Shown: piece after piece, positions 1-40,734 of the stretch
How positions within the stretch are numbered: position 1 is the stretch's first letter
Layout of the letters: every line of letters begins with the position of its first letter
Assembly: GCA_944323155.1 (NCBI GenBank)
Contig: CALURL010000015.1
Span: forward strand, 1 to 40,734
Direction of reading: 5' to 3'
DNA from: Candidatus Gastranaerophilales bacterium
GTDB lineage: Bacteria > Cyanobacteriota > Vampirovibrionia > Gastranaerophilales > Gastranaerophilaceae
Length of the DNA: 40,734 nt
Notes under the pieces: model-generated
The model's input: only the letters and a program-made list of their open reading frames with translations
What the model was told of the DNA's origin: nothing
Database searches by the model: none
Position numbers and translations under genes: made by a program

Positions 1-52
1 ATGAAGCACGCCGCCAGCGTTCGTCCTGAGCCAGGATCAAACTCTCCATTGT
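1..52 (-). rRNA. rrs: 16S ribosomal RNA, 5' end only (partial)
   Basis: Read on the minus strand, positions 45 down to 26 are AGAGTTTGATCCTGGCTCAG, the near-universal 27F primer site close to the 5' end of bacterial 16S rRNA. The bases that follow (GACGAACGCTGGCGGCGTGC) are the usual next block. Since this site begins around nucleotide 8 of mature 16S rRNA, the mature 5' end should lie near position 52. Only about 50 nt are present; the rest of the rRNA operon lies to the left of the window. Confidence 0.95.
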
Positions 53-698
53 CAGAAAGTTATGTCCTCACTACTTAATTAGTAGCGTTTGACTCATTTA
101 TTCGTTTTTTCGTCCGTTATCTTTGTGAATCGACTTAGTTATTCGCTAAACTATTCTTTTGTCAAAGTACTATTCTTAATTTTTTGCAGAACATAAATTT
201 ATATTTGTTTGGGGCAATTATAAATTTTATTCTTTATTTGTAAGGTTCAGACTAACTTAATTAATCTTAAAACCCAACCGGAATTTAGCCGGTAATTTTT
301 ATTTTAATCTGTCAAAAATTTTTGTCAAGCAATATTTTTATTTTTTTAACGTTTATTTTCGACTAGTTTTAAAAGTTCGCTGTGCACTTGGCACGTCTAT
401 AATCTTAAACAAAAAAAAATTTGAAATCAACCACTTTTTTTCATGTTTTTTCACTATTTTATACATGCCCGTTGAGCTGTAAGACTTTTAACCATTTACA
501 AAAATTAATAATTTAGAATCATGCTCAAATGCTTACTATGTAGTAGATGTCATGATTTCAAAAAAGTTCCCGTTGACTAAAAAAATTTTCATAAATTTTA
601 TTAAAATATATGAAGTGATTTGTTTTTTATAAAAACATAATTTAATATATTATATATAAATAGTATTTTATTTTTAAATGTATAGGAGAATTGGAATT
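53..698. other. Gene-free upstream region between 16S rRNA and the first CDS
   Basis: About 645 bp without a convincing ORF. The left part should be the rRNA leader and promoters, transcribed leftwards. The right part (about 600-698) is extremely AT-rich and must carry the promoter of the rightward gene at 699. I see no tRNA cloverleaf, no inverted repeat beyond the ACCGG hairpin at 277-293, and no long repeat. Confidence 0.6.
301..328 (-). promoter_or_regulatory. Candidate rRNA operon promoter
   Basis: On the minus strand there is TTGACA at 328-323, a 16-nt spacer, and TAAAAT at 306-301. This is close to the housekeeping sigma consensus and points at the 16S gene. The predicted start near 294 would give a leader of about 240 nt beginning with an ACCGG/CCGGT hairpin (293-277). 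A second TTGACA at 165-160 with a weak TAACTA box (141-136) could be a second promoter. These are pattern matches only. Confidence 0.5.
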
Positions 699-1094
699 AT
701 GAAATCTTTAAAAACATGTGTGTTCACCGCAGCAATATTTATGGCATGCTCTTGTGCGGCATTTGCTGACGGAAATGCATTTACACCTTTAAACTTCGAC
801 GATACAGCTTATGGCACTCCTGCAAAAGTTTCTTCTTCTTCAAGCATTCAAGCTACTGAGCAGACTCCTGCCGGAAATACAAAGATGCAAAGTGCTATAA
901 CACAGCTTGATAATGCACAGGTTGATGTCAGAAATGAATTGCTTAATTACAAATCAAAATATTCTGATGTAGACGCTCAATACAAAGCTGTTAAAGCAGA
1001 AAGAAAAGCGCTGGAAAAACAGATTAAGCAAATTGAAAAAAGAATTAAACAAATTGACAATGCGAAAGAAAAAATTAGAAAAAATATGATGTAA
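699..1094 (+). CDS. Small exported protein with C-terminal coiled coil, unknown function
   Basis: 131 residues from the ATG at 699. An earlier in-frame ATG at 678 is rejected because AGGAG at about 683-687 lies after it and suits 699. Residues 1-23 form a signal peptide: a basic start (MKSLK), a hydrophobic core, and AFA before Asp24, a good signal peptidase I site. Cys17 and Cys19 sit in the core, so a lipoprotein site cannot be excluded. Residues about 30-60 are rich in Ser, Thr and Pro. Residues 65-131 form a charged amphipathic helix dense in Lys and Glu, ending KIRKNMM, probably a coiled coil. I do not recognise a family. It is single-gene, faces away from the rRNA operon and converges on the next gene across a shared terminator. 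A periplasmic or envelope-associated role is inferred. Confidence 0.75.
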   Translation: MKSLKTCVFTAAIFMACSCAAFADGNAFTPLNFDDTAYGTPAKVSSSSSIQATEQTPAGNTKMQSAITQLDNAQVDVRNELLNYKSKYSDVDAQYKAVKAERKALEKQIKQIEKRIKQIDNAKEKIRKNMM

Positions 1095-1100
1095 TAATAA

Positions 1101-1129
1101 AAAACTCTCGAAAAATTCGAGAGTTTTTT
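1101..1129. terminator. Bidirectional intrinsic terminator
   Basis: The arms AACTCTCGAA (1103-1112) and TTCGAGAGTT (1116-1125) pair around AAA, with an A-run on the left and a T-run on the right. It lies between two convergent genes whose stops are at 1094 and 1140, so it can serve both strands. Confidence 0.9.
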
Positions 1130-1137
1130 ATATATGA

Positions 1138-2847
1138 TTATGCGCTGTAGCGTTTAAAACCTTTTTCAATATTTTTGGATATTAAATTCTTTACAGTATC
1201 ATATTCAGTTGTTAGAGTGCTAATTTCGGTATCAAGATTTTTCATTTTCAAATCTAGTTTTTGTTCTTTCATGTTTAGTTTTTCTTTTTTAGCTTTGTAA
1301 TCAGCTTCGGCTTTAGCAATTTCTGACTCGTCAGAAACCTCTTTTACATAAGAATATGTCTGGTAATTTCTCTGGTAATAAAAACCGTCGTCGCTCATGT
1401 TGGTTATATACATCATGCCGTTTTCAATCATATCCTGTAAATATTTTGGGTCATGAACTTCGTTATTCTCTGCCCAGCCGGAAGTTGCTATCTGGTTTAA
1501 CAAAGAATCATAGAATTCTATCATTCTACTTGCATATTCATTACCTTCGGTTATTGTTTCACCAGGGAAATCAAAGATTACATTATCACCGATTAATTCT
1601 GATGTACTAAAGCCTCGTTTTAAAGTATATGATTCATTTTTTGTATCATCAGTGGAATAACCATTATATGCATCTAAAAAGTAGGTCAAAAATGCACGTG
1701 CAATATTATTCAAATTTACACCGCAGGCACTATTAAATTTTTTACCAATTTTACCACCTTTAGTGTACCTGTTATACGCAATACCAACAATGTCACCGGC
1801 TTTATCTAAAATATTATTTTTTACTTCACCAACAGAAGGTTTCTTCTTAACAAAACCAGTCGCTGTTGCGACAGTATCAATACCGTTACCAAAACCTTCG
1901 TCGTGATGTACACGACTTGGTTCAACATCACTTACACTAAAATGGAATAATTCCATCGTTCTATATCTAGCCTCATTTAATGCCAATGTAGACTTTGGAT
2001 ACCCATTAGTAAGAACTGTTGCAAAAGCATCATATAACTGATCTATAAATCCGCCTGTTGCCGTTAAATCTGTTGCCAAACCCAAGACCCACTGAATTGG
2101 CCACTGATTATTATCATTAGTAATTGCTACAAAATTAATTTGATCATTTGGATCATTAGATAGAAGTTCGCTCAACTTTATATCTTCAAAAGTTGCAGAA
2201 CCTCCTTGTATATCAATATCTGAAGCTGTTGTTGTTTGTAAATTTCCTGAACTATCTTTACCAGTTACTACTGTAATATCCCCGCCTAAATTCATTCCTA
2301 TAGAAACAGCTGCAAGTCTATCTCTCAATTCTTCCATATCACCTTGTTCTACTGTTATTATATTCTCCGGAGAGGAATCTCCTAAACCTAAGGTATTATA
2401 ATATGGAGAATCTGCATAGGAACTTGCTTCGGACGCAGTGATAAGACCGGCATTAGCCAGACCTTGATAAAATTGAGTACGTACCAAACTTGATGAGGTA
2501 CATCCCAAACCTTCCTGTGGAATTCCGGCTTCTCGAGCGGCACTTGCGTAGCGGCTATCCAAAATGACACGGTTTAAGCTATTGGTCATGGTGATTGGAC
2601 GAAAATCGTTTAATGCAGATGGGGTCATAAAAGTATTATAATTTAACTGTTCCATGCCGCTGCCTGTGCCATAATAATCGTACATTAATTTTGTCTGGTT
2701 CAAACTTGCTTGATACTGGTTAGACAAAATGGCTAAGTCACGGGATATTGACAACTTTTCATGAGAAAGCTGCATTGACTGAAATTCACAATCGGACTTG
2801 CGTGATGTGATGGTTAATAAGCGTGCCTGTGATGCGGATAAGCCCAT
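1138..2847 (-). CDS. Family-A protein 1: conserved-termini protein, unknown, flagellin-like architecture
   Basis: 569 residues with no signal peptide or membrane segment. It is a close paralogue of the protein at 23849-25555 over its whole length. Shared blocks include the N-terminus MGLxAxQARLLTITxRKSDCE, then LNQTKLMYD, FIDQLY, GKxxNSACGVNLNNIARAFLTYFLDAY and SLLNQIATSGWAENN-like stretches. The last 65 residues form a heptad-rich coil ending with LDLKMKNLDTE and FKRYSA. The 369-aa protein at 29886 shares only the first 20 and last 35 or so residues. Helical ends around a variable centre are typical of flagellins and other axial or secreted filament proteins, but I see no direct flagellin similarity. 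The start is supported by AAAGGGG about 11 nt upstream. It lies downstream of the lytic transglycosylase on the same strand but has its own sigma-28-like promoter and a pentanucleotide repeat upstream. Function unknown. Confidence 0.85.
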   Translation of the reverse strand: MGLSASQARLLTITSRKSDCEFQSMQLSHEKLSISRDLAILSNQYQASLNQTKLMYDYYGTGSGMEQLNYNTFMTPSALNDFRPITMTNSLNRVILDSRYASAAREAGIPQEGLGCTSSSLVRTQFYQGLANAGLITASEASSYADSPYYNTLGLGDSSPENIITVEQGDMEELRDRLAAVSIGMNLGGDITVVTGKDSSGNLQTTTASDIDIQGGSATFEDIKLSELLSNDPNDQINFVAITNDNNQWPIQWVLGLATDLTATGGFIDQLYDAFATVLTNGYPKSTLALNEARYRTMELFHFSVSDVEPSRVHHDEGFGNGIDTVATATGFVKKKPSVGEVKNNILDKAGDIVGIAYNRYTKGGKIGKKFNSACGVNLNNIARAFLTYFLDAYNGYSTDDTKNESYTLKRGFSTSELIGDNVIFDFPGETITEGNEYASRMIEFYDSLLNQIATSGWAENNEVHDPKYLQDMIENGMMYITNMSDDGFYYQRNYQTYSYVKEVSDESEIAKAEADYKAKKEKLNMKEQKLDLKMKNLDTEISTLTTEYDTVKNLISKNIEKGFKRYSA

Positions 2848-2885
2848 GTTCTAAGTACCCCTTTCATATTGATATTACACATTTT

Positions 2886-2913
2886 TTGTCGACACTTATC
2901 CTCAAAATCTTTA
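2886..2913 (-). promoter_or_regulatory. Sigma-28/sigma-D-like promoter of family-A gene 1
   Basis: On the minus strand TAAAGATT (2913-2906), a 12-nt spacer and GTCGACAA (2893-2886) resemble the FliA consensus TAAAGTTT-N11-GCCGATAA. The second box ends 39 nt before the ATG. It is the weakest of three similar promoters in this window, but the three lie in front of the three related genes. Confidence 0.5.
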
Positions 2914-2924
2914 CACTGCGCCTG

Positions 2925-2954
2925 CCTATCCTATCCTATCCTATCCTATCCTAT
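2925..2954. repeat. Pentanucleotide tandem repeat (CCTAT)6
   Basis: Six perfect copies of CCTAT (ATAGG on the transcribed strand). The array ends 11 bp upstream of the -35-like box of the family-A gene 1 promoter. A housekeeping-type TATAAT on the minus strand (2965-2960) lies just beyond the other end. Repeats of this kind change copy number by slippage, so the spacing of upstream elements would change in 5-bp steps. Confidence 0.9.
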
Positions 2955-3033
2955 GAGGCATTATATCTGGATTTTAGCCATTTTGAAATTCTAGTTTACA
3001 TTTCGTTACATGTGATATAATTTATCACTTTTA

Positions 3034-5022
3034 CTATTCATTTCCAGAATATAATCTTATATAATTCCAATAACTTCTAAATACTTTTTTTACGTAATTT
3101 TTTGTTTCAGGATACGGAATTTGTTCGACAAATTCATCAGTATCGTTATAATATAAAGAATTTTTCCAGCGCTGAAGAGAACCAATTCCGCCATTATATG
3201 CCGCAACAGAAGACACATCATATCCGGCAAGCATGCTTTTTACAAATGCATAGTAATAATTTCCGGCTTTTAGGTTTACATGCGGGTTAAACAAGACATC
3301 AGGAGATGTTATACCAAGTCCGTATTTTGCACTTATTTCGTATGCAGTAGCAGGCATTAATTGCATTAAACCTGTCGCGCCTACAACACTCTGAGCAAGA
3401 GGATCAAAATAACTTTCTTCCCGCACAAGAGATAACATTAATGGGGAATTATTTCCTGCCAACGCTGCATATTTTTGAATATCATCATAGTAATTCACCG
3501 GATAAACAAGACGCCAACGTAAATCATATTTATCAGGCTTTGGATTAACCTGTTCCATAGCGTCACGCGCAACAAGCATCGAATGCGAATAATCACCTTT
3601 TTGATACAAAACCCAGCTTCTTATAAATTCATCATCGTCGCAAATTTCATTCAAAATTTCGTAATCATGCAAATTTACCAGCTTAACAATAATATTATTT
3701 CTCGCGTATTTATAAGGATACACAACAGGCTCTGGATTGATATAACCGGTGATTAGAGGTGAATTTATTCTGTTTAAACGTAAATAAGCACGGTAAGCAT
3801 AGTAACTATCAGGATATTTTAGAATTACATTTCTGTAATAATTGTTGTATTGAGTATAATCATTTAATCTTTCATAAATCTTCCCCATCCAAAACATTAC
3901 CATTGGCGCAGAATTTGTGTCTGAAAATTTATTCAAATGATCCTGCCCGATTTTTATCGCGCTCTCATAATCCTTTTTCTTAATTTTTGAAAAGAAAATA
4001 TTAGACAAAGCATCTGCAGAAAATTGTCCGTTCGGATATTTAATATATAAATAATTATAACAGGATTCTTTATTGTCTTCGCTAACATTCTGGCATTTTA
4101 AGTTGAGCAAATAGTCCTTCCCCTTAGAAGAAGAAATTGTCAGCAACTTATTTATGGCATCCTGATTTGACTTAGCTAAATTGACATAAATATCTATAAC
4201 TTCAAAAATATCTTTTTCTTCAACATATTGAGAATATTTTTTCAAGCCTGTTTCGGCTAAAGCACGCGCACGTGGATAATTTTTCAAGGCATTTGAATTC
4301 TTAACGTCCAGCGCCCAGCTTTCTGACATCTGAACATGTGAAAGTAATTCCTTTGCCTTTTCGTATTCTCCAACCATAAAACATGATTTTGCCATTAAAA
4401 GATAATCATCAGTACTTATTTCTTTATCTAATTCAAGCCAATTTTTTACGATTTCCATTGCCCATCTGCCAGATGGAGCTTCACTCAAGTAATGTCTAAA
4501 ATAATTTTCTATATCAGATTTTACAGACATTGGGAAAATATTATTATCAGAATATTTATTTTTTAACAGCAGACCGCAGTAATATTCTGATGCCAGTGCA
4601 TAATCAGTATTCGGTGCAATTTCAATTATCTTTTTGAAATATTTTTCAGCAAGTTTCGGTTTAGTTTCCACAAGAAGCTGAGCAGCCATATATCTGGCTT
4701 TTACGGCTAATTTATGTTTAGGGTAATTATTAAATATCAACTGATACTGCTTAATTGCAGATTTATCGTCATCAAGCATTCTGGCACATTCCGCCTGATG
4801 ATAAATAGCATAAGGTTTCAAATTAGAAAATAAAGTGACTTTAGAAAAAAGATAATATGAATTTTGATAATCACCTTTTTCATAATCAGTCAAAGCTTGA
4901 GTGTAAATTTCATCGGTTTTAGAAGCCGGTTGATAAACACTTAACACAATTCCGGCGGCAAGAATTACCGCAAAAACTGATACTCCAGCTATTACCCTCT
5001 TTTTAGTAACCAAATCCCACAT
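3034..5022 (-). CDS. slt: Membrane-anchored TPR lytic murein transglycosylase (Slt-like, GH23)
   Basis: 662 residues. A cytoplasmic basic start (MWDLVTKKR) is followed by one membrane segment at about 10-28, which anchors the protein so that the rest faces the envelope. Residues about 40-500 are tetratricopeptide-like helix pairs, such as ALTDYEKGDYQNSYYLFSKV and AIKQYQLIFNNYPKHK, as in Slt70 and YfgC-type superhelices. The C-terminal SLT domain (about 520-640) has the catalytic glutamate in REES (Glu536), then GATGLMQLMPATA and AAYNGG, all diagnostic of GH23 transglycosylases. It should cleave peptidoglycan to 1,6-anhydro products. No clear Shine-Dalgarno precedes the ATG. It is divergent from manC and upstream of family-A gene 1. 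Such enzymes often open the wall for envelope-spanning machines; that link is inference. Confidence 0.92.
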   Translation of the reverse strand: MWDLVTKKRVIAGVSVFAVILAAGIVLSVYQPASKTDEIYTQALTDYEKGDYQNSYYLFSKVTLFSNLKPYAIYHQAECARMLDDDKSAIKQYQLIFNNYPKHKLAVKARYMAAQLLVETKPKLAEKYFKKIIEIAPNTDYALASEYYCGLLLKNKYSDNNIFPMSVKSDIENYFRHYLSEAPSGRWAMEIVKNWLELDKEISTDDYLLMAKSCFMVGEYEKAKELLSHVQMSESWALDVKNSNALKNYPRARALAETGLKKYSQYVEEKDIFEVIDIYVNLAKSNQDAINKLLTISSSKGKDYLLNLKCQNVSEDNKESCYNYLYIKYPNGQFSADALSNIFFSKIKKKDYESAIKIGQDHLNKFSDTNSAPMVMFWMGKIYERLNDYTQYNNYYRNVILKYPDSYYAYRAYLRLNRINSPLITGYINPEPVVYPYKYARNNIIVKLVNLHDYEILNEICDDDEFIRSWVLYQKGDYSHSMLVARDAMEQVNPKPDKYDLRWRLVYPVNYYDDIQKYAALAGNNSPLMLSLVREESYFDPLAQSVVGATGLMQLMPATAYEISAKYGLGITSPDVLFNPHVNLKAGNYYYAFVKSMLAGYDVSSVAAYNGGIGSLQRWKNSLYYNDTDEFVEQIPYPETKNYVKKVFRSYWNYIRLYSGNE

Positions 5023-5163
5023 TATATTAATAATTTATCAGAAAAATATTAATTATTCAAGAATTTTTGTAAAAATAAATAATACATCACTCAAAAAACT
5101 CAGCAAAAAAATATATTTATACTATAATATATTATATTGAAATCATTATAAGAGGAGTTTTAC

Positions 5164-6552
5164 ATGTACGGAATTATATTGGCAGGCGGTTCAGGAAGCA
5201 GATTATGGCCTTTATCAAGAGAATTGTATCCAAAACAGTTACTCAATCTGAATTCAGATAAAAGTCTTCTGCAATCAACATTCGAAAGACTCGAAGGTTT
5301 TATGCCAAAAGACAATATCGTAAGTATTACTAACACAAAGCACACCTCTAATGTTAGAATGCAGTTAAGCGAATTGTCCTCTAAAGTAAATCTGCTATCT
5401 GAACCGGTTTCAAAAAATACAGCCCCTGCAATTGCTCTTGCAGTAAAATTCATTATGCAAAAATCTAATTCCGACCCTGTAATAATTGTAGTTCCTTCCG
5501 ATCACCTAATCGAAAATCAAGATAAATTTTTATCAACAGTGAAAAAAGGAGAAAAATTAGCCGAAGCTGGTTACATTGTAACCTTCGGTATAAAACCCGA
5601 CTATCCTGAAACAGGTTATGGCTATATCAATACATCAGACGAACTTCAAGACGGTTTTAAGGTTAAAGAATTCGTTGAAAAACCAGATTTAGAAACCGCA
5701 AAACAATACCTTAAAGCCGGCACATACTACTGGAATAGCGGAATTTTCATGTTTAAAGCTTCAACCTTAATTCAAGAAATAGAAAAACTTGCACCTGAAA
5801 TTGCGAATATTTCTAATGAAATTGATTTTACAAAATCTGATGAAATTCCTTTCATAAAATTTGATAAAATGCCGAATATTTCAATAGATTACGCTGTAAT
5901 GGAAAAATCAGACAGAATTGCGCTCGTAAAATTGGAAAGTGATTGGAATGATTTAGGTTCCTGGCAGTCAATTTATGATGTAAGCCAAAAAGATAAAAAT
6001 GGCAATGTTTTTGTTGGTCATGTTCTTGATAAGGATTCTAAAAATTCATTTGTCTACTCATCATCAAAACTTGTTGCAACAATCGGGCTTGAAGATACTG
6101 TTATTGTCGAAACTGAAGATGCAATTTTAGCTTGTAAAAAAGACAAAACTCAGGATGTAAAATATATTTATAATACCTTAAAAGAACAAAATGACAATAC
6201 ACATCTTGTACACAAAACTGTTTATCGTCCATGGGGATTTTATACAGTAATTGCACAGGGAAAAGGTTTTATAACCAAAATAATTCATGTAAATCCAGGC
6301 CAAAAACTTTCACTTCAATCACACAACCACAGAAGTGAACACTGGGTTGTCCTTTCAGGGATGGCACTTGTAAAATTAGACGGAAAAGATTATACCTTAA
6401 GTCCCGGGCACAGTGTGGATATTCCGGTAAAAGCAATTCATTCTCTGCAAAATCCGTACGATGAAGATTTAGAAATTATCGAAGTTCAAAAAGGAGAAAT
6501 ACTGCTTGAAGAAGATATTATCCGCTACGAAGACATGTACGGCAGAGTGTAA
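5164..6552 (+). CDS. manC: Mannose-1-phosphate guanylyltransferase / mannose-6-phosphate isomerase
   Basis: 462 residues, the normal length for bifunctional type II PMI/GMP enzymes. The N-terminal nucleotidyltransferase begins with GGSGSRLWPLSR (8-19) and YPKQ (22-25), the GTP/Mg-binding signature. FVEKPD and YYWNSGIFMF follow at the sugar-phosphate site. The C-terminal cupin (about 350-462) has RPWGFY, QSHNHRSEHWVVLSG with the metal-binding histidines, and EDIIRYEDMYGR. It would convert fructose-6-phosphate to mannose-6-phosphate and mannose-1-phosphate to GDP-mannose for cell-surface polysaccharide. The start is supported by AGAGGAG 7 nt upstream. It is single-gene here, with no glycan cluster alongside, and is convergent with the next gene with only 14 bp between. 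Confidence 0.95.
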   Translation: MYGIILAGGSGSRLWPLSRELYPKQLLNLNSDKSLLQSTFERLEGFMPKDNIVSITNTKHTSNVRMQLSELSSKVNLLSEPVSKNTAPAIALAVKFIMQKSNSDPVIIVVPSDHLIENQDKFLSTVKKGEKLAEAGYIVTFGIKPDYPETGYGYINTSDELQDGFKVKEFVEKPDLETAKQYLKAGTYYWNSGIFMFKASTLIQEIEKLAPEIANISNEIDFTKSDEIPFIKFDKMPNISIDYAVMEKSDRIALVKLESDWNDLGSWQSIYDVSQKDKNGNVFVGHVLDKDSKNSFVYSSSKLVATIGLEDTVIVETEDAILACKKDKTQDVKYIYNTLKEQNDNTHLVHKTVYRPWGFYTVIAQGKGFITKIIHVNPGQKLSLQSHNHRSEHWVVLSGMALVKLDGKDYTLSPGHSVDIPVKAIHSLQNPYDEDLEIIEVQKGEILLEEDIIRYEDMYGRV

Positions 6553-6566
6553 TAGCAACGGATAAG

Positions 6567-7355
6567 TCAAATTACATTCTTTAATTCTAAATAATATCCT
6601 TCATTTAAAAGTTCATAAAATCTTTTTGTAACATTAGGTGCTATAGCCTCAACCCATTCTCTATCGAGATATAATCCTTCTACCAGACGGGCAAAAAGTT
6701 CGGTTGGCTTTTGGTAATACTTATTGTATTTGTTTATACGGGAAGAAATTCTAGCTTGTTTTCTCTGGCAGGAACGAAGCCTTATATACGCTGCAAACGA
6801 TTTTTGCATATCTGGAAAATCTTTTTCTATATTCTCTATCGTATAAAGTTTAGTTGTTCTTTTAAAAATTCCGCGCTCAATCAGTTTCACTCTGTCATAT
6901 TTCAATAAATACTTTGCGTTTGAACGTTTTATATATTTATCAAATTCTTTAAACTTTTTGGTTCGTAAAAATTTTGGATAATCAAGTTTAATGATTTTTT
7001 CCAGCTCTTTTGCCCGTTCTTTAATCCTGTCTTTGTGTTCATAAAGCCTTATACACAAAGAATTTTCATCCACGAAATTTGTAACTTTTAGCAATTCGTC
7101 CTTAAAATTTGGATTTTCTTCTTTAAAAAGCGCCAGAATTGTGCCGTCTGATTTATTAATCTCAGGCTCGATTTTTGAATGAATATAATGAGCAAATTCA
7201 TGCAAAAGAGTTTGGACAAGCTTGTTTTGCGGAACGTTCTTTGATATATCTATTCTGTTTTTCAAGAAAAATCCTTGATGTCCACGCGCTTTTGTTGTCG
7301 TATGAACATCTATTCCAAGACTTTTAAAATATTTGATAAGCTCTTTTGCTTCCAT
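6567..7355 (-). CDS. Zincin-like HExxH protein of unknown function
   Basis: 262 residues, no signal peptide. HEFAH at 52-56 within a hydrophobic helix (LVQTLLHEFAHYIH) is a gluzincin-type zinc motif. A likely third ligand is Glu219 in KPTELFARLVEG, which resembles the 'PxELFAR' motif that follows HExxH in zincin-like domains of polyvalent and mobile-element proteins and ImmA/IrrE relatives. Between them is a strongly basic helical region rich in Lys and Arg (about 100-210). It starts 11 nt after glcD and is the last gene of the three-gene operon that begins with the 1816-aa coiled-coil protein. It is probably a cytoplasmic metallopeptidase, possibly one acting on a single partner protein; substrate unknown. 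Activity is inferred only from the motif. Confidence 0.7.
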   Translation of the reverse strand: MEAKELIKYFKSLGIDVHTTTKARGHQGFFLKNRIDISKNVPQNKLVQTLLHEFAHYIHSKIEPEINKSDGTILALFKEENPNFKDELLKVTNFVDENSLCIRLYEHKDRIKERAKELEKIIKLDYPKFLRTKKFKEFDKYIKRSNAKYLLKYDRVKLIERGIFKRTTKLYTIENIEKDFPDMQKSFAAYIRLRSCQRKQARISSRINKYNKYYQKPTELFARLVEGLYLDREWVEAIAPNVTKRFYELLNEGYYLELKNVI

Positions 7356-7366
7356 AAACTAACTCT

Positions 7367-8752
7367 TTAAAATATTTTATAAGGATTCAAAATATTATTC
7401 GGGTCAAAAGTTTTCTTAATTTGGCGCATATAATCTATCGCAACAGAATTAATAACTTTGTTAATATGATCACGCTTCATAAGCCCGATACCGTGTTCAC
7501 CGGAAAGAATTCCTCCAAGACGCGCTGTCAAATCATAGATTTCACTTTTTGCGAGTTTATAATTTTTATATTCAGCTTCATCGTTATAATCAATAGGGAT
7601 TTGCGGATGAACACTGCCGTCTCCGACATGGCCGACAAGGCATGGAGTTAGATTATATTTTTTACAAATATTTCTAATACCTTCGACAAGTTCTGCAAGA
7701 TTTTCACGCGGAACTATTACATCGTCTGTTGTTACATTAGGCTTTAGTTTCGCACAAGCACCCATGGATGAACGTCTGGCTGTCCAAATTTTATTGTATT
7801 CATCATCGTTATGAGAACTTTGAATTGCTGAGGCATTTGACATTTGTAAAATCTCTAATATAACCTTTTCCTGATAATCCATTGAAACTTTAAAACCGTC
7901 AACTTCTATCAGTAATGCAGCGTCTTTATCAGTTAAAAGCCCTGCAGGATAAAATTTTTCAACAGTTTGAATAGCATTCTTATCCATAAAATCAATCGTT
8001 GCTGGGAAAATTTTTCTGTCAATTATCGAATTAACAGCATTTACAGCTTCTTTTACAGTATCAAAATATGCCATAAAAACTTTTTTAGCTTCAGGTTTCG
8101 GGATAAGTTTTAATGTAGCTTCAACAACAATTCCCAAAGTACCTTCAGAGCCGACAAACAGACTGCCAAGGTTATAACCTGTTGCATTTTTAATCGTATT
8201 AGCGCCTGTTCTTAAAAGTTCACCGTTTGCCATAACAACAAGCATATCAATTACATAATCTTTGGTAGAACCATACTTAAATGTTTTAGCACCGCCTGAT
8301 GATTGAGCAATACTTCCGCCGATTGTAGAAACCGCAAGGTTAGATGGATCTGGCGGGTAAAACAATCCTATTTCATCAACTTGTTTTTGCAAATCTCCGA
8401 CAATCACACCGGGTTGAACACGGGCTGTCATATTTACGGAATTAATTTCAAGAATTTTGTTCATTCTCGAAAAATTCAAAATTATTCCGCCATGCTCTAC
8501 AACACATGCCCCGACAACATTAGTTCCTGCTCCGCGGCAAATAACAGGAATTTTATACCGGTTTGCAAGTTTCACAACATTTTGAACCTGTTCAATGCTA
8601 TCAACAAATACAACTGCATCCGGCAAATTTTTTATCTGCGGAATATTTGTTGCATCCTGCGCATATACGTAACACTCTTCTAATGTCGTTAAAACATTTT
8701 CTGCGGGGAGTGTCTTTTTCAAGTCTGATATTAATTTATTCTTCATCAACAT
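7367..8752 (-). CDS. glcD: GlcD-like FAD-binding 2-hydroxyacid (D-lactate/glycolate) dehydrogenase
   Basis: 461 residues, standard length. The N-terminal FAD-binding PCMH domain has CRGAGTNVVGA, PPDPSNL, GGSIAQSSGG and SEGTLGIV. The C-terminal FAD-linked oxidase domain ends with HVGDGSVHPQ, SGEHGIGLMKR and FDPNNILNP, all typical of GlcD/LldD2-type enzymes oxidising D-lactate or glycolate to the 2-oxoacid. No GlcE or GlcF partner is present, so the electron acceptor is not evident; an electron-transfer flavoprotein pairing is possible in anaerobes. The ATG at 8752 overlaps the end of the giant coiled-coil gene by 17 nt. A second in-frame ATG at 8746 is equally possible. The overlap implies translational coupling, an odd pairing of a metabolic enzyme with a structural protein. 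Confidence 0.9.
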   Translation of the reverse strand: MLMKNKLISDLKKTLPAENVLTTLEECYVYAQDATNIPQIKNLPDAVVFVDSIEQVQNVVKLANRYKIPVICRGAGTNVVGACVVEHGGIILNFSRMNKILEINSVNMTARVQPGVIVGDLQKQVDEIGLFYPPDPSNLAVSTIGGSIAQSSGGAKTFKYGSTKDYVIDMLVVMANGELLRTGANTIKNATGYNLGSLFVGSEGTLGIVVEATLKLIPKPEAKKVFMAYFDTVKEAVNAVNSIIDRKIFPATIDFMDKNAIQTVEKFYPAGLLTDKDAALLIEVDGFKVSMDYQEKVILEILQMSNASAIQSSHNDDEYNKIWTARRSSMGACAKLKPNVTTDDVIVPRENLAELVEGIRNICKKYNLTPCLVGHVGDGSVHPQIPIDYNDEAEYKNYKLAKSEIYDLTARLGGILSGEHGIGLMKRDHINKVINSVAIDYMRQIKKTFDPNNILNPYKIF

Positions 8753-11700
8753 ATGATGCCAGCTTTTCTATATTTGCACTTAGTTTGGATAACTGTTTTT
8801 CAATTTTATCCACTTTATTATTTAACACCATATCATCTTTTTCTTCAAGTGTCGATAGAATTTTTTCTATTTTTCTTTCTAACCTATCAATTCTTGATTC
8901 TTGATTTTCAAATCTTTCCTCAAGTTCTTCTAAAATTTCAGACTTGTCCGGAACAGAAACCTTTAATTCCTGAATCATATTTTTAACATCTTTTACTTCT
9001 GATGTTTTTTCAGCAATAGAAGCCATATTTTCACTTGCGGAGTCAACCCATTCGCCAAGATACATTAGAACCTGATGGAAAACCTTATCTGCATTTACAG
9101 AAGAAGCAACCATTGATTTTATGGCATCTATTTTCTTTTCAAAGCGTTCATTTATCTCAGCATAGTCAATATAACTTATTTTCTCTTCGAGATTTGATAC
9201 AACATTACTGAATTTATCAAGTCCGCTGCTCAGGGCTTTGTAAGATTCATCTGAGGTGAGAAGCAGTTTATTTGTTCTTGAGCTTATGCTTATAATATCA
9301 TCATTAAGTTTTTCAATATCTTCTTTCAAATCAAACATTTGATCAGGAGTTAAAGAAGATTGAATATTCTCTACTGATAACGCAATTTTATTAATATTTC
9401 TTGAAAGATCATTTATATCATCTTTTGATGTTGAATTTGAAATATCATTCAAAGCTATACGAAGTTTTGCAATATCAGATTCAACATCCTGGAGAGTATA
9501 TGAATAACCGAAATCATCACTATTTGCGATTTGTTTGAGCTGGTCACGAACTTCTTGAAGATGCTGGCTTATTTCGTCTGTTTTTTCTTCTACAAAATCT
9601 TTAATTTCTTCAGTTTCTTCGACAAAAGACACCTGTTCAAATACAGAAATTATTGCAGCCATAATAGATTCTTTTATGTCCTGCGTATTTTTGTCTAAAT
9701 CAACATCATTTAATCCATTCTCAATATTCTGAATTTTACCAAGTAAGTCTTCTAAACATGAACTTATTGCCTCTGTTCGCTCGTTTAATTCTGAATTTTC
9801 AAAATACTTACGCTGCTCTAAAATAAGGCTTTTAATATCTTCAATTTCTGTTTCAGCATCAAAATCTTCAGAATCATTAAATAAAGCTAATGTATCTACC
9901 TTTTGATGCAATGCCATCAAGGTTTCTGCTATCCTGTCTTCTGTATCATCGGCAGCAACAAGCGTATCCACTTTCTGATGCAGGCCTAACAAGGATTCTG
10001 CGATTTTATCCTCAGTGTCATCAGGTTCGATAAGTGTATCTACTTTTTGGTGAAGCCCGATTAATGATTCTGCAATTTTGTCCTCAGTTAACACTACATC
10101 ATCGATTTTGTCATTCAAATCAATAATTGATGTATCAGAAGCCATTACATCTATTTTATTGTTTAAAGTTTCAAAAGCCTCAGCATAATCATTATCATTA
10201 TTTTCGTCAATAGATGTTACAAGAAGATCCATCTTTTGATGAAGTGCCTTCAATGAGTCATTAGAATCTTTTATTAAATCAGAATCTAATGCAATATTAG
10301 TATTTATATCTACTACAGTTTCAAGAACTTTTTTAGTTTCATCCTGAATATATTCTTTTAAAGTATTCTGTACAGCAGCCAAACCTTCTTTAAAATTTTC
10401 ATGGCTGCTGTCATCATTCGCAATTTCAACCAACAAGTTGTTAAACTTTTCTGATAAATCGCGTTTTAATATATCTACTGCCTGTTGAAGCTCTTCACTA
10501 TTAACAGACTCAGAAAGACAAGATTTTAAATCATCGATATAACCAGTTAATTTTTCATCAATAGTATTACTTATGTCATTCTGCAACAAAGATAATGAAT
10601 CTGAATAAGAGGTATTTATTGCAACAAGCTTATCCTTAATCTGGTTAATACCTTCCTGCCACTGTTCTATAAAGCTGTTTGTTTTTTCAATATTTAGACT
10701 TACATTTTTGTTTACATTTTCAACAGCAAGCCCTAACAATTCAAGATTTTCCTGAGTCTGTTCCTTTAGACAATCTTCGATGTCTGATAATTTAATTAAG
10801 GTTTCTTTATAAACCTGTTCCAATTTAGCAATCGCTTCTTGATTATCAACAAAACCATTTGTCAAATCAGAACTTATATTCATATAAGAAAAGTCAAGCT
10901 GTTCTTTTATATTAGTAATAGTGTCGCAAAAGTCCAATGAGGCAAATTTTTCTATCTCTGCCTGCAAAGGGATAAAACGATTAATTAAATCTTCTGCACG
11001 GTTATTAAAGATATCAATAATATCTGTATTAACAAGATTTAACTCTTGCTTTAAAAGATTAATTTTTTCTTCGAAATTGTTTAGAATTTCTTGCTTTGAA
11101 TTGTCACTATCAGTTTTTAAAACATCTGCCAGGGATAGAAGGTTTTCAAATTTTTCATCAACCGATGCCAAATAATCTTTTAAGTTGTCATCAACACTTG
11201 AATTATTTTTAACAGAGGAACTCAATTCAGAAATTGTATCAGAAACAGATTTTATTCCTGCTTCAAGTAACGACATCATTTGCACAAGTCTGCCATCGCT
11301 GGTGTCAAAATTAGATTTTAATGTATCAGCCAAAGATGTCAATTCAAGTTTTACTGCAGAAATTTCGGCAATAGAATTATCGATTTTTACATCTGTGTCA
11401 GAAGATATAGTTTCGACAGATTTTATATACTCGCCTAATTTTGTCTGCAAAATATCTAATTTTTCATCATAGTCGCTTAAACTGCTAGAGAACGAATTTT
11501 CCAGGTTTAACAATTTTTCAGAAAATGCCTTTTCATTATAATCTTCGTTTGATTTTGCAGAAATAGTCAATTCTTCAACATAATGTCTTAAATCTTCCAT
11601 TAGATTTTCAATATGTTGTTTCTGACTGTCTGCCATTTTCGAAAAAGCTGATTCAATATCTTTTAAATCAGTAGAAATCATTTCAAGTTTTTCAGCTTGA

Positions 11701-14186
11701 TATTGGTTAGATTGTCGATAAAAATCAGAATTTTTTGTCTGAACATCATTCAATTCATTTGAAAGATTTGCAAACATATCTTTCAAATCAGAAAAACTAT
11801 TTGCAACTTCAAGTGCAAGATTATCTTGTATATTATCTATTTTTAAAGAAGCTGTTTCTAATGTATCAGAAAGTTTTGTAACATTTGCCTCTTCTGTCTG
11901 CAGAAATTCTGTTCTTAAATCTGAAATCTGTTTTGTTACGTCTTTAATTTCGGATATAACAGAATCTGAATCAATAGTAGAAATATTTTTTAGACTTAAC
12001 TCAAAATTTTCAAACTTTGCAGATAATTCTGCAATAGAGTCTTCCAAACAATTTGAATCATCATCAGATTTGTCATCAAAACCGTTAATGAGGTTTATTG
12101 TTTTTTCATAAATTTCTTGGAAAGCATCTGAAATCTTTAATAAATTGGCATTACTATTTTGAATAAGTTCAGCCTTAACATCATCAAAAGTTGATATTAC
12201 ATTGTCAATATCGTTTTTAATATCAAATAACGCATTTTTATTTTTTACATCAAGACCGTCAAAACGTTCATTAAAACGTTCTGATAACATCATCAACTCA
12301 TTTGAAAGATTTTCATAATTCATTTTAGAATTATTTTCAAAACTATTCTTTATGTCATCTATACTCAAGGATATATTTTTAAGGTCATCTGAATAATTAA
12401 TCGAATCTAATTTTTCTAAAATCTCTCCAATTCTTAATTTATTAGCATCGGAGTTTAAATTAAGCACAGAAGAATTATCAAGAATTTTTTCAATGAATTC
12501 AGAGAAGCTGCTCTTGAATTCAGAAAAATCTTCTTTAGTAATAATATTAGAGAAATCCTTTTCAAATTTATTCAATTGTTCTAACAAATGTGAATCATTA
12601 TTTCCAGAGACGCTCTGAAGAATTTCCTGTAATTCTTTGATGTTTGCAGCAAAATCATCAAATTTATTTGTCAACTGAACGAAATCATCTTTTACAGGCA
12701 GCTGAGAAATATTAACAGCAATTTCCTGAGCTCTTGCGTTAATTTCTTCAAATTTTGCCTGAATATTTTCTAAATCTTCTTTATTTGCCAGATTTGTAAT
12801 AATATCTGCAATCTCGTCATTTTTTTGATCAGAAATTTTTAATGCTGATAAAACCGCATTTGCGCTAATATAGATATTTTCAAGCTCTCGTTTTATAATA
12901 TCGTTCTGCTCAGTAACATCCATTGTCATAAGGTTTTTCAAAATATTCTGAAGATTGACATTAACATCAATCAAAGATGCTTCAAACCCATGATTTAAGT
13001 CATACAGAAGATTTAGTTTTTCTTCCAATTTGGTGCTGTTTTGAGAGTTTGAATCATATAAAGAATCACCAACTTCTGTTACAAAAGCCTTGATTGCAGC
13101 GACTTTATCTTCTATAACAGCTTTATATTCTATATTTACAGAATTTAATGTTTCATGCAGTTTTACAATATTGTCATTAACATTCTTTAATTCAGCATAA
13201 TTATGTTCGCTGTTGCTGCTAACAAGAGATGAAAGTTCATCTTTTTTATTCGCAAGTTCTACGGAAATATTAGTTATTAAATCTTCGATATTGTTTAAAT
13301 TTTCTTTAGTTTCATTGGCTGCGTTTTCAACGGCTTCATTAATATCGAAAGAAACAACATCTAATTTTTCAGATATAGCATCAGCCGCAGAAAGCAGCTT
13401 AGGAGTATTTTCAGTATTTTTAAGCAAATCATCAAGCTTTGATGAAACACTTTCAAAATCTCCGTTATAATCAATAGCTTTTATTTCTGAGAGAATATTT
13501 TCTAATTGAGTAGAATTATTTGAGATTTCAGAATTCAAAAATGAAGCATTATCAGTAATTGTTTGGATTAAATCAGCAAGCCCTTTTCTAAAGTCTGCAA
13601 AATCTGTTTCAGTAACAACAGAAGATAATTCATTTTGGAGTTTTTCAAATTGTTCTGCGCTAAATGCATTGGTTTCTTCTGAAACTCCCATGACTGCAAA
13701 CTTTAATTCATCAAGCAATGCAGAATATTTTTCTACTTTTTCAGACAAAACATCTAATCCGTTAATAATATTATTTTGTCCTTCTTTATCATTTTGAATA
13801 GCTTCAAGTTTTTCATTAACTTCTTTAATCAAATCAGCATTCAAAGATATTTCCAGAGAAAAAGAATTAACCTGATCGTTTAAAACTTGAAATAATTCCT
13901 GAATTTGAGATGTTTTAGCATTCTGTTCCTGCAACTTTGAAACATTTTCAATAGATGTTTCAATGCCATCAAACAATGAAACTGTTTGTTTATGTTTATC
14001 TTCAACAGCTCTTTTGAGTTCAGAAACATAAATTTTGATAGAATCATAGGCTTCAGTATCTTCCGCCATCATATCTAATTTATTATTAATAATAGTTAAT
14101 GCCTTATCAAACCCCTCTGCATTATTCTCATTTTCAAGCTTCAAATTGTTCAAAATTTCAGCGAGTTCTTCAACTGTTTGCGCCAT
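8736..14186 (-). CDS. Giant (1816-aa) cytoplasmic coiled-coil protein, unknown function
   Basis: 1816 residues, strongly acidic, rich in Leu, Asn, Asp, Glu, Lys and Ser, almost free of Cys, Trp, Pro and Gly. No signal peptide or membrane segment is seen. Nearly the whole chain repeats heptad patterns of the type 'I..KLD.L.......' and reads as a succession of coiled-coil segments. A 24-residue unit (TEDKIAESLxGLHQKVDTL plus a linker) occurs three times in tandem at DNA 9873-10088. The C-terminus (SRIDRLERKIEKILSTLEEK) is a canonical coil. AAGGAAAG lies about 10 nt before the ATG. It is the first gene of an operon with glcD and an HExxH protein and is divergent from korD. Length and composition suggest a filament, scaffold or spacing protein. 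I do not recognise a named family; SMC-like is unlikely because there is no ATPase head. Confidence 0.85.
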   Translation of the reverse strand: MAQTVEELAEILNNLKLENENNAEGFDKALTIINNKLDMMAEDTEAYDSIKIYVSELKRAVEDKHKQTVSLFDGIETSIENVSKLQEQNAKTSQIQELFQVLNDQVNSFSLEISLNADLIKEVNEKLEAIQNDKEGQNNIINGLDVLSEKVEKYSALLDELKFAVMGVSEETNAFSAEQFEKLQNELSSVVTETDFADFRKGLADLIQTITDNASFLNSEISNNSTQLENILSEIKAIDYNGDFESVSSKLDDLLKNTENTPKLLSAADAISEKLDVVSFDINEAVENAANETKENLNNIEDLITNISVELANKKDELSSLVSSNSEHNYAELKNVNDNIVKLHETLNSVNIEYKAVIEDKVAAIKAFVTEVGDSLYDSNSQNSTKLEEKLNLLYDLNHGFEASLIDVNVNLQNILKNLMTMDVTEQNDIIKRELENIYISANAVLSALKISDQKNDEIADIITNLANKEDLENIQAKFEEINARAQEIAVNISQLPVKDDFVQLTNKFDDFAANIKELQEILQSVSGNNDSHLLEQLNKFEKDFSNIITKEDFSEFKSSFSEFIEKILDNSSVLNLNSDANKLRIGEILEKLDSINYSDDLKNISLSIDDIKNSFENNSKMNYENLSNELMMLSERFNERFDGLDVKNKNALFDIKNDIDNVISTFDDVKAELIQNSNANLLKISDAFQEIYEKTINLINGFDDKSDDDSNCLEDSIAELSAKFENFELSLKNISTIDSDSVISEIKDVTKQISDLRTEFLQTEEANVTKLSDTLETASLKIDNIQDNLALEVANSFSDLKDMFANLSNELNDVQTKNSDFYRQSNQYQAEKLEMISTDLKDIESAFSKMADSQKQHIENLMEDLRHYVEELTISAKSNEDYNEKAFSEKLLNLENSFSSSLSDYDEKLDILQTKLGEYIKSVETISSDTDVKIDNSIAEISAVKLELTSLADTLKSNFDTSDGRLVQMMSLLEAGIKSVSDTISELSSSVKNNSSVDDNLKDYLASVDEKFENLLSLADVLKTDSDNSKQEILNNFEEKINLLKQELNLVNTDIIDIFNNRAEDLINRFIPLQAEIEKFASLDFCDTITNIKEQLDFSYMNISSDLTNGFVDNQEAIAKLEQVYKETLIKLSDIEDCLKEQTQENLELLGLAVENVNKNVSLNIEKTNSFIEQWQEGINQIKDKLVAINTSYSDSLSLLQNDISNTIDEKLTGYIDDLKSCLSESVNSEELQQAVDILKRDLSEKFNNLLVEIANDDSSHENFKEGLAAVQNTLKEYIQDETKKVLETVVDINTNIALDSDLIKDSNDSLKALHQKMDLLVTSIDENNDNDYAEAFETLNNKIDVMASDTSIIDLNDKIDDVVLTEDKIAESLIGLHQKVDTLIEPDDTEDKIAESLLGLHQKVDTLVAADDTEDRIAETLMALHQKVDTLALFNDSEDFDAETEIEDIKSLILEQRKYFENSELNERTEAISSCLEDLLGKIQNIENGLNDVDLDKNTQDIKESIMAAIISVFEQVSFVEETEEIKDFVEEKTDEISQHLQEVRDQLKQIANSDDFGYSYTLQDVESDIAKLRIALNDISNSTSKDDINDLSRNINKIALSVENIQSSLTPDQMFDLKEDIEKLNDDIISISSRTNKLLLTSDESYKALSSGLDKFSNVVSNLEEKISYIDYAEINERFEKKIDAIKSMVASSVNADKVFHQVLMYLGEWVDSASENMASIAEKTSEVKDVKNMIQELKVSVPDKSEILEELEERFENQESRIDRLERKIEKILSTLEEKDDMVLNNKVDKIEKQLSKLSANIEKLASYVDEE
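9873..10088 (-). repeat. Three tandem 72-bp coding repeats in the coiled-coil gene
   Basis: On the minus strand three consecutive 24-codon units begin at 10088, 10016 and 9944. They encode TEDKIAESLIGLHQKVDTLI, TEDKIAESLLGLHQKVDTLV and TEDRIAETLMALHQKVDTLA, each followed by about four linker residues. Synonymous and conservative changes show the duplication is not brand new. A looser related unit (LKALHQKMDLL) lies just upstream in the protein. Confidence 0.9.
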
Positions 14187-14313
14187 TTGTTTTCACTTTC
14201 CTTAAAAAATATCCCTCTCTTTATAAATATATCAAAACTATAAGGATTTTAGCAAAAATATTAACTTTTTATATTACAATTGTAAAGATAAAATAATCTT
14301 TTTGTATATTAGG

Positions 14314-14322
14314 TGCTATAAT
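14314..14322 (+). promoter_or_regulatory. Extended -10 promoter of the kor operon
   Basis: TG at 14314-14315, one base, then TATAAT at 14317-14322, 33 bp before the korD ATG. There is no good -35, as expected for an extended -10 promoter. The same TGnTATAAT form appears before ppdK (18783-18791), the short ORF at 18679 and the prepilin pseudogene (33497-33505). Confidence 0.65.
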
Positions 14323-14355
14323 ATTTAAATAATCATGGGAATATGAGAGGTGAAA

Positions 14356-14568
14356 ATGAGTCATATAGTAATTGACGAAAACAGATGCAAGGCATGTTAC
14401 TTATGTATTGATGAGTGTCCTAAAAAACTTATAAAAATTGGAGAAAAAACAAATAATTTAGGGGCACATCTTGCAGAATTTAATGACCCAAATCATGAGT
14501 GTCTTGGATGTGCTATGTGTGCGACTAGATGTCCTGATTTAGCGATAACAGCAGTTTATAAAGATTAA
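14356..14568 (+). CDS. korD: 4Fe-4S ferredoxin-like delta subunit of 2-oxoacid:ferredoxin oxidoreductase
   Basis: 70 residues from ATG 14356; a GTG two codons earlier (14350) overlaps the GAGAGG ribosome-binding site and is less likely. It contains two 4Fe-4S cluster motifs: CKACYLCIDECP near the start and CLGCAMCATRCP near the end. It carries electrons from the catalytic subunits to free ferredoxin. It is the first gene of the four-gene cluster korD-korA-korB-korC, the usual order for KorDABC or VorDABC enzymes in anaerobes. It lies 36 bp before korA and is divergent from the giant coiled-coil gene. Confidence 0.95.
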   Translation: MSHIVIDENRCKACYLCIDECPKKLIKIGEKTNNLGAHLAEFNDPNHECLGCAMCATRCPDLAITAVYKD

Positions 14569-14604
14569 ATATAACAAAGGCAAAAGCCGCAAAGGAAAAG
14601 AAAT

Positions 14605-15666
14605 ATGGTAGAATGCTTAACAAATAAAAAAGTTTTAACAAAAGGGAATTATGCAATAGCTCAAGCCGCCATAAACGCCGGTGTAGAATGCTATTTTGGC
14701 TACCCCATTACTCCGCAGAGTGAAATTGGAGAATTTATGAGCGGAAAAATGCAGGAATTGAAAAGAGCTTATGTTTCTGCAGAAAGTGAACTTGCCGCAA
14801 TCAATATGGCAATAGGAGCTTGCTCAACAGGCGCTAAAGCAATGACATCATCATCATCATGCGCTGTTGCTTTAATGCAAGAAGGGCTTTCATATGCGAC
14901 TTCTGATCAGTTACCTATTGTTTTGATAAGTGTAATGCGCGGCGGTCCTGGGCTTGGAAATATTTACCCGTCACAGGGAGATTATTTTCAGGCTACAAAA
15001 GGCGGCGGAAACGGTGATTACAAACTTATAGTTCTCGCACCGTCAACCGTTCAGGAATGCGTTGACTTAACTTACAAAGCATTCTATCTTGCACACAAAT
15101 ACAGAAATCCGACTGTACTTTTAGCAGACGGTTTACTCGGACAAATGATGGAACCTGTTACATTCGGGGAATATCCTTATCCGGAAATTGATAATTCCGA
15201 CTGGGCTTTAACAGGTGCAAAAGGCAGAGACGGACGTGTTATACGTTCTTACGCTCCGCTTGCAGAAAACCAGTGCGTTTTCTTGAATAAGCTTTTTGAA
15301 AAATACAAAAAAATTGAAGAAAATGAAACAGAATGGGAAGAAATCGGTACAGATGACGCTGATATTATCCTTGTAAGCTTTGGAAGCACTTCAAGAAATG
15401 TAAAAACAGCAGTAAAACAATGCCGCGAACAAGGTTTAAAAGTCGGTTTCTTTAGACCAATAACACTTTACCCGTTCCCGAATAAAAGATTGTATGAACT
15501 TTCTCAAAAAACAAAAAAATTCTTATGCGTAGAAGTCAACATGGGGCAAATGATTAATGACGTAAAACTTGCAATAAACGGCAATGCTAAAGTTGAATTA
15601 CTCAACAGACCGGTAGGTGCACCGCCTAATGTTGATGAAATTGTAGAAAAAACGATGAGATTTTAA
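14605..15666 (+). CDS. korA: 2-oxoacid:ferredoxin oxidoreductase alpha subunit (KorA/VorB type)
   Basis: 353 residues. The pyrimidine-binding/transketolase-like domain I has GNYAIAQAAINAG, YFGYPITPQSE, SESELAA-like AESELAAINM, TSSSSCAVALMQEG and MRGGPGLGNIYPSQGDYFQ. The C-terminal domain II follows GLLGQMMEP. With korB it binds thiamine diphosphate and CoA and converts a 2-oxoacid to acyl-CoA, CO2 and reduced ferredoxin. Proteins with this length and motif set are annotated either KorA (2-oxoglutarate) or VorB (branched-chain 2-oxoacids). Sequence alone does not settle the substrate; the absence of other TCA genes nearby gives no help. Confidence 0.93.
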   Translation: MVECLTNKKVLTKGNYAIAQAAINAGVECYFGYPITPQSEIGEFMSGKMQELKRAYVSAESELAAINMAIGACSTGAKAMTSSSSCAVALMQEGLSYATSDQLPIVLISVMRGGPGLGNIYPSQGDYFQATKGGGNGDYKLIVLAPSTVQECVDLTYKAFYLAHKYRNPTVLLADGLLGQMMEPVTFGEYPYPEIDNSDWALTGAKGRDGRVIRSYAPLAENQCVFLNKLFEKYKKIEENETEWEEIGTDDADIILVSFGSTSRNVKTAVKQCREQGLKVGFFRPITLYPFPNKRLYELSQKTKKFLCVEVNMGQMINDVKLAINGNAKVELLNRPVGAPPNVDEIVEKTMRF

Positions 15667-15685
15667 CCACTGAAAAGGACAAAAA

Positions 15686-16438
15686 ATGGCAACACAAGTA
15701 TTTAAAATAGCAGATTCATTCAGAAAAGACGTAAAATATTCATTCTGTCCCGGCTGCGACCATGGCGTAGCAATCAGATTAGTAGCAGAAGTGCTGGATG
15801 AACTTGGATTACGTGAAAAAACGATTCTTGCAGCATCAATCGGCTGTTCTGTAACAGCTTATGACTTTTTGAATGTAGATTCAATTGAAGCACCTCACGG
15901 CAGAGCTCTAGCAGAAGCTACAGGAGTAAAAAGAGCCAGACCTGATAAGTTTGTATTTACATATCAAGGCGACGGTGATTTTGCCTCAATCGGGCTTGCT
16001 GAAAGTATGCATGCAGCATTGAGAGGTGAAAATCTCAGCGCTATTTGTATTAATAATACAACATACGGCATGACAGGCGGCCAGCTTGGGCCAACAACAC
16101 TTCTCGGGCAGGTCACAACGACTTCTCCTACAGGAAGAAATATTGAATATTACGGGTATCCGATAAAAATTGCCGAACACATCGCACTTTGTGACGGAAC
16201 TGCATTTTCTGCAAGAGTTTCTCTTGACACAATTGCAAATATCAGAAAAGCTAAACAGGCAATAAAAAAAGCCTTTGAAGTTCAAATTAAAGGTTTAGGA
16301 TTTGGCTTTGTTGAAATTCTTTCAACTTGCCCGACAAACTGGAAGATGACGCCTCAGCAGGCACATGAAAGAGTTAGAAATGAAATGATGCCGATATTTA
16401 AACCCGGAATTTACAAAGATGTAACTGCTGAAAGCTAA
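15686..16438 (+). CDS. korB: 2-oxoacid:ferredoxin oxidoreductase beta subunit (TPP-binding)
   Basis: 250 residues, normal for KorB/VorA. It has the cluster-ligand start CPGCDHG (21-27), SIGCS, APHGRALAEATG, and the thiamine-diphosphate/Mg motif GDGDFASIG followed by NNTTYGMTGGQ. It pairs with korA to form the catalytic core. AAAGGAC precedes the ATG, and the gene starts 19 nt after korA. KorB-type subunits depend on the ferredoxin subunit (korD) for further clusters. Confidence 0.95.
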   Translation: MATQVFKIADSFRKDVKYSFCPGCDHGVAIRLVAEVLDELGLREKTILAASIGCSVTAYDFLNVDSIEAPHGRALAEATGVKRARPDKFVFTYQGDGDFASIGLAESMHAALRGENLSAICINNTTYGMTGGQLGPTTLLGQVTTTSPTGRNIEYYGYPIKIAEHIALCDGTAFSARVSLDTIANIRKAKQAIKKAFEVQIKGLGFGFVEILSTCPTNWKMTPQQAHERVRNEMMPIFKPGIYKDVTAES

Positions 16439-16483
16439 TTTCTAACATATAAAAAATAGACACTTAACACAAAGGACAACAAA

Positions 16484-17032
16484 ATGAGCGAAAAGAATTT
16501 TATAATAGCAGGATTTGGCGGACAAGGCGTACTTTTAGCCGGAGAAGTACTTGCAAATGCCTGCATGATTAAAGGTTTGAATGTAACATGGTATCCGAGT
16601 TACGGTGCAGAAATGCGCGGCGGAACAGTTAATTGCGAAATTGTAACATCTGAAACTGAAGTAAGTTCGGTTAATAAAAAAGACGCAGATTTTATAGTTG
16701 CACTAAATCAGGCATCTTTTGATAAATTCATTTCAAAAATTAAAAAAGGCGGCTGGATGATAGCAAATTCATCACTAGTGAACGCTATAAAGCCAAGGGC
16801 TGATATTAACTATCTTTTTGCACCGGTGACAAAACTTGCAGAACAGGTCGGAAATATAAAAATGACTAATATATTAGCATTAGGCCTTGTTGCAAAAGTA
16901 AGCAAAATAGTTTCAATAGAAAATCTAACAGAAGCTTTAGATACAGTAATTCCGCCACATAGAAAAAATCTTCTGCCGCTTAATCTTAAAGCTCTAAAAA
17001 TAGGCTATGAGTATGATTTATTGACTGTATAG
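16484..17032 (+). CDS. korC: 2-oxoacid:ferredoxin oxidoreductase gamma subunit
   Basis: 182 residues. FGGQGVLLAGEVLA near the N-terminus and PSYGAEMRGGTVNCEIV are diagnostic of the gamma (domain III) subunit of the POR/KOR family. It completes the heterotetramer korDABC. AAAGGAC lies before the ATG. It is the last gene of the operon, followed by a GC-stem terminator at 17096. Confidence 0.95.
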   Translation: MSEKNFIIAGFGGQGVLLAGEVLANACMIKGLNVTWYPSYGAEMRGGTVNCEIVTSETEVSSVNKKDADFIVALNQASFDKFISKIKKGGWMIANSSLVNAIKPRADINYLFAPVTKLAEQVGNIKMTNILALGLVAKVSKIVSIENLTEALDTVIPPHRKNLLPLNLKALKIGYEYDLLTV

Positions 17033-17095
17033 CTTTAAATCAACTAAAAAGTCGATTTAAAATTATCAGGATAATATTATTCTAATAATGTAATT

Positions 17096-17122
17096 GCGGT
17101 GAAATTAAATTTTACCGCTTTT
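17096..17122 (+). terminator. Terminator of the kor operon
   Basis: GCGGTGAAA (17096-17104) pairs with TTTTACCGC (17110-17118, one G-U pair), with loop TTAAA, followed directly by TTTT. It lies 64 bp after the korC stop and just before the next small gene. Confidence 0.75.
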
Positions 17123-17155
17123 CCCCTGATATAGAATAAGAGGTCCTTATTAAAA

Positions 17156-17389
17156 GTGAAAAAAGAACTGCTTAAATCAATTAAAGAGAAAGAATTACAG
17201 CTTGCAAAACTGAAAGAACATGTTGAAAAAAGTTCTGTTTGTTCAGAGTTGTATAACAAAGTCGTTTTAGAAAAGGCAATCCTAAAAAAAGAGTTAGAAA
17301 ACTACGGAAAAAATAAGTTTATAGAAAATATAAAAAACCTTGTTCCGCGCAAAAAAGTGCTTATTTGTGATTATTTTAAAACAAAGTAA
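17156..17389 (+). CDS. Small coiled-coil protein, unknown (GTG start)
   Basis: 77 residues starting at GTG 17156, with AAGAGG about 12 nt upstream and no better ATG. Residues 2-50 are highly charged (Lys/Glu) with Leu and Ile at heptad spacing, a single helix or coil. The C-terminus IENIKNLVPRKKVLICDYFKTK is basic with a short hydrophobic patch. No family recognised. It sits alone between the kor terminator and the next small gene. Coding status rests on the RBS, the length and the lack of an alternative frame. Confidence 0.5.
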   Translation: MKKELLKSIKEKELQLAKLKEHVEKSSVCSELYNKVVLEKAILKKELENYGKNKFIENIKNLVPRKKVLICDYFKTK

Positions 17390-17400
17390 AGTTTTGTTTT
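17378..17400 (+). terminator. Weak AT-only hairpin at end of small gene
   Basis: AAAACAAA (17378-17385) and TTTGTTTT (17393-17400) pair around a 7-nt loop, overlapping the stop codon. There is no GC in the stem apart from one C-G pair, so it may be a poor terminator. Confidence 0.35.
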
Positions 17401-17469
17401 TATATTTATCATAAAAGGCAAAAAATTTCTTATATTATACTTATATAATATAGGAAGGTATAACTTAAA

Positions 17470-17850
17470 ATGACTTTGCAGGTAGAAACAGGGCAAAAGC
17501 TTTCGAATAATAATATTCAAGTATCTGTATATCACTCGATAGGCAATACTCCTGAAAAATATGCTTTAAAAAACTATTCTGTACCGGAGGATAAAAAAGA
17601 TGAGTTTAGCAAAAGCATAAAAGCTCAGGCTCAAACCTCCACAAAACTAATTGTTCCGTCAATGATTGCAGGTTCAATACTTGGCAGCATAATTGGCTGG
17701 CGCTGTACAACAAATGAACTTGTAAAACCAATAAGTGCCTTGATTACTTTTATTGGAGGCGGAGTTATAGGCTGCTTGCCTGCAGCAATTTATGACTATT
17801 TCTCTAACAGACAAATCTTACAAAAATATAACGCACAAAAATTAAACTAA
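17470..17850 (+). CDS. Small two-helix membrane protein, unknown
   Basis: 126 residues, start supported by AGGAAGG about 11 nt upstream. Residues 1-57 are hydrophilic. Residues 58-77 (LIVPSMIAGSILGSIIGW) and 86-108 (PISALITFIGGGVIGCLPAAIY) are hydrophobic with Gly and Ser at small-residue spacing, like a helical hairpin in the membrane with glycine zippers. A short basic tail follows. No family recognised. It is convergent with the prepilin gene, 2 bp between the stop codons, with no room for a terminator. Confidence 0.65.
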   Translation: MTLQVETGQKLSNNNIQVSVYHSIGNTPEKYALKNYSVPEDKKDEFSKSIKAQAQTSTKLIVPSMIAGSILGSIIGWRCTTNELVKPISALITFIGGGVIGCLPAAIYDYFSNRQILQKYNAQKLN

Positions 17851-17852
17851 AC

Positions 17853-18581
17853 TCACCAGTTTTTTTGAATTTCTTCATCCGTCATATGCAAATAATCCAT
17901 GTTATGATGTTTCAAAATCCAATACCCGCATGTAGAACCAGGAATCCAAAAGGCTGATGTTTGACAAAGCTGTTTTGCATTGTTGCCATCACCGCTGTTG
18001 CTTGACCACGATGGGCCTGGAAGAATTTTATTATTTTGTCCGCTATTAAACGATAAAAACTGAAAATCTTCACCTATTTTATTAGGGCCTTTATTACCAT
18101 TCAAATCAACCATAAAATCGACCACATGTCCATCCCTGTAAAACAAAATTGTCTCACCAGAAATCAGTCTTACAGCAGGCTGTTTATCTCGTGCTGCATT
18201 CTGCGCAAAATTAAAATTTCCATCCTTTTCATTATTAAGAAAAACATAATCAGAATCAGTATAAATACATTTTTCATTACTTTTACCAGGAGGACAGTCA
18301 GCACTTAAAACCAAATAAGGTTTTAATTTGTTATATGTATCATTGTCATTTTGCTCCCACATGTCAAATGTTCCATACTCGGGTATAGCACGATTATAAG
18401 CCTGATTTAAAATACTATATACCCGCAAATACGCGGTAACAAGTTGTTTTTCTCTAAACTTTTGAATAACAGAAGGTAAAGTTAATGCTGCAACAATTCC
18501 GATTACCCCAAGAGTGATAAGAACTTCTGCTAATGTAAATGCCAATTTCTTATTAAATTTATCGAAATAGTGATGTACCAT
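17853..18581 (-). CDS. Type IV prepilin-like / pseudopilin protein
   Basis: 242 residues from the ATG at 18581. The N-terminus has a basic leader and the prepilin signature AFTLAEVLITLGVIGIVAAL, where a prepilin peptidase would cleave before Phe and methylate it. Here Ala takes the usual Gly -1 position. The body has few hydrophobic segments. It carries DLNGNKGPNKIGEDF, a loop shared with the two other prepilins here (33538 and 40036), and Cys residues near the C-terminus that could pair. The ATG has no Shine-Dalgarno. TTGCAA-N16-TATAAT ends 6 nt before it, implying a leaderless mRNA. Alternatively translation starts in the short upstream ORF at 18679, which would be in frame if its G10 run were 8 or 11. 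No pilus assembly genes are present. Confidence 0.88.
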   Translation of the reverse strand: MVHHYFDKFNKKLAFTLAEVLITLGVIGIVAALTLPSVIQKFREKQLVTAYLRVYSILNQAYNRAIPEYGTFDMWEQNDNDTYNKLKPYLVLSADCPPGKSNEKCIYTDSDYVFLNNEKDGNFNFAQNAARDKQPAVRLISGETILFYRDGHVVDFMVDLNGNKGPNKIGEDFQFLSFNSGQNNKILPGPSWSSNSGDGNNAKQLCQTSAFWIPGSTCGYWILKHHNMDYLHMTDEEIQKNW

Positions 18582-18619
18582 ATCACTATTATAACATATT
18601 TCATATTTTTTGCAAGAGG

Positions 18620-18679
18620 CTAAAACCCGCTCTTGGCGTGTGCCCCCCCCCCGTAAGCCTGTTCTTTTAATCTTTTCAT
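18620..18679 (-). CDS. Short ORF with G10 tract, probable prepilin leader remnant or switch
   Basis: On the minus strand ATG 18679 opens 19 codons, MKRLKEQAYGGGAHAKSGF, then TAG. It has a textbook Shine-Dalgarno AAGGAGG (18693-18687) 7 nt upstream and a strong promoter (18744-18716), so translation is likely. The end AKSGF looks like a prepilin leader reaching the G/F cleavage site, but the next codon is a stop. The glycine codons are a run of ten G. With 8 or 11 Gs the frame would stay open through 18581 into the prepilin gene. It could be a decayed pilin 5' end or a slippage switch. Confidence 0.55.
   Translation of the reverse strand: MKRLKEQAYGGGAHAKSGF
18643..18652. repeat. Homopolymer run C10 (G10 on coding strand)
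   Basis: Ten consecutive C in a very AT-rich context, within the short ORF at 18620-18679. Such runs are slippage-prone. It is the longest G/C homopolymer I saw in the window. Confidence 0.95.
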
Positions 18680-18715
18680 ACTGCTTCCTCCTTGTTTTAT
18701 ATCAATAATATACTT

Positions 18716-18744
18716 ATTATATCATTTCAACAATGAATTTTCAA
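18716..18744 (-). promoter_or_regulatory. Strong housekeeping promoter upstream of the short ORF/prepilin
   Basis: On the minus strand TTGAAA (18744-18739), 17-nt spacer ending in TGA, then TATAAT (18721-18716). It combines a good -35 with an extended -10. The start would be near 18709, giving a leader of about 30 nt before the ATG at 18679. Confidence 0.75.
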
Positions 18745-18782
18745 TTATTTTAAAATTAGTGCTTTAAAAAATAAAAAAAACA

Positions 18783-18791
18783 TGATATAAT
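18783..18791 (+). promoter_or_regulatory. Extended -10 promoter of ppdK
   Basis: TGATATAAT at 18783-18791, 43 bp before the ppdK ATG; the -35 region (TTTAAA at 18763) is weak. This promoter is back to back with the leftward promoter at 18716-18744. Confidence 0.65.
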
Positions 18792-18834
18792 CTTTACATA
18801 AGTGTTTTTATTATTTTTTATAGGAGACATTAAA

Positions 18835-21513
18835 ATGACAGAAAAACGCGTATGGCTATTCAGAGAGGGCAATGCAGATATGCGTGACCTTTTGGGCGGC
18901 AAAGGTGCAAACCTTGCAGAAATGACAAATTTAGGTTTACCTGTGCCTCCGGGGTTGACAATTACTACAGAAACCTGCATGGATTACATTAACCACGGCA
19001 ACAAAATGCCGGCAGGGGTTATGGATGAAGTTAAAACTGCTTTGAAAGACGTTGAAGAACAAACAGGGAAAAAATTCGGCGATGCAGAAAATCCGCTTCT
19101 TGTTTCAGTTCGTTCCGGTGCAAGACTTTCAATGCCGGGTATGATGGAAACAATCCTAAACCTCGGTATGAATGATGAAACAGTACAGGGTATGATAAAA
19201 CTAACAAACAATCCACGTTTTTGTTATGACTCTTACCGCCGTTTCTTAACTATGTTCGGCTCAGTTGCATGGGAAATCGACAGACAAAAATTTGAAGATT
19301 ATCTTGACAAAATTAAAGAAGAAAAAGGTTACAAATCAGACACTGATTTAACAGCGGAAGATTGGAAATCTTTAATAGAACCTTATAAAGAGCTTATCAA
19401 AAGAGAAACAGGCAAAGAATTCCCTCAAGATCCCTATGTTCAATTGGAAGAAGCAATTGAAGCAGTATTCAGATCATGGAATATTCCGCGTGCTGTTGCA
19501 TACAGAAACCACTACAAAATTGACCACAACTACGGAACAGCCGTAAACGTTCAAACAATGGTATTCGGTAATATGGGCGACGACTGTGCAACAGGTGTTT
19601 CTTTCACAAGAAACCCGTCTACCGGTGAAAATAAATTCTACGGAGAATACCTGACTAACGCTCAAGGTGAAGACGTTGTTGCAGGTATCAGAACACCTAA
19701 ACCTATCGCAGAACTTGAACATGATATGCCTGAACAATATAAACAATACGTAGATATTGCAAAAAAACTTGAAAAAGGCTATAAAGACGTTCAAGATATG
19801 GAATTCACGATTGAACGCGGTAAATTATACATTCTTCAAACCCGTAACGGTAAAAGAACAGCAAAAGCATCTGTAAGAATTGCCGTTGAAATGTGCGAAG
19901 AAGGTATTATCGACAAGGAAAGAGCAATTGAACTTGTTGATCCAAACCAATTATATCAAGTACTTCTACCAGACTTCGACGTTGAAGCAAAAAAACAAGC
20001 AGTGAAAATAGCACAAGGTCTTGCAGCTTCTCCTGGAGCCGCTGTTGGTAAAATTGTTTTTGACACGGAAGAAGCCGCTGAACGAGGTAAAAATGGCGAA
20101 AAAGTTATTCTTGTTCGTATAGAAACATGTCCTGATGATATTCACGGAATGATTGAATCTCAAGGTGTTTTAACCCTCAGAGGCGGAATGACATCACACG
20201 CAGCTGTTGTTGCTAAAGGTATGGGTAAACCATGCGTTGCAGGTGCCGAAGATTTATCAATTGATCTTAAAAATGAAACTCTAACAAGTAAGAGTGGTAA
20301 AGTTTACCACAAAGATGATATTATCTCTCTTGACGGCGGAACAGGTGAAGTTATGGAAGGTGCAGTTCACCTTGTACCTCCAAAAATGGATGATAACTTC
20401 CAAAAATTATTTAAATGGGTAAATGAAATTAAATTACTCGGCGTAAGAGCTAACGCTGATACACCTGCAGATGTTGCAAAAGCTTTGGAACTCGGCGCAG
20501 AAGGTGTTGGACTTTGCCGTACAGAACACATGTTTATGGATCCGCAAAGACTTCCATGGGTTCAGAAAATGATTATTGCCGGAACTCCTGAAGCTAGAAA
20601 AGAAGCTTTAGATCACCTGCTTCCAATGCAATATTCAGACTTTTATGCAATGTTCAAGGCATTAGGCGACAAACCAATGACAATCAGACTTCTTGATCCG
20701 CCTTTGCACGAATTCTTACCTAACAAAGAGGAATTAATCGCAGCAGTAGCGACTAAAAAAGCGCTCGGACAAGATTACAAAGAAGATGAAAAAATGCTTA
20801 ACCTTGTAGAAAGCATGTCAGAATCTAACCCGATGATGGGCTTAAGAGGATGCCGTTTAGGTTTAACTTATCCTGAAATTAATGAAATGCAGGTAAAAGC
20901 AATCTTCTATGCGGCTTGCGACTTGAAAAAAGAAGGGCTAGATGTTAAACCTGAAATCATGATACCTCTTGTTGGACACGTAAACGAACTTAAAACGGTT
21001 CAAGGTGTTCTTGAACGTGTTGCAAAAGATGTTATGAACGAAAAAGGTGTAAGAGTTGATTACAAATTCGGAACAATGATAGAAATTCCACGTGCAGCCT
21101 TAACTGCTGACCAAATCGCTGAATATGCAGAATTTTTCTCATTTGGAACAAACGATTTAACTCAAATGACATTCGGCTATTCAAGAGACGACGCGGAAGG
21201 CAAGTTCTTGCAGAAATACATTGACCAAAAAATCTTACCGGCTAACCCGTTTGCAACACTTGATCAGGAAGGTGTCGGCCAATTAATGAAAATAGCATTA
21301 GACAAGGCCCTGAAAGTAAGACCGCACTTAAAACGCGGTATATGCGGCGAACACGGCGGCGACCCTGCTTCTGTAAAATTCTGCCACAGAATAGGTTTGA
21401 ATTACGTATCCTGCTCTCCGTTTAGAGTTCCGCAGGCAAGACTTGCTGCAGCTCAAGCAGTTATTGAATTCAAACACAGCAAAGAGGAAGAAGGTCCTCT
21501 CGGATGTAAATAA
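18835..21513 (+). CDS. ppdK: Pyruvate, phosphate dikinase
   Basis: 892 residues from ATG 18835; an in-frame ATG at 18802 lies upstream of the TAGGAGA site and is rejected. The N-terminal ATP-grasp domain has LLGGKGANLAEM and SVRSGARLSMPGMMETILNLG. The swivelling phosphohistidine domain has GGMTSHAAVVAKGMGKPCVAG with catalytic His455. The C-terminal PEP/pyruvate TIM barrel has GLCRTEHMF, FGTNDLTQMTFGYSRDD and CGEHGGDP with catalytic Cys837. It interconverts pyruvate + ATP + Pi and PEP + AMP + PPi. In anaerobes it runs either way, saving ATP in glycolysis or making PEP from pyruvate produced by ferredoxin-dependent enzymes. It is single-gene with its own promoter and terminator. Confidence 0.98.
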   Translation: MTEKRVWLFREGNADMRDLLGGKGANLAEMTNLGLPVPPGLTITTETCMDYINHGNKMPAGVMDEVKTALKDVEEQTGKKFGDAENPLLVSVRSGARLSMPGMMETILNLGMNDETVQGMIKLTNNPRFCYDSYRRFLTMFGSVAWEIDRQKFEDYLDKIKEEKGYKSDTDLTAEDWKSLIEPYKELIKRETGKEFPQDPYVQLEEAIEAVFRSWNIPRAVAYRNHYKIDHNYGTAVNVQTMVFGNMGDDCATGVSFTRNPSTGENKFYGEYLTNAQGEDVVAGIRTPKPIAELEHDMPEQYKQYVDIAKKLEKGYKDVQDMEFTIERGKLYILQTRNGKRTAKASVRIAVEMCEEGIIDKERAIELVDPNQLYQVLLPDFDVEAKKQAVKIAQGLAASPGAAVGKIVFDTEEAAERGKNGEKVILVRIETCPDDIHGMIESQGVLTLRGGMTSHAAVVAKGMGKPCVAGAEDLSIDLKNETLTSKSGKVYHKDDIISLDGGTGEVMEGAVHLVPPKMDDNFQKLFKWVNEIKLLGVRANADTPADVAKALELGAEGVGLCRTEHMFMDPQRLPWVQKMIIAGTPEARKEALDHLLPMQYSDFYAMFKALGDKPMTIRLLDPPLHEFLPNKEELIAAVATKKALGQDYKEDEKMLNLVESMSESNPMMGLRGCRLGLTYPEINEMQVKAIFYAACDLKKEGLDVKPEIMIPLVGHVNELKTVQGVLERVAKDVMNEKGVRVDYKFGTMIEIPRAALTADQIAEYAEFFSFGTNDLTQMTFGYSRDDAEGKFLQKYIDQKILPANPFATLDQEGVGQLMKIALDKALKVRPHLKRGICGEHGGDPASVKFCHRIGLNYVSCSPFRVPQARLAAAQAVIEFKHSKEEEGPLGCK

Positions 21514-21531
21514 CTTCATTCGCAAAAGAAT

Positions 21532-21567
21532 AAAAAAATTCCTGAGCCAAAAACTCAGGAATTTTTT
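21532..21567. terminator. Bidirectional terminator between ppdK and glutaredoxin
   Basis: AATTCCTGAG (21538-21547 region) pairs with CTCAGGAATT (21554-21563) around a short CAAAAA-type loop, with A-run on the left and T-run on the right. It serves two convergent genes. Confidence 0.9.
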
Positions 21568-21571
21568 ATAT

Positions 21572-21835
21572 TTATTTTTCTAAATATTCATTCAATTTCC
21601 CGCCTTTATAAAGCGCTTCCAAATCAGTGTAACCGCCGATGTATTTTTCGTTAATTATAATTTGCGGAACAGTAGAAACCGGTTTATTATATTTTTCAGA
21701 AATTTCTTTTGTCATTTCATCAAAAGAGTCTTCAACATTATGCTCTGTATAATTAAGTCCAAGCGATGACAACAATTTTTTAGCCTTTATACAAAACGGA
21801 CAGGTTGGTGTTGTGTAAATATCAATTTTATTCAT
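21572..21835 (-). CDS. grxC: Glutaredoxin
   Basis: 87 residues, standard length. Active-site CPFC at 12-15 after a beta strand (IDIYTTPT), the cis-proline segment TVPQIIINE and the GGYTDL glutathione-binding turn near residue 70 are all present. It is a dithiol (class I) glutaredoxin reducing disulfides or glutathionylated proteins in the cytoplasm. A strong AAGGAGG lies about 7 nt before the ATG. It is downstream of the Ycf45-like gene on the same strand with 74 bp between, and could be co-transcribed with it. Confidence 0.95.
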   Translation of the reverse strand: MNKIDIYTTPTCPFCIKAKKLLSSLGLNYTEHNVEDSFDEMTKEISEKYNKPVSTVPQIIINEKYIGGYTDLEALYKGGKLNEYLEK

Positions 21836-21909
21836 AATAACCTCCTTCTTATTTTAGGCTATTATAAACTATTTCTCAAAATAATACAACCTGACAGTTT
21901 AGCTATATA

Positions 21910-23541
21910 TTACAAATCTTTAGAGATAATTTTCAAATGACGATTGTCACCTTCTCCAACACTTTCACTTTCAAGATTATGCTGCTCAACAAGTTCATGC
22001 TGCAGCTTTCTAATATGATGATTTTGAGGAGCAAGTTCAATTTGTTTTGCCCCGGCAAGAACTTTGTTAATTCCTTCTTTTGCATCATCAAGTGCTTTTT
22101 CTGTATCATCATAATAACCGTATAAGGTTTCTGAGGTTTCAGTTATCTGCAAAGCTTCTTTGAGAACTTTTTGAATTTGCGCCATAGAATTTGTTTTTAT
22201 ATAAAAAATTTGAAGTCTATAATCATTTGCCACACTTAAAACTTTTGCGCCACCTTTTATAAAGTTTTTGTGAGCAATTACAATATCTGCATCATCAAGA
22301 TTTCTTGTAATTTCGGCGTTCAAATCAAGACGCTCTATAACTTTTTCGACTATACTTCTTGAAACTGCATAAAGATAGATTTTTTTAATTCCTTTAACCT
22401 GTTCAACGTATTTTTGGCGTGAAAAACTGAACTTGAGGCTATCAGAAGGTTCTATCTTCTTTTCAAGCTTATTAATTTCTTTCGGAATATCTGTAATAGC
22501 AGGTTCACTGTGTTCATATTCTGTTTGTAGTTGCGAATTATTGTGTTCACAGTTGTTATCGTAAGTTTTATCAACTTTTCGGATTTCAGGTCTTATAGGC
22601 CAGCCGCGCAAAATATAATCTACAGCCTCTGCGGTATTTTTATAAACTGCAAGAGTGTTTCTGTCGAGAATTTCTATTACGACATCAAAAGTCGGTTGTT
22701 TTTCACGTTCAAGAACTGTCTTTTGAGAAGCTCTTCTTCTTGCCTCATCATCCCCCAATGTAACAGACTGAATTCCACCGACTAGATCAGATAATGTCGG
22801 GTTTTTAATCAAATTTTCAAGACTGTTACCGTGGGCCGTTGCAATCAGCATAACCCCGCGTTCTGCAATAGTTCTGGCAGCTTGGGCTTCTTCTTCCGTC
22901 CCGATTTCATCAACAACAATAACTTCCGGCGTATGGTTTTCAACGGCTTCAATCATAATATCTTTTTGAAACTGCGGCTGCGTAACCTGCATACGGCGAG
23001 CATGACCTATTGCAGGATGCGGAGTATCACCATCACCTGCAATTTCATTTGAAGTATCGACAATTACGACACGTTTTCCAAGTTCATCCGCAACTAACCT
23101 TGAAATTTCTCTAAGTTTTGTTGTTTTTCCAACGCCTGGACGTCCGAGAAACAGAATACTTTTGTTCATCATGCAAATATCTTTTATACAGGCAATTGTT
23201 CCAGTAACAACTCTGCCTATTCTGCAGGTTAATCCAATAACTTTTCCCTGCCTGTTTCTAATTGCACTAATTCTATGAAGAGTACCGGGAATTCCCGAAC
23301 GGTTATCTGATGTAAAGTCCTGAATTCGTGAAGTAATATAATTTATGTCATCTTCTGTGACAACATCGTCGCCTAAATATTCAATTTTACCGCCAGCATG
23401 CCGTATTTCAGGAGTTCTGCCTATATCAAGAACAATCTCAATGACATCTTCCATTTTCTCATAATCAATATACCTTTTTACCTTCTCGGGTAAAACATCA
23501 GTTAGTTTGTCTAAGTCATTTTGGAATTGTAGATTGCTCAT
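21910..23541 (-). CDS. Ycf45/SpoIIIAA-like AAA ATPase with C-terminal R3H domain
   Basis: 543 residues. The N-terminal part resembles the cyanobacterial/plastid Ycf45 family. The ATPase domain has Walker A GRPGVGKT (133-140), VIVDTSNEIAGDGDTPHPAIGHARRMQV, and Walker B EVIVVDEIGTEEEA followed by AQAARTIAERGV and the sensor-like IATAHG. This arrangement is shared with SpoIIIAA and secretion-type ATPases. A middle linker (about 320-400) is hydrophilic. The C-terminal 55 residues contain NHHIRKLQHELVEQHNL, an R3H single-strand nucleic-acid-binding motif (Arg-x3-His type). Function is not settled in the family; nucleic-acid-linked ATPase is the usual guess. The combination is a good phylogenetic marker for the cyanobacterial side. 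It is divergent from family-A gene 2. Confidence 0.85.
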   Translation of the reverse strand: MSNLQFQNDLDKLTDVLPEKVKRYIDYEKMEDVIEIVLDIGRTPEIRHAGGKIEYLGDDVVTEDDINYITSRIQDFTSDNRSGIPGTLHRISAIRNRQGKVIGLTCRIGRVVTGTIACIKDICMMNKSILFLGRPGVGKTTKLREISRLVADELGKRVVIVDTSNEIAGDGDTPHPAIGHARRMQVTQPQFQKDIMIEAVENHTPEVIVVDEIGTEEEAQAARTIAERGVMLIATAHGNSLENLIKNPTLSDLVGGIQSVTLGDDEARRRASQKTVLEREKQPTFDVVIEILDRNTLAVYKNTAEAVDYILRGWPIRPEIRKVDKTYDNNCEHNNSQLQTEYEHSEPAITDIPKEINKLEKKIEPSDSLKFSFSRQKYVEQVKGIKKIYLYAVSRSIVEKVIERLDLNAEITRNLDDADIVIAHKNFIKGGAKVLSVANDYRLQIFYIKTNSMAQIQKVLKEALQITETSETLYGYYDDTEKALDDAKEGINKVLAGAKQIELAPQNHHIRKLQHELVEQHNLESESVGEGDNRHLKIISKDL

Positions 23542-23848
23542 GGTAATGTGCCTTTCTCAACTATTTTGTATATCTATACAAAATAAAATATACGGCGATT
23601 AAATGTCTCTATGTTTTAACCTTTCTATTAACATTATACCACTTTTAACAATAATTTCCTATTTCACGATTATTACATAAGTAGCATTTTTACAATACTT
23701 AATAGGGGCTTGATTACACTTGATTTTAATTTGTTAAATAATGTAACAAAAAATTTCAAAAACACTAAAGTTTTTTCTTAAAAAACCGATATTTTACATG
23801 AACGACTCTAAGAAGTTACTAAGAAATTGAAAGGAAAGTCGATAAACA
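23542..23848. other. Divergent intergenic region with family-A promoter
   Basis: 307 bp between the starts of the Ycf45-like gene (leftward) and family-A gene 2 (rightward). It holds the sigma-D-like promoter at 23766-23792, a TGTAACA element at 23742-23748 and an imperfect dyad TTGTTA-N7-TAACAA (23731-23749). The leader carries AAGTTACTAA (23813-23822), also found in the leader of the gene at 29886. I saw no small ORF. Confidence 0.6.
23766..23792 (+). promoter_or_regulatory. Sigma-28/sigma-D-like promoter of family-A gene 2
   Basis: TAAAGTTT (23766-23773), 11-nt spacer, ACCGATAT (23785-23792). The first box is a perfect match to the enterobacterial FliA -35. CCGATAT is the exact sigma-D -10 of Bacillus, with TAAA 16 nt upstream. 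The TGTAACA element begins 45 bp before CGATAT, the same distance as in front of the gene at 29886. Confidence 0.7.
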
Positions 23849-25555
23849 ATGGGATTAGCAGCACAACAAGCTAGATTATTGACAATTACAGCCAGAAAAT
23901 CTGACTGTGAATATCAATCTATGAAGCTTTCTCACCAAAAGCTTGCTATTTCCCGTGAATTGGAAGACGTTTCTAATGAATACCAAAACTCTTTAAACCA
24001 GACTAAATTAATGTACGATTTTTATGGTAATGGTCAGGGAGAACAGTTGAATTATGCAACCTTAATGACACCTTCTGCTTTGAATGATTATATGCCGATT
24101 ACAATAACAAATTCAGCCGGCAGAGTAATATTAAACAGTCAATACGCAGCTGCAGCACGTGCTGCAGGTATTCCTATGGAAGGATTAGGATGTGCACCTT
24201 CAACACTTGTAAGACAACAATTCTATAATGGTTTGGCTTCAGCAGGCTTGATAACTCAATCAGATGCAGATTATTATGCTTCTACTGTTTATAATCAGGC
24301 TCTTGGTCTTGGTGCAACAACTTCTGAAGGCATTATCACAGTTGAATCAGGTGATATGACTGACTTAAAAGCAAAATTAACAGGCGTAACATTAAGTATG
24401 AATCAAGAAATGACTGTTGTTACAGGCCAAAATGCTGACGGAACTTATCAGACAACAACCAGCACATATACTGATATAACAAATTCTACAATGGATAGTA
24501 TATCATTGAGCCAGTTGTTATCTACCGATCCGAATGATCAGGTTAACTATGTAGCAGTAACAAATGATGACAACAATTATCCGACTAAATGGGTATTAGG
24601 TTTAGCACTGGATATGACATCCACAGGCGGCTTTATTGACCAGTTATATAATGCATTTGCATCAGTTTTAACAACCGGTTATGAAAAATCAACTATTGCA
24701 TTAAATTATGCAAAACAAAAGACAACTGAGCTTTTCGAATTCAGTTACGGCGGAGACCATGGAAACGGTCAGACTTCTGTTAAAAATGGAGGAGATCAAG
24801 AAAATCCTGACGGTATAGATAACATAGCAACAAACACCGGATATAGACCTAAAAAAGGTAAAGAAGGTGAAATGAAACAGAATATACTTGACAATACAGG
24901 TAATATTGTTGGTATTTCATTCAACTCTTACTGGAAAGGCGGCAAAAAAGGTAAAGATTATAACAGTGCCTGCGGTGTAAACTTAAACAATATTGCAAGA
25001 GCATTTTTAACATATTTCCTTGACGCATATGAAGATGGTCTTGATACAGACGATAATAAAAATGACTCAAGCGAGCTCAAAAGAGGTTATACAACATCCG
25101 AACTTATAACAGACGATGTTACATTCGACTTTGCAGGAGAAACAATTACCTCAGAAACTGCAGGAAGACACATTCAATTCTATGATACATTGTTAAATCA
25201 AATAGCAACTTCCGGCTGGGCTGAAAATAACCAGGTAACAGATCCTGCTTATCTTCAACAAATGCTGCAAAACGGTATGATGTATATTACCAAAATAAAA
25301 GATGATGGATATTATTATCAGGGTAATTACGCAACAGACTCTTATGTTAAAGAAGTTACTGATGAAACAGCAATTGCTCAGGCAGAAGCAAAATATAACA
25401 CCCTAAAAACGAAATTAAACAGTAAAGAAAATACTCTAGATTTGAAAATGAAAAACCTTGATACTGAAATTTCATCACTAACGACAGAATATGATACAAT
25501 AAAGAATACAATATCGAAAAACATAGAAAGGTCATTCAAACGATACAGCGCATAA
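23849..25555 (+). CDS. Family-A protein 2: conserved-termini protein, unknown, flagellin-like architecture
   Basis: 568 residues, no signal peptide or membrane segment. It is the full-length paralogue of the protein at 1138-2847, differing mainly in a hydrophilic insert around residues 310-330 (GGDHGNGQTSVKNGGDQEN). The N-terminal helix is MGLAAQQARLLTITARKSDC. Conserved middle segments include MTPSALNDYMPITITNS, STGGFIDQLYNAFASVLTTG and NSACGVNLNNIARAF. The C-terminal coil is LDLKMKNLDTEISSLTTEYD and the end SFKRYSA. AAAGGAAAG lies 13 nt before the ATG. The protein is rich in Asn, Thr, Asp, Gly and Tyr, as extracellular proteins often are, despite lacking a Sec signal. That suggests export by a non-Sec route, or an intracellular role if not exported. 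It has its own promoter and terminator, so it is monocistronic. No database family is known to me. Confidence 0.85.
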   Translation: MGLAAQQARLLTITARKSDCEYQSMKLSHQKLAISRELEDVSNEYQNSLNQTKLMYDFYGNGQGEQLNYATLMTPSALNDYMPITITNSAGRVILNSQYAAAARAAGIPMEGLGCAPSTLVRQQFYNGLASAGLITQSDADYYASTVYNQALGLGATTSEGIITVESGDMTDLKAKLTGVTLSMNQEMTVVTGQNADGTYQTTTSTYTDITNSTMDSISLSQLLSTDPNDQVNYVAVTNDDNNYPTKWVLGLALDMTSTGGFIDQLYNAFASVLTTGYEKSTIALNYAKQKTTELFEFSYGGDHGNGQTSVKNGGDQENPDGIDNIATNTGYRPKKGKEGEMKQNILDNTGNIVGISFNSYWKGGKKGKDYNSACGVNLNNIARAFLTYFLDAYEDGLDTDDNKNDSSELKRGYTTSELITDDVTFDFAGETITSETAGRHIQFYDTLLNQIATSGWAENNQVTDPAYLQQMLQNGMMYITKIKDDGYYYQGNYATDSYVKEVTDETAIAQAEAKYNTLKTKLNSKENTLDLKMKNLDTEISSLTTEYDTIKNTISKNIERSFKRYSA

Positions 25556-25556
25556 T

Positions 25557-25589
25557 AAAAAGACAACTTATATAAAAGTTGTCTTTTTT
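25557..25589. terminator. Bidirectional terminator after family-A gene 2
   Basis: AAAAAGACAACTT (25557-25569) pairs with AAGTTGTCTTTTTT (25576-25589) around a short AT loop. It lies between convergent genes. Confidence 0.9.
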
Positions 25590-25598
25590 ATTATTATA

Positions 25599-26423
25599 TT
25601 AAACGCTTGAGACAGGTGGTAAGTCAATACTCTTTAATCTCTGTTCAATTCTTCTATACCACTTTAAATGTTGTTTGAACAAAATATTATATTTAGAAAT
25701 ATCACCATGTGAAATTTCATATTCCTGATTATCGCAAACCTCCTGCAATGCTTGTTCCAAACGGTGCGTAAGCTGTTTTCTATCAAGCTTTTCATCTTTT
25801 GAAAGTTCAATTCTTTTTCCAAATTCAATAATTACTTCCGGTCTATTATCACGGAAAAAGCAATAATCAAATGCCACAGGAATCAAATTAATTTTTCCAT
25901 ATCTTTTAACCGCATTTTGAGCAATATATGCAAGCCCTGTCTGGAATTCAATAGGTCTGTAATGCGGCGGCCTAATAATTCCCTGCGGGAAAATACAAAG
26001 CATATTACGTAAATCACTCATTACATCTACAGAATATTGCAAAGCCTTCATCGCAGACTGTGGAGACTTTTTATTAACAGAATAAGCCCCGCCGCGCCTT
26101 AATAATGGGAAACGATTTAACTCTTCCACCATTAAACGAATTTCTTTATGGAAAATTCTGTGGGTAATATTATAAAAAACAATACCATCCCACCAATTAC
26201 TATGCGGCGCAAAAAGAATTGTCGGAATATTTGTGTCCCCGTCAAAATAGTTTTCAGCACCTTTGTATCTAAAAGCATAAAAACGATTTTGCAGCATGTT
26301 AAAGAAAAACATACTTGCTACCCAAAGCCAAAATTTACTTGTCTTAGCTGGTTTAAATTTCTCCTCTTTATTCCTCAACTTGGTTGGGGGGATGTCAGAA
26401 TATAATTGTTCATCTACTGTCAT
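25599..26423 (-). CDS. PlsC-like lysophospholipid/glycerolipid acyltransferase
   Basis: 274 residues. The acyltransferase block I is HSNWWD (His74, Asp79: the HX4D catalytic pair) in the context APHSNWWDG. Block III is FPQGIIRPP (145-153), where the usual Glu of FPEG is Gln. A hydrophobic segment at about 31-45 (FWLWVASMFFFNML) is a membrane or interface helix. The family transfers acyl groups from acyl-ACP or acyl-CoA to lysophosphatidate or related acceptors at the inner membrane. The Glu-to-Gln change and poor match elsewhere leave the acceptor open; some cyanobacterial relatives act on glycolipids or carotenoids. It is single-gene, convergent with family-A gene 2. Confidence 0.82.
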   Translation of the reverse strand: MTVDEQLYSDIPPTKLRNKEEKFKPAKTSKFWLWVASMFFFNMLQNRFYAFRYKGAENYFDGDTNIPTILFAPHSNWWDGIVFYNITHRIFHKEIRLMVEELNRFPLLRRGGAYSVNKKSPQSAMKALQYSVDVMSDLRNMLCIFPQGIIRPPHYRPIEFQTGLAYIAQNAVKRYGKINLIPVAFDYCFFRDNRPEVIIEFGKRIELSKDEKLDRKQLTHRLEQALQEVCDNQEYEISHGDISKYNILFKQHLKWYRRIEQRLKSIDLPPVSSV

Positions 26424-26580
26424 ATATCAATTGTACTTCACTAATATTAAATACGCAAATAAACAATACAATATTTTTAAAAAAACTTAACTATACAAAT
26501 TACTCATATAGCAAAAAATATTTTTTTCAGATTTAATATAAGACATAACAAAAAATTAAAAATAAAGGAGATACAACAAA

Positions 26581-26904
26581 ATGAGAATATTACCTGTTTC
26601 AAATATGAATTTTAATGGTGGAATAATTAGAATTACAGGTCCTGATAAAGGCCATATTATTGCAATAAATACCGATGAAATATCTACAATCCAGAGTTCA
26701 AAATATATAAATAGAGATACCGAGAACTTAACAAATTTAGAAACGACGCCAAATGCTATAATAACTATGAATAATAACAATCGTATTTATACATATATGC
26801 CAATTTCTAAAGTATTAGATGCATATTCAACAGCAAAAGTAAGAACACTGAGCGAGTTACATCCTGACAGAAATCCTGAAATTCATGGCCACATTCAACA
26901 TTAA
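26581..26904 (+). CDS. Small hypothetical protein
   Basis: 107 residues with AAAGGAG 9 nt before the ATG. It begins MRILPVSNMNFNGGIIRITG. The rest is a mix of short beta-prone stretches (GHIIAINTDEISTI, NAIITMNNNNRIYTYM) and a His-rich end (HPDRNPEIHGHIQH). No signal peptide, membrane segment or recognised domain. It lies just upstream of the riboswitch region on the same strand but ends before the riboswitch promoter, so it is probably a separate unit. Confidence 0.6.
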   Translation: MRILPVSNMNFNGGIIRITGPDKGHIIAINTDEISTIQSSKYINRDTENLTNLETTPNAIITMNNNNRIYTYMPISKVLDAYSTAKVRTLSELHPDRNPEIHGHIQH

Positions 26905-26921
26905 TATTTGAACATAATTGT

Positions 26922-26950
26922 TTGACATGTAACTTTGGTTATTTTACGCT
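26922..26950 (+). promoter_or_regulatory. Candidate promoter of the riboswitch operon
   Basis: TTGACA at 26922-26927 is a perfect -35. The best box at 17 bp is TACGCT (26945-26950), which is poor, so the exact -10 is uncertain. The start would fall near 26956, right at the first helix of the riboswitch. Confidence 0.45.
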
Positions 26951-26954
26951 TTTA

Positions 26955-27060
26955 ATATCAAAGAGGAAATTGGTGTGAAAATCATCAGCTGTGCCGCAAC
27001 CGTAAAAGCCGGAACACTCAGAAAAACTTAAATGCCGCGAGCATCGGCAGATAAGATATA
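26955..27060 (+). promoter_or_regulatory. Cobalamin (B12) riboswitch aptamer
   Basis: The core matches the B12-box consensus in order: GAGGAA (26963-26968), GGTG (26972-26975), GAAAATC, CAGCTGTG, CCGCAAC (26994-27000) and CGTAA (27001-27005). A closing helix can form between ATATC (26956-26960) and GATAT (27055-27059). A peripheral hairpin TGCCG/CGGCA (27033-27037 with 27045-27049) follows the core. At about 105 nt it is compact, closer to the small class-II or variant cobalamin riboswitches than to long AdoCbl ones. A downstream terminator hairpin provides the switch. Recognition is from the consensus by eye. Confidence 0.82.
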
Positions 27061-27072
27061 TTTTCTAAGTTG

Positions 27073-27106
27073 TCCTCTGATTTACAAGAATAGCAGAGGA
27101 TTTTTT
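27073..27106 (+). terminator. Riboswitch expression platform: terminator that also masks the RBS
   Basis: TCCTCTG (27073-27079) pairs with CAGAGGA (27094-27100), followed at once by six T and then the ATG at 27108. The 3' arm contains AGAGGA, the only Shine-Dalgarno for that ATG. The hairpin can therefore stop transcription and hide the RBS. A competing helix AACTTA (27025-27030) with TAAGTT (27066-27071) could alternate with the aptamer. Confidence 0.8.
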
Positions 27107-27107
27107 A

Positions 27108-27809
27108 ATGTCACTGACAGCAGTAAAAACCAACAGTTCACGAGTAGGAACATGCCCGCACGGTCTACCTCTTGGAGCATGCCCGATATGTAACGGCATG
27201 GGTGGTGGCGGAGGCATGAAAAAAGCCGATTTTTCTGCAAAACCCGGTGAAATGAGCTGGAATGAATGCGCGGCAATAGGAGCATTCTTAAAAGCACAGC
27301 AGCAAGCTAAACTTACAAGACAACAAGATGCACAAAACTTTGCCCAAAATGTTCAGGCCTTCCAAAATTCCTTGATGAATGCAAGCCAAAAACTTGCAAA
27401 CATAGGACAATTTATGCTCACAAATGCACCTGCTGTTATTGCAAAACCAGTTAATTTTGTACTCAACACTGTTCTTGGCGGAATTGTAAGAACAATTGCC
27501 AGCATGCCCGCTGCTATTACGAATGCTCTGCAAACAATTCAACAAAAAATCGCTGATATATCTGACAAATTAACAGCAATGATTGGAGAATTTAAAGCTG
27601 CAATTAACAAAAAAATATCAGAAGCGTTCTCTGACTTAAAGAAAAAAGTAAAATCAATATTCTCCATTTTTAAACCACTCGACACTGATGACGATGACAA
27701 ACAAATTGATGAAACTAAAAAAGCCTTTGAATTAAAAACATTTATACACGAATTGTATAACAAATTAACAAACGGCGAAACTAAAAAGGATTTAGAAGAA
27801 AATGAATAA
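27108..27809 (+). CDS. Riboswitch-controlled protein with CPHG/CPIC cysteine motif, unknown
   Basis: 233 residues. The N-terminus has CPHGLPLGACPIC (Cys16, His18, Cys25, Cys28), a compact metal-knuckle-like motif, followed by a run of glycines (GMGGGGG). Residues about 60-180 are helical and rich in Ala, Gln and Asn (ANIGQFMLTNAPAVIAKP), with a moderately hydrophobic stretch at about 103-145 that could lie on or in the membrane. The C-terminal third is charged with an Asp cluster (DTDDDDK). No family recognised. Its ATG follows directly on the B12 riboswitch terminator, and its end overlaps the next gene by 8 nt. Zinc or other metal binding is inferred from the Cys/His spacing only. A role in cobalamin or metal handling is suggested by the riboswitch, not shown. 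Confidence 0.8.
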   Translation: MSLTAVKTNSSRVGTCPHGLPLGACPICNGMGGGGGMKKADFSAKPGEMSWNECAAIGAFLKAQQQAKLTRQQDAQNFAQNVQAFQNSLMNASQKLANIGQFMLTNAPAVIAKPVNFVLNTVLGGIVRTIASMPAAITNALQTIQQKIADISDKLTAMIGEFKAAINKKISEAFSDLKKKVKSIFSIFKPLDTDDDDKQIDETKKAFELKTFIHELYNKLTNGETKKDLEENE

Positions 27810-29292
27810 CATATCCCAGTTCAGGGACGGCGAAACCTTAAGACAACAACGAAATATGACAACTTCCCAGAGAAGGAATAATTCAAACGTAAAAGAGGGG
27901 GTTGTGGTTAATACGTTTATAAAAGACTGTCCTGATTGCAAGGTAGATCTTCATGACACCTGCGATTCTCTGGTAATCTCGGAAAACATAAAACTTCCCA
28001 AACAACTGAAGGAAGATAAAATTACAACAGAAAAGAGTCTGTTACCACTTAGTGCGGCAGCTTTAGGCGTAACAGGAATTATTACAGCGGCAACGGCGTT
28101 TATAAGCAGAAACGCAAAAATTTCAACTAAACTTGCCGAAGAAAAATGGGTTCCGACTCTAACCCGTAATATTTCCATAAACGATGAAACTGCACAGGCT
28201 ATATTCCAAATGGTTACAAATCCAAACCATAAAACAATTAAAGCCGGAGCAGGAGTTCTTACACTCACAGCAATGGCGTTTATGGGAAAAACATTCTTTG
28301 ACGGATTTAAAGAAGTCTGGGTAAAGAAAAAAGAAGCAGATATTCAAAAAAATCTTCAAGAAAAACTAATAAATATAGAAACCCAGTCATTTGCAGGCAA
28401 AATCCAAATAACAAGAAGTATGCTTTCAGAAAAAGCTAAAGAATTTAACAGTTATTTTTCAAAAGAGAAAATCCTGCCGAATTTTGGTAAAGAACTTAAT
28501 TTCACAAGGAATTACAATACCAAAAACTCAAAAGACACTCAGAAAAGCACCGGCTTAACATATTTTCTTCTAGGCGCAGGCACAGTCGGGGCAATTCTAG
28601 GCCTGACTTACATTTCCTTGAAAAACCTTAATAAAACAAAAGGTTTCTTAAAAGAATATATTAACAATAATAAAAATAATATTAAACATATAGTTGAAAC
28701 AACAAAAGCCGACACAAAAGATATTGATAAAAATAATCTCGGCTACCTTTTCCAATCAATTGACGCGGATGAAAAATACATAAGACAAATGCTCAAAAAC
28801 CTTAGCTGGGATGAAAAAGAAAAAGAAGCATTCATAAATACAATTGTGAGAAAAATAAAAACATCAACAGTAAAAGTTAATCCCCACATAGGCGGTGACG
28901 GGACTCCAAAACCATCGTTTTCATCATTTGTAGATGATTACAGAGCATATTTCTATAACTGGATTCTTGACACTGATAACAAACAATTCCAGCAGCTTTT
29001 CTGGGGAATGACAGGTGCTGCAGGTATTTCATACGCAGGAAAACTTACAGGGGATGCCATTAAAGAAGTTCAGGTAAAAAAATTCAATGCCCAGACAGAA
29101 ATTGAATTACAGCAAAGACTTGTATCAACAGAACTTAGAAACTTCAAATCAAAAAAAGACGCCGCAATAGAACCGCTTATGCATGAATTCCATAAACAGG
29201 CAAAAAACGGCAAACCCAAAGAACAACTAAAAACAATAGCAGATAATATTTTATTTGAAATCAAAAATGGGCCGCCATTTGTGTATTCATAA
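27802..29292 (+). CDS. Membrane protein of the riboswitch operon, unknown
   Basis: 496 residues; the ATG overlaps the end of the previous gene (ATGAATAA), so translation is coupled. The N-terminal 75 residues are hydrophilic with a Cys/His cluster (CPDCKVDLHDTC, Cys43, Cys46, Cys54), echoing the CPxC motif of its neighbour. Probable membrane segments are at about 81-102, 147-167 and 251-273, with a fourth weaker one near 397-417 (FWGMTGAAGISYAG). Between them are long charged helices, for example KKKEADIQKNLQEKLINIE. No transporter signature such as an ABC, TonB or ECF motif is visible. Unknown function; co-regulation by cobalamin is expected from the operon structure. Confidence 0.8.
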   Translation: MNNISQFRDGETLRQQRNMTTSQRRNNSNVKEGVVVNTFIKDCPDCKVDLHDTCDSLVISENIKLPKQLKEDKITTEKSLLPLSAAALGVTGIITAATAFISRNAKISTKLAEEKWVPTLTRNISINDETAQAIFQMVTNPNHKTIKAGAGVLTLTAMAFMGKTFFDGFKEVWVKKKEADIQKNLQEKLINIETQSFAGKIQITRSMLSEKAKEFNSYFSKEKILPNFGKELNFTRNYNTKNSKDTQKSTGLTYFLLGAGTVGAILGLTYISLKNLNKTKGFLKEYINNNKNNIKHIVETTKADTKDIDKNNLGYLFQSIDADEKYIRQMLKNLSWDEKEKEAFINTIVRKIKTSTVKVNPHIGGDGTPKPSFSSFVDDYRAYFYNWILDTDNKQFQQLFWGMTGAAGISYAGKLTGDAIKEVQVKKFNAQTEIELQQRLVSTELRNFKSKKDAAIEPLMHEFHKQAKNGKPKEQLKTIADNILFEIKNGPPFVYS

Positions 29293-29307
29293 AATACGAG
29301 GTCAAAG

Positions 29308-29766
29308 ATGTATATCCAGCAAGTTCAAAACATTAATATAACTCCATACCGTGTTCAAATGCCGACTCCTCAAAGGAATTATTGCATTTTTGACCAGAAC
29401 CGGGTTGATTGCTTTGTAAAACAAAGAGAGAATTCTTTGCCATATCTGGCAGATATACTTGTTCATTCAAATAATGAACAACAAATTGTAGAAACTCTTT
29501 ATACTCTGAATAGAATGCTTGATAACGGAGTAAAAGGCATAGACAAAATGTATCCGGTGCTATCGCGCTTCAACAACACAACTTCTCCTAATATACAAAC
29601 ATTTTTGGCCGGAATTTACAGAAAAACGCAAGTTCCTGACGCCTTTGGGCCTCTTGTCAAAATGTTAATACAAAATTCACTGCACCCTGCACCTGCAAAT
29701 TTTGATCCTAATGAAGAAATCGGAGGAGCAATACTGGCTTACCTTTCAGACCGTTTTAGAAATTGA
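29308..29766 (+). CDS. Third protein of the riboswitch operon, helical, unknown
   Basis: 152 residues, starting 15 nt after the previous stop with GAGGTC before the ATG. The first 35 residues are Gln, Pro and Asn rich (QQVQNINITPYRVQMPTPQR). The remainder looks like alpha-helical repeat pairs: LADILVHSNNEQQIVETLYTLNRML and LAGIYRKTQVPDAFGPLVKML, similar in style to HEAT-like helices, suggesting a protein-binding adaptor. No catalytic motif. It is the last gene of the unit; a perfect inverted repeat follows 12 nt after the stop. Confidence 0.7.
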   Translation: MYIQQVQNINITPYRVQMPTPQRNYCIFDQNRVDCFVKQRENSLPYLADILVHSNNEQQIVETLYTLNRMLDNGVKGIDKMYPVLSRFNNTTSPNIQTFLAGIYRKTQVPDAFGPLVKMLIQNSLHPAPANFDPNEEIGGAILAYLSDRFRN

Positions 29767-29778
29767 ATAAACACAAGA

Positions 29779-29800
29779 CATGTTACAAAATTGTAACATG
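29779..29800. repeat. Perfect inverted repeat upstream of family-A gene 3
   Basis: CATGTTACAA (29779-29788), AA, TTGTAACATG (29791-29800). The arms are 10 bp and perfect. There is no T-run after it, so an operator is as likely as a terminator for the preceding operon. It contains the TGTAACA element found at the same distance from CGATAT before family-A gene 2. Confidence 0.8.
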
Positions 29801-29814
29801 ATTTAAAACATGTT

Positions 29815-29842
29815 TAAAGTTTTAAAGTCCATGTGTCGATAT
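29815..29842 (+). promoter_or_regulatory. Sigma-28/sigma-D-like promoter of family-A gene 3
   Basis: TAAAGTTT (29815-29822), 12-nt spacer, GTCGATAT (29835-29842). The first box is a perfect FliA -35 match; CGATAT matches the -10 core. The second box ends 43 nt before the ATG. The leader shares AAGTTACTAA with family-A gene 2. Confidence 0.65.
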
Positions 29843-29885
29843 ACAACATGTAAGTTACTAAAGTAAGAAAGGATGATCGACAGCA

Positions 29886-30995
29886 ATGGGAATGGCAGCG
29901 TCACAAGCTAGATTTTTAGGTCTGACAGCCAGAAAAACCAATGTTGAGTTCGAAGGTCAACAAGTTAACCAGCAGCGAACCACATTGTCCAACCAGTCTG
30001 CAAATTATTACAACGATTTGCTCGGTATGACTGTACCAACTCCTCCGTCTGTCGACAATTATACAAAAACCGTTTATACATTTGAGGACGGCGCTTTATC
30101 TAACACAATAACAAGTCTAATTGCCTCTCCAAACGGTGAATATACTGTAAGTTATTTAAGAAAATGGACTGATGATTTTTCAGTAGTCGCAGCCTCAACA
30201 AGTATTGTTACAGAAAATGGCGACGGTACATATAATGTTGGCGCAAACAAATTACGCGACTTAGGTGTTGCTATTCCGGATAATGCAGATAACTTTGAAC
30301 ACGATGCTACCGGAAACAGAACAAAATACATCGGTGAATATGAATATCTTCAATCAATGACACCTGAACAAATCGACAGTTTAATTAAAGAAGAACAACA
30401 ATATCTTGCTCTATTAAACGAAAAATACGGAACAACAAATAGTGATTGGCTGGTAAGATATGTTGAAGATACTACTACAGGTAAACAAGTTCCATACTTC
30501 TACAAGAAAGATGATGTAACCGGTGCAGTTTACGATGACAATGGAAATTCTAAATCTAATATCAAATGTTACACCGTTGGCAGCACTACACAAACTGAAG
30601 AAGTTAAAGCTGTTACTAACTGTAAAGTTGAAAAAGACAGTTCAGGCCGCTTTATCAATATAACTCTTCCTGAACTTGATGACGATGGTAATCCTGTTCT
30701 TGATGATAAAGGCAACATTGTTTACGGCCCGACTTATTCTTTGACAACAAGCACAGTTACTGATCAAGATGCATACAATGATGCAATGAATCAATATGAA
30801 TATGAAAAATATGAATATGATCAAGCTATCAATGAAATAAATGCAAAAATAGAAATTATACAAGCACAAGATAAAAACCTTGAATTAAGATTGAAACAAC
30901 TCGATACAGAACAAGATGCAATTCAAACAGAAATGGATGCCGTACAAAAAGTTATCGAAAAGAACACAGAATCTTCATTCAAAACATTCGGATAA
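29886..30995 (+). CDS. Family-A protein 3: short form, unknown, flagellin-like architecture
   Basis: 369 residues, no signal peptide. The N-terminus MGMAASQARFLGLTARKTNV and the C-terminal coil (LRLKQLDTEQDAIQTEMDAV, ending SFKTFG) align with both ends of the 568/569-aa proteins. The central 280 residues are unrelated to theirs. The middle is rich in Asp, Asn, Thr, Tyr and Gly with short repeats such as LDDDGNPVLDDKGNIVYGP, resembling surface or calcium-loop segments. A Tyr/Glu-rich helix (YEYEKYEYDQAINEINAK) leads into the C-terminal coil. AGAAAGGA lies about 13 nt before the ATG. It has its own promoter and terminator. Conserved ends with a swapped centre argue that the ends do a common job, such as assembly or export. 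Exact function unknown. Confidence 0.85.
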   Translation: MGMAASQARFLGLTARKTNVEFEGQQVNQQRTTLSNQSANYYNDLLGMTVPTPPSVDNYTKTVYTFEDGALSNTITSLIASPNGEYTVSYLRKWTDDFSVVAASTSIVTENGDGTYNVGANKLRDLGVAIPDNADNFEHDATGNRTKYIGEYEYLQSMTPEQIDSLIKEEQQYLALLNEKYGTTNSDWLVRYVEDTTTGKQVPYFYKKDDVTGAVYDDNGNSKSNIKCYTVGSTTQTEEVKAVTNCKVEKDSSGRFINITLPELDDDGNPVLDDKGNIVYGPTYSLTTSTVTDQDAYNDAMNQYEYEKYEYDQAINEINAKIEIIQAQDKNLELRLKQLDTEQDAIQTEMDAVQKVIEKNTESSFKTFG

Positions 30996-31045
30996 ACAAA
31001 CAAAACTATAATAATTTTCCTTTCCCTTTTTCCTATTGATTTTCC

Positions 31046-31076
31046 AACGACGAACGCAAGTATCGTCGTTTTTTTT
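31046..31076 (+). terminator. Terminator after family-A gene 3
   Basis: AACGACGA (31046-31053) pairs with TCGTCGTT (31063-31070) around a 9-nt loop and is followed by a T-run to 31076. Confidence 0.88.
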
Positions 31077-31125
31077 GTGCACTTTTCTATAGACTAAGTC
31101 TGGTTTTCTATGATAAAATCATGTT

Positions 31126-31983
31126 ATGAATTTTCAAACAAAATACTCCGAGATTTTAAATATAGTAAAAGAAGATATTGAAACAATAAATAAAGAAATC
31201 ACTTCACTTATACAAATTGAAGAACCTTTAAAATCAAAGTTAATAGAATTTTTACAAGCTCCATCAAAGAGAATTAGGCCTCTTGTAACAATTTTATATC
31301 TGAGATCCTGCAATATTAATGTAACTCAACGCCACTATAAACTTCTAACGGCTGTAGAACTTATGCATAATGCATCGCTTATTCATGACGACATAATTGA
31401 CGAAAGCAAAACTAGACGAAACATAAAAACTTTAAATTTTGAATTTGACAACAAACTTGCAGTCATAAGCGGGGATTATATTTTATCAAAAGCTTTATAT
31501 TATCTAAGCGAAATAAAATCTCCGGAAACTATTGATATATTTGCACAGACACTTTCACAAATGTGCGAAGGCGAAACTTTCCAATACTTCAACAAATTTG
31601 AAATTCCAACGCTTGAAAATTATCTAAAAAAAACAGAGCAAAAAACCGCGAAACTATTCCAATCAGCCCTAGAAAGCGCAATTTTAATTTCAAAAAAAGA
31701 ACTATTTCACAACGCATCAGAATTCGGTAAAAATTTTGGAACAGCTTTCCAAATCCGCGATGACTTAATTAATGCAAAAACATTGCAAACAGATATAATA
31801 GACGGTATTTATACTGCACCTGTAATATTTGCCGGAAACACACAAAATATTCAAAGTGGTATTGAAAAAACTTATTGTTTATTAGATAAATATATTGAAA
31901 AAGCTAAACAAAGTTTATCAACAGAAAATAATAAATATAAACATGCACTCGAGGAGCTTTTGGAATTACTAAGATATGAATAA
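31126..31983 (+). CDS. Polyprenyl diphosphate synthase-like protein with degenerate second Asp motif
   Basis: 285 residues, shorter than the usual 320 or so. The first Asp-rich motif is intact: LIHDDIIDESKTRR (DDIID at 88-92), with KRIRP (49-52) and GDYIL downstream. The second motif, normally DDxxD followed by GKxxGxDL, reads RDDLINAKTLQTDIIDG. Asp212 and Asp213 remain, the third Asp is Asn216, and about 10 residues of the loop are missing. The family condenses isopentenyl diphosphate with allylic diphosphates to make quinone side chains or undecaprenyl-type carriers. The change may reduce or alter activity, or mark a divergent subfamily. No SD precedes the ATG, and a TGATAAAAT box lies just upstream. 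It overlaps lepB by 8 nt. Confidence 0.85.
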   Translation: MNFQTKYSEILNIVKEDIETINKEITSLIQIEEPLKSKLIEFLQAPSKRIRPLVTILYLRSCNINVTQRHYKLLTAVELMHNASLIHDDIIDESKTRRNIKTLNFEFDNKLAVISGDYILSKALYYLSEIKSPETIDIFAQTLSQMCEGETFQYFNKFEIPTLENYLKKTEQKTAKLFQSALESAILISKKELFHNASEFGKNFGTAFQIRDDLINAKTLQTDIIDGIYTAPVIFAGNTQNIQSGIEKTYCLLDKYIEKAKQSLSTENNKYKHALEELLELLRYE

Positions 31984-32629
31984 ACTTAAAGAACTTATCA
32001 CAAAAATTAAAGAACAATATAACAAGATTAATCCTATGCTTAGGGAAACAATAGAAACAGTAGTTTTTGTAATTGTAATGCTAATCATAATAAGATTTTT
32101 TATTGGAGAAATCCGCTGGATTCCATCAGGTTCAATGCGTCCAACACTTATTGAAGGCGACAGAATTGTTGTAGAAAGATATTCACGATTTTTCACAACC
32201 CCGAAACGCGGCGATATAATGGTTTTCTATCCGCCTTTTGAAACTTTGAAAAATACTCCTTTGAAATTATTTTCCCGTCTAACAGGTTTTTTCTGCAAAG
32301 ACATAGCATATATCAAGCGAGTTGTCGGAATGCCTGGGGACACAGTTGAAATTAAACCTGAATTGTCAGGCAAATATACTGTTTATATTAACGATAAGCC
32401 TTTTGACGAGCCATATATTCAAAGCCCTTATGATTACCGTCCATGTACTAGAAACATGTATTGCGGACCTTTTCAAATTCCAGAAAATTATTACCTTATG
32501 CTTGGCGACAACAGAGGAAATTCACAGGACGGAAGATACTGGGGGCTGCTGCATAAAGATAGGTTTATAGGCCGTGCAGTTGTAGTTTTCTGGCCTCTTA
32601 ACAGGGTGAAATTACTAAGACGGCATTAA
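31976..32629 (+). CDS. lepB: Signal peptidase I
   Basis: 217 residues. A single membrane segment (about 26-44) is followed by the catalytic motif WIPSGSMRPTL (nucleophile Ser53), RGDIMVF, YIKRVVGMPGD with general-base Lys114, and LGDNRGNSQDGRYWG. All five conserved boxes of the family are present. It removes signal peptides from Sec and Tat substrates on the outer face of the inner membrane; a substrate may be the exported protein at 699-1094. The ATG overlaps the end of the prenyl synthase gene (ATGAATAA), so the two are coupled. Confidence 0.97.
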   Translation: MNKLKELITKIKEQYNKINPMLRETIETVVFVIVMLIIIRFFIGEIRWIPSGSMRPTLIEGDRIVVERYSRFFTTPKRGDIMVFYPPFETLKNTPLKLFSRLTGFFCKDIAYIKRVVGMPGDTVEIKPELSGKYTVYINDKPFDEPYIQSPYDYRPCTRNMYCGPFQIPENYYLMLGDNRGNSQDGRYWGLLHKDRFIGRAVVVFWPLNRVKLLRRH

Positions 32630-32661
32630 AATTACAAAAGCCTTATAGTCTTATCGTAAAA

Positions 32662-33051
32662 CTACAAGAGTAAATGGTAATACTTCATATAATTTGCCAT
32701 AATTTCAGAACTTGTAGCATTTGCGACATTTGCTTTAATAACCTGCTCTTTATCAGTAGCAGTAGCTTCTTGAACCTTTTCTGTTTCTTTATTTTGCGGA
32801 GTATTCAAAACTTGAGTTTTCTGTTCTGCTTCCAACTGGGCAACATAATCTGCAACAGCAGCCCGAACCTCCTCAAGTTTAGCCTTGTCACCTGCATAAG
32901 ATCCTGTTGATTCTATACCGCCTTCTTGCAATTCCTGCAAAATACTCGCCCACTCATTATAATTTGTTATAGAAGTACCCTGAGCCTGAGCGGCGGCCTG
33001 CGCTTTTCTTAATTCGTCTTCAGATTCAATACCGTCTACTCTGATAGCCAT
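32662..33051 (-). CDS. Small hydrophilic protein, unknown
   Basis: 129 residues from ATG 33051, with AAAGGAG 8 nt upstream; an in-frame GTG at 33060 overlaps that site and is rejected. Sequence starts MAIRVDGIESEDELRKAQAA and is rich in Ala, Gln and Glu. It has no signal peptide or membrane segment, a probable helix at about 10-60 and a longer one at 60-90 (KLEEVRAAVADYVAQLEAEQ). The Gln/Thr/Glu linker ends with ANYMKYYHLLL. No recognised family. It is single-gene and convergent with lepB. Confidence 0.65.
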   Translation of the reverse strand: MAIRVDGIESEDELRKAQAAAQAQGTSITNYNEWASILQELQEGGIESTGSYAGDKAKLEEVRAAVADYVAQLEAEQKTQVLNTPQNKETEKVQEATATDKEQVIKANVANATSSEIMANYMKYYHLLL

Positions 33052-33147
33052 ATCTGTCACTCCTTTAGTTATACTCTCTATATATATTAAGTATATTATT
33101 CCCTTAGAATTTCAGAAAATATTGAATCTGTAAAAAAACTTAATAAA

Positions 33148-33366
33148 TTATAATTTAAAATTCAAAAGTTCAGAAACACTCAATCCAAATGCCTCAGAAA
33201 TTTGTAAAAGATTGGTATAGCGAATATCAGTAATTCCCCTTTCAATATCACTGACAGTCCTGACAGAAATATTTGCAAGTTCAGCTAACTTTTCTTGAGA
33301 CAAATCTCTTTTCATACGCTCAAGCCTAATCTTATTTCCTAATTCTAAAAGCTTTATATTTTTCAT
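33148..33366 (-). CDS. XRE-family HTH regulator
   Basis: 72 residues from ATG 33366; an upstream in-frame ATG at 33438 is unlikely because it lies inside the predicted promoter and operator. The protein is essentially one Cro/cI-type helix-turn-helix: IRLERMKRDLSQEKLAELANISVRTVSDIERG, then LLQISEAFGLSVSELL. Such small regulators bind a dyad and often repress themselves. There is no Shine-Dalgarno. It is divergent from the broken prepilin gene, 171 bp apart, so that gene may have been a target. An 11-bp perfect dyad overlaps its own -10. Confidence 0.88.
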   Translation of the reverse strand: MKNIKLLELGNKIRLERMKRDLSQEKLAELANISVRTVSDIERGITDIRYTNLLQISEAFGLSVSELLNFKL

Positions 33367-33414
33367 TCTAATTTTATTGTAAATGATTGAATATTTTATA
33401 AAATGTGTTATTAT

Positions 33415-33446
33415 GTTTATATATGAGATATTCCACATATATAAAC
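33415..33446. promoter_or_regulatory. Candidate autoregulatory operator overlapping the XRE promoter
   Basis: GTTTATATATG (33415-33425) and CATATATAAAC (33436-33446) are perfect inverted 11-bp arms separated by 10 bp. On the minus strand TTGATA (33464-33459), 17-nt spacer and TATATG (33441-33436) make a promoter whose -10 is inside one arm. Binding of the XRE protein here would block its own transcription. Confidence 0.6.
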
Positions 33447-33496
33447 ACTAAAACACCTTATCAAAAATTTTAAACCTAATATCAATAACTTAAACA

Positions 33497-33505
33497 TGAT
33501 ATAAT
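33497..33505 (+). promoter_or_regulatory. Extended -10 promoter of the broken prepilin gene
   Basis: TGATATAAT at 33497-33505, 32 bp before the ATG at 33538, which has TAGGAGA upstream. Promoter and RBS look intact although the reading frame is broken. Confidence 0.6.
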
Positions 33506-33537
33506 GTGAAGTAATTCATCATATAAATAGGAGAACT

Positions 33538-34228
33538 ATGAAACATTAAACCGCATTTACGTTGGCAGAAGTACTTATAACACTGGGAATAATAGGAATA
33601 GTTGCGGCACTAACAATTCCGACACTAATTGGGGATTACAGAAATAAAGAAAGATCAGTAAGATTAAAAAAAAGCATATTCTGAACTTTCACAGGCAATA
33701 GTACTATCACAGCAGGAACACGGAGACGCATCCGGTTGGGATGGGGCGCCTTACCACAGTGAAGGTATGCTGGAGTGGAGTAATGAATATATATTTAAGT
33801 ACATGAATAAAATTACGACCTGTGAAGAAGGTGGTAAAGATAAAAAATGTCCGACAAGTACAACCAAAATATGCAATCCGGCTTCTAATGTTTGTCACAC
33901 TACTGATTTACAAGCCACAATATATATGCTAAATAATGGTCAGAATATTTATATCCATGGTGGAGGAACTCCTGCAGACAAAAAAACTAATTGGCTTCAT
34001 ATACTTGTAGATACAAATGGAATACAAAGTCCAAATATGTATGGGAAGGATATCTTTGTATTTTTGTTATCTCTTTCAACCAATAATAAAGGTTTCCCGC
34101 TAAAGCCTTTCGGGGCAGGAAGCAATAGCCGTAAATCTCTTCTAAGAAGCTGCACTAATGATCCAGAATACTGCGGGGCACTTTTACAATATGACAACTG
34201 GGAATTCAAAGACGATTACCCATGGTAG
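33538..34228 (+). pseudogene. Broken type IV prepilin-like gene (nonsense codon plus frameshift)
   Basis: ATG 33538 reads Met-Lys-His then TAA (33547-33549), after which the frame continues TAFTLAEVLITLGIIGIVAA, the prepilin core. The TAA is one base from AAA (Lys), as expected in a leader. A second defect is a run of eight A (33666-33673). Seven would give LKKAYSELSQAIVLSQQEHG and carry on to the end; eight shift the frame to a stop (TGA, 33682-33684). The downstream part (about 33674-34228) is intact and ends CGALLQYDNWEFKDDYPW, close to the C-terminus of the prepilin at 40036. It also has the loop NGIQSPNMYGKD. It is probably decayed, though the A8 tract could in principle slip back. Confidence 0.85.
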
Positions 34229-34408
34229 CATATGTTTGTTTTATTAAAAATTAAAATAATTAAAAATATTAAGAAAAATTTACAAAAAGCTGAAAAGTTT
34301 GAATAACAGGCAATTTTTAATAAGCAAGTAAACGGTGTTTGTGTGCCGTCTTTAGAAAAACACTCAATATTTTAAAATAAATTTGCCTTATTTTAACCAT
34401 TGTCATGG

Positions 34409-34465
34409 CTTGCAAACAAATATTTTGCAAGTATGATTATAGTAAAGTGTAAAATTGTACACTTT
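34409..34465 (+). promoter_or_regulatory. infA promoter region with two inverted repeats
   Basis: TTGCAA (34410-34415), 16-nt spacer and TATGAT (34432-34437) form a promoter for the ribosomal operon. The -35 lies in an inverted repeat CTTGCAAA/TTTGCAAG (34409-34416 with 34424-34431). A second perfect one, AAAGTGTA/TACACTTT (34444-34451 with 34458-34465), begins at the predicted start site and ends 25 bp before infA. Either dyad could be an operator or an mRNA hairpin. Confidence 0.55.
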
Positions 34466-34490
34466 AAGCAAAGCCGAATAAGAGGAAAAC

Positions 34491-34706
34491 ATGTCAAAAG
34501 ACGTAATAGAAATAGAAGGCACAATCATAGAATCAATGCCTAACGCAATGTTCAGGGTAAAACTGGAAAATGACCACGAAATTCTTGCTCATATTTCAGG
34601 AAAAATTAGAAAAAATTTCATAAGAATTTTACCCGGCGACAGAGTGAAAGTAGAAATGACTCCATATGATTTAAGCCGCGGAAGAATTACATTCCGCCTA
34701 AAATAA
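34491..34706 (+). CDS. infA: Translation initiation factor IF-1
   Basis: 71 residues, a single S1/OB-fold protein: [51 protein letters not shown]. It binds the ribosomal A site during initiation. AGAGGAAA lies just before the ATG. It is the first gene of the ribosomal operon; the secY, adk and map genes that usually precede it are absent, and a prepilin pseudogene lies there instead. Confidence 0.97.
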
Positions 34707-34745
34707 AATCTCACGTACAAAATAATATATATAAAGGAAAACAAA

Positions 34746-34859
34746 ATGAAAGTAAGATCATCAGTAAAACCTATGTGTGATAAATGCAAGGTTATTAAAA
34801 GAAAAGGAAGAATAGCAGTAATCTGCGAAAACCCTAAACACAAACAAAGACAAGGTTAA
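34746..34859 (+). CDS. rpmJ: Ribosomal protein bL36
   Basis: 37 residues: [20 protein letters not shown] and so on, ending HKQRQG. The zinc-binding set Cys11, Cys14, Cys27, His32 is complete, the zinc-containing form of bL36. AAAGGAAAAC lies before the ATG. It has the usual place between infA and rpsM. Confidence 0.96.
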
Positions 34860-35140
34860 TTTTTGTTAGAGTGCGCGAACTTAACTGAACGAACTCGAAA
34901 AACGCTAAACGGAATGAGCGAAAATTTTATAAATAAAGCGAATACCTGCAGCGTAAAGCAATAAATTAGCAGAATCAAACAACAGTTGAATTGACGGACT
35001 TAATCAGTCAATGGTGAGGAAGTATTTAAGCCTCATACACAAAAAAATCTAACAACAAGCAGAGCGAAAATAGGAAACAACAAATATAAGCTATAAGTTT
35101 CCGAAACCGCACCAAAAGCCAAGAAAAGGAGAAAATTAAA
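34860..35140 (+). promoter_or_regulatory. Structured 280-nt spacer/leader before rpsM
   Basis: Unusually long for this gene pair. Three short hairpins can be drawn: TTGAC/GTCAA (34991-34995 with 35007-35011), TGAGG/CCTCA (35015-35019 with 35031-35035) and GGAAAC/GTTTCC (35073-35078 with 35097-35102). No ORF and no T-run terminator. The rpsM-rpsK-rpsD-rpoA operon is feedback-controlled by S4 in other bacteria, so an S4-type leader is a reasonable guess. Confidence 0.45.
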
Positions 35141-35512
35141 ATGGCAAGACTATCAGGGGTAGATTTACCTCGTAACAAAAGAATGGAAGTAGCTCTAACT
35201 TATATCTATGGTATAGGACCAACTAGAGCAAAAAAAATATTAGAAGCAACTAAAATTTCACCGGATTTAAGAACAGATGACTTAACCGACGAAGATATTA
35301 AATTGCTTAGAAACGAATTATCAAACTACCACATCGAAGGTGACTTGAGACGTGAAGTAACTATGAATATCAAACGTCTTCAAGAAATCGGTTCTTACAG
35401 AGGACTAAGACATAAAAGAAACCTTCCATGCCGCGGTCAAAGAACAAAAACTAACGCAAGAACAAGACGTGGTAAAAAAGGTTTGGCAATCACTAAAAAG
35501 AAAACAGTATAG
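35141..35512 (+). CDS. rpsM: Ribosomal protein uS13
   Basis: 123 residues, full length. [44 protein letters not shown] and NARTRRG are the family signatures. It sits in the head of the 30S subunit and contacts tRNA and 5S-bridging elements. AAAGGAGAAAA lies before the ATG. It is followed by a 135-bp spacer instead of the usual short gap to rpsK. Confidence 0.98.
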
Positions 35513-35647
35513 TGGATTTAGCGAATGTGCCGGTTAGTTTATAAATTTTAGACCACAACAAGTAAATCAGGCACGTTTTAACAAAAAACTACTAATCCAA
35601 AACTAAAAGAAAAATAATAAAATAACAAAACATAAAGGAAAGTAAAA
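35513..35647 (+). other. Structured spacer between rpsM and rpsK
   Basis: Nested complementary segments TGGATT/AATCCA (35513-35518 with 35594-35599) and GTGCC/GGCAC (35527-35531 with 35570-35574) can fold the whole spacer into one long hairpin. No ORF or T-run. It could be an mRNA stabiliser or processing site. Confidence 0.4.
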
Positions 35648-36034
35648 ATGGCAAGACCAGTAAAAACAAAGAAAAAAGAAAAAAAGAACGTATTGCAAGG
35701 TGTTGTACACATTCAATCAACATTTAACAATACAATCGTAACTTCTACAGATACACAAGGTAATGCTATTGCTTGGGCAACAGCCGGTGCAACAGGCTTC
35801 AAAGGAGCTAGAAAAGGTACACCATTTGCAGCTCAATCAGCAGCAGAACTTGTAGCTAAAAAATCAATCGATCAAGGTATGAAAAAAGTTGAAGTTCATA
35901 TCAAAGGACCAGGTTCTGGCAGAGAAACAGCTATCAGAGCTATCCAAGCTGCAGGTTTGGAAATTACCCTAATCAAAGACGTAACTCCAATTCCTCACAA
36001 CGGATGCCGTCCACCTAAGAAAAGACGTGTATAA
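35648..36034 (+). CDS. rpsK: Ribosomal protein uS11
   Basis: 128 residues, full length. [51 protein letters not shown] and [18 protein letters not shown] are classic uS11 features. It lies on the platform of the 30S subunit near the mRNA exit. AAAGGAAAG precedes the ATG. Confidence 0.98.
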
Positions 36035-36056
36035 CAAATCAACTTATTGATTTGTT
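36033..36056 (+). repeat. Hairpin overlapping the rpsK stop codon
   Basis: AACAAATCAA (36033-36042), loop CTTA, TTGATTTGTT (36047-36056): a perfect 10-bp stem with a 4-nt loop, no T-run. Within the ribosomal operon it may act as an mRNA 3'-end stabiliser or attenuator rather than a full terminator. GGTTGAA/TTCAACC repeats lie further down the same spacer. Confidence 0.65.
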
Positions 36057-36184
36057 GTTAACGGTTGAACAGCTAATAATAAAAATTAAACGTTTCAACC
36101 AGATGTAATAGCAGCAGGGGCTTGCTTTATAAGCCAAAAAGTAAACCATAGATGCCCTGCAAAATAAAAGGAGAAAATAAAACA

Positions 36185-36787
36185 ATGGCTAGATATACAG
36201 GACCAAAAAATAAATTATTCAGAAACAAAAAAGTTCAAGATTTGTCAAACAGAAAATTGACATCTTCAATGAGACAAACAGCTTCAGGCCAACACGGCGC
36301 TGCAAGAAAAAAACTTTCTGAATATGCAATTCACTTAGCAGAAAAACAAAAAATCAGATTCACTTACCTTGTAAGCGAAAAGCAATTTGCAAAATATTAT
36401 AAAGAAGCAGCTAGAAGAAAAGGCGTAACAGGTACAATCCTTTTACAACTTCTTGAATCTAGATTAGATAACATCCTGTTCAGAGCAGGTTTTGGAATTA
36501 CCCGTAAACAAACAAGACAAATCGTAAATCACGGTCATGTTCTTGTAAACGGTAAAAAAGTAGATATTCCATCTTACCTCGTAAAAGCCGGTGATGTTAT
36601 TACAGTAAAATCAAAAAGTGCAACATATTTAAATAATGTACTTGAAATGATTGATATGGCTTGTGCACCAGCTTGGATGACAATCGACAAAGCTGCATTA
36701 AAAATCACTTTCGATAGAATTCCAGAAAGAGAAGAATTAGATCCAGAAATGAAAGAACAACTCGTAATCGAATACTATTCTAAATAG
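36185..36787 (+). CDS. rpsD: Ribosomal protein uS4
   Basis: 200 residues from ATG 36185; an upstream in-frame ATG at 36152 lies before the AAGGAG site and is rejected. The S4 RNA-binding domain carries RLDNILFRAGFGITRKQTRQ and HGHVLVNGKKVDIPS. It has no N-terminal CxxC zinc motif, so it is the zinc-free form. It is a primary 16S rRNA assembly protein and, in many bacteria, the repressor of its own operon. Its place in the rpsM-rpoA operon follows the Firmicutes/Proteobacteria pattern. Confidence 0.98.
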   Translation: MARYTGPKNKLFRNKKVQDLSNRKLTSSMRQTASGQHGAARKKLSEYAIHLAEKQKIRFTYLVSEKQFAKYYKEAARRKGVTGTILLQLLESRLDNILFRAGFGITRKQTRQIVNHGHVLVNGKKVDIPSYLVKAGDVITVKSKSATYLNNVLEMIDMACAPAWMTIDKAALKITFDRIPEREELDPEMKEQLVIEYYSK

Positions 36788-36799
36788 TGGCGCGATTTA

Positions 36800-36819
36800 A
36801 TGGTAATTATAATTACCAT
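36800..36819. repeat. Perfect 20-bp palindrome between rpsD and rpoA
   Basis: ATGGTAATTATAATTACCAT is fully self-complementary, flanked by GCGC on both sides (36790-36793 and 36821-36824). It could be an mRNA hairpin, a transcription-factor dyad, or an RNase processing site separating rpoA from the ribosomal genes. Confidence 0.75.
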
Positions 36820-36894
36820 AGCGCAAACGAGCATGGCAAATATAAAATTTGTCATAAAAACAAATAGTTAGCAAAAACTAGGAGATTAAAAAAC

Positions 36895-37863
36895 ATGGAA
36901 TTAAAAATTAAATGTGTTAATACAACAACAAGTTCAGACGGTTCACAATACGGGAAATTCGTAATCGAACCTTTAGCTAAAGGATTCGGAACAACAATCG
37001 GTAATTCCTTAAGACGTGTACTTCTCTCAAGTTTGGAAGGTACAGCAGTAACTTCAGCAAGAATAGAAGGTATAACACACGAATACACAGCAATTCCTGG
37101 TGTGTTGGAAGACGTTATCGATGTAATGTTGAACCTTAAAGGCCTTGTTGTAAAAACAGATTCCAAGGAAGCTCAACATTTAAGAATAGATGTAGATCGT
37201 CCGGGTGCTGTTCTAGCAAGCGACATCCAACTTCCAGCCGGCGTAAAAGTAGTTAACCCTGATTGGTTAATTTGTACAGTAGCAGATGGCGGTAGTTTCC
37301 ACGCTGATATCATCGTTGAAACAGGTAAAGGATATGTGGCTAACGATGTTCCAAGAGATTCTAAAGGCGTTTCTATCGATGTATTGCCAATTGATGCTAC
37401 ATTTATGCCTATCAAACGTGTTAGCTACAATGTAGAAAGCGCTCGTGTAGGTGATTCAATTGACTTCGATAAATTAACTTTAGAAATCTGGTCAAACGGT
37501 TCTATTGATGTAACAACAGCTTTAAGCCAGGCTTCTAACCTCTTAATCGAACACTTCATGCAAATTGCAGCAATCACTGGCCAGCCGGTAGTTGCTCCAG
37601 CATTGAATGTGGAAGAAGAAAAAGAAGATGATTCAAATGTTCCTTCAATGACTATTGAAGAATTGGAATTGTCAGTAAGAGCATACAACTGCTTAAAACG
37701 CGCAAGCATCAATTCTATGGCAGAATTATTGAAAAAATCAGAACATGATTTATTAAATATTAAAAATTTCGGTAAAAAATCATCAGATGAAGTAATCGAA
37801 AGACTTCACCACTTTGGCTTAGACTTGGCTCCAAATCCTGAAGTGGAAGAAGAAATAGGATAA
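36895..37863 (+). CDS. rpoA: RNA polymerase alpha subunit
   Basis: 322 residues. The N-terminal dimerisation domain has FVIEPLAKGFGTTIGNSLRR (residues about 22-42), LSSLEGTAVTSARIEG and LNLKGL. The C-terminal domain (about 245-310) has LELSVRAYNCLKRASINSMA and IKNFGKKSSDEV, which contact UP elements and activators. A linker of acidic residues (NVEEEKEDDSN) joins them. GGAGATTAAA precedes the ATG. It is located in the usual place before rplQ. Confidence 0.98.
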   Translation: MELKIKCVNTTTSSDGSQYGKFVIEPLAKGFGTTIGNSLRRVLLSSLEGTAVTSARIEGITHEYTAIPGVLEDVIDVMLNLKGLVVKTDSKEAQHLRIDVDRPGAVLASDIQLPAGVKVVNPDWLICTVADGGSFHADIIVETGKGYVANDVPRDSKGVSIDVLPIDATFMPIKRVSYNVESARVGDSIDFDKLTLEIWSNGSIDVTTALSQASNLLIEHFMQIAAITGQPVVAPALNVEEEKEDDSNVPSMTIEELELSVRAYNCLKRASINSMAELLKKSEHDLLNIKNFGKKSSDEVIERLHHFGLDLAPNPEVEEEIG

Positions 37864-37895
37864 AAAAGTAATAATAAAAAATAAAGGATAAAAAA

Positions 37896-38324
37896 ATGAG
37901 ACACCAAACTAAAAAACATACATTAGGTAAAGCGCAAGATCAAAGAGTAGCTTTGTTGCGCGCTTTGGCTACTGAACTTTTTGTACATGGTGAAATCAAA
38001 ACAACTATGGCTCGTGCAAAAGCATTGAGACCATATGCTGAAGAAATTATCACCCTTGCAAAAAGAGGCGACTTACACGCACGTCGTCAGGCAGCTAAAT
38101 TTATCTATGACAAAGAAACAGGTAAATTTATGGATTTAGCTACAGGCGAAATTTTTGAAGCTCCGCAAGCTGATAAAAAATTAGCAGCAGAAACAGTTTT
38201 AAGAAAATTGTTTGTAGTAATCGGTAAAAAATATTCTGACCGTCAAGGCGGATACACAAGAATATTTAGATTACCGCCAAGACGCGGCGACGCTTCTGAA
38301 ATGGCTTTAATCCAATTGGTATAA
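37896..38324 (+). CDS. rplQ: Ribosomal protein bL17
   Basis: 142 residues, longer than the common 116-130. It begins MRHQTKKHTLGKAQDQRVAL, then LRALATELFVHGEIKTT and RAKALRPYAEEIITLAKRG. An internal extension of about 20 residues (DKETGKFMDLATGEIFEAPQ) accounts for the extra length. The end RIFRLPPRRGDASEMALIQL is typical. It lies in the large subunit near the exit tunnel. Confidence 0.97.
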   Translation: MRHQTKKHTLGKAQDQRVALLRALATELFVHGEIKTTMARAKALRPYAEEIITLAKRGDLHARRQAAKFIYDKETGKFMDLATGEIFEAPQADKKLAAETVLRKLFVVIGKKYSDRQGGYTRIFRLPPRRGDASEMALIQLV

Positions 38325-38328
38325 GCCA

Positions 38329-39099
38329 ATGCGTTATGCCATTCAGGTTCACTATATTGGTAAAAATTTTGCCGGAAGTCAAATTCAATTTGAAAACGGT
38401 AAAGAAATTGAAACTCCAACAATACAGGGTGAACTTGAAAAAGCTCTTTGTACTTTGATATACGGACGAAAAGTCCAATCAAATATAAGACCTATTAAAA
38501 CAATCTTTTCCGGAAGAACTGACAGAGGTGTGAACTCTAAAGGTCAAATAGTTCATTTTGATACAGATAAATGTATTGTTGCTTCAAAATTTATCTACTC
38601 TCTGAATGAAATATTACCTGATGAAATCTCTGTCGCTTCTATAAAAGAAGTAAATTCAAGCTTCCACGCTCAAAAATCAGCGAAACGCAGATATTACAGA
38701 TATGTTTTTGTTAACAGAAAATGTAAAGACGCTTTTGACGGTGATTTGATGAGAATAAAGTTTGATATTAATCTTGAAAGAATGCAAAAATCGCTTAATT
38801 ATTTATTAGGAGAACATGATTTTTCAAGTTTTAAAAATTCCGGAACGCTAAACCCAAGCAAGATTTGTTTTATAGAAAAGGCCGAGTGTCATAGAGAAAA
38901 TGACAACGTGATTATTGATATTGTAGGAAATAGATTTTTATATAATATGGTAAGAACAATTGTCGGCACTCTTCTCGACATAGAAGGTCATAACCGCCCT
39001 GCAGAACATATGAAACAGGTTTTAGAAGCCTGTGACAGAACAAAAGCAGGTCAAACAGTCAGTCCTTACGGTCTGACGCTAATGAAAGTAGAATATTAA
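38329..39099 (+). CDS. truA: tRNA pseudouridine(38-40) synthase
   Basis: 256 residues, normal length. Catalytic Asp65 lies in FSGRTDRGVNSKGQ; other marks are FHAQKSAKRRYYRYVF, LLGEHDFSSFKNSG and NRFLYNMVRTIVGTLLDI. It isomerises uridine to pseudouridine at positions 38-40 of the anticodon stem. It starts only 4 nt after rplQ with no Shine-Dalgarno, so translational coupling is likely. Its place in the operon before rplM is common in bacteria. Confidence 0.96.
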   Translation: MRYAIQVHYIGKNFAGSQIQFENGKEIETPTIQGELEKALCTLIYGRKVQSNIRPIKTIFSGRTDRGVNSKGQIVHFDTDKCIVASKFIYSLNEILPDEISVASIKEVNSSFHAQKSAKRRYYRYVFVNRKCKDAFDGDLMRIKFDINLERMQKSLNYLLGEHDFSSFKNSGTLNPSKICFIEKAECHRENDNVIIDIVGNRFLYNMVRTIVGTLLDIEGHNRPAEHMKQVLEACDRTKAGQTVSPYGLTLMKVEY

Positions 39100-39123
39100 A
39101 ATAATAATAGATGGAGACAAAGC

Positions 39124-39567
39124 ATGAAAACTTATTCAGCAAAACCTCTTGAAGTTGAAAGAAAATGGTATCTGATTGATGCTGAAGACGAAGTTCTCGG
39201 CAGATTGGCAGCCAGAATCGCTAATATTTTAAGAGGCAAAAACAAACCTGAATACACTCCAAACGTTGATACAGGCGATTTTGTAATCGTAATTAACGCA
39301 GAAAAAGTTCGTGTAACAGGTAAAAAAGAAACTGATAAAATTTATTACCACCACACAGGTTATCCAGGTGGATTGAAATCAGCAAGCGTAAAAGAATTAC
39401 GTGAAAAAGATGCAAGATTGTTAATCGAAAAAGCTGTAAAAGGAATGTTGCCGCATAATACTCTAGGCGCACAACAATTCACAAAGCTAAAAGTATACAA
39501 TGGCAGTGAACATCCACATGCAGCGCAACAACCTATCGTACTTGAAAAAGAAGGAGGTAACAACTAA
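39124..39567 (+). CDS. rplM: Ribosomal protein uL13
   Basis: 147 residues, full length. [38 protein letters not shown] and [13 protein letters not shown] are diagnostic, with [12 protein letters not shown] near the end. ATGGAGAC lies before the ATG. Its stop overlaps the rpsI start by one base (TAATG). Confidence 0.98.
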
Positions 39568-39962
39568 TGGCTGATAAAGAAATTATGGCTACAGGCAGAA
39601 GAAAAACCTCTATTGCGGTTGTTAAACTTGTAAAAGGTAAAGGCAGAATATTTGTTAACGGTAAAAAATTAAAAGATTATATCGGAAACAGACCTGCAAT
39701 TGAAATGTTAGTATACAGACCTTTAGTATTAACTGACAATCAGGAAAAATACGACGTAAGAGTGAAAGCTATAGGCGGCGGCGTTGTATCACAATGCGGC
39801 GCTATTAGACACGGCATTTCAAGAGCATTGGTGAAAGCTAATGAAGAATACAAAAACGTTTTACGTTTGGAAGGACTTTTAACACGTGACCCACGCGTTA
39901 AAGAACGTAAAAAATACGGACGCAAACGTGCAAGAAAACGTTTCCAATTCTCAAAAAGATAA
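39567..39962 (+). CDS. rpsI: Ribosomal protein uS9
   Basis: 131 residues, full length. ATGRRKTSIAVVKLVKGKG, GGGVVSQCGAIRHGISRAL and the basic C-terminus RKKYGRKRARKRFQFSKR are family signatures; the tail reaches the P-site tRNA. GGAGG lies within the end of rplM, and the ATG overlaps the rplM stop. It is the last gene of the operon. Confidence 0.98.
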   Translation: MADKEIMATGRRKTSIAVVKLVKGKGRIFVNGKKLKDYIGNRPAIEMLVYRPLVLTDNQEKYDVRVKAIGGGVVSQCGAIRHGISRALVKANEEYKNVLRLEGLLTRDPRVKERKKYGRKRARKRFQFSKR

Positions 39963-39985
39963 TTTTCACACATACTACACAAACA

Positions 39986-40010
39986 AAAAACCGGTCAAAA
40001 GCCGGTTTTT
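39986..40010. terminator. Bidirectional terminator after rpsI
   Basis: AAAAACCGG (39986-39994), loop TCAAAAG, CCGGTTTTT (40002-40010). It lies between the rightward ribosomal operon and the leftward prepilin gene. Confidence 0.92.
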
Positions 40011-40035
40011 TATTTTATCAAATTCTATAATATTA

Positions 40036-40734
40036 TTACCAAGGATAATCGTCTTTTATCTGCCAGCCGTCATACTGTATAAGAGCACCACACCACTCGC
40101 CTGATTGGTTATTACCAATTTTTTCTTTACACCCTCTATTACCATCCAGCAAATCCTCTCTTGTTTGCCCTATTCCATACATATTAATATTTGTTGTTGA
40201 AGGGTTTAATATTATATGGAATATATCTCTACCATACAGATTTGGTTTTTGCTTGCCGTTTAAATCTATTCTCATAAAAATAGTTGTTCCATATACAGTT
40301 TGTCCAGCATCATCAGACCATCCATCCAATGAAAGTGTTATAACTATACCATTGTTAATTATAAAACTATAACTATGTGCATTAGAACCATTACGTTGAA
40401 CTCCATTACGCCAATAAAATATATAATCGCATTTTTCTCTTTCCTGACTTGATGATCCTGCAGGGCATTCTTCGACCGATTTTATATAAGGAATTAAATA
40501 TTTATGAGCAAAATTATTCAAAGAAACATCAACTTGATCCAGAGAAGTTAGCCCAGATGCAATATCCCAGCCGGATATATCACCGTGATCTTTCTGAGCC
40601 ATAACAAGTGCCTGAGAAATTGTAGAATAAGCTTGTTTTAACCTGTTCACCGTGACTTTTTTCTGATAATTTAAAATTACAGAAGGTAAGGTCATTGCAG
40701 CAACAACACCTATTATACCGAGGGTAATTAAGAC
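40036..40734 (-). CDS. Type IV prepilin-like protein, N-terminus cut by window edge
   Basis: The frame is open on the minus strand from 40734 to the stop at 40036, 232 residues visible. The first residues, VLITLGIIGVVAAMTLPSVI, are the hydrophobic prepilin helix, so only the leader and the first few mature residues lie outside. It shares DLNGKQKPNLYGRDIF with the gene at 17853 and the C-terminus CGALIQYDGWQIKDDYPW with the pseudogene at 33538. Several Cys pairs are present. It would be anchored in the inner membrane and assembled by a type IV pilus or type II-like system, none of which is in the window. The apparent internal start at 40695 is not the true one. Confidence 0.88.
   Translation of the reverse strand, partial: VLITLGIIGVVAAMTLPSVILNYQKKVTVNRLKQAYSTISQALVMAQKDHGDISGWDIASGLTSLDQVDVSLNNFAHKYLIPYIKSVEECPAGSSSQEREKCDYIFYWRNGVQRNGSNAHSYSFIINNGIVITLSLDGWSDDAGQTVYGTTIFMRIDLNGKQKPNLYGRDIFHIILNPSTTNINMYGIGQTREDLLDGNRGCKEKIGNNQSGEWCGALIQYDGWQIKDDYPW

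Follow-up and report, generated by a model that had tools for sequence, protein, structure and literature searches.

The gene at 1138 in the stretch analysed here (hereafter the window, a 40,734-nucleotide contig of a Candidatus Gastranaerophilales bacterium) is preceded by a perfect pentanucleotide array, which raises the question of whether this repeat is a switch belonging to one gene copy or a part of a promoter. A first-pass annotation, made from the window alone, had favoured the former possibility, proposing that changes in copy number would displace upstream elements and that this single member of a paralogue family may be turned on and off. The features of the locus, together with the promoters of two paralogues, are collected in Table 1.

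Table 1. Features at the array-bearing promoter region and comparison promoters in the window.
Feature	Position	Strand	Basis or remark
Pentanucleotide array, (CCTAT)6, i.e. (ATAGG)6 on the coding strand	2925..2954	-	Predicted initial transcribed sequence of P1
P1 -10 hexamer, TATAAT	2960..2965	-	Conserved in 35 aligned sites
Conserved P1 stretch between RpaB-type box and -10, TTTTAAAATGGCTGAAACCC type, weak -35	2966..2994	-	Alignment
RpaB/HLR1-type box, ATGTAACGAAATGTAAAC on the coding strand	2994..3012	-	Motif match, about -58 to -42
P2, FliA/sigma28-like: TAAAGATT (2913-2906), 12-nt spacer, GTCGACAA (2893-2886)	2886..2913	-	11 nt past the array; assignment inferred
Downstream gene, 569 aa, paralogue family	1138..2847	-	Conserved N and C ends, variable middle
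Paralogue promoter, FliA-like TAAAGTTT-N11-ACCGATAT, no array	23766..23795 (approximate)	+	Comparison
Paralogue promoter, FliA-like TAAAGTTT-N12-GTCGATAT, no array	29814..29843 (approximate)	+	Comparison

The array scored 60 with 100% matches in a tandem-repeat check, and none of the dinucleotide shuffles of the window reached the observed match count, which bears out the six perfect units read by the first-pass annotation. It is the sole perfect tandem array of period 4–8 with at least three units in the window, and a scan of 113 kb of this genome for such arrays returned only the eight copies of the cassette described below. The surroundings had also been described correctly: the array is followed, after a gap of 11 bp, by a -35-like box (TAAAGATT) and is flanked on its other side by a separate TATAAT, and both paralogues in the window (23849 and 29886) do lack the repeat. 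A third paralogue, encoded on another contig, carries it in 3 copies. Orthologues of the 1138 gene, both within its genus and in a neighbouring one, are devoid of it.

The ATAGG array is present at eight loci of this 1.79-Mb genome in a shared layout, in which ATGTAACGAAATGTAAA is followed by TTTTAAAATGGCTGAAA, TATAATGCCTC, (ATAGG)3-6 and a start codon situated 72–143 nt from the array start. A search model built from these eight loci identified a ninth with (ATATG)4 in place of ATAGG. A second model, consisting of the promoter core alone with the repeat positions excluded, was matched by 143 of the 286 genomes searched from the order (E ≤ 1e-6) and by 72 of 244 from the phylum (E ≤ 1e-5); among the matches listed, all genomes fall in the window's own family, probably Candidatus Gastranaerophilaceae, and a weaker match, whose array is degenerate, came from a second family of the order (G072). 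Some genomes contain more than 20 cassette sites. The genes behind the cassette are mostly non-homologous, since 111 downstream proteins from the relatives form 83 homology clusters, and the sequences that follow the array are common to several promoters of one genome, which argues for cassette copying. The repeat, previously viewed as a property of one switchable gene copy, belongs instead to the TATAAT promoter (P1), which stands before many genes; judged by its sequence context, it is a predicted start-site element of a promoter class found family-wide. The open-access literature that we searched does not describe pentamer arrays at bacterial start sites. Contigs that start or end inside the cassette were observed in several assemblies (G000, C11, positions 1-70; G045, C2, C30 and C35; G028, C34; G273, C14, C36 and C62), and with many assemblies broken in this way its copies are probably under-counted.

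P1 combines a good -10 with a weak -35, and its transcript is predicted to start about 7 nt downstream of the -10, at about 2953 and within the first ATAGG unit, the array itself beginning 5 nt past the TATAAT on the minus strand. The earlier view that the repeat shifts an upstream TATAAT is retained only in part: the array does set the distance between two promoters, but this TATAAT is the -10 of a conserved promoter with an RpaB-type box, whose own predicted transcript starts in the array. The box is the reverse complement of HLR1, the binding consensus of cyanobacterial RpaB (KTTACAWW-N2-KTTACAWW; PMC13421787), which is thus read here on the plus strand. The window box fits this consensus at 15 of 16 positions, and among 111 related sites, gathered by likeness to the whole cassette and independently of the published consensus, 78 match at 16 of 16, against a maximum of 14 in shuffled controls. 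Its position relative to the predicted start (Table 1) is near the range of -66 to -45 published for activating HLR1 sites (PMC13421787). Furthermore, the genome encodes an RpaB orthologue (NF045944, 362 bits against a cut-off of 330), and from the motif we infer that RpaB probably binds the P1 box; the two further OmpR-type regulators encoded in the genome speak against taking this for certain. RpaB is retained in Melainabacteria, where its role has been left open (PMC3787301). In the same genome, HLR1-like direct repeats without pentamer arrays also precede other unknown genes (loci L046, L047, L048, L053 and L055), and the RpaB regulon may therefore be wider.

The array keeps its period and its phase to P1 while its unit changes. 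Over the 20 nt following the -10, the identity at period 5 was 0.81 (116 sites), against 0.18–0.28 at other periods except 10. In a held-out set of 40 genomes unused in model building, each contributing one site, arrays were present in 38, with a period-5 identity of 0.85, and a TANNNT hexamer started 6–8 nt past the -10 in 39, figures that are to be read with the limit that the core model was trained on repeat-bearing promoters, albeit without the repeat positions. Eight unit types were encountered (ATAGG, ATAGA, ATAGC, ATATG, TATGG, TATGT, TATGC and TTAGG), which differ by species and locus and are more uniform within genomes than expected (0.70 versus 0.44 permuted, p about 0.0002); degenerate arrays retain period 5. 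TA is the sole feature common to all eight types and, because all units are connected by single changes, it could be left over from a single ancestral unit. C accounts for 2.6% of bases 6–25 after the -10. The window array can also be read as tandem TAGGAT, that is, as -10-like TANNNT hexamers, and across the relatives TANNNT occupies exactly positions +7 to +12 after the -10 hexamer at 80 of 102 sites, 77 of them TANNAT; the array hexamers agree with TATAAT at only 3–5 of 6 positions.

Directly downstream of most arrays lies a second promoter-like motif (P2), [T/G][A/C]AA..TTTT, often in the form TAAAGTTT-N11-GCCG. The window P2, TAAAGATT-N12-GTCGACAA, which contains the -35-like box of the first-pass annotation, compares with the sigma28/FliA pattern TAAAGTTT-N11-GCCGATAA, and the genome encodes a FliA-type sigma factor (TIGR02479, 243 bits against a cut-off of 189.6) and an FlhA-type export gate. 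An additional 491-aa ORF (L204, 1465-2940 of contig C4 of G000) matches FlhA/SctV over its C-terminal, cytoplasmic part only; the full-length FlhA is encoded apart from it, on C5. The strength of P2 varies, from strong at L138, L148 and L190 to weak at other relatives, and the motif is hard to discern at some loci, such as L031 and L037; since P1 and the array go together, the array is assigned to P1. The distance between the P1 -10 and P2 is quantised by 5 nt, with 70 of 80 cases in two residue classes and a mode of 40–41 nt.

The length of the array can change faster than the flanking DNA. Two sister species with 93.5% identity over 2.5 kb (G273 and G178) carry 5 and 10 units next to an identical flanking promoter. 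G022 contains almost identical paralogues whose arrays count 7, 5 and 3 units, and two duplicates in G016 have 4 and 6. Within the window's own genus, one orthologous promoter contains 16 TTAGG units versus 4 ATAGG units in the window's genome. At L073 (G001), sixteen perfect TTAGG units, the unit of the insect telomere repeat, coincide with the start site predicted for a gene encoding a small protein. The length variation anticipated by the first-pass annotation thus exists in sister species and duplicates, but not in four orthologous promoters of another genus, which have 4 units each although their DNA has diverged by 9–24%. Given this constancy and an overall copy-number mode of 4–5 in the held-out survey, many arrays look stable; the sequence comparisons suggest that arrays slip, yet their length seems to be held around a preferred value. 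Reversible on/off switching within a population, as phase variation by the array would entail, is possible.

The reading that we favour, with slightly less than even confidence, is that the array holds sigma back and makes RNA polymerase pause, its copy number tuning escape from P1 and interference between P1 and P2. In such a mechanism, the RpaB-type activator box would drive the sigma70-type P1, and from +1 onward the polymerase would encounter tandem TA-containing pentamers whose non-template strand is nearly free of C. With a period of 5, every unit would present one -10-like TANNNT hexamer, at +1 to +6, then at +6 to +11 and onward along the array. Sigma kept in the early elongation complex would re-engage these hexamers and cause repeated pauses during escape, and the number of units would set the duration and reach of pausing along with the distance to P2. 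Slippage, by altering this number fast, would then lead to a graded tuning of P1 output and of P1–P2 interference and not to a simple switch. At a sigma70-dependent pause element, sigma-dependent pausing takes place at +16/+17. The element of lambda PR' lies at +1 to +6, with a mutant form described that carries A+2G and T+6G (PMC4604602), and A+2 and T+6 are the two positions kept in the arrays studied here. E. coli pause sites belonging to this class depend on a -10-like region that lies about 11 bp downstream of the -10 (PMC7876045), and at P1 a -10-like hexamer is found about 11–12 bp downstream of the -10 (exactly so at 80 of 102 sites, and within one nucleotide at 39 of the 40 held-out ones). 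The agreement of the array position with both the lambda PR' element and the E. coli placement is what points to sigma holding and pausing. A broader proposal, that these promoters form a novel class in which an obligatory, length-variable +1 array acts as a ladder of -10-like elements and slippage tunes how sigma is retained, how the polymerase pauses and how far P1 interferes with an alternative-sigma promoter downstream, throughout the RpaB regulon of these non-photosynthetic relatives of cyanobacteria, can be advanced tentatively as a possibility.

The rapid change in array length and the 5-nt quantisation of the P1–P2 spacing would also suit a contingency locus, where slipped-strand mispairing switches or grades the gene through leader length or promoter spacing and sigma pausing is uninvolved; precedents are the (AGAT)n repeat in the 5' leader of UspA2 (PMC7302503; PMC4679880) and the T-tract rheostat of sabA (PMC4081817). 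We consider this explanation rather unlikely, as it leaves unexplained why the phase relative to the -10 is fixed, why TA is constant and C scarce despite unit turnover, and why the array is present at almost all copies of P1, and it has to accommodate a narrow copy-number mode and four diverged orthologues that stay at 4 units. Alternatively, the array, being the predicted 5' end of the mRNA, might act as RNA, with (AUAGG)n bound by a protein or an antisense RNA that controls stability or translation. This appears improbable: the uniformity of the unit within genomes would agree with it and an action of this type has been proposed for TAACTGA heptamer arrays (PMC4679880), but the unit is free to turn over except for TA, and no other place in the genome has three units as a candidate antisense. 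Among specific forms of RNA-level control, TRAP binding to the UAG repeats of a UAG/GAG leader was rejected, as the genome has no TRAP gene (PF02081 unmatched), and a leader hairpin or riboswitch-like fold was ruled out, as the leader folds worse than shuffles (z +1.1). Shine-Dalgarno-like, CsrA and two-tier G-quadruplex roles of AGGA/GG are not general, the ATATG, ATAGA and ATAGC units lacking AGGA/GG.

The post-array sequences indicative of cassette copying, and the homogeneity of units within genomes, might further suggest that the array is a passive microsatellite, that is, neutral slippage debris riding along with the copied cassette. We regard this as very improbable, because period and phase are retained in 38 of 40 held-out genomes despite unit change, degenerate arrays are still of period 5, and perfect arrays of period 4–8 are absent elsewhere in the 113 kb scanned. 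Compared with the contingency and RNA-level explanations, passive debris is the only one strongly at odds with the data.

Several known systems resemble parts of this promoter. Cyanobacterial RpaB/HLR1 promoters share with P1 the HLR1 consensus, an upstream box, here near the activating range, and an RpaB orthologue in the genome, whereas here the box is reversed and slightly nearer the start, the targets are unrelated to photosynthesis and a pentamer array follows at +1. The sigma70-dependent pause elements of lambda PR' and lac likewise place a -10-like hexamer at +1 to +6 downstream of a canonical -10; in contrast, the hexamers here form a tandem, length-variable series at which pausing is predicted, pausing of this kind in the transcribed region being documented for E. 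coli, a different lineage. The (AGAT)n of Moraxella catarrhalis uspA2 and the T-tract of Helicobacter pylori sabA are simple repeats of variable length near a promoter or in a 5' leader, with graded effects on expression in those systems, but the present array has period 5, is anchored to the start site and defines a class common to many unrelated genes and to a whole family. In Mycoplasma gallisepticum, the vlhA (GAA)n repeat is also common to many promoters per genome with conserved flanks; it is placed, however, about 40 nt ahead of the start, in one gene family only (PMC6258824). The TAACTGA heptamers of Beggiatoaceae similarly form many dispersed short intergenic arrays ahead of unrelated genes, although they abut start codons and keep a constant unit (PMC4679880), unlike the arrays described here, which abut the transcription start and change their unit.

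The 569-aa product of the gene at 1138 had no match in Pfam, NCBIfam or PDB. Its family, which includes the genes at 23849-25555 and 29886-30995, gives 9–17 matches per related genome, and all three window members have FliA-like promoters. Conserved ends with a variable middle are the layout of flagellin-type axial proteins, which would fit FliA-type control, and the family possibly comprises axial or exported filament proteins. Elsewhere in the window, prepilin-like N-terminal sequences of the FTLAEVLITLGVIGIVAALTLPSVI type were noted at 17853-18581 and 40036-40695, and an 1816-aa coiled-coil-like protein (8736-14186) contains an internal 72-bp tandem repeat at 9892-10088. Judged by eye, positions 1-50 look like the start of a minus-strand 16S rRNA gene (its 5' end); the contig end appears to fall inside an rRNA operon.

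In summary, these findings describe a promoter type with a microsatellite exactly at the predicted transcription start, preceding many unrelated genes in many species, and they provide concrete predicted target genes for RpaB in a cyanobacterial lineage that does not photosynthesise and in which the part played by this system had been left open (PMC3787301). The pausing reading can be tested directly on the units and copy numbers that occur naturally and, if that reading is true, slippage could tune early elongation in these bacteria.

What the first reader, a model, noticed from the sequence alone, without database searches (positions are those of the whole stretch)
23849..30995. Protein family with conserved ends and swapped middle, in three copies
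Proteins at 1138-2847, 23849-25555 and 29886-30995 share an N-terminal helix (MG-x-x-A-x-QAR-x-L-x-x-T-x-RK) and a C-terminal coil (L-K/R-x-K-x-LDTE then FK near the end). The third has an unrelated, shorter centre. None has a Sec signal. Paired terminal helices around a variable domain are the layout of flagellins, hook-associated and type III-exported axial proteins. No named family comes to mind, so this may be an undescribed secreted or filament-forming family of the Gastranaerophilales-like lineage.
Basis: partly seen in the sequence, partly recalled or inferred. Interest (0 to 1): 0.85.

Follow-up and report, generated by a model that had tools for sequence, protein, structure and literature searches.

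The report
Flagellin-like proteins without a flagellum
A gut cyanobacterial lineage that has lost its swimming flagella keeps a second flagellum-type export machine, and this unnamed protein family, a two-helix hairpin with varied domains inserted in its turn, is the best candidate for what that machine exports and builds on the cell surface.

Summary
The window's three proteins (first on the minus strand) share a 46-residue N-terminal and a 58-residue C-terminal helix around different centres. The genome holds at least 12 such genes plus a 108-aa 'mini' member that is only the two helices. No Pfam or NCBIfam model matches. The family occurs in 39/39 sampled relatives in the order (3-20 copies), and across the class in 116/194 genomes. 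In three outgroup families intact members are ~109-aa minis: both modules match with exactly 5 residues between them (26/26), versus 93-584 in long members. So the long proteins are a hairpin with a domain inserted in its turn.

Every relative carries a second type III export system ('B': FlhA, FlhB, FliPQR, FliE, FliF, FliH, SpoA protein, FlgB/C/G-like rod), distinct from the flagellum, which 18/39 including this genome lack. The mini lies 6.5-15 kb from FlhA-B in all 36 genomes where both share a contig. The 369-aa protein's model matches flagellar axial proteins best (Z 9.1-7.1), without sequence homology. Best reading: system-B axial/surface subunits working like flagellin. Export and polymerisation are untested. 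Published papers read the system-B genes as flagellar remnants.

The parts
1138..2847 (-). Family member 1 (569 aa), P0001-type
   Evidence: A2 hit at 1144-1314
2710..2847 (-). N-terminal helix module of member 1 (residues 1-46)
1141..1314 (-). C-terminal helix module of member 1 (last 58 residues)
23849..25555 (+). Family member 2 (568 aa); AF2 model: helix 2-49, mixed centre, helix 506-567
23849..23986 (+). N-terminal helix module of member 2
25379..25552 (+). C-terminal helix module of member 2
29886..30995 (+). Family member 3 (369 aa); AF2 model: helix 2-46, beta-rich centre, helix 294-368; best structural matches are flagellar axial proteins
29886..30023 (+). N-terminal helix module of member 3
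30819..30992 (+). C-terminal helix module of member 3

Best explanation
The family ('QAR family' here, from the MGxxAxQARxL start) consists of substrates and surface subunits of a second, non-motility type III export system ('system B') that descends from a flagellum and is conserved throughout Gastranaerophilales. The ancestral form is a ~109-aa helical hairpin, like a needle or rod subunit. In Gastranaerophilales many paralogues carry a domain inserted in the hairpin's 5-residue turn. After export through FlhA-B/FlhB/FliPQR and the FlgB/C/G-like rod, the conserved helices would pack into an axial shaft or cap, as in flagellin D0/D1, and the variable centres would be displayed outside. Shown: family structure, turn insertion, distribution, genomic linkage, presence of system B without flagellin, predicted flagellin-like helix packing. 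Inferred: that the mini is the ancestral form, export by system B, polymerisation, surface display.
For: (1) Conserved extreme ends around a variable centre in 109 members. (2) N and C modules learned from long proteins match outgroup minis with exactly 5 residues between them in 26/26 intact cases; long members have 93-584. (3) 39/39 relatives have FlhA-B, FliP, FlhB and the family; 18/39, including G000, have no flagellin. (4) FlhA-B is one clade (SH-aLRT 100) apart from the flagellar FlhA-A. Class-wide, the family occurs in families f1, f6, f9, f14, f15, where FlhA-B occurs, and is absent from f10-f12, whose FlhA lies outside that clade. (5) The mini gene lies 6.5-15 kb from FlhA-B in all 36 genomes where both are on one contig. 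It sits in a conserved cluster: 417-aa-type member, orf273, orf90, mini. (6) G000 system B: FliE, FliF, FliH, FlhA, SpoA/FliMN_C, FliP, FliQ, FliR, two FlgE/F/G-D1 proteins, FlgB, FlgC, FlhB, a third FlgE/F/G-like protein and a sub-threshold FliK-like one. (7) VIA-align of the 369-aa model: all 17 rows at Z 9.1-7.1 are flagellar filament, cap, junction, hook or rod chains, e.g. 7sn4_W, 107 residues at 1.7 A; unrelated coiled coils come at or below 6.7. The 568-aa model's best match is a flagellar filament, Z 9.1.
Against: No experiment shows secretion or polymers. No sequence homology to flagellin, FliE or any Pfam/NCBIfam family. Z 8-9 for long paired helices can mean only a common arrangement; for the 568-aa model PrgA (8.7) and MukB (8.0) score nearly as well, and Foldseek alone gave no match at E <= 0.001. 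Most long paralogues are scattered single genes, as effectors or adhesins would be. P0001-type proteins keep a cysteine at position 20, which is unusual for flagellar axial proteins (general knowledge). Co-distribution of family and system B may be one shared ancestry, and the linkage is partly inherited synteny. One family-bearing genome (G117) gave no full-length FlhA match, possibly an assembly gap.
Confidence: 0.55

Rival explanations
1. Secreted but non-polymerising proteins: the long members are system-B effectors or adhesins whose terminal helices are an export and chaperone-binding module; only the mini, if any, is structural.
For: Many scattered single-gene paralogues with unrelated centres; 3-20 copies per genome; only one mini per genome is linked to the exporter.
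Against: Classical type III effectors need only an N-terminal signal; here the last 58 residues are among the most conserved parts and end within 4 residues of the C-terminus. Insertion in the hairpin turn and flagellin-like packing fit axial proteins better.
Confidence: 0.25
2. Unrelated to export: a cytoplasmic or cell-envelope coiled-coil scaffold family that merely shares ancestry and neighbourhood with flagellar genes.
For: No signal sequence is visible; generic coiled coils (PrgA, MukB) match the 568-aa model nearly as well as flagellin.
Against: Conserved linkage of the mini to FlhA-B in 36/36 testable genomes; family and FlhA-B clade occur in the same taxonomic families class-wide; flagellar axial proteins are the top matches for the 369-aa model.
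Confidence: 0.13
3. Published view extended: system B genes are remnants of a decaying flagellum and the family are leftover flagellar accessory proteins.
For: [quoted passage not shown]
Against: System B coexists with a complete, phylogenetically separate flagellar FlhA/FliP set in flagellated members, its FlhA, FliP and FlhB are kept in all 39 relatives, and the family has more copies in flagellin-less genomes (mean 9.0 against 6.0; not corrected for kinship).
Confidence: 0.05

Closest known systems
Flagellin and hook-associated proteins (FliC, FlgL/HAP3)
   Same: N- and C-terminal helices pack together around a variable, exposed centre; no cleaved signal seen; many paralogues; best structural matches
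   Different: No PF00669 match, no profile-profile homology (E 0.38 and 0.67); shorter terminal helices; no flagellin, FlgK-type or full-size hook protein found in this genome
Type III needle and inner-rod proteins (SctF, SctI) and FliE
   Same: Minis are ~109-aa two-helix proteins with a proline-flanked turn, next to a type III gate
   Different: No needle, inner-rod or FliE model is among the families listed for 23 minis; hhalign with FliE E 0.46; minis are multicopy in outgroups and have large inserted domains in the order
Flagellar basal bodies kept without filaments (Buchnera, PMC8109811; Lysobacter flagellar gene remnants, PMC9927559; search abstracts)
   Same: Flagellum-derived type III export genes retained by non-motile bacteria
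   Different: Here it is a separate paralogous system that also exists beside a complete flagellum, and it has a dedicated candidate substrate family

Membership tests
Flagellin (Flagellin_N/C) | Sequence match to flagellin N-terminal domain PF00669 or flagellin profile | tested here: not met
Flagellin (Flagellin_N/C) | Paired N/C terminal helices packing as in D1 | tested here: met
   predicted model only: (Z up to 9.1; 107 residues at 1.7 A); arrangement is not unique to flagellins
Flagellin (Flagellin_N/C) | Polymerises into an extracellular filament | not testable with these tools
   needs microscopy or biochemistry
Type III needle / inner rod / FliE | Match to the family models or FliE profile | tested here: not met
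   (the 25 most frequent families are printed, none of these among them)
Rod/hook proteins (Flg_bb_rod, PF00460) | N-terminal rod motif | tested here: not met
Type III export system (system B of this genome) | Core export gate FlhA, FlhB, FliP, FliQ, FliR plus FliF ring | tested here: met
Type III export system (system B of this genome) | Export ATPase FliI | tested here: inconclusive
   adjacent to FlhA-B in G018 and G090; not located in G000, where only fetched stretches were examined
Flagellum (system B of this genome) | Flagellin filament and FlgK-type junction proteins | tested here: not met
   no PF00669 match; PF00460 gives three places in G000, those printed being FlgB- and FlgC-sized, and three FlgE/F/G-like proteins are 232-278 aa
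Type III substrates | Export that depends on FlhA/FlhB | not testable with these tools
   needs mutants or a heterologous assay

The most novel reading that the evidence does not exclude
Gut and environmental relatives of cyanobacteria carry an undescribed second flagellum-derived nanomachine that builds a non-flagellin appendage from this family. A 109-aa needle-like hairpin was turned into a flagellin-like filament or display protein by inserting domains in its turn, an independent re-invention of flagellin architecture, and it outlives the true flagellum in about half of the sampled lineage.
Probability: 0.38. Interest if true: 0.92.

Novelty: new variant of a known kind. Interest (0 to 1): 0.78.

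Why it matters
The 'leftover flagellar genes' of non-motile gut Melainabacteria have been explained as loss of flagella (PMC3787301, PMC4040986). The evidence here says they form a separate, universally kept export system with its own candidate cargo. If true, most human- and animal-gut Gastranaerophilales display an uncharacterised type III appendage with several to twenty variable surface domains per genome, which bears on host contact and immune recognition. It would also show how a flagellin-like protein can arise from a two-helix rod, a step in flagellum evolution that is otherwise only inferred.

Tried and rejected
Pfam and NCBIfam searches of the three proteins and of 23 minis gave only coiled-coil noise. 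A PDB sequence search with the mini profile gave unrelated coiled coils (Csm1 E 0.005, haemagglutinin stalks). Foldseek of the 568-aa model gave nothing usable; of the 369-aa model, weak hits to a chemoreceptor domain and flagellar filaments. Profile-profile tests against FliE and against flagellins of the same order were negative. The five hits outside the class (E 5e-5 to 8e-4) were set aside as probable coiled-coil chance matches and not followed up. A literature search for type III secretion with Melainabacteria found no description; the library is open-access only.

Full report
WHAT IS THERE. The three ORFs named in the finding exist; 1138-2847 is on the minus strand. The 568- and 569-aa proteins are 65% identical throughout. 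The 369-aa protein matches them only in the first 37 and last ~60 residues (E 7e-8 and 4e-8). A whole-genome search finds further members on contigs C1, C4, C5, C6, C7, C9, C21 and C30, including an exact 1,050-bp duplicate on C1 and C7. Using the C-terminal module alone there are 12 places in G000. Invariant or nearly invariant positions cluster at both ends (M1 G2 A5 Q7 A8 R9 L11 T14 R16 E21; K535 D538 T539 E540 T546 E547 I555 K557 N558 E560 F563 in the 568-aa numbering).

NO NAMED FAMILY. Pfam and NCBIfam return nothing above cut-off for the three proteins, and for 23 minimal members only scattered weak coiled-coil matches.

DISTRIBUTION. The C module is found in 39 of 39 relatives in the order, 3-20 copies each, and in 116 of 194 genomes of the class. 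Phylum-wide, 179 of 386 genomes match the mini profile. The only matches outside the class are five borderline ones. A named-genome search returned Gastranaerophilales/Melainabacteria MAGs, unnamed MAGs, and a few MAGs labelled Heliobacteriaceae, Clostridiaceae, Brachyspira or Fusobacterium, which are probably mislabelled (inference).

HAIRPIN PLUS INSERT. In outgroup families f9, f14 and f15 the intact members read are ~109-aa proteins that align without gaps, apart from the last few residues, with the 107-111-aa member of Gastranaerophilales. HMMs of the first 46 and last 58 residues, built only from long G000 proteins, match 26 of 26 intact minis with exactly 5 residues between them (N-module E from 3e-9 to 6e-22, C-module E from 1e-8 to 6e-22). 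In long members the gap is 93-584 residues. Length 109 = 46 + 5 + 58. So long members are the hairpin with a domain in its turn; that the mini is the ancestral form is inferred from its presence in all the families. Members of 197 aa in family f2 are short-insert forms.

THE EXPORTER. All 39 relatives have an FlhA of a second class ('B', about 685-732 bits). Twenty also have a canonical class A (about 866-891 bits), and most a FlhA C-domain-only protein of about 480-510 aa. Flagellin occurs in 21 of 39 and not in G000. FliP is single in flagellin-less genomes and generally double in flagellated ones; FlhB is present in all. In G000 system B comprises FliE, FliF, FliH and FlhA on C5; a SpoA (FliMN_C) protein, FliP, FliQ and FliR on C14; two FlgE/F/G-D1 proteins, FlgB and FlgC on C22; and FlhB, a FliK-like protein below Pfam's cut-off and a third FlgE/F/G-like protein on C20. 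In flagellated G029 and G033 the system-B operon also carries FlgB, FlgC, two FlgG-like proteins and a lytic transglycosylase between FlgC and FliE, while the flagellar set A sits elsewhere or is encoded divergently. FlhA-B forms one clade (SH-aLRT 100) separate from A. Families f10-f12 have FlhA outside clade B and no family member. The tree warns of long branches, so deeper placement is open.

LINKAGE. The mini gene and FlhA-B lie on one contig in 36 of 89 genomes with listed coordinates, and in all 36 they are 6.5-15 kb apart (coordinates). The cluster 417-aa-type member, orf273, orf90, mini recurs even where it has moved away from FlhA-B. An orf90-like gene also sits next to a mini in outgroup G067. 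Much of this is inherited synteny, so the count is not of independent events.

STRUCTURE. AlphaFold2 with family alignments gives helix 2-49, mixed centre, helix 506-567 for the 568-aa protein (pLDDT 78, pTM 0.46), and helix 2-46, beta-rich centre, helix 294-368 for the 369-aa protein (pLDDT 81, pTM 0.43). VIA-align of the latter ranks flagellar axial chains in all 17 rows with Z 9.1-7.1 (flagellin, cap-filament, hook-filament junction, HAP3, FlgG distal rod, hook), with both termini aligned (107 residues at 1.7 A with 7sn4_W); unrelated coiled coils follow at or below 6.7. For the 568-aa model a flagellar filament is first (Z 9.1), but PrgA 8.7 and MukB 8.0 are close. The tool warns that Z below 8, or below ~13 for long helices, may be only a common arrangement, and Foldseek alone gave no E <= 0.001. 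There is no sequence homology to flagellins of the same order or to FliE. It may work like a flagellin; it is not shown to be one.

LITERATURE. Di Rienzi et al. [quoted passage not shown] That list is what system B would be expected to contribute; this is inference, as their sequences were not compared here. Soo et al. [quoted passage not shown] Neither passage describes a second system or this protein family.

MECHANISM AND CONFIDENCE. Shown: hairpin-plus-insert family, system B without flagellin, taxonomic and positional association, predicted flagellin-like helix packing. Inferred: the hairpin is exported through system B and packs axially on its rod, and inserted centres are displayed outside. 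Rivals: released effectors or adhesins with the same export module; a cytoplasmic scaffold. Confidence 0.55 for the axial/surface-subunit reading.

Noticed in passing
window 26581-29766: Unnamed ORFs of 233, 496 and 152 aa lie between the two plus-strand family genes; the order family gene - PlsC-like - o233 - o496 - o152 - 369-aa-type gene - IspA-like - LepB-like is kept, whole or in part, in 12 other Gastranaerophilales contigs. Possible partners or chaperones.
   Followed up: partly
L029:7700-9175 (G000:C4): A 491-aa protein that joins a DUF4177-like start (weak, E 0.047) to an FlhA C-terminal domain and lacks the FlhA membrane part; similar ~480-510-aa proteins occur in most relatives.
   Followed up: no
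L028:1479-2501 (G000:C5): 340-aa protein between FliF and FliH in the system-B operons read; only weak FliG/MgtE-like matches. Candidate divergent FliG.
   Followed up: no
window 8736-14186 (-): 1816-aa ORF whose sequence looks like a giant coiled-coil protein, near the family genes in several genomes.
   Followed up: no
L218 (G048, family f11) 12310-13978: FlgG-like genes near a divergent FlhA in a taxonomic family without the hairpin family, suggesting a third flagellum-derived type III system in the class.
   Followed up: partly
L033:10622-11656 and L037:11968-13002: Two identical 344-aa family genes on different contigs of G000, sharing a 1,050-bp exact repeat.
   Followed up: no

Follow-up and report, generated by a model that had tools for sequence, protein, structure and literature searches.

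Cobalamin riboswitches classically control genes for B12 uptake or for B12-independent isozymes. What, then, is the purpose of such a switch in front of three genes that resemble neither? We addressed this question in a stretch of DNA of 40,734 nucleotides (the window) from a Gastranaerophilales genome of 1.79 Mb and 99.7% completeness (G000). The features that concern us are as follows.

26949-27026, forward strand: AdoCbl-II (cobalamin) riboswitch aptamer, RF01689, with covarying helices in 22 relatives
26993-27017, forward strand: B12 box, GCCGCAACCGTAAAAGCCGGAACAC
27033-27049, forward strand: hairpin TGCCG-CGAGCAT-CGGCA between aptamer and terminator, read from the sequence and paired in both MFE and centroid folds
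27073-27106, forward strand: terminator-like hairpin with a U6 tail, its 3' arm carrying a putative Shine-Dalgarno sequence; supported as a hairpin by folding energy and helix 6, with a putative function
27108-27809, forward strand: P2, 233 aa, with CPHG-x5-CPIC at the N-terminus followed by amphipathic helices; no known family
27802-29292, forward strand: P3, membrane protein of 496 aa with four hydrophobic segments and an internal duplication; no family or fold match
29308-29766, forward strand: P4, small protein of 152 aa, probably helical; no known family

When the window was scanned with cmscan against all Rfam families, the single match at gathering level was AdoCbl-II, which covers the full model (1-81) with 51.7 bits (E 7e-10) against a gathering score of 36.5; the genome has no AdoCbl-II site beyond this one. 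In 22 aptamers that precede P2, pairing in helices 3-5 is 95-100%, both sides change at four of the five pairs of helix 3, and the covariation score is 0.262, compared with 0.132 for shuffles (0/500) and at most 0.139 for slid controls. A plain MFE fold of the whole leader did not recover the aptamer and was no better than shuffles (z -0.51); the evidence for the aptamer comes from the covariance model and from comparative pairing. The first-pass annotation had read a compact B12-box aptamer here and had named a covariance-model scan as a check; the match is significant and the aptamer stands, except that it really starts at 26949. We conclude that the AdoCbl-II riboswitch before the operon is confirmed at the level of sequence, with AdoCbl binding and switching predicted, and that it is a further member of the already known family RF01689.

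Downstream of the aptamer, the hairpin at 27033-27049 is probably an expression-platform element of the kissing-loop type. The arms of the terminator-like hairpin (27073-27100) read TCCTCTG...CAGAGGA and are followed by TTTTTTAATG; the putative Shine-Dalgarno sequence, AGAGGA at 27095-27100, lies inside the hairpin, and the U6 tail stops just short of the P2 ATG. Folded alone, this hairpin has an energy of -11.8 kcal/mol (z -2.0), and it recurs in relatives with some covariation (helix 6 of the 22-aptamer comparison). The anatomy agrees with the earlier description of a hairpin that would both terminate transcription and occlude the ribosome-binding site.

The three open reading frames lie as first annotated, and their products proved to be as unfamiliar as had been claimed. 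P2, P3 and P4 stayed below every Pfam and NCBIfam cut-off, PDB sequence profiles gave nothing beyond coiled-coil-like chance, and profile searches including PHROGs gave just weak coiled-coil-type matches. The hydrophobic segments of P3 span residues 83-101, 145-163, 255-273 and 399-417. Its internal duplication, around GK..DG.KEV.VKK, is detected between the two halves by BLASTP (E 9e-6) and between N- and C-terminal profiles by hhalign (probability 96.9). AlphaFold2 predicts a helical P3 with modest confidence (pLDDT 69, pTM 0.50), and a Foldseek search with this model returned no match below E 0.1. A CPDC cluster had been attributed to this protein, but alignment of relatives shows that C43 and C46 vary. 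We also rejected a phage origin, as tblastn found no match to P3 in phage records.

The CPHG-CPIC motif of P2 fared better: C16, H18, C25 and C28, together with C54, are invariant in an alignment of 60 relatives. The AlphaFold2 model of P2 (pLDDT 65) is weaker than that of P3. A reading of P2 as a PduO-type cobalamin adenosyltransferase (PF01923) was discarded, because the match reaches 15.2 bits against a cut-off of 24 (E 0.023) and appears, as a weak helical match, in 4 of the 60 members. P4 contains the motifs GIYRK..PDAFGPL and F.P.EE.GGA, invariant in 35 relatives; it shows no recognisable repeat family, and its description as a helical-repeat protein was dropped.

Some further sequences in the window and in other genomes deserve mention. 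Three proteins in it share the N-terminus MG[LMF]xAxQARxLxxxARK (1141-2847, reverse strand; 23849-25555 and 29886-30995, forward strand), the last of them immediately following the operon. Short members of this family lie upstream of a P3-like gene in two genomes from other orders (L207 445-777 and L208 956-1288). A short N-terminal motif, NMNFNGG/NVNFAGK, is found in proteins of these genomes that are otherwise unrelated (26581-26904, forward strand, in the window; L105 6299-7222) and could be a tag specific to the lineage or a signal for targeting. At L195 1021-1065 (reverse strand), a sub-threshold match to the Rfam Histone3 stem-loop (31.3 bits) is presumably a terminator hairpin.

The link between switch and operon extends throughout the order. 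P3 is present in 174 of 192 Gastranaerophilales genomes and AdoCbl-II in 262 of 286; at least 79 of the AdoCbl-II sites listed precede P3 by 667-1037 nt on its own strand, and P2 sits between the two wherever the region was read. We scanned 30 P3 loci, 20 of them picked by P3 similarity, to avoid choosing by riboswitch, and 10 for divergence. A riboswitch was found upstream of P3 in 28: AdoCbl-II at gathering in 19 of the 20 similarity-picked loci, and AdoCbl-II in 9 of the 10 divergent ones, two of these just below gathering. Six genomes with P3 had no detected riboswitch, and on recheck no cobalamin riboswitch was detectable at the P3 operons L156 (G060), L146 (G123) and L151 (G125), which are natural cases of riboswitch loss. 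Nine genomes of the order lack both switch and P3, a coincidence with p 2e-7 if shared ancestry is ignored, and most of these also lack NrdJ, the B12-dependent ribonucleotide reductase. The claim that a cobalamin riboswitch governs an operon of unfamiliar proteins is therefore confirmed by sequence, and the association is deeply conserved.

We searched 80 further genomes, of which 75 come from outside the order, with a broadened P3 profile, and 12 yielded homologues. Eight of these 12 have a cobalamin riboswitch immediately before the distant P3 gene, in the same orientation: AdoCbl-II in G331, G339, G342, G311 and G297, and RF00174 in G336, G307 and G287. All are at the expected place; those of G311, G297, G307 and G287 score clearly below gathering and that of G342 just below. 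The presence of two riboswitch families on one protein family suggests a functional tie of P3 to B12. P2 was not found beside the out-of-order P3 genes examined, and P3 is for this reason taken to be the conserved core of the system.

These distant genomes also allow P3 to be compared with a known B12 importer. Outside the order, the permease domain FecCD occurs in 36 of 75 genomes but in none of the 12 with P3 (p 2e-4, shared ancestry ignored). In families f8 and f13, FecCD adjoins a cysteine-desulphurase-like gene and, in the examples looked at, has no riboswitch that reaches gathering, so it need not be B12-specific; family f9 is the cleaner comparison. There, P3 and FecCD split five against five and are mutually exclusive. 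The f9 genus g75 (G316) has a weak RF00174 match (26.5 bits) upstream of btuB-btuF-btuD-btuC (L217 6488-8990, reverse strand), and the best match of its TonB receptor is to TIGR01779 (BtuB), below that model's cut-off; in the sister genera, RF00174 lies upstream of P3 instead of the btu genes.

If P3 is tied to B12, the supply and use of the vitamin in these genomes become relevant. The window genome encodes NrdJ, and searches of it for FecCD permease/BtuC (PF01032), the TonB-dependent receptor plug (PF07715), the ECF T-component EcfT (PF02361) and CobS (PF02654; de novo or salvage cobalamin synthesis) found none of them. The importer searches covered FecCD, the TonB plug and EcfT. The class Vampirovibrionia is reported to be diderm (PMC4040986), and B12 must therefore cross an outer membrane. 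Within the order, CobS is limited to three genomes (G002, G009 and G019), all of which lack P3, and FecCD and the TonB plug co-occur in the same nine genomes. Neither FecCD nor CobS is present in 40 of the 49 NrdJ-encoding genomes tested, and 36 of these 40 have P3; three genomes with NrdJ (G096, G101 and G186) lack P3, FecCD and CobS alike. P3 does not depend on NrdJ alone, since it persists in genomes that lack this enzyme: NrdJ is absent from 44 of the 174 P3 genomes, and members of genus g3 are without NrdJ and mostly without any clear PF02310 protein.

Where AdoCbl-II is unlinked to P3, the sites that were read mostly precede nrdD-nrdG or btuB-btuC-btuD-btuF, with equivalog matches for both nrdD and nrdG. 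One genome without P3 (G004) has class-I cobalamin matches on both strands of L117 (482-608 and 28-164), preceding a gene for an OprB-type porin as well as a haem/corrin-pathway-like gene cluster; the AdoCbl-II site before the OprB gene is scored by cmscan as class-I cobalamin.

Overall, B12 regulation of the operon is well supported at the sequence level. In the mechanism that we propose, high cellular AdoCbl would lead to ligand binding by the aptamer and formation of the downstream hairpin, which would terminate transcription and hide the ribosome site, making this an OFF-switch; at low AdoCbl, P2, P3 and P4 would be made. P3 would lie at the heart of an undescribed membrane system by which diderm bacteria without BtuB/BtuCDF obtain corrinoids (B12) for NrdJ and other enzymes; P2 could be a metal- or corrinoid-binding partner through its invariant Cys/His cluster, and P4 may be an adaptor. 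An AdoCbl-repressed, P3-centred system of corrinoid acquisition that replaces Btu is the best explanation, and we give it an even chance; what we infer are the ligand, the direction in which the switch acts, transport, and what P2 and P4 do. The broader proposal, that P3, with P2 and P4 as accessories in the Gastranaerophilales, takes up corrinoids in place of BtuB-BtuCDF in much of the class and has no homology to known transporters, is more tentative and falls somewhat short of even. Because the switch is found class-wide on the same membrane-protein gene, and most relatives lack a known B12 importer, P2-P3-P4 is a good candidate for an undescribed route of B12 acquisition. Against uptake count the lack of resemblance of P3 to any known transporter and its modest model, the six genomes that have both P3 and BtuBCDF (G033, G172, G155, G104, G007 and G013), the many P3 genomes without NrdJ, the three NrdJ genomes that lack every B12 source tested, the six P3 genomes in which no riboswitch was detected, and the absence of P2 beside out-of-order P3 genes.

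Comparison with known systems places the operon between familiar regulation and unfamiliar products. The riboswitch has what is expected of AdoCbl-II, namely a full-length match above gathering, a B12 box, covarying helices and a hairpin platform before the start codon, but its targets are unknown families rather than genes for B12 transport, synthesis or isozymes. Like BtuB-BtuCDF, P2-P4 are riboswitch-controlled, and BtuB-BtuCDF holds the corresponding regulated position in sister genera and elsewhere in the order; unlike it, they include no TonB receptor, FecCD permease or periplasmic binding protein, and P3 is unrelated to it in sequence. BtuM and ECF-CbrT are precedents for Btu-independent B12 uptake, and the cysteine that BtuM places on cobalt recalls the invariant cysteines of P2, but P2-P4 match neither family and EcfT is absent from the window genome. 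NrdD/NrdG under an AdoCbl riboswitch share the riboswitch class and the order, whereas P2-P4 have no recognisable enzyme domain.

The annotation had left a choice between a B12 or cobalt acquisition or storage system and a B12-replaceable process. We favour B12 acquisition, since most P3 genomes lack the tested importers and CobS, and since no genome examined outside the order has both P3 and BtuC; cobalt and storage found no support. A B12-independent substitute or B12-sparing process, expressed like nrdD-nrdG or metE when AdoCbl is short, would fit the control of nrdD-nrdG by AdoCbl-II elsewhere in the order and the retention of the operon in genomes without NrdJ. Such a substitute should, however, have survived in the nine genomes without switch and P3, which are mostly NrdJ-less; that P3 was lost there, not kept, makes this reading unlikely, and the absence of P3 where CobS is found, its exclusion of BtuC outside the order and the lack of an enzyme signature in P2-P4 also count against it. 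That the switch or its linkage is a product of chance or assembly can be set aside as effectively refuted: the whole leader may fold no better than shuffles, but 28 of 30 loci are linked, helices covary, and two Rfam families are involved in many independent genomes.

The remaining alternatives leave import to another protein, and we consider both improbable, to a like degree. In one of them, P2-P4 would handle B12 after entry, by storage, decyanation or trafficking to NrdJ or an adenosyltransferase, with BtuM or BacA/SbmA, for example, as importer. The invariant Cys/His cluster of P2 would suit this role, and there are precedents in BtuM, which uses a cysteine as axial ligand on cobalt and carries out decyanation (PMC6072759), and in BacA, which imports cobalamin (PMC10960864), both from families outside our importer searches. 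Yet the conserved core is P3, a membrane protein, which excludes BtuC in other orders, where P2 is missing. The class also includes Vampirovibrio, a predator, and P2-P4 might instead remodel the envelope or mediate adhesion or contact, triggered by a shortage of B12, and so help cells to draw nutrients from neighbours or prey. The long helices and four hydrophobic segments of P3, which form no recognisable transporter fold, are compatible with this; the exclusion with BtuCDF and the absence of P3 where CobS is found point, however, to the supply of B12 itself.

We found no report of the operon in Gastranaerophilales or Vampirovibrio, and none of the databases and papers searched describes a class-wide orphan operon under AdoCbl-II. 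By which route most B12-requiring prokaryotes import the vitamin is an open question. Here, a family of membrane proteins is tied to cobalamin riboswitches throughout a class, in B12-using genomes without the tested importers and CobS, and this link makes the question testable with one gene, P3, or three. Should P3 prove to transport corrinoids, it would represent a new type of B12 importer, and gut Gastranaerophilales would compete for B12 by an undescribed route.
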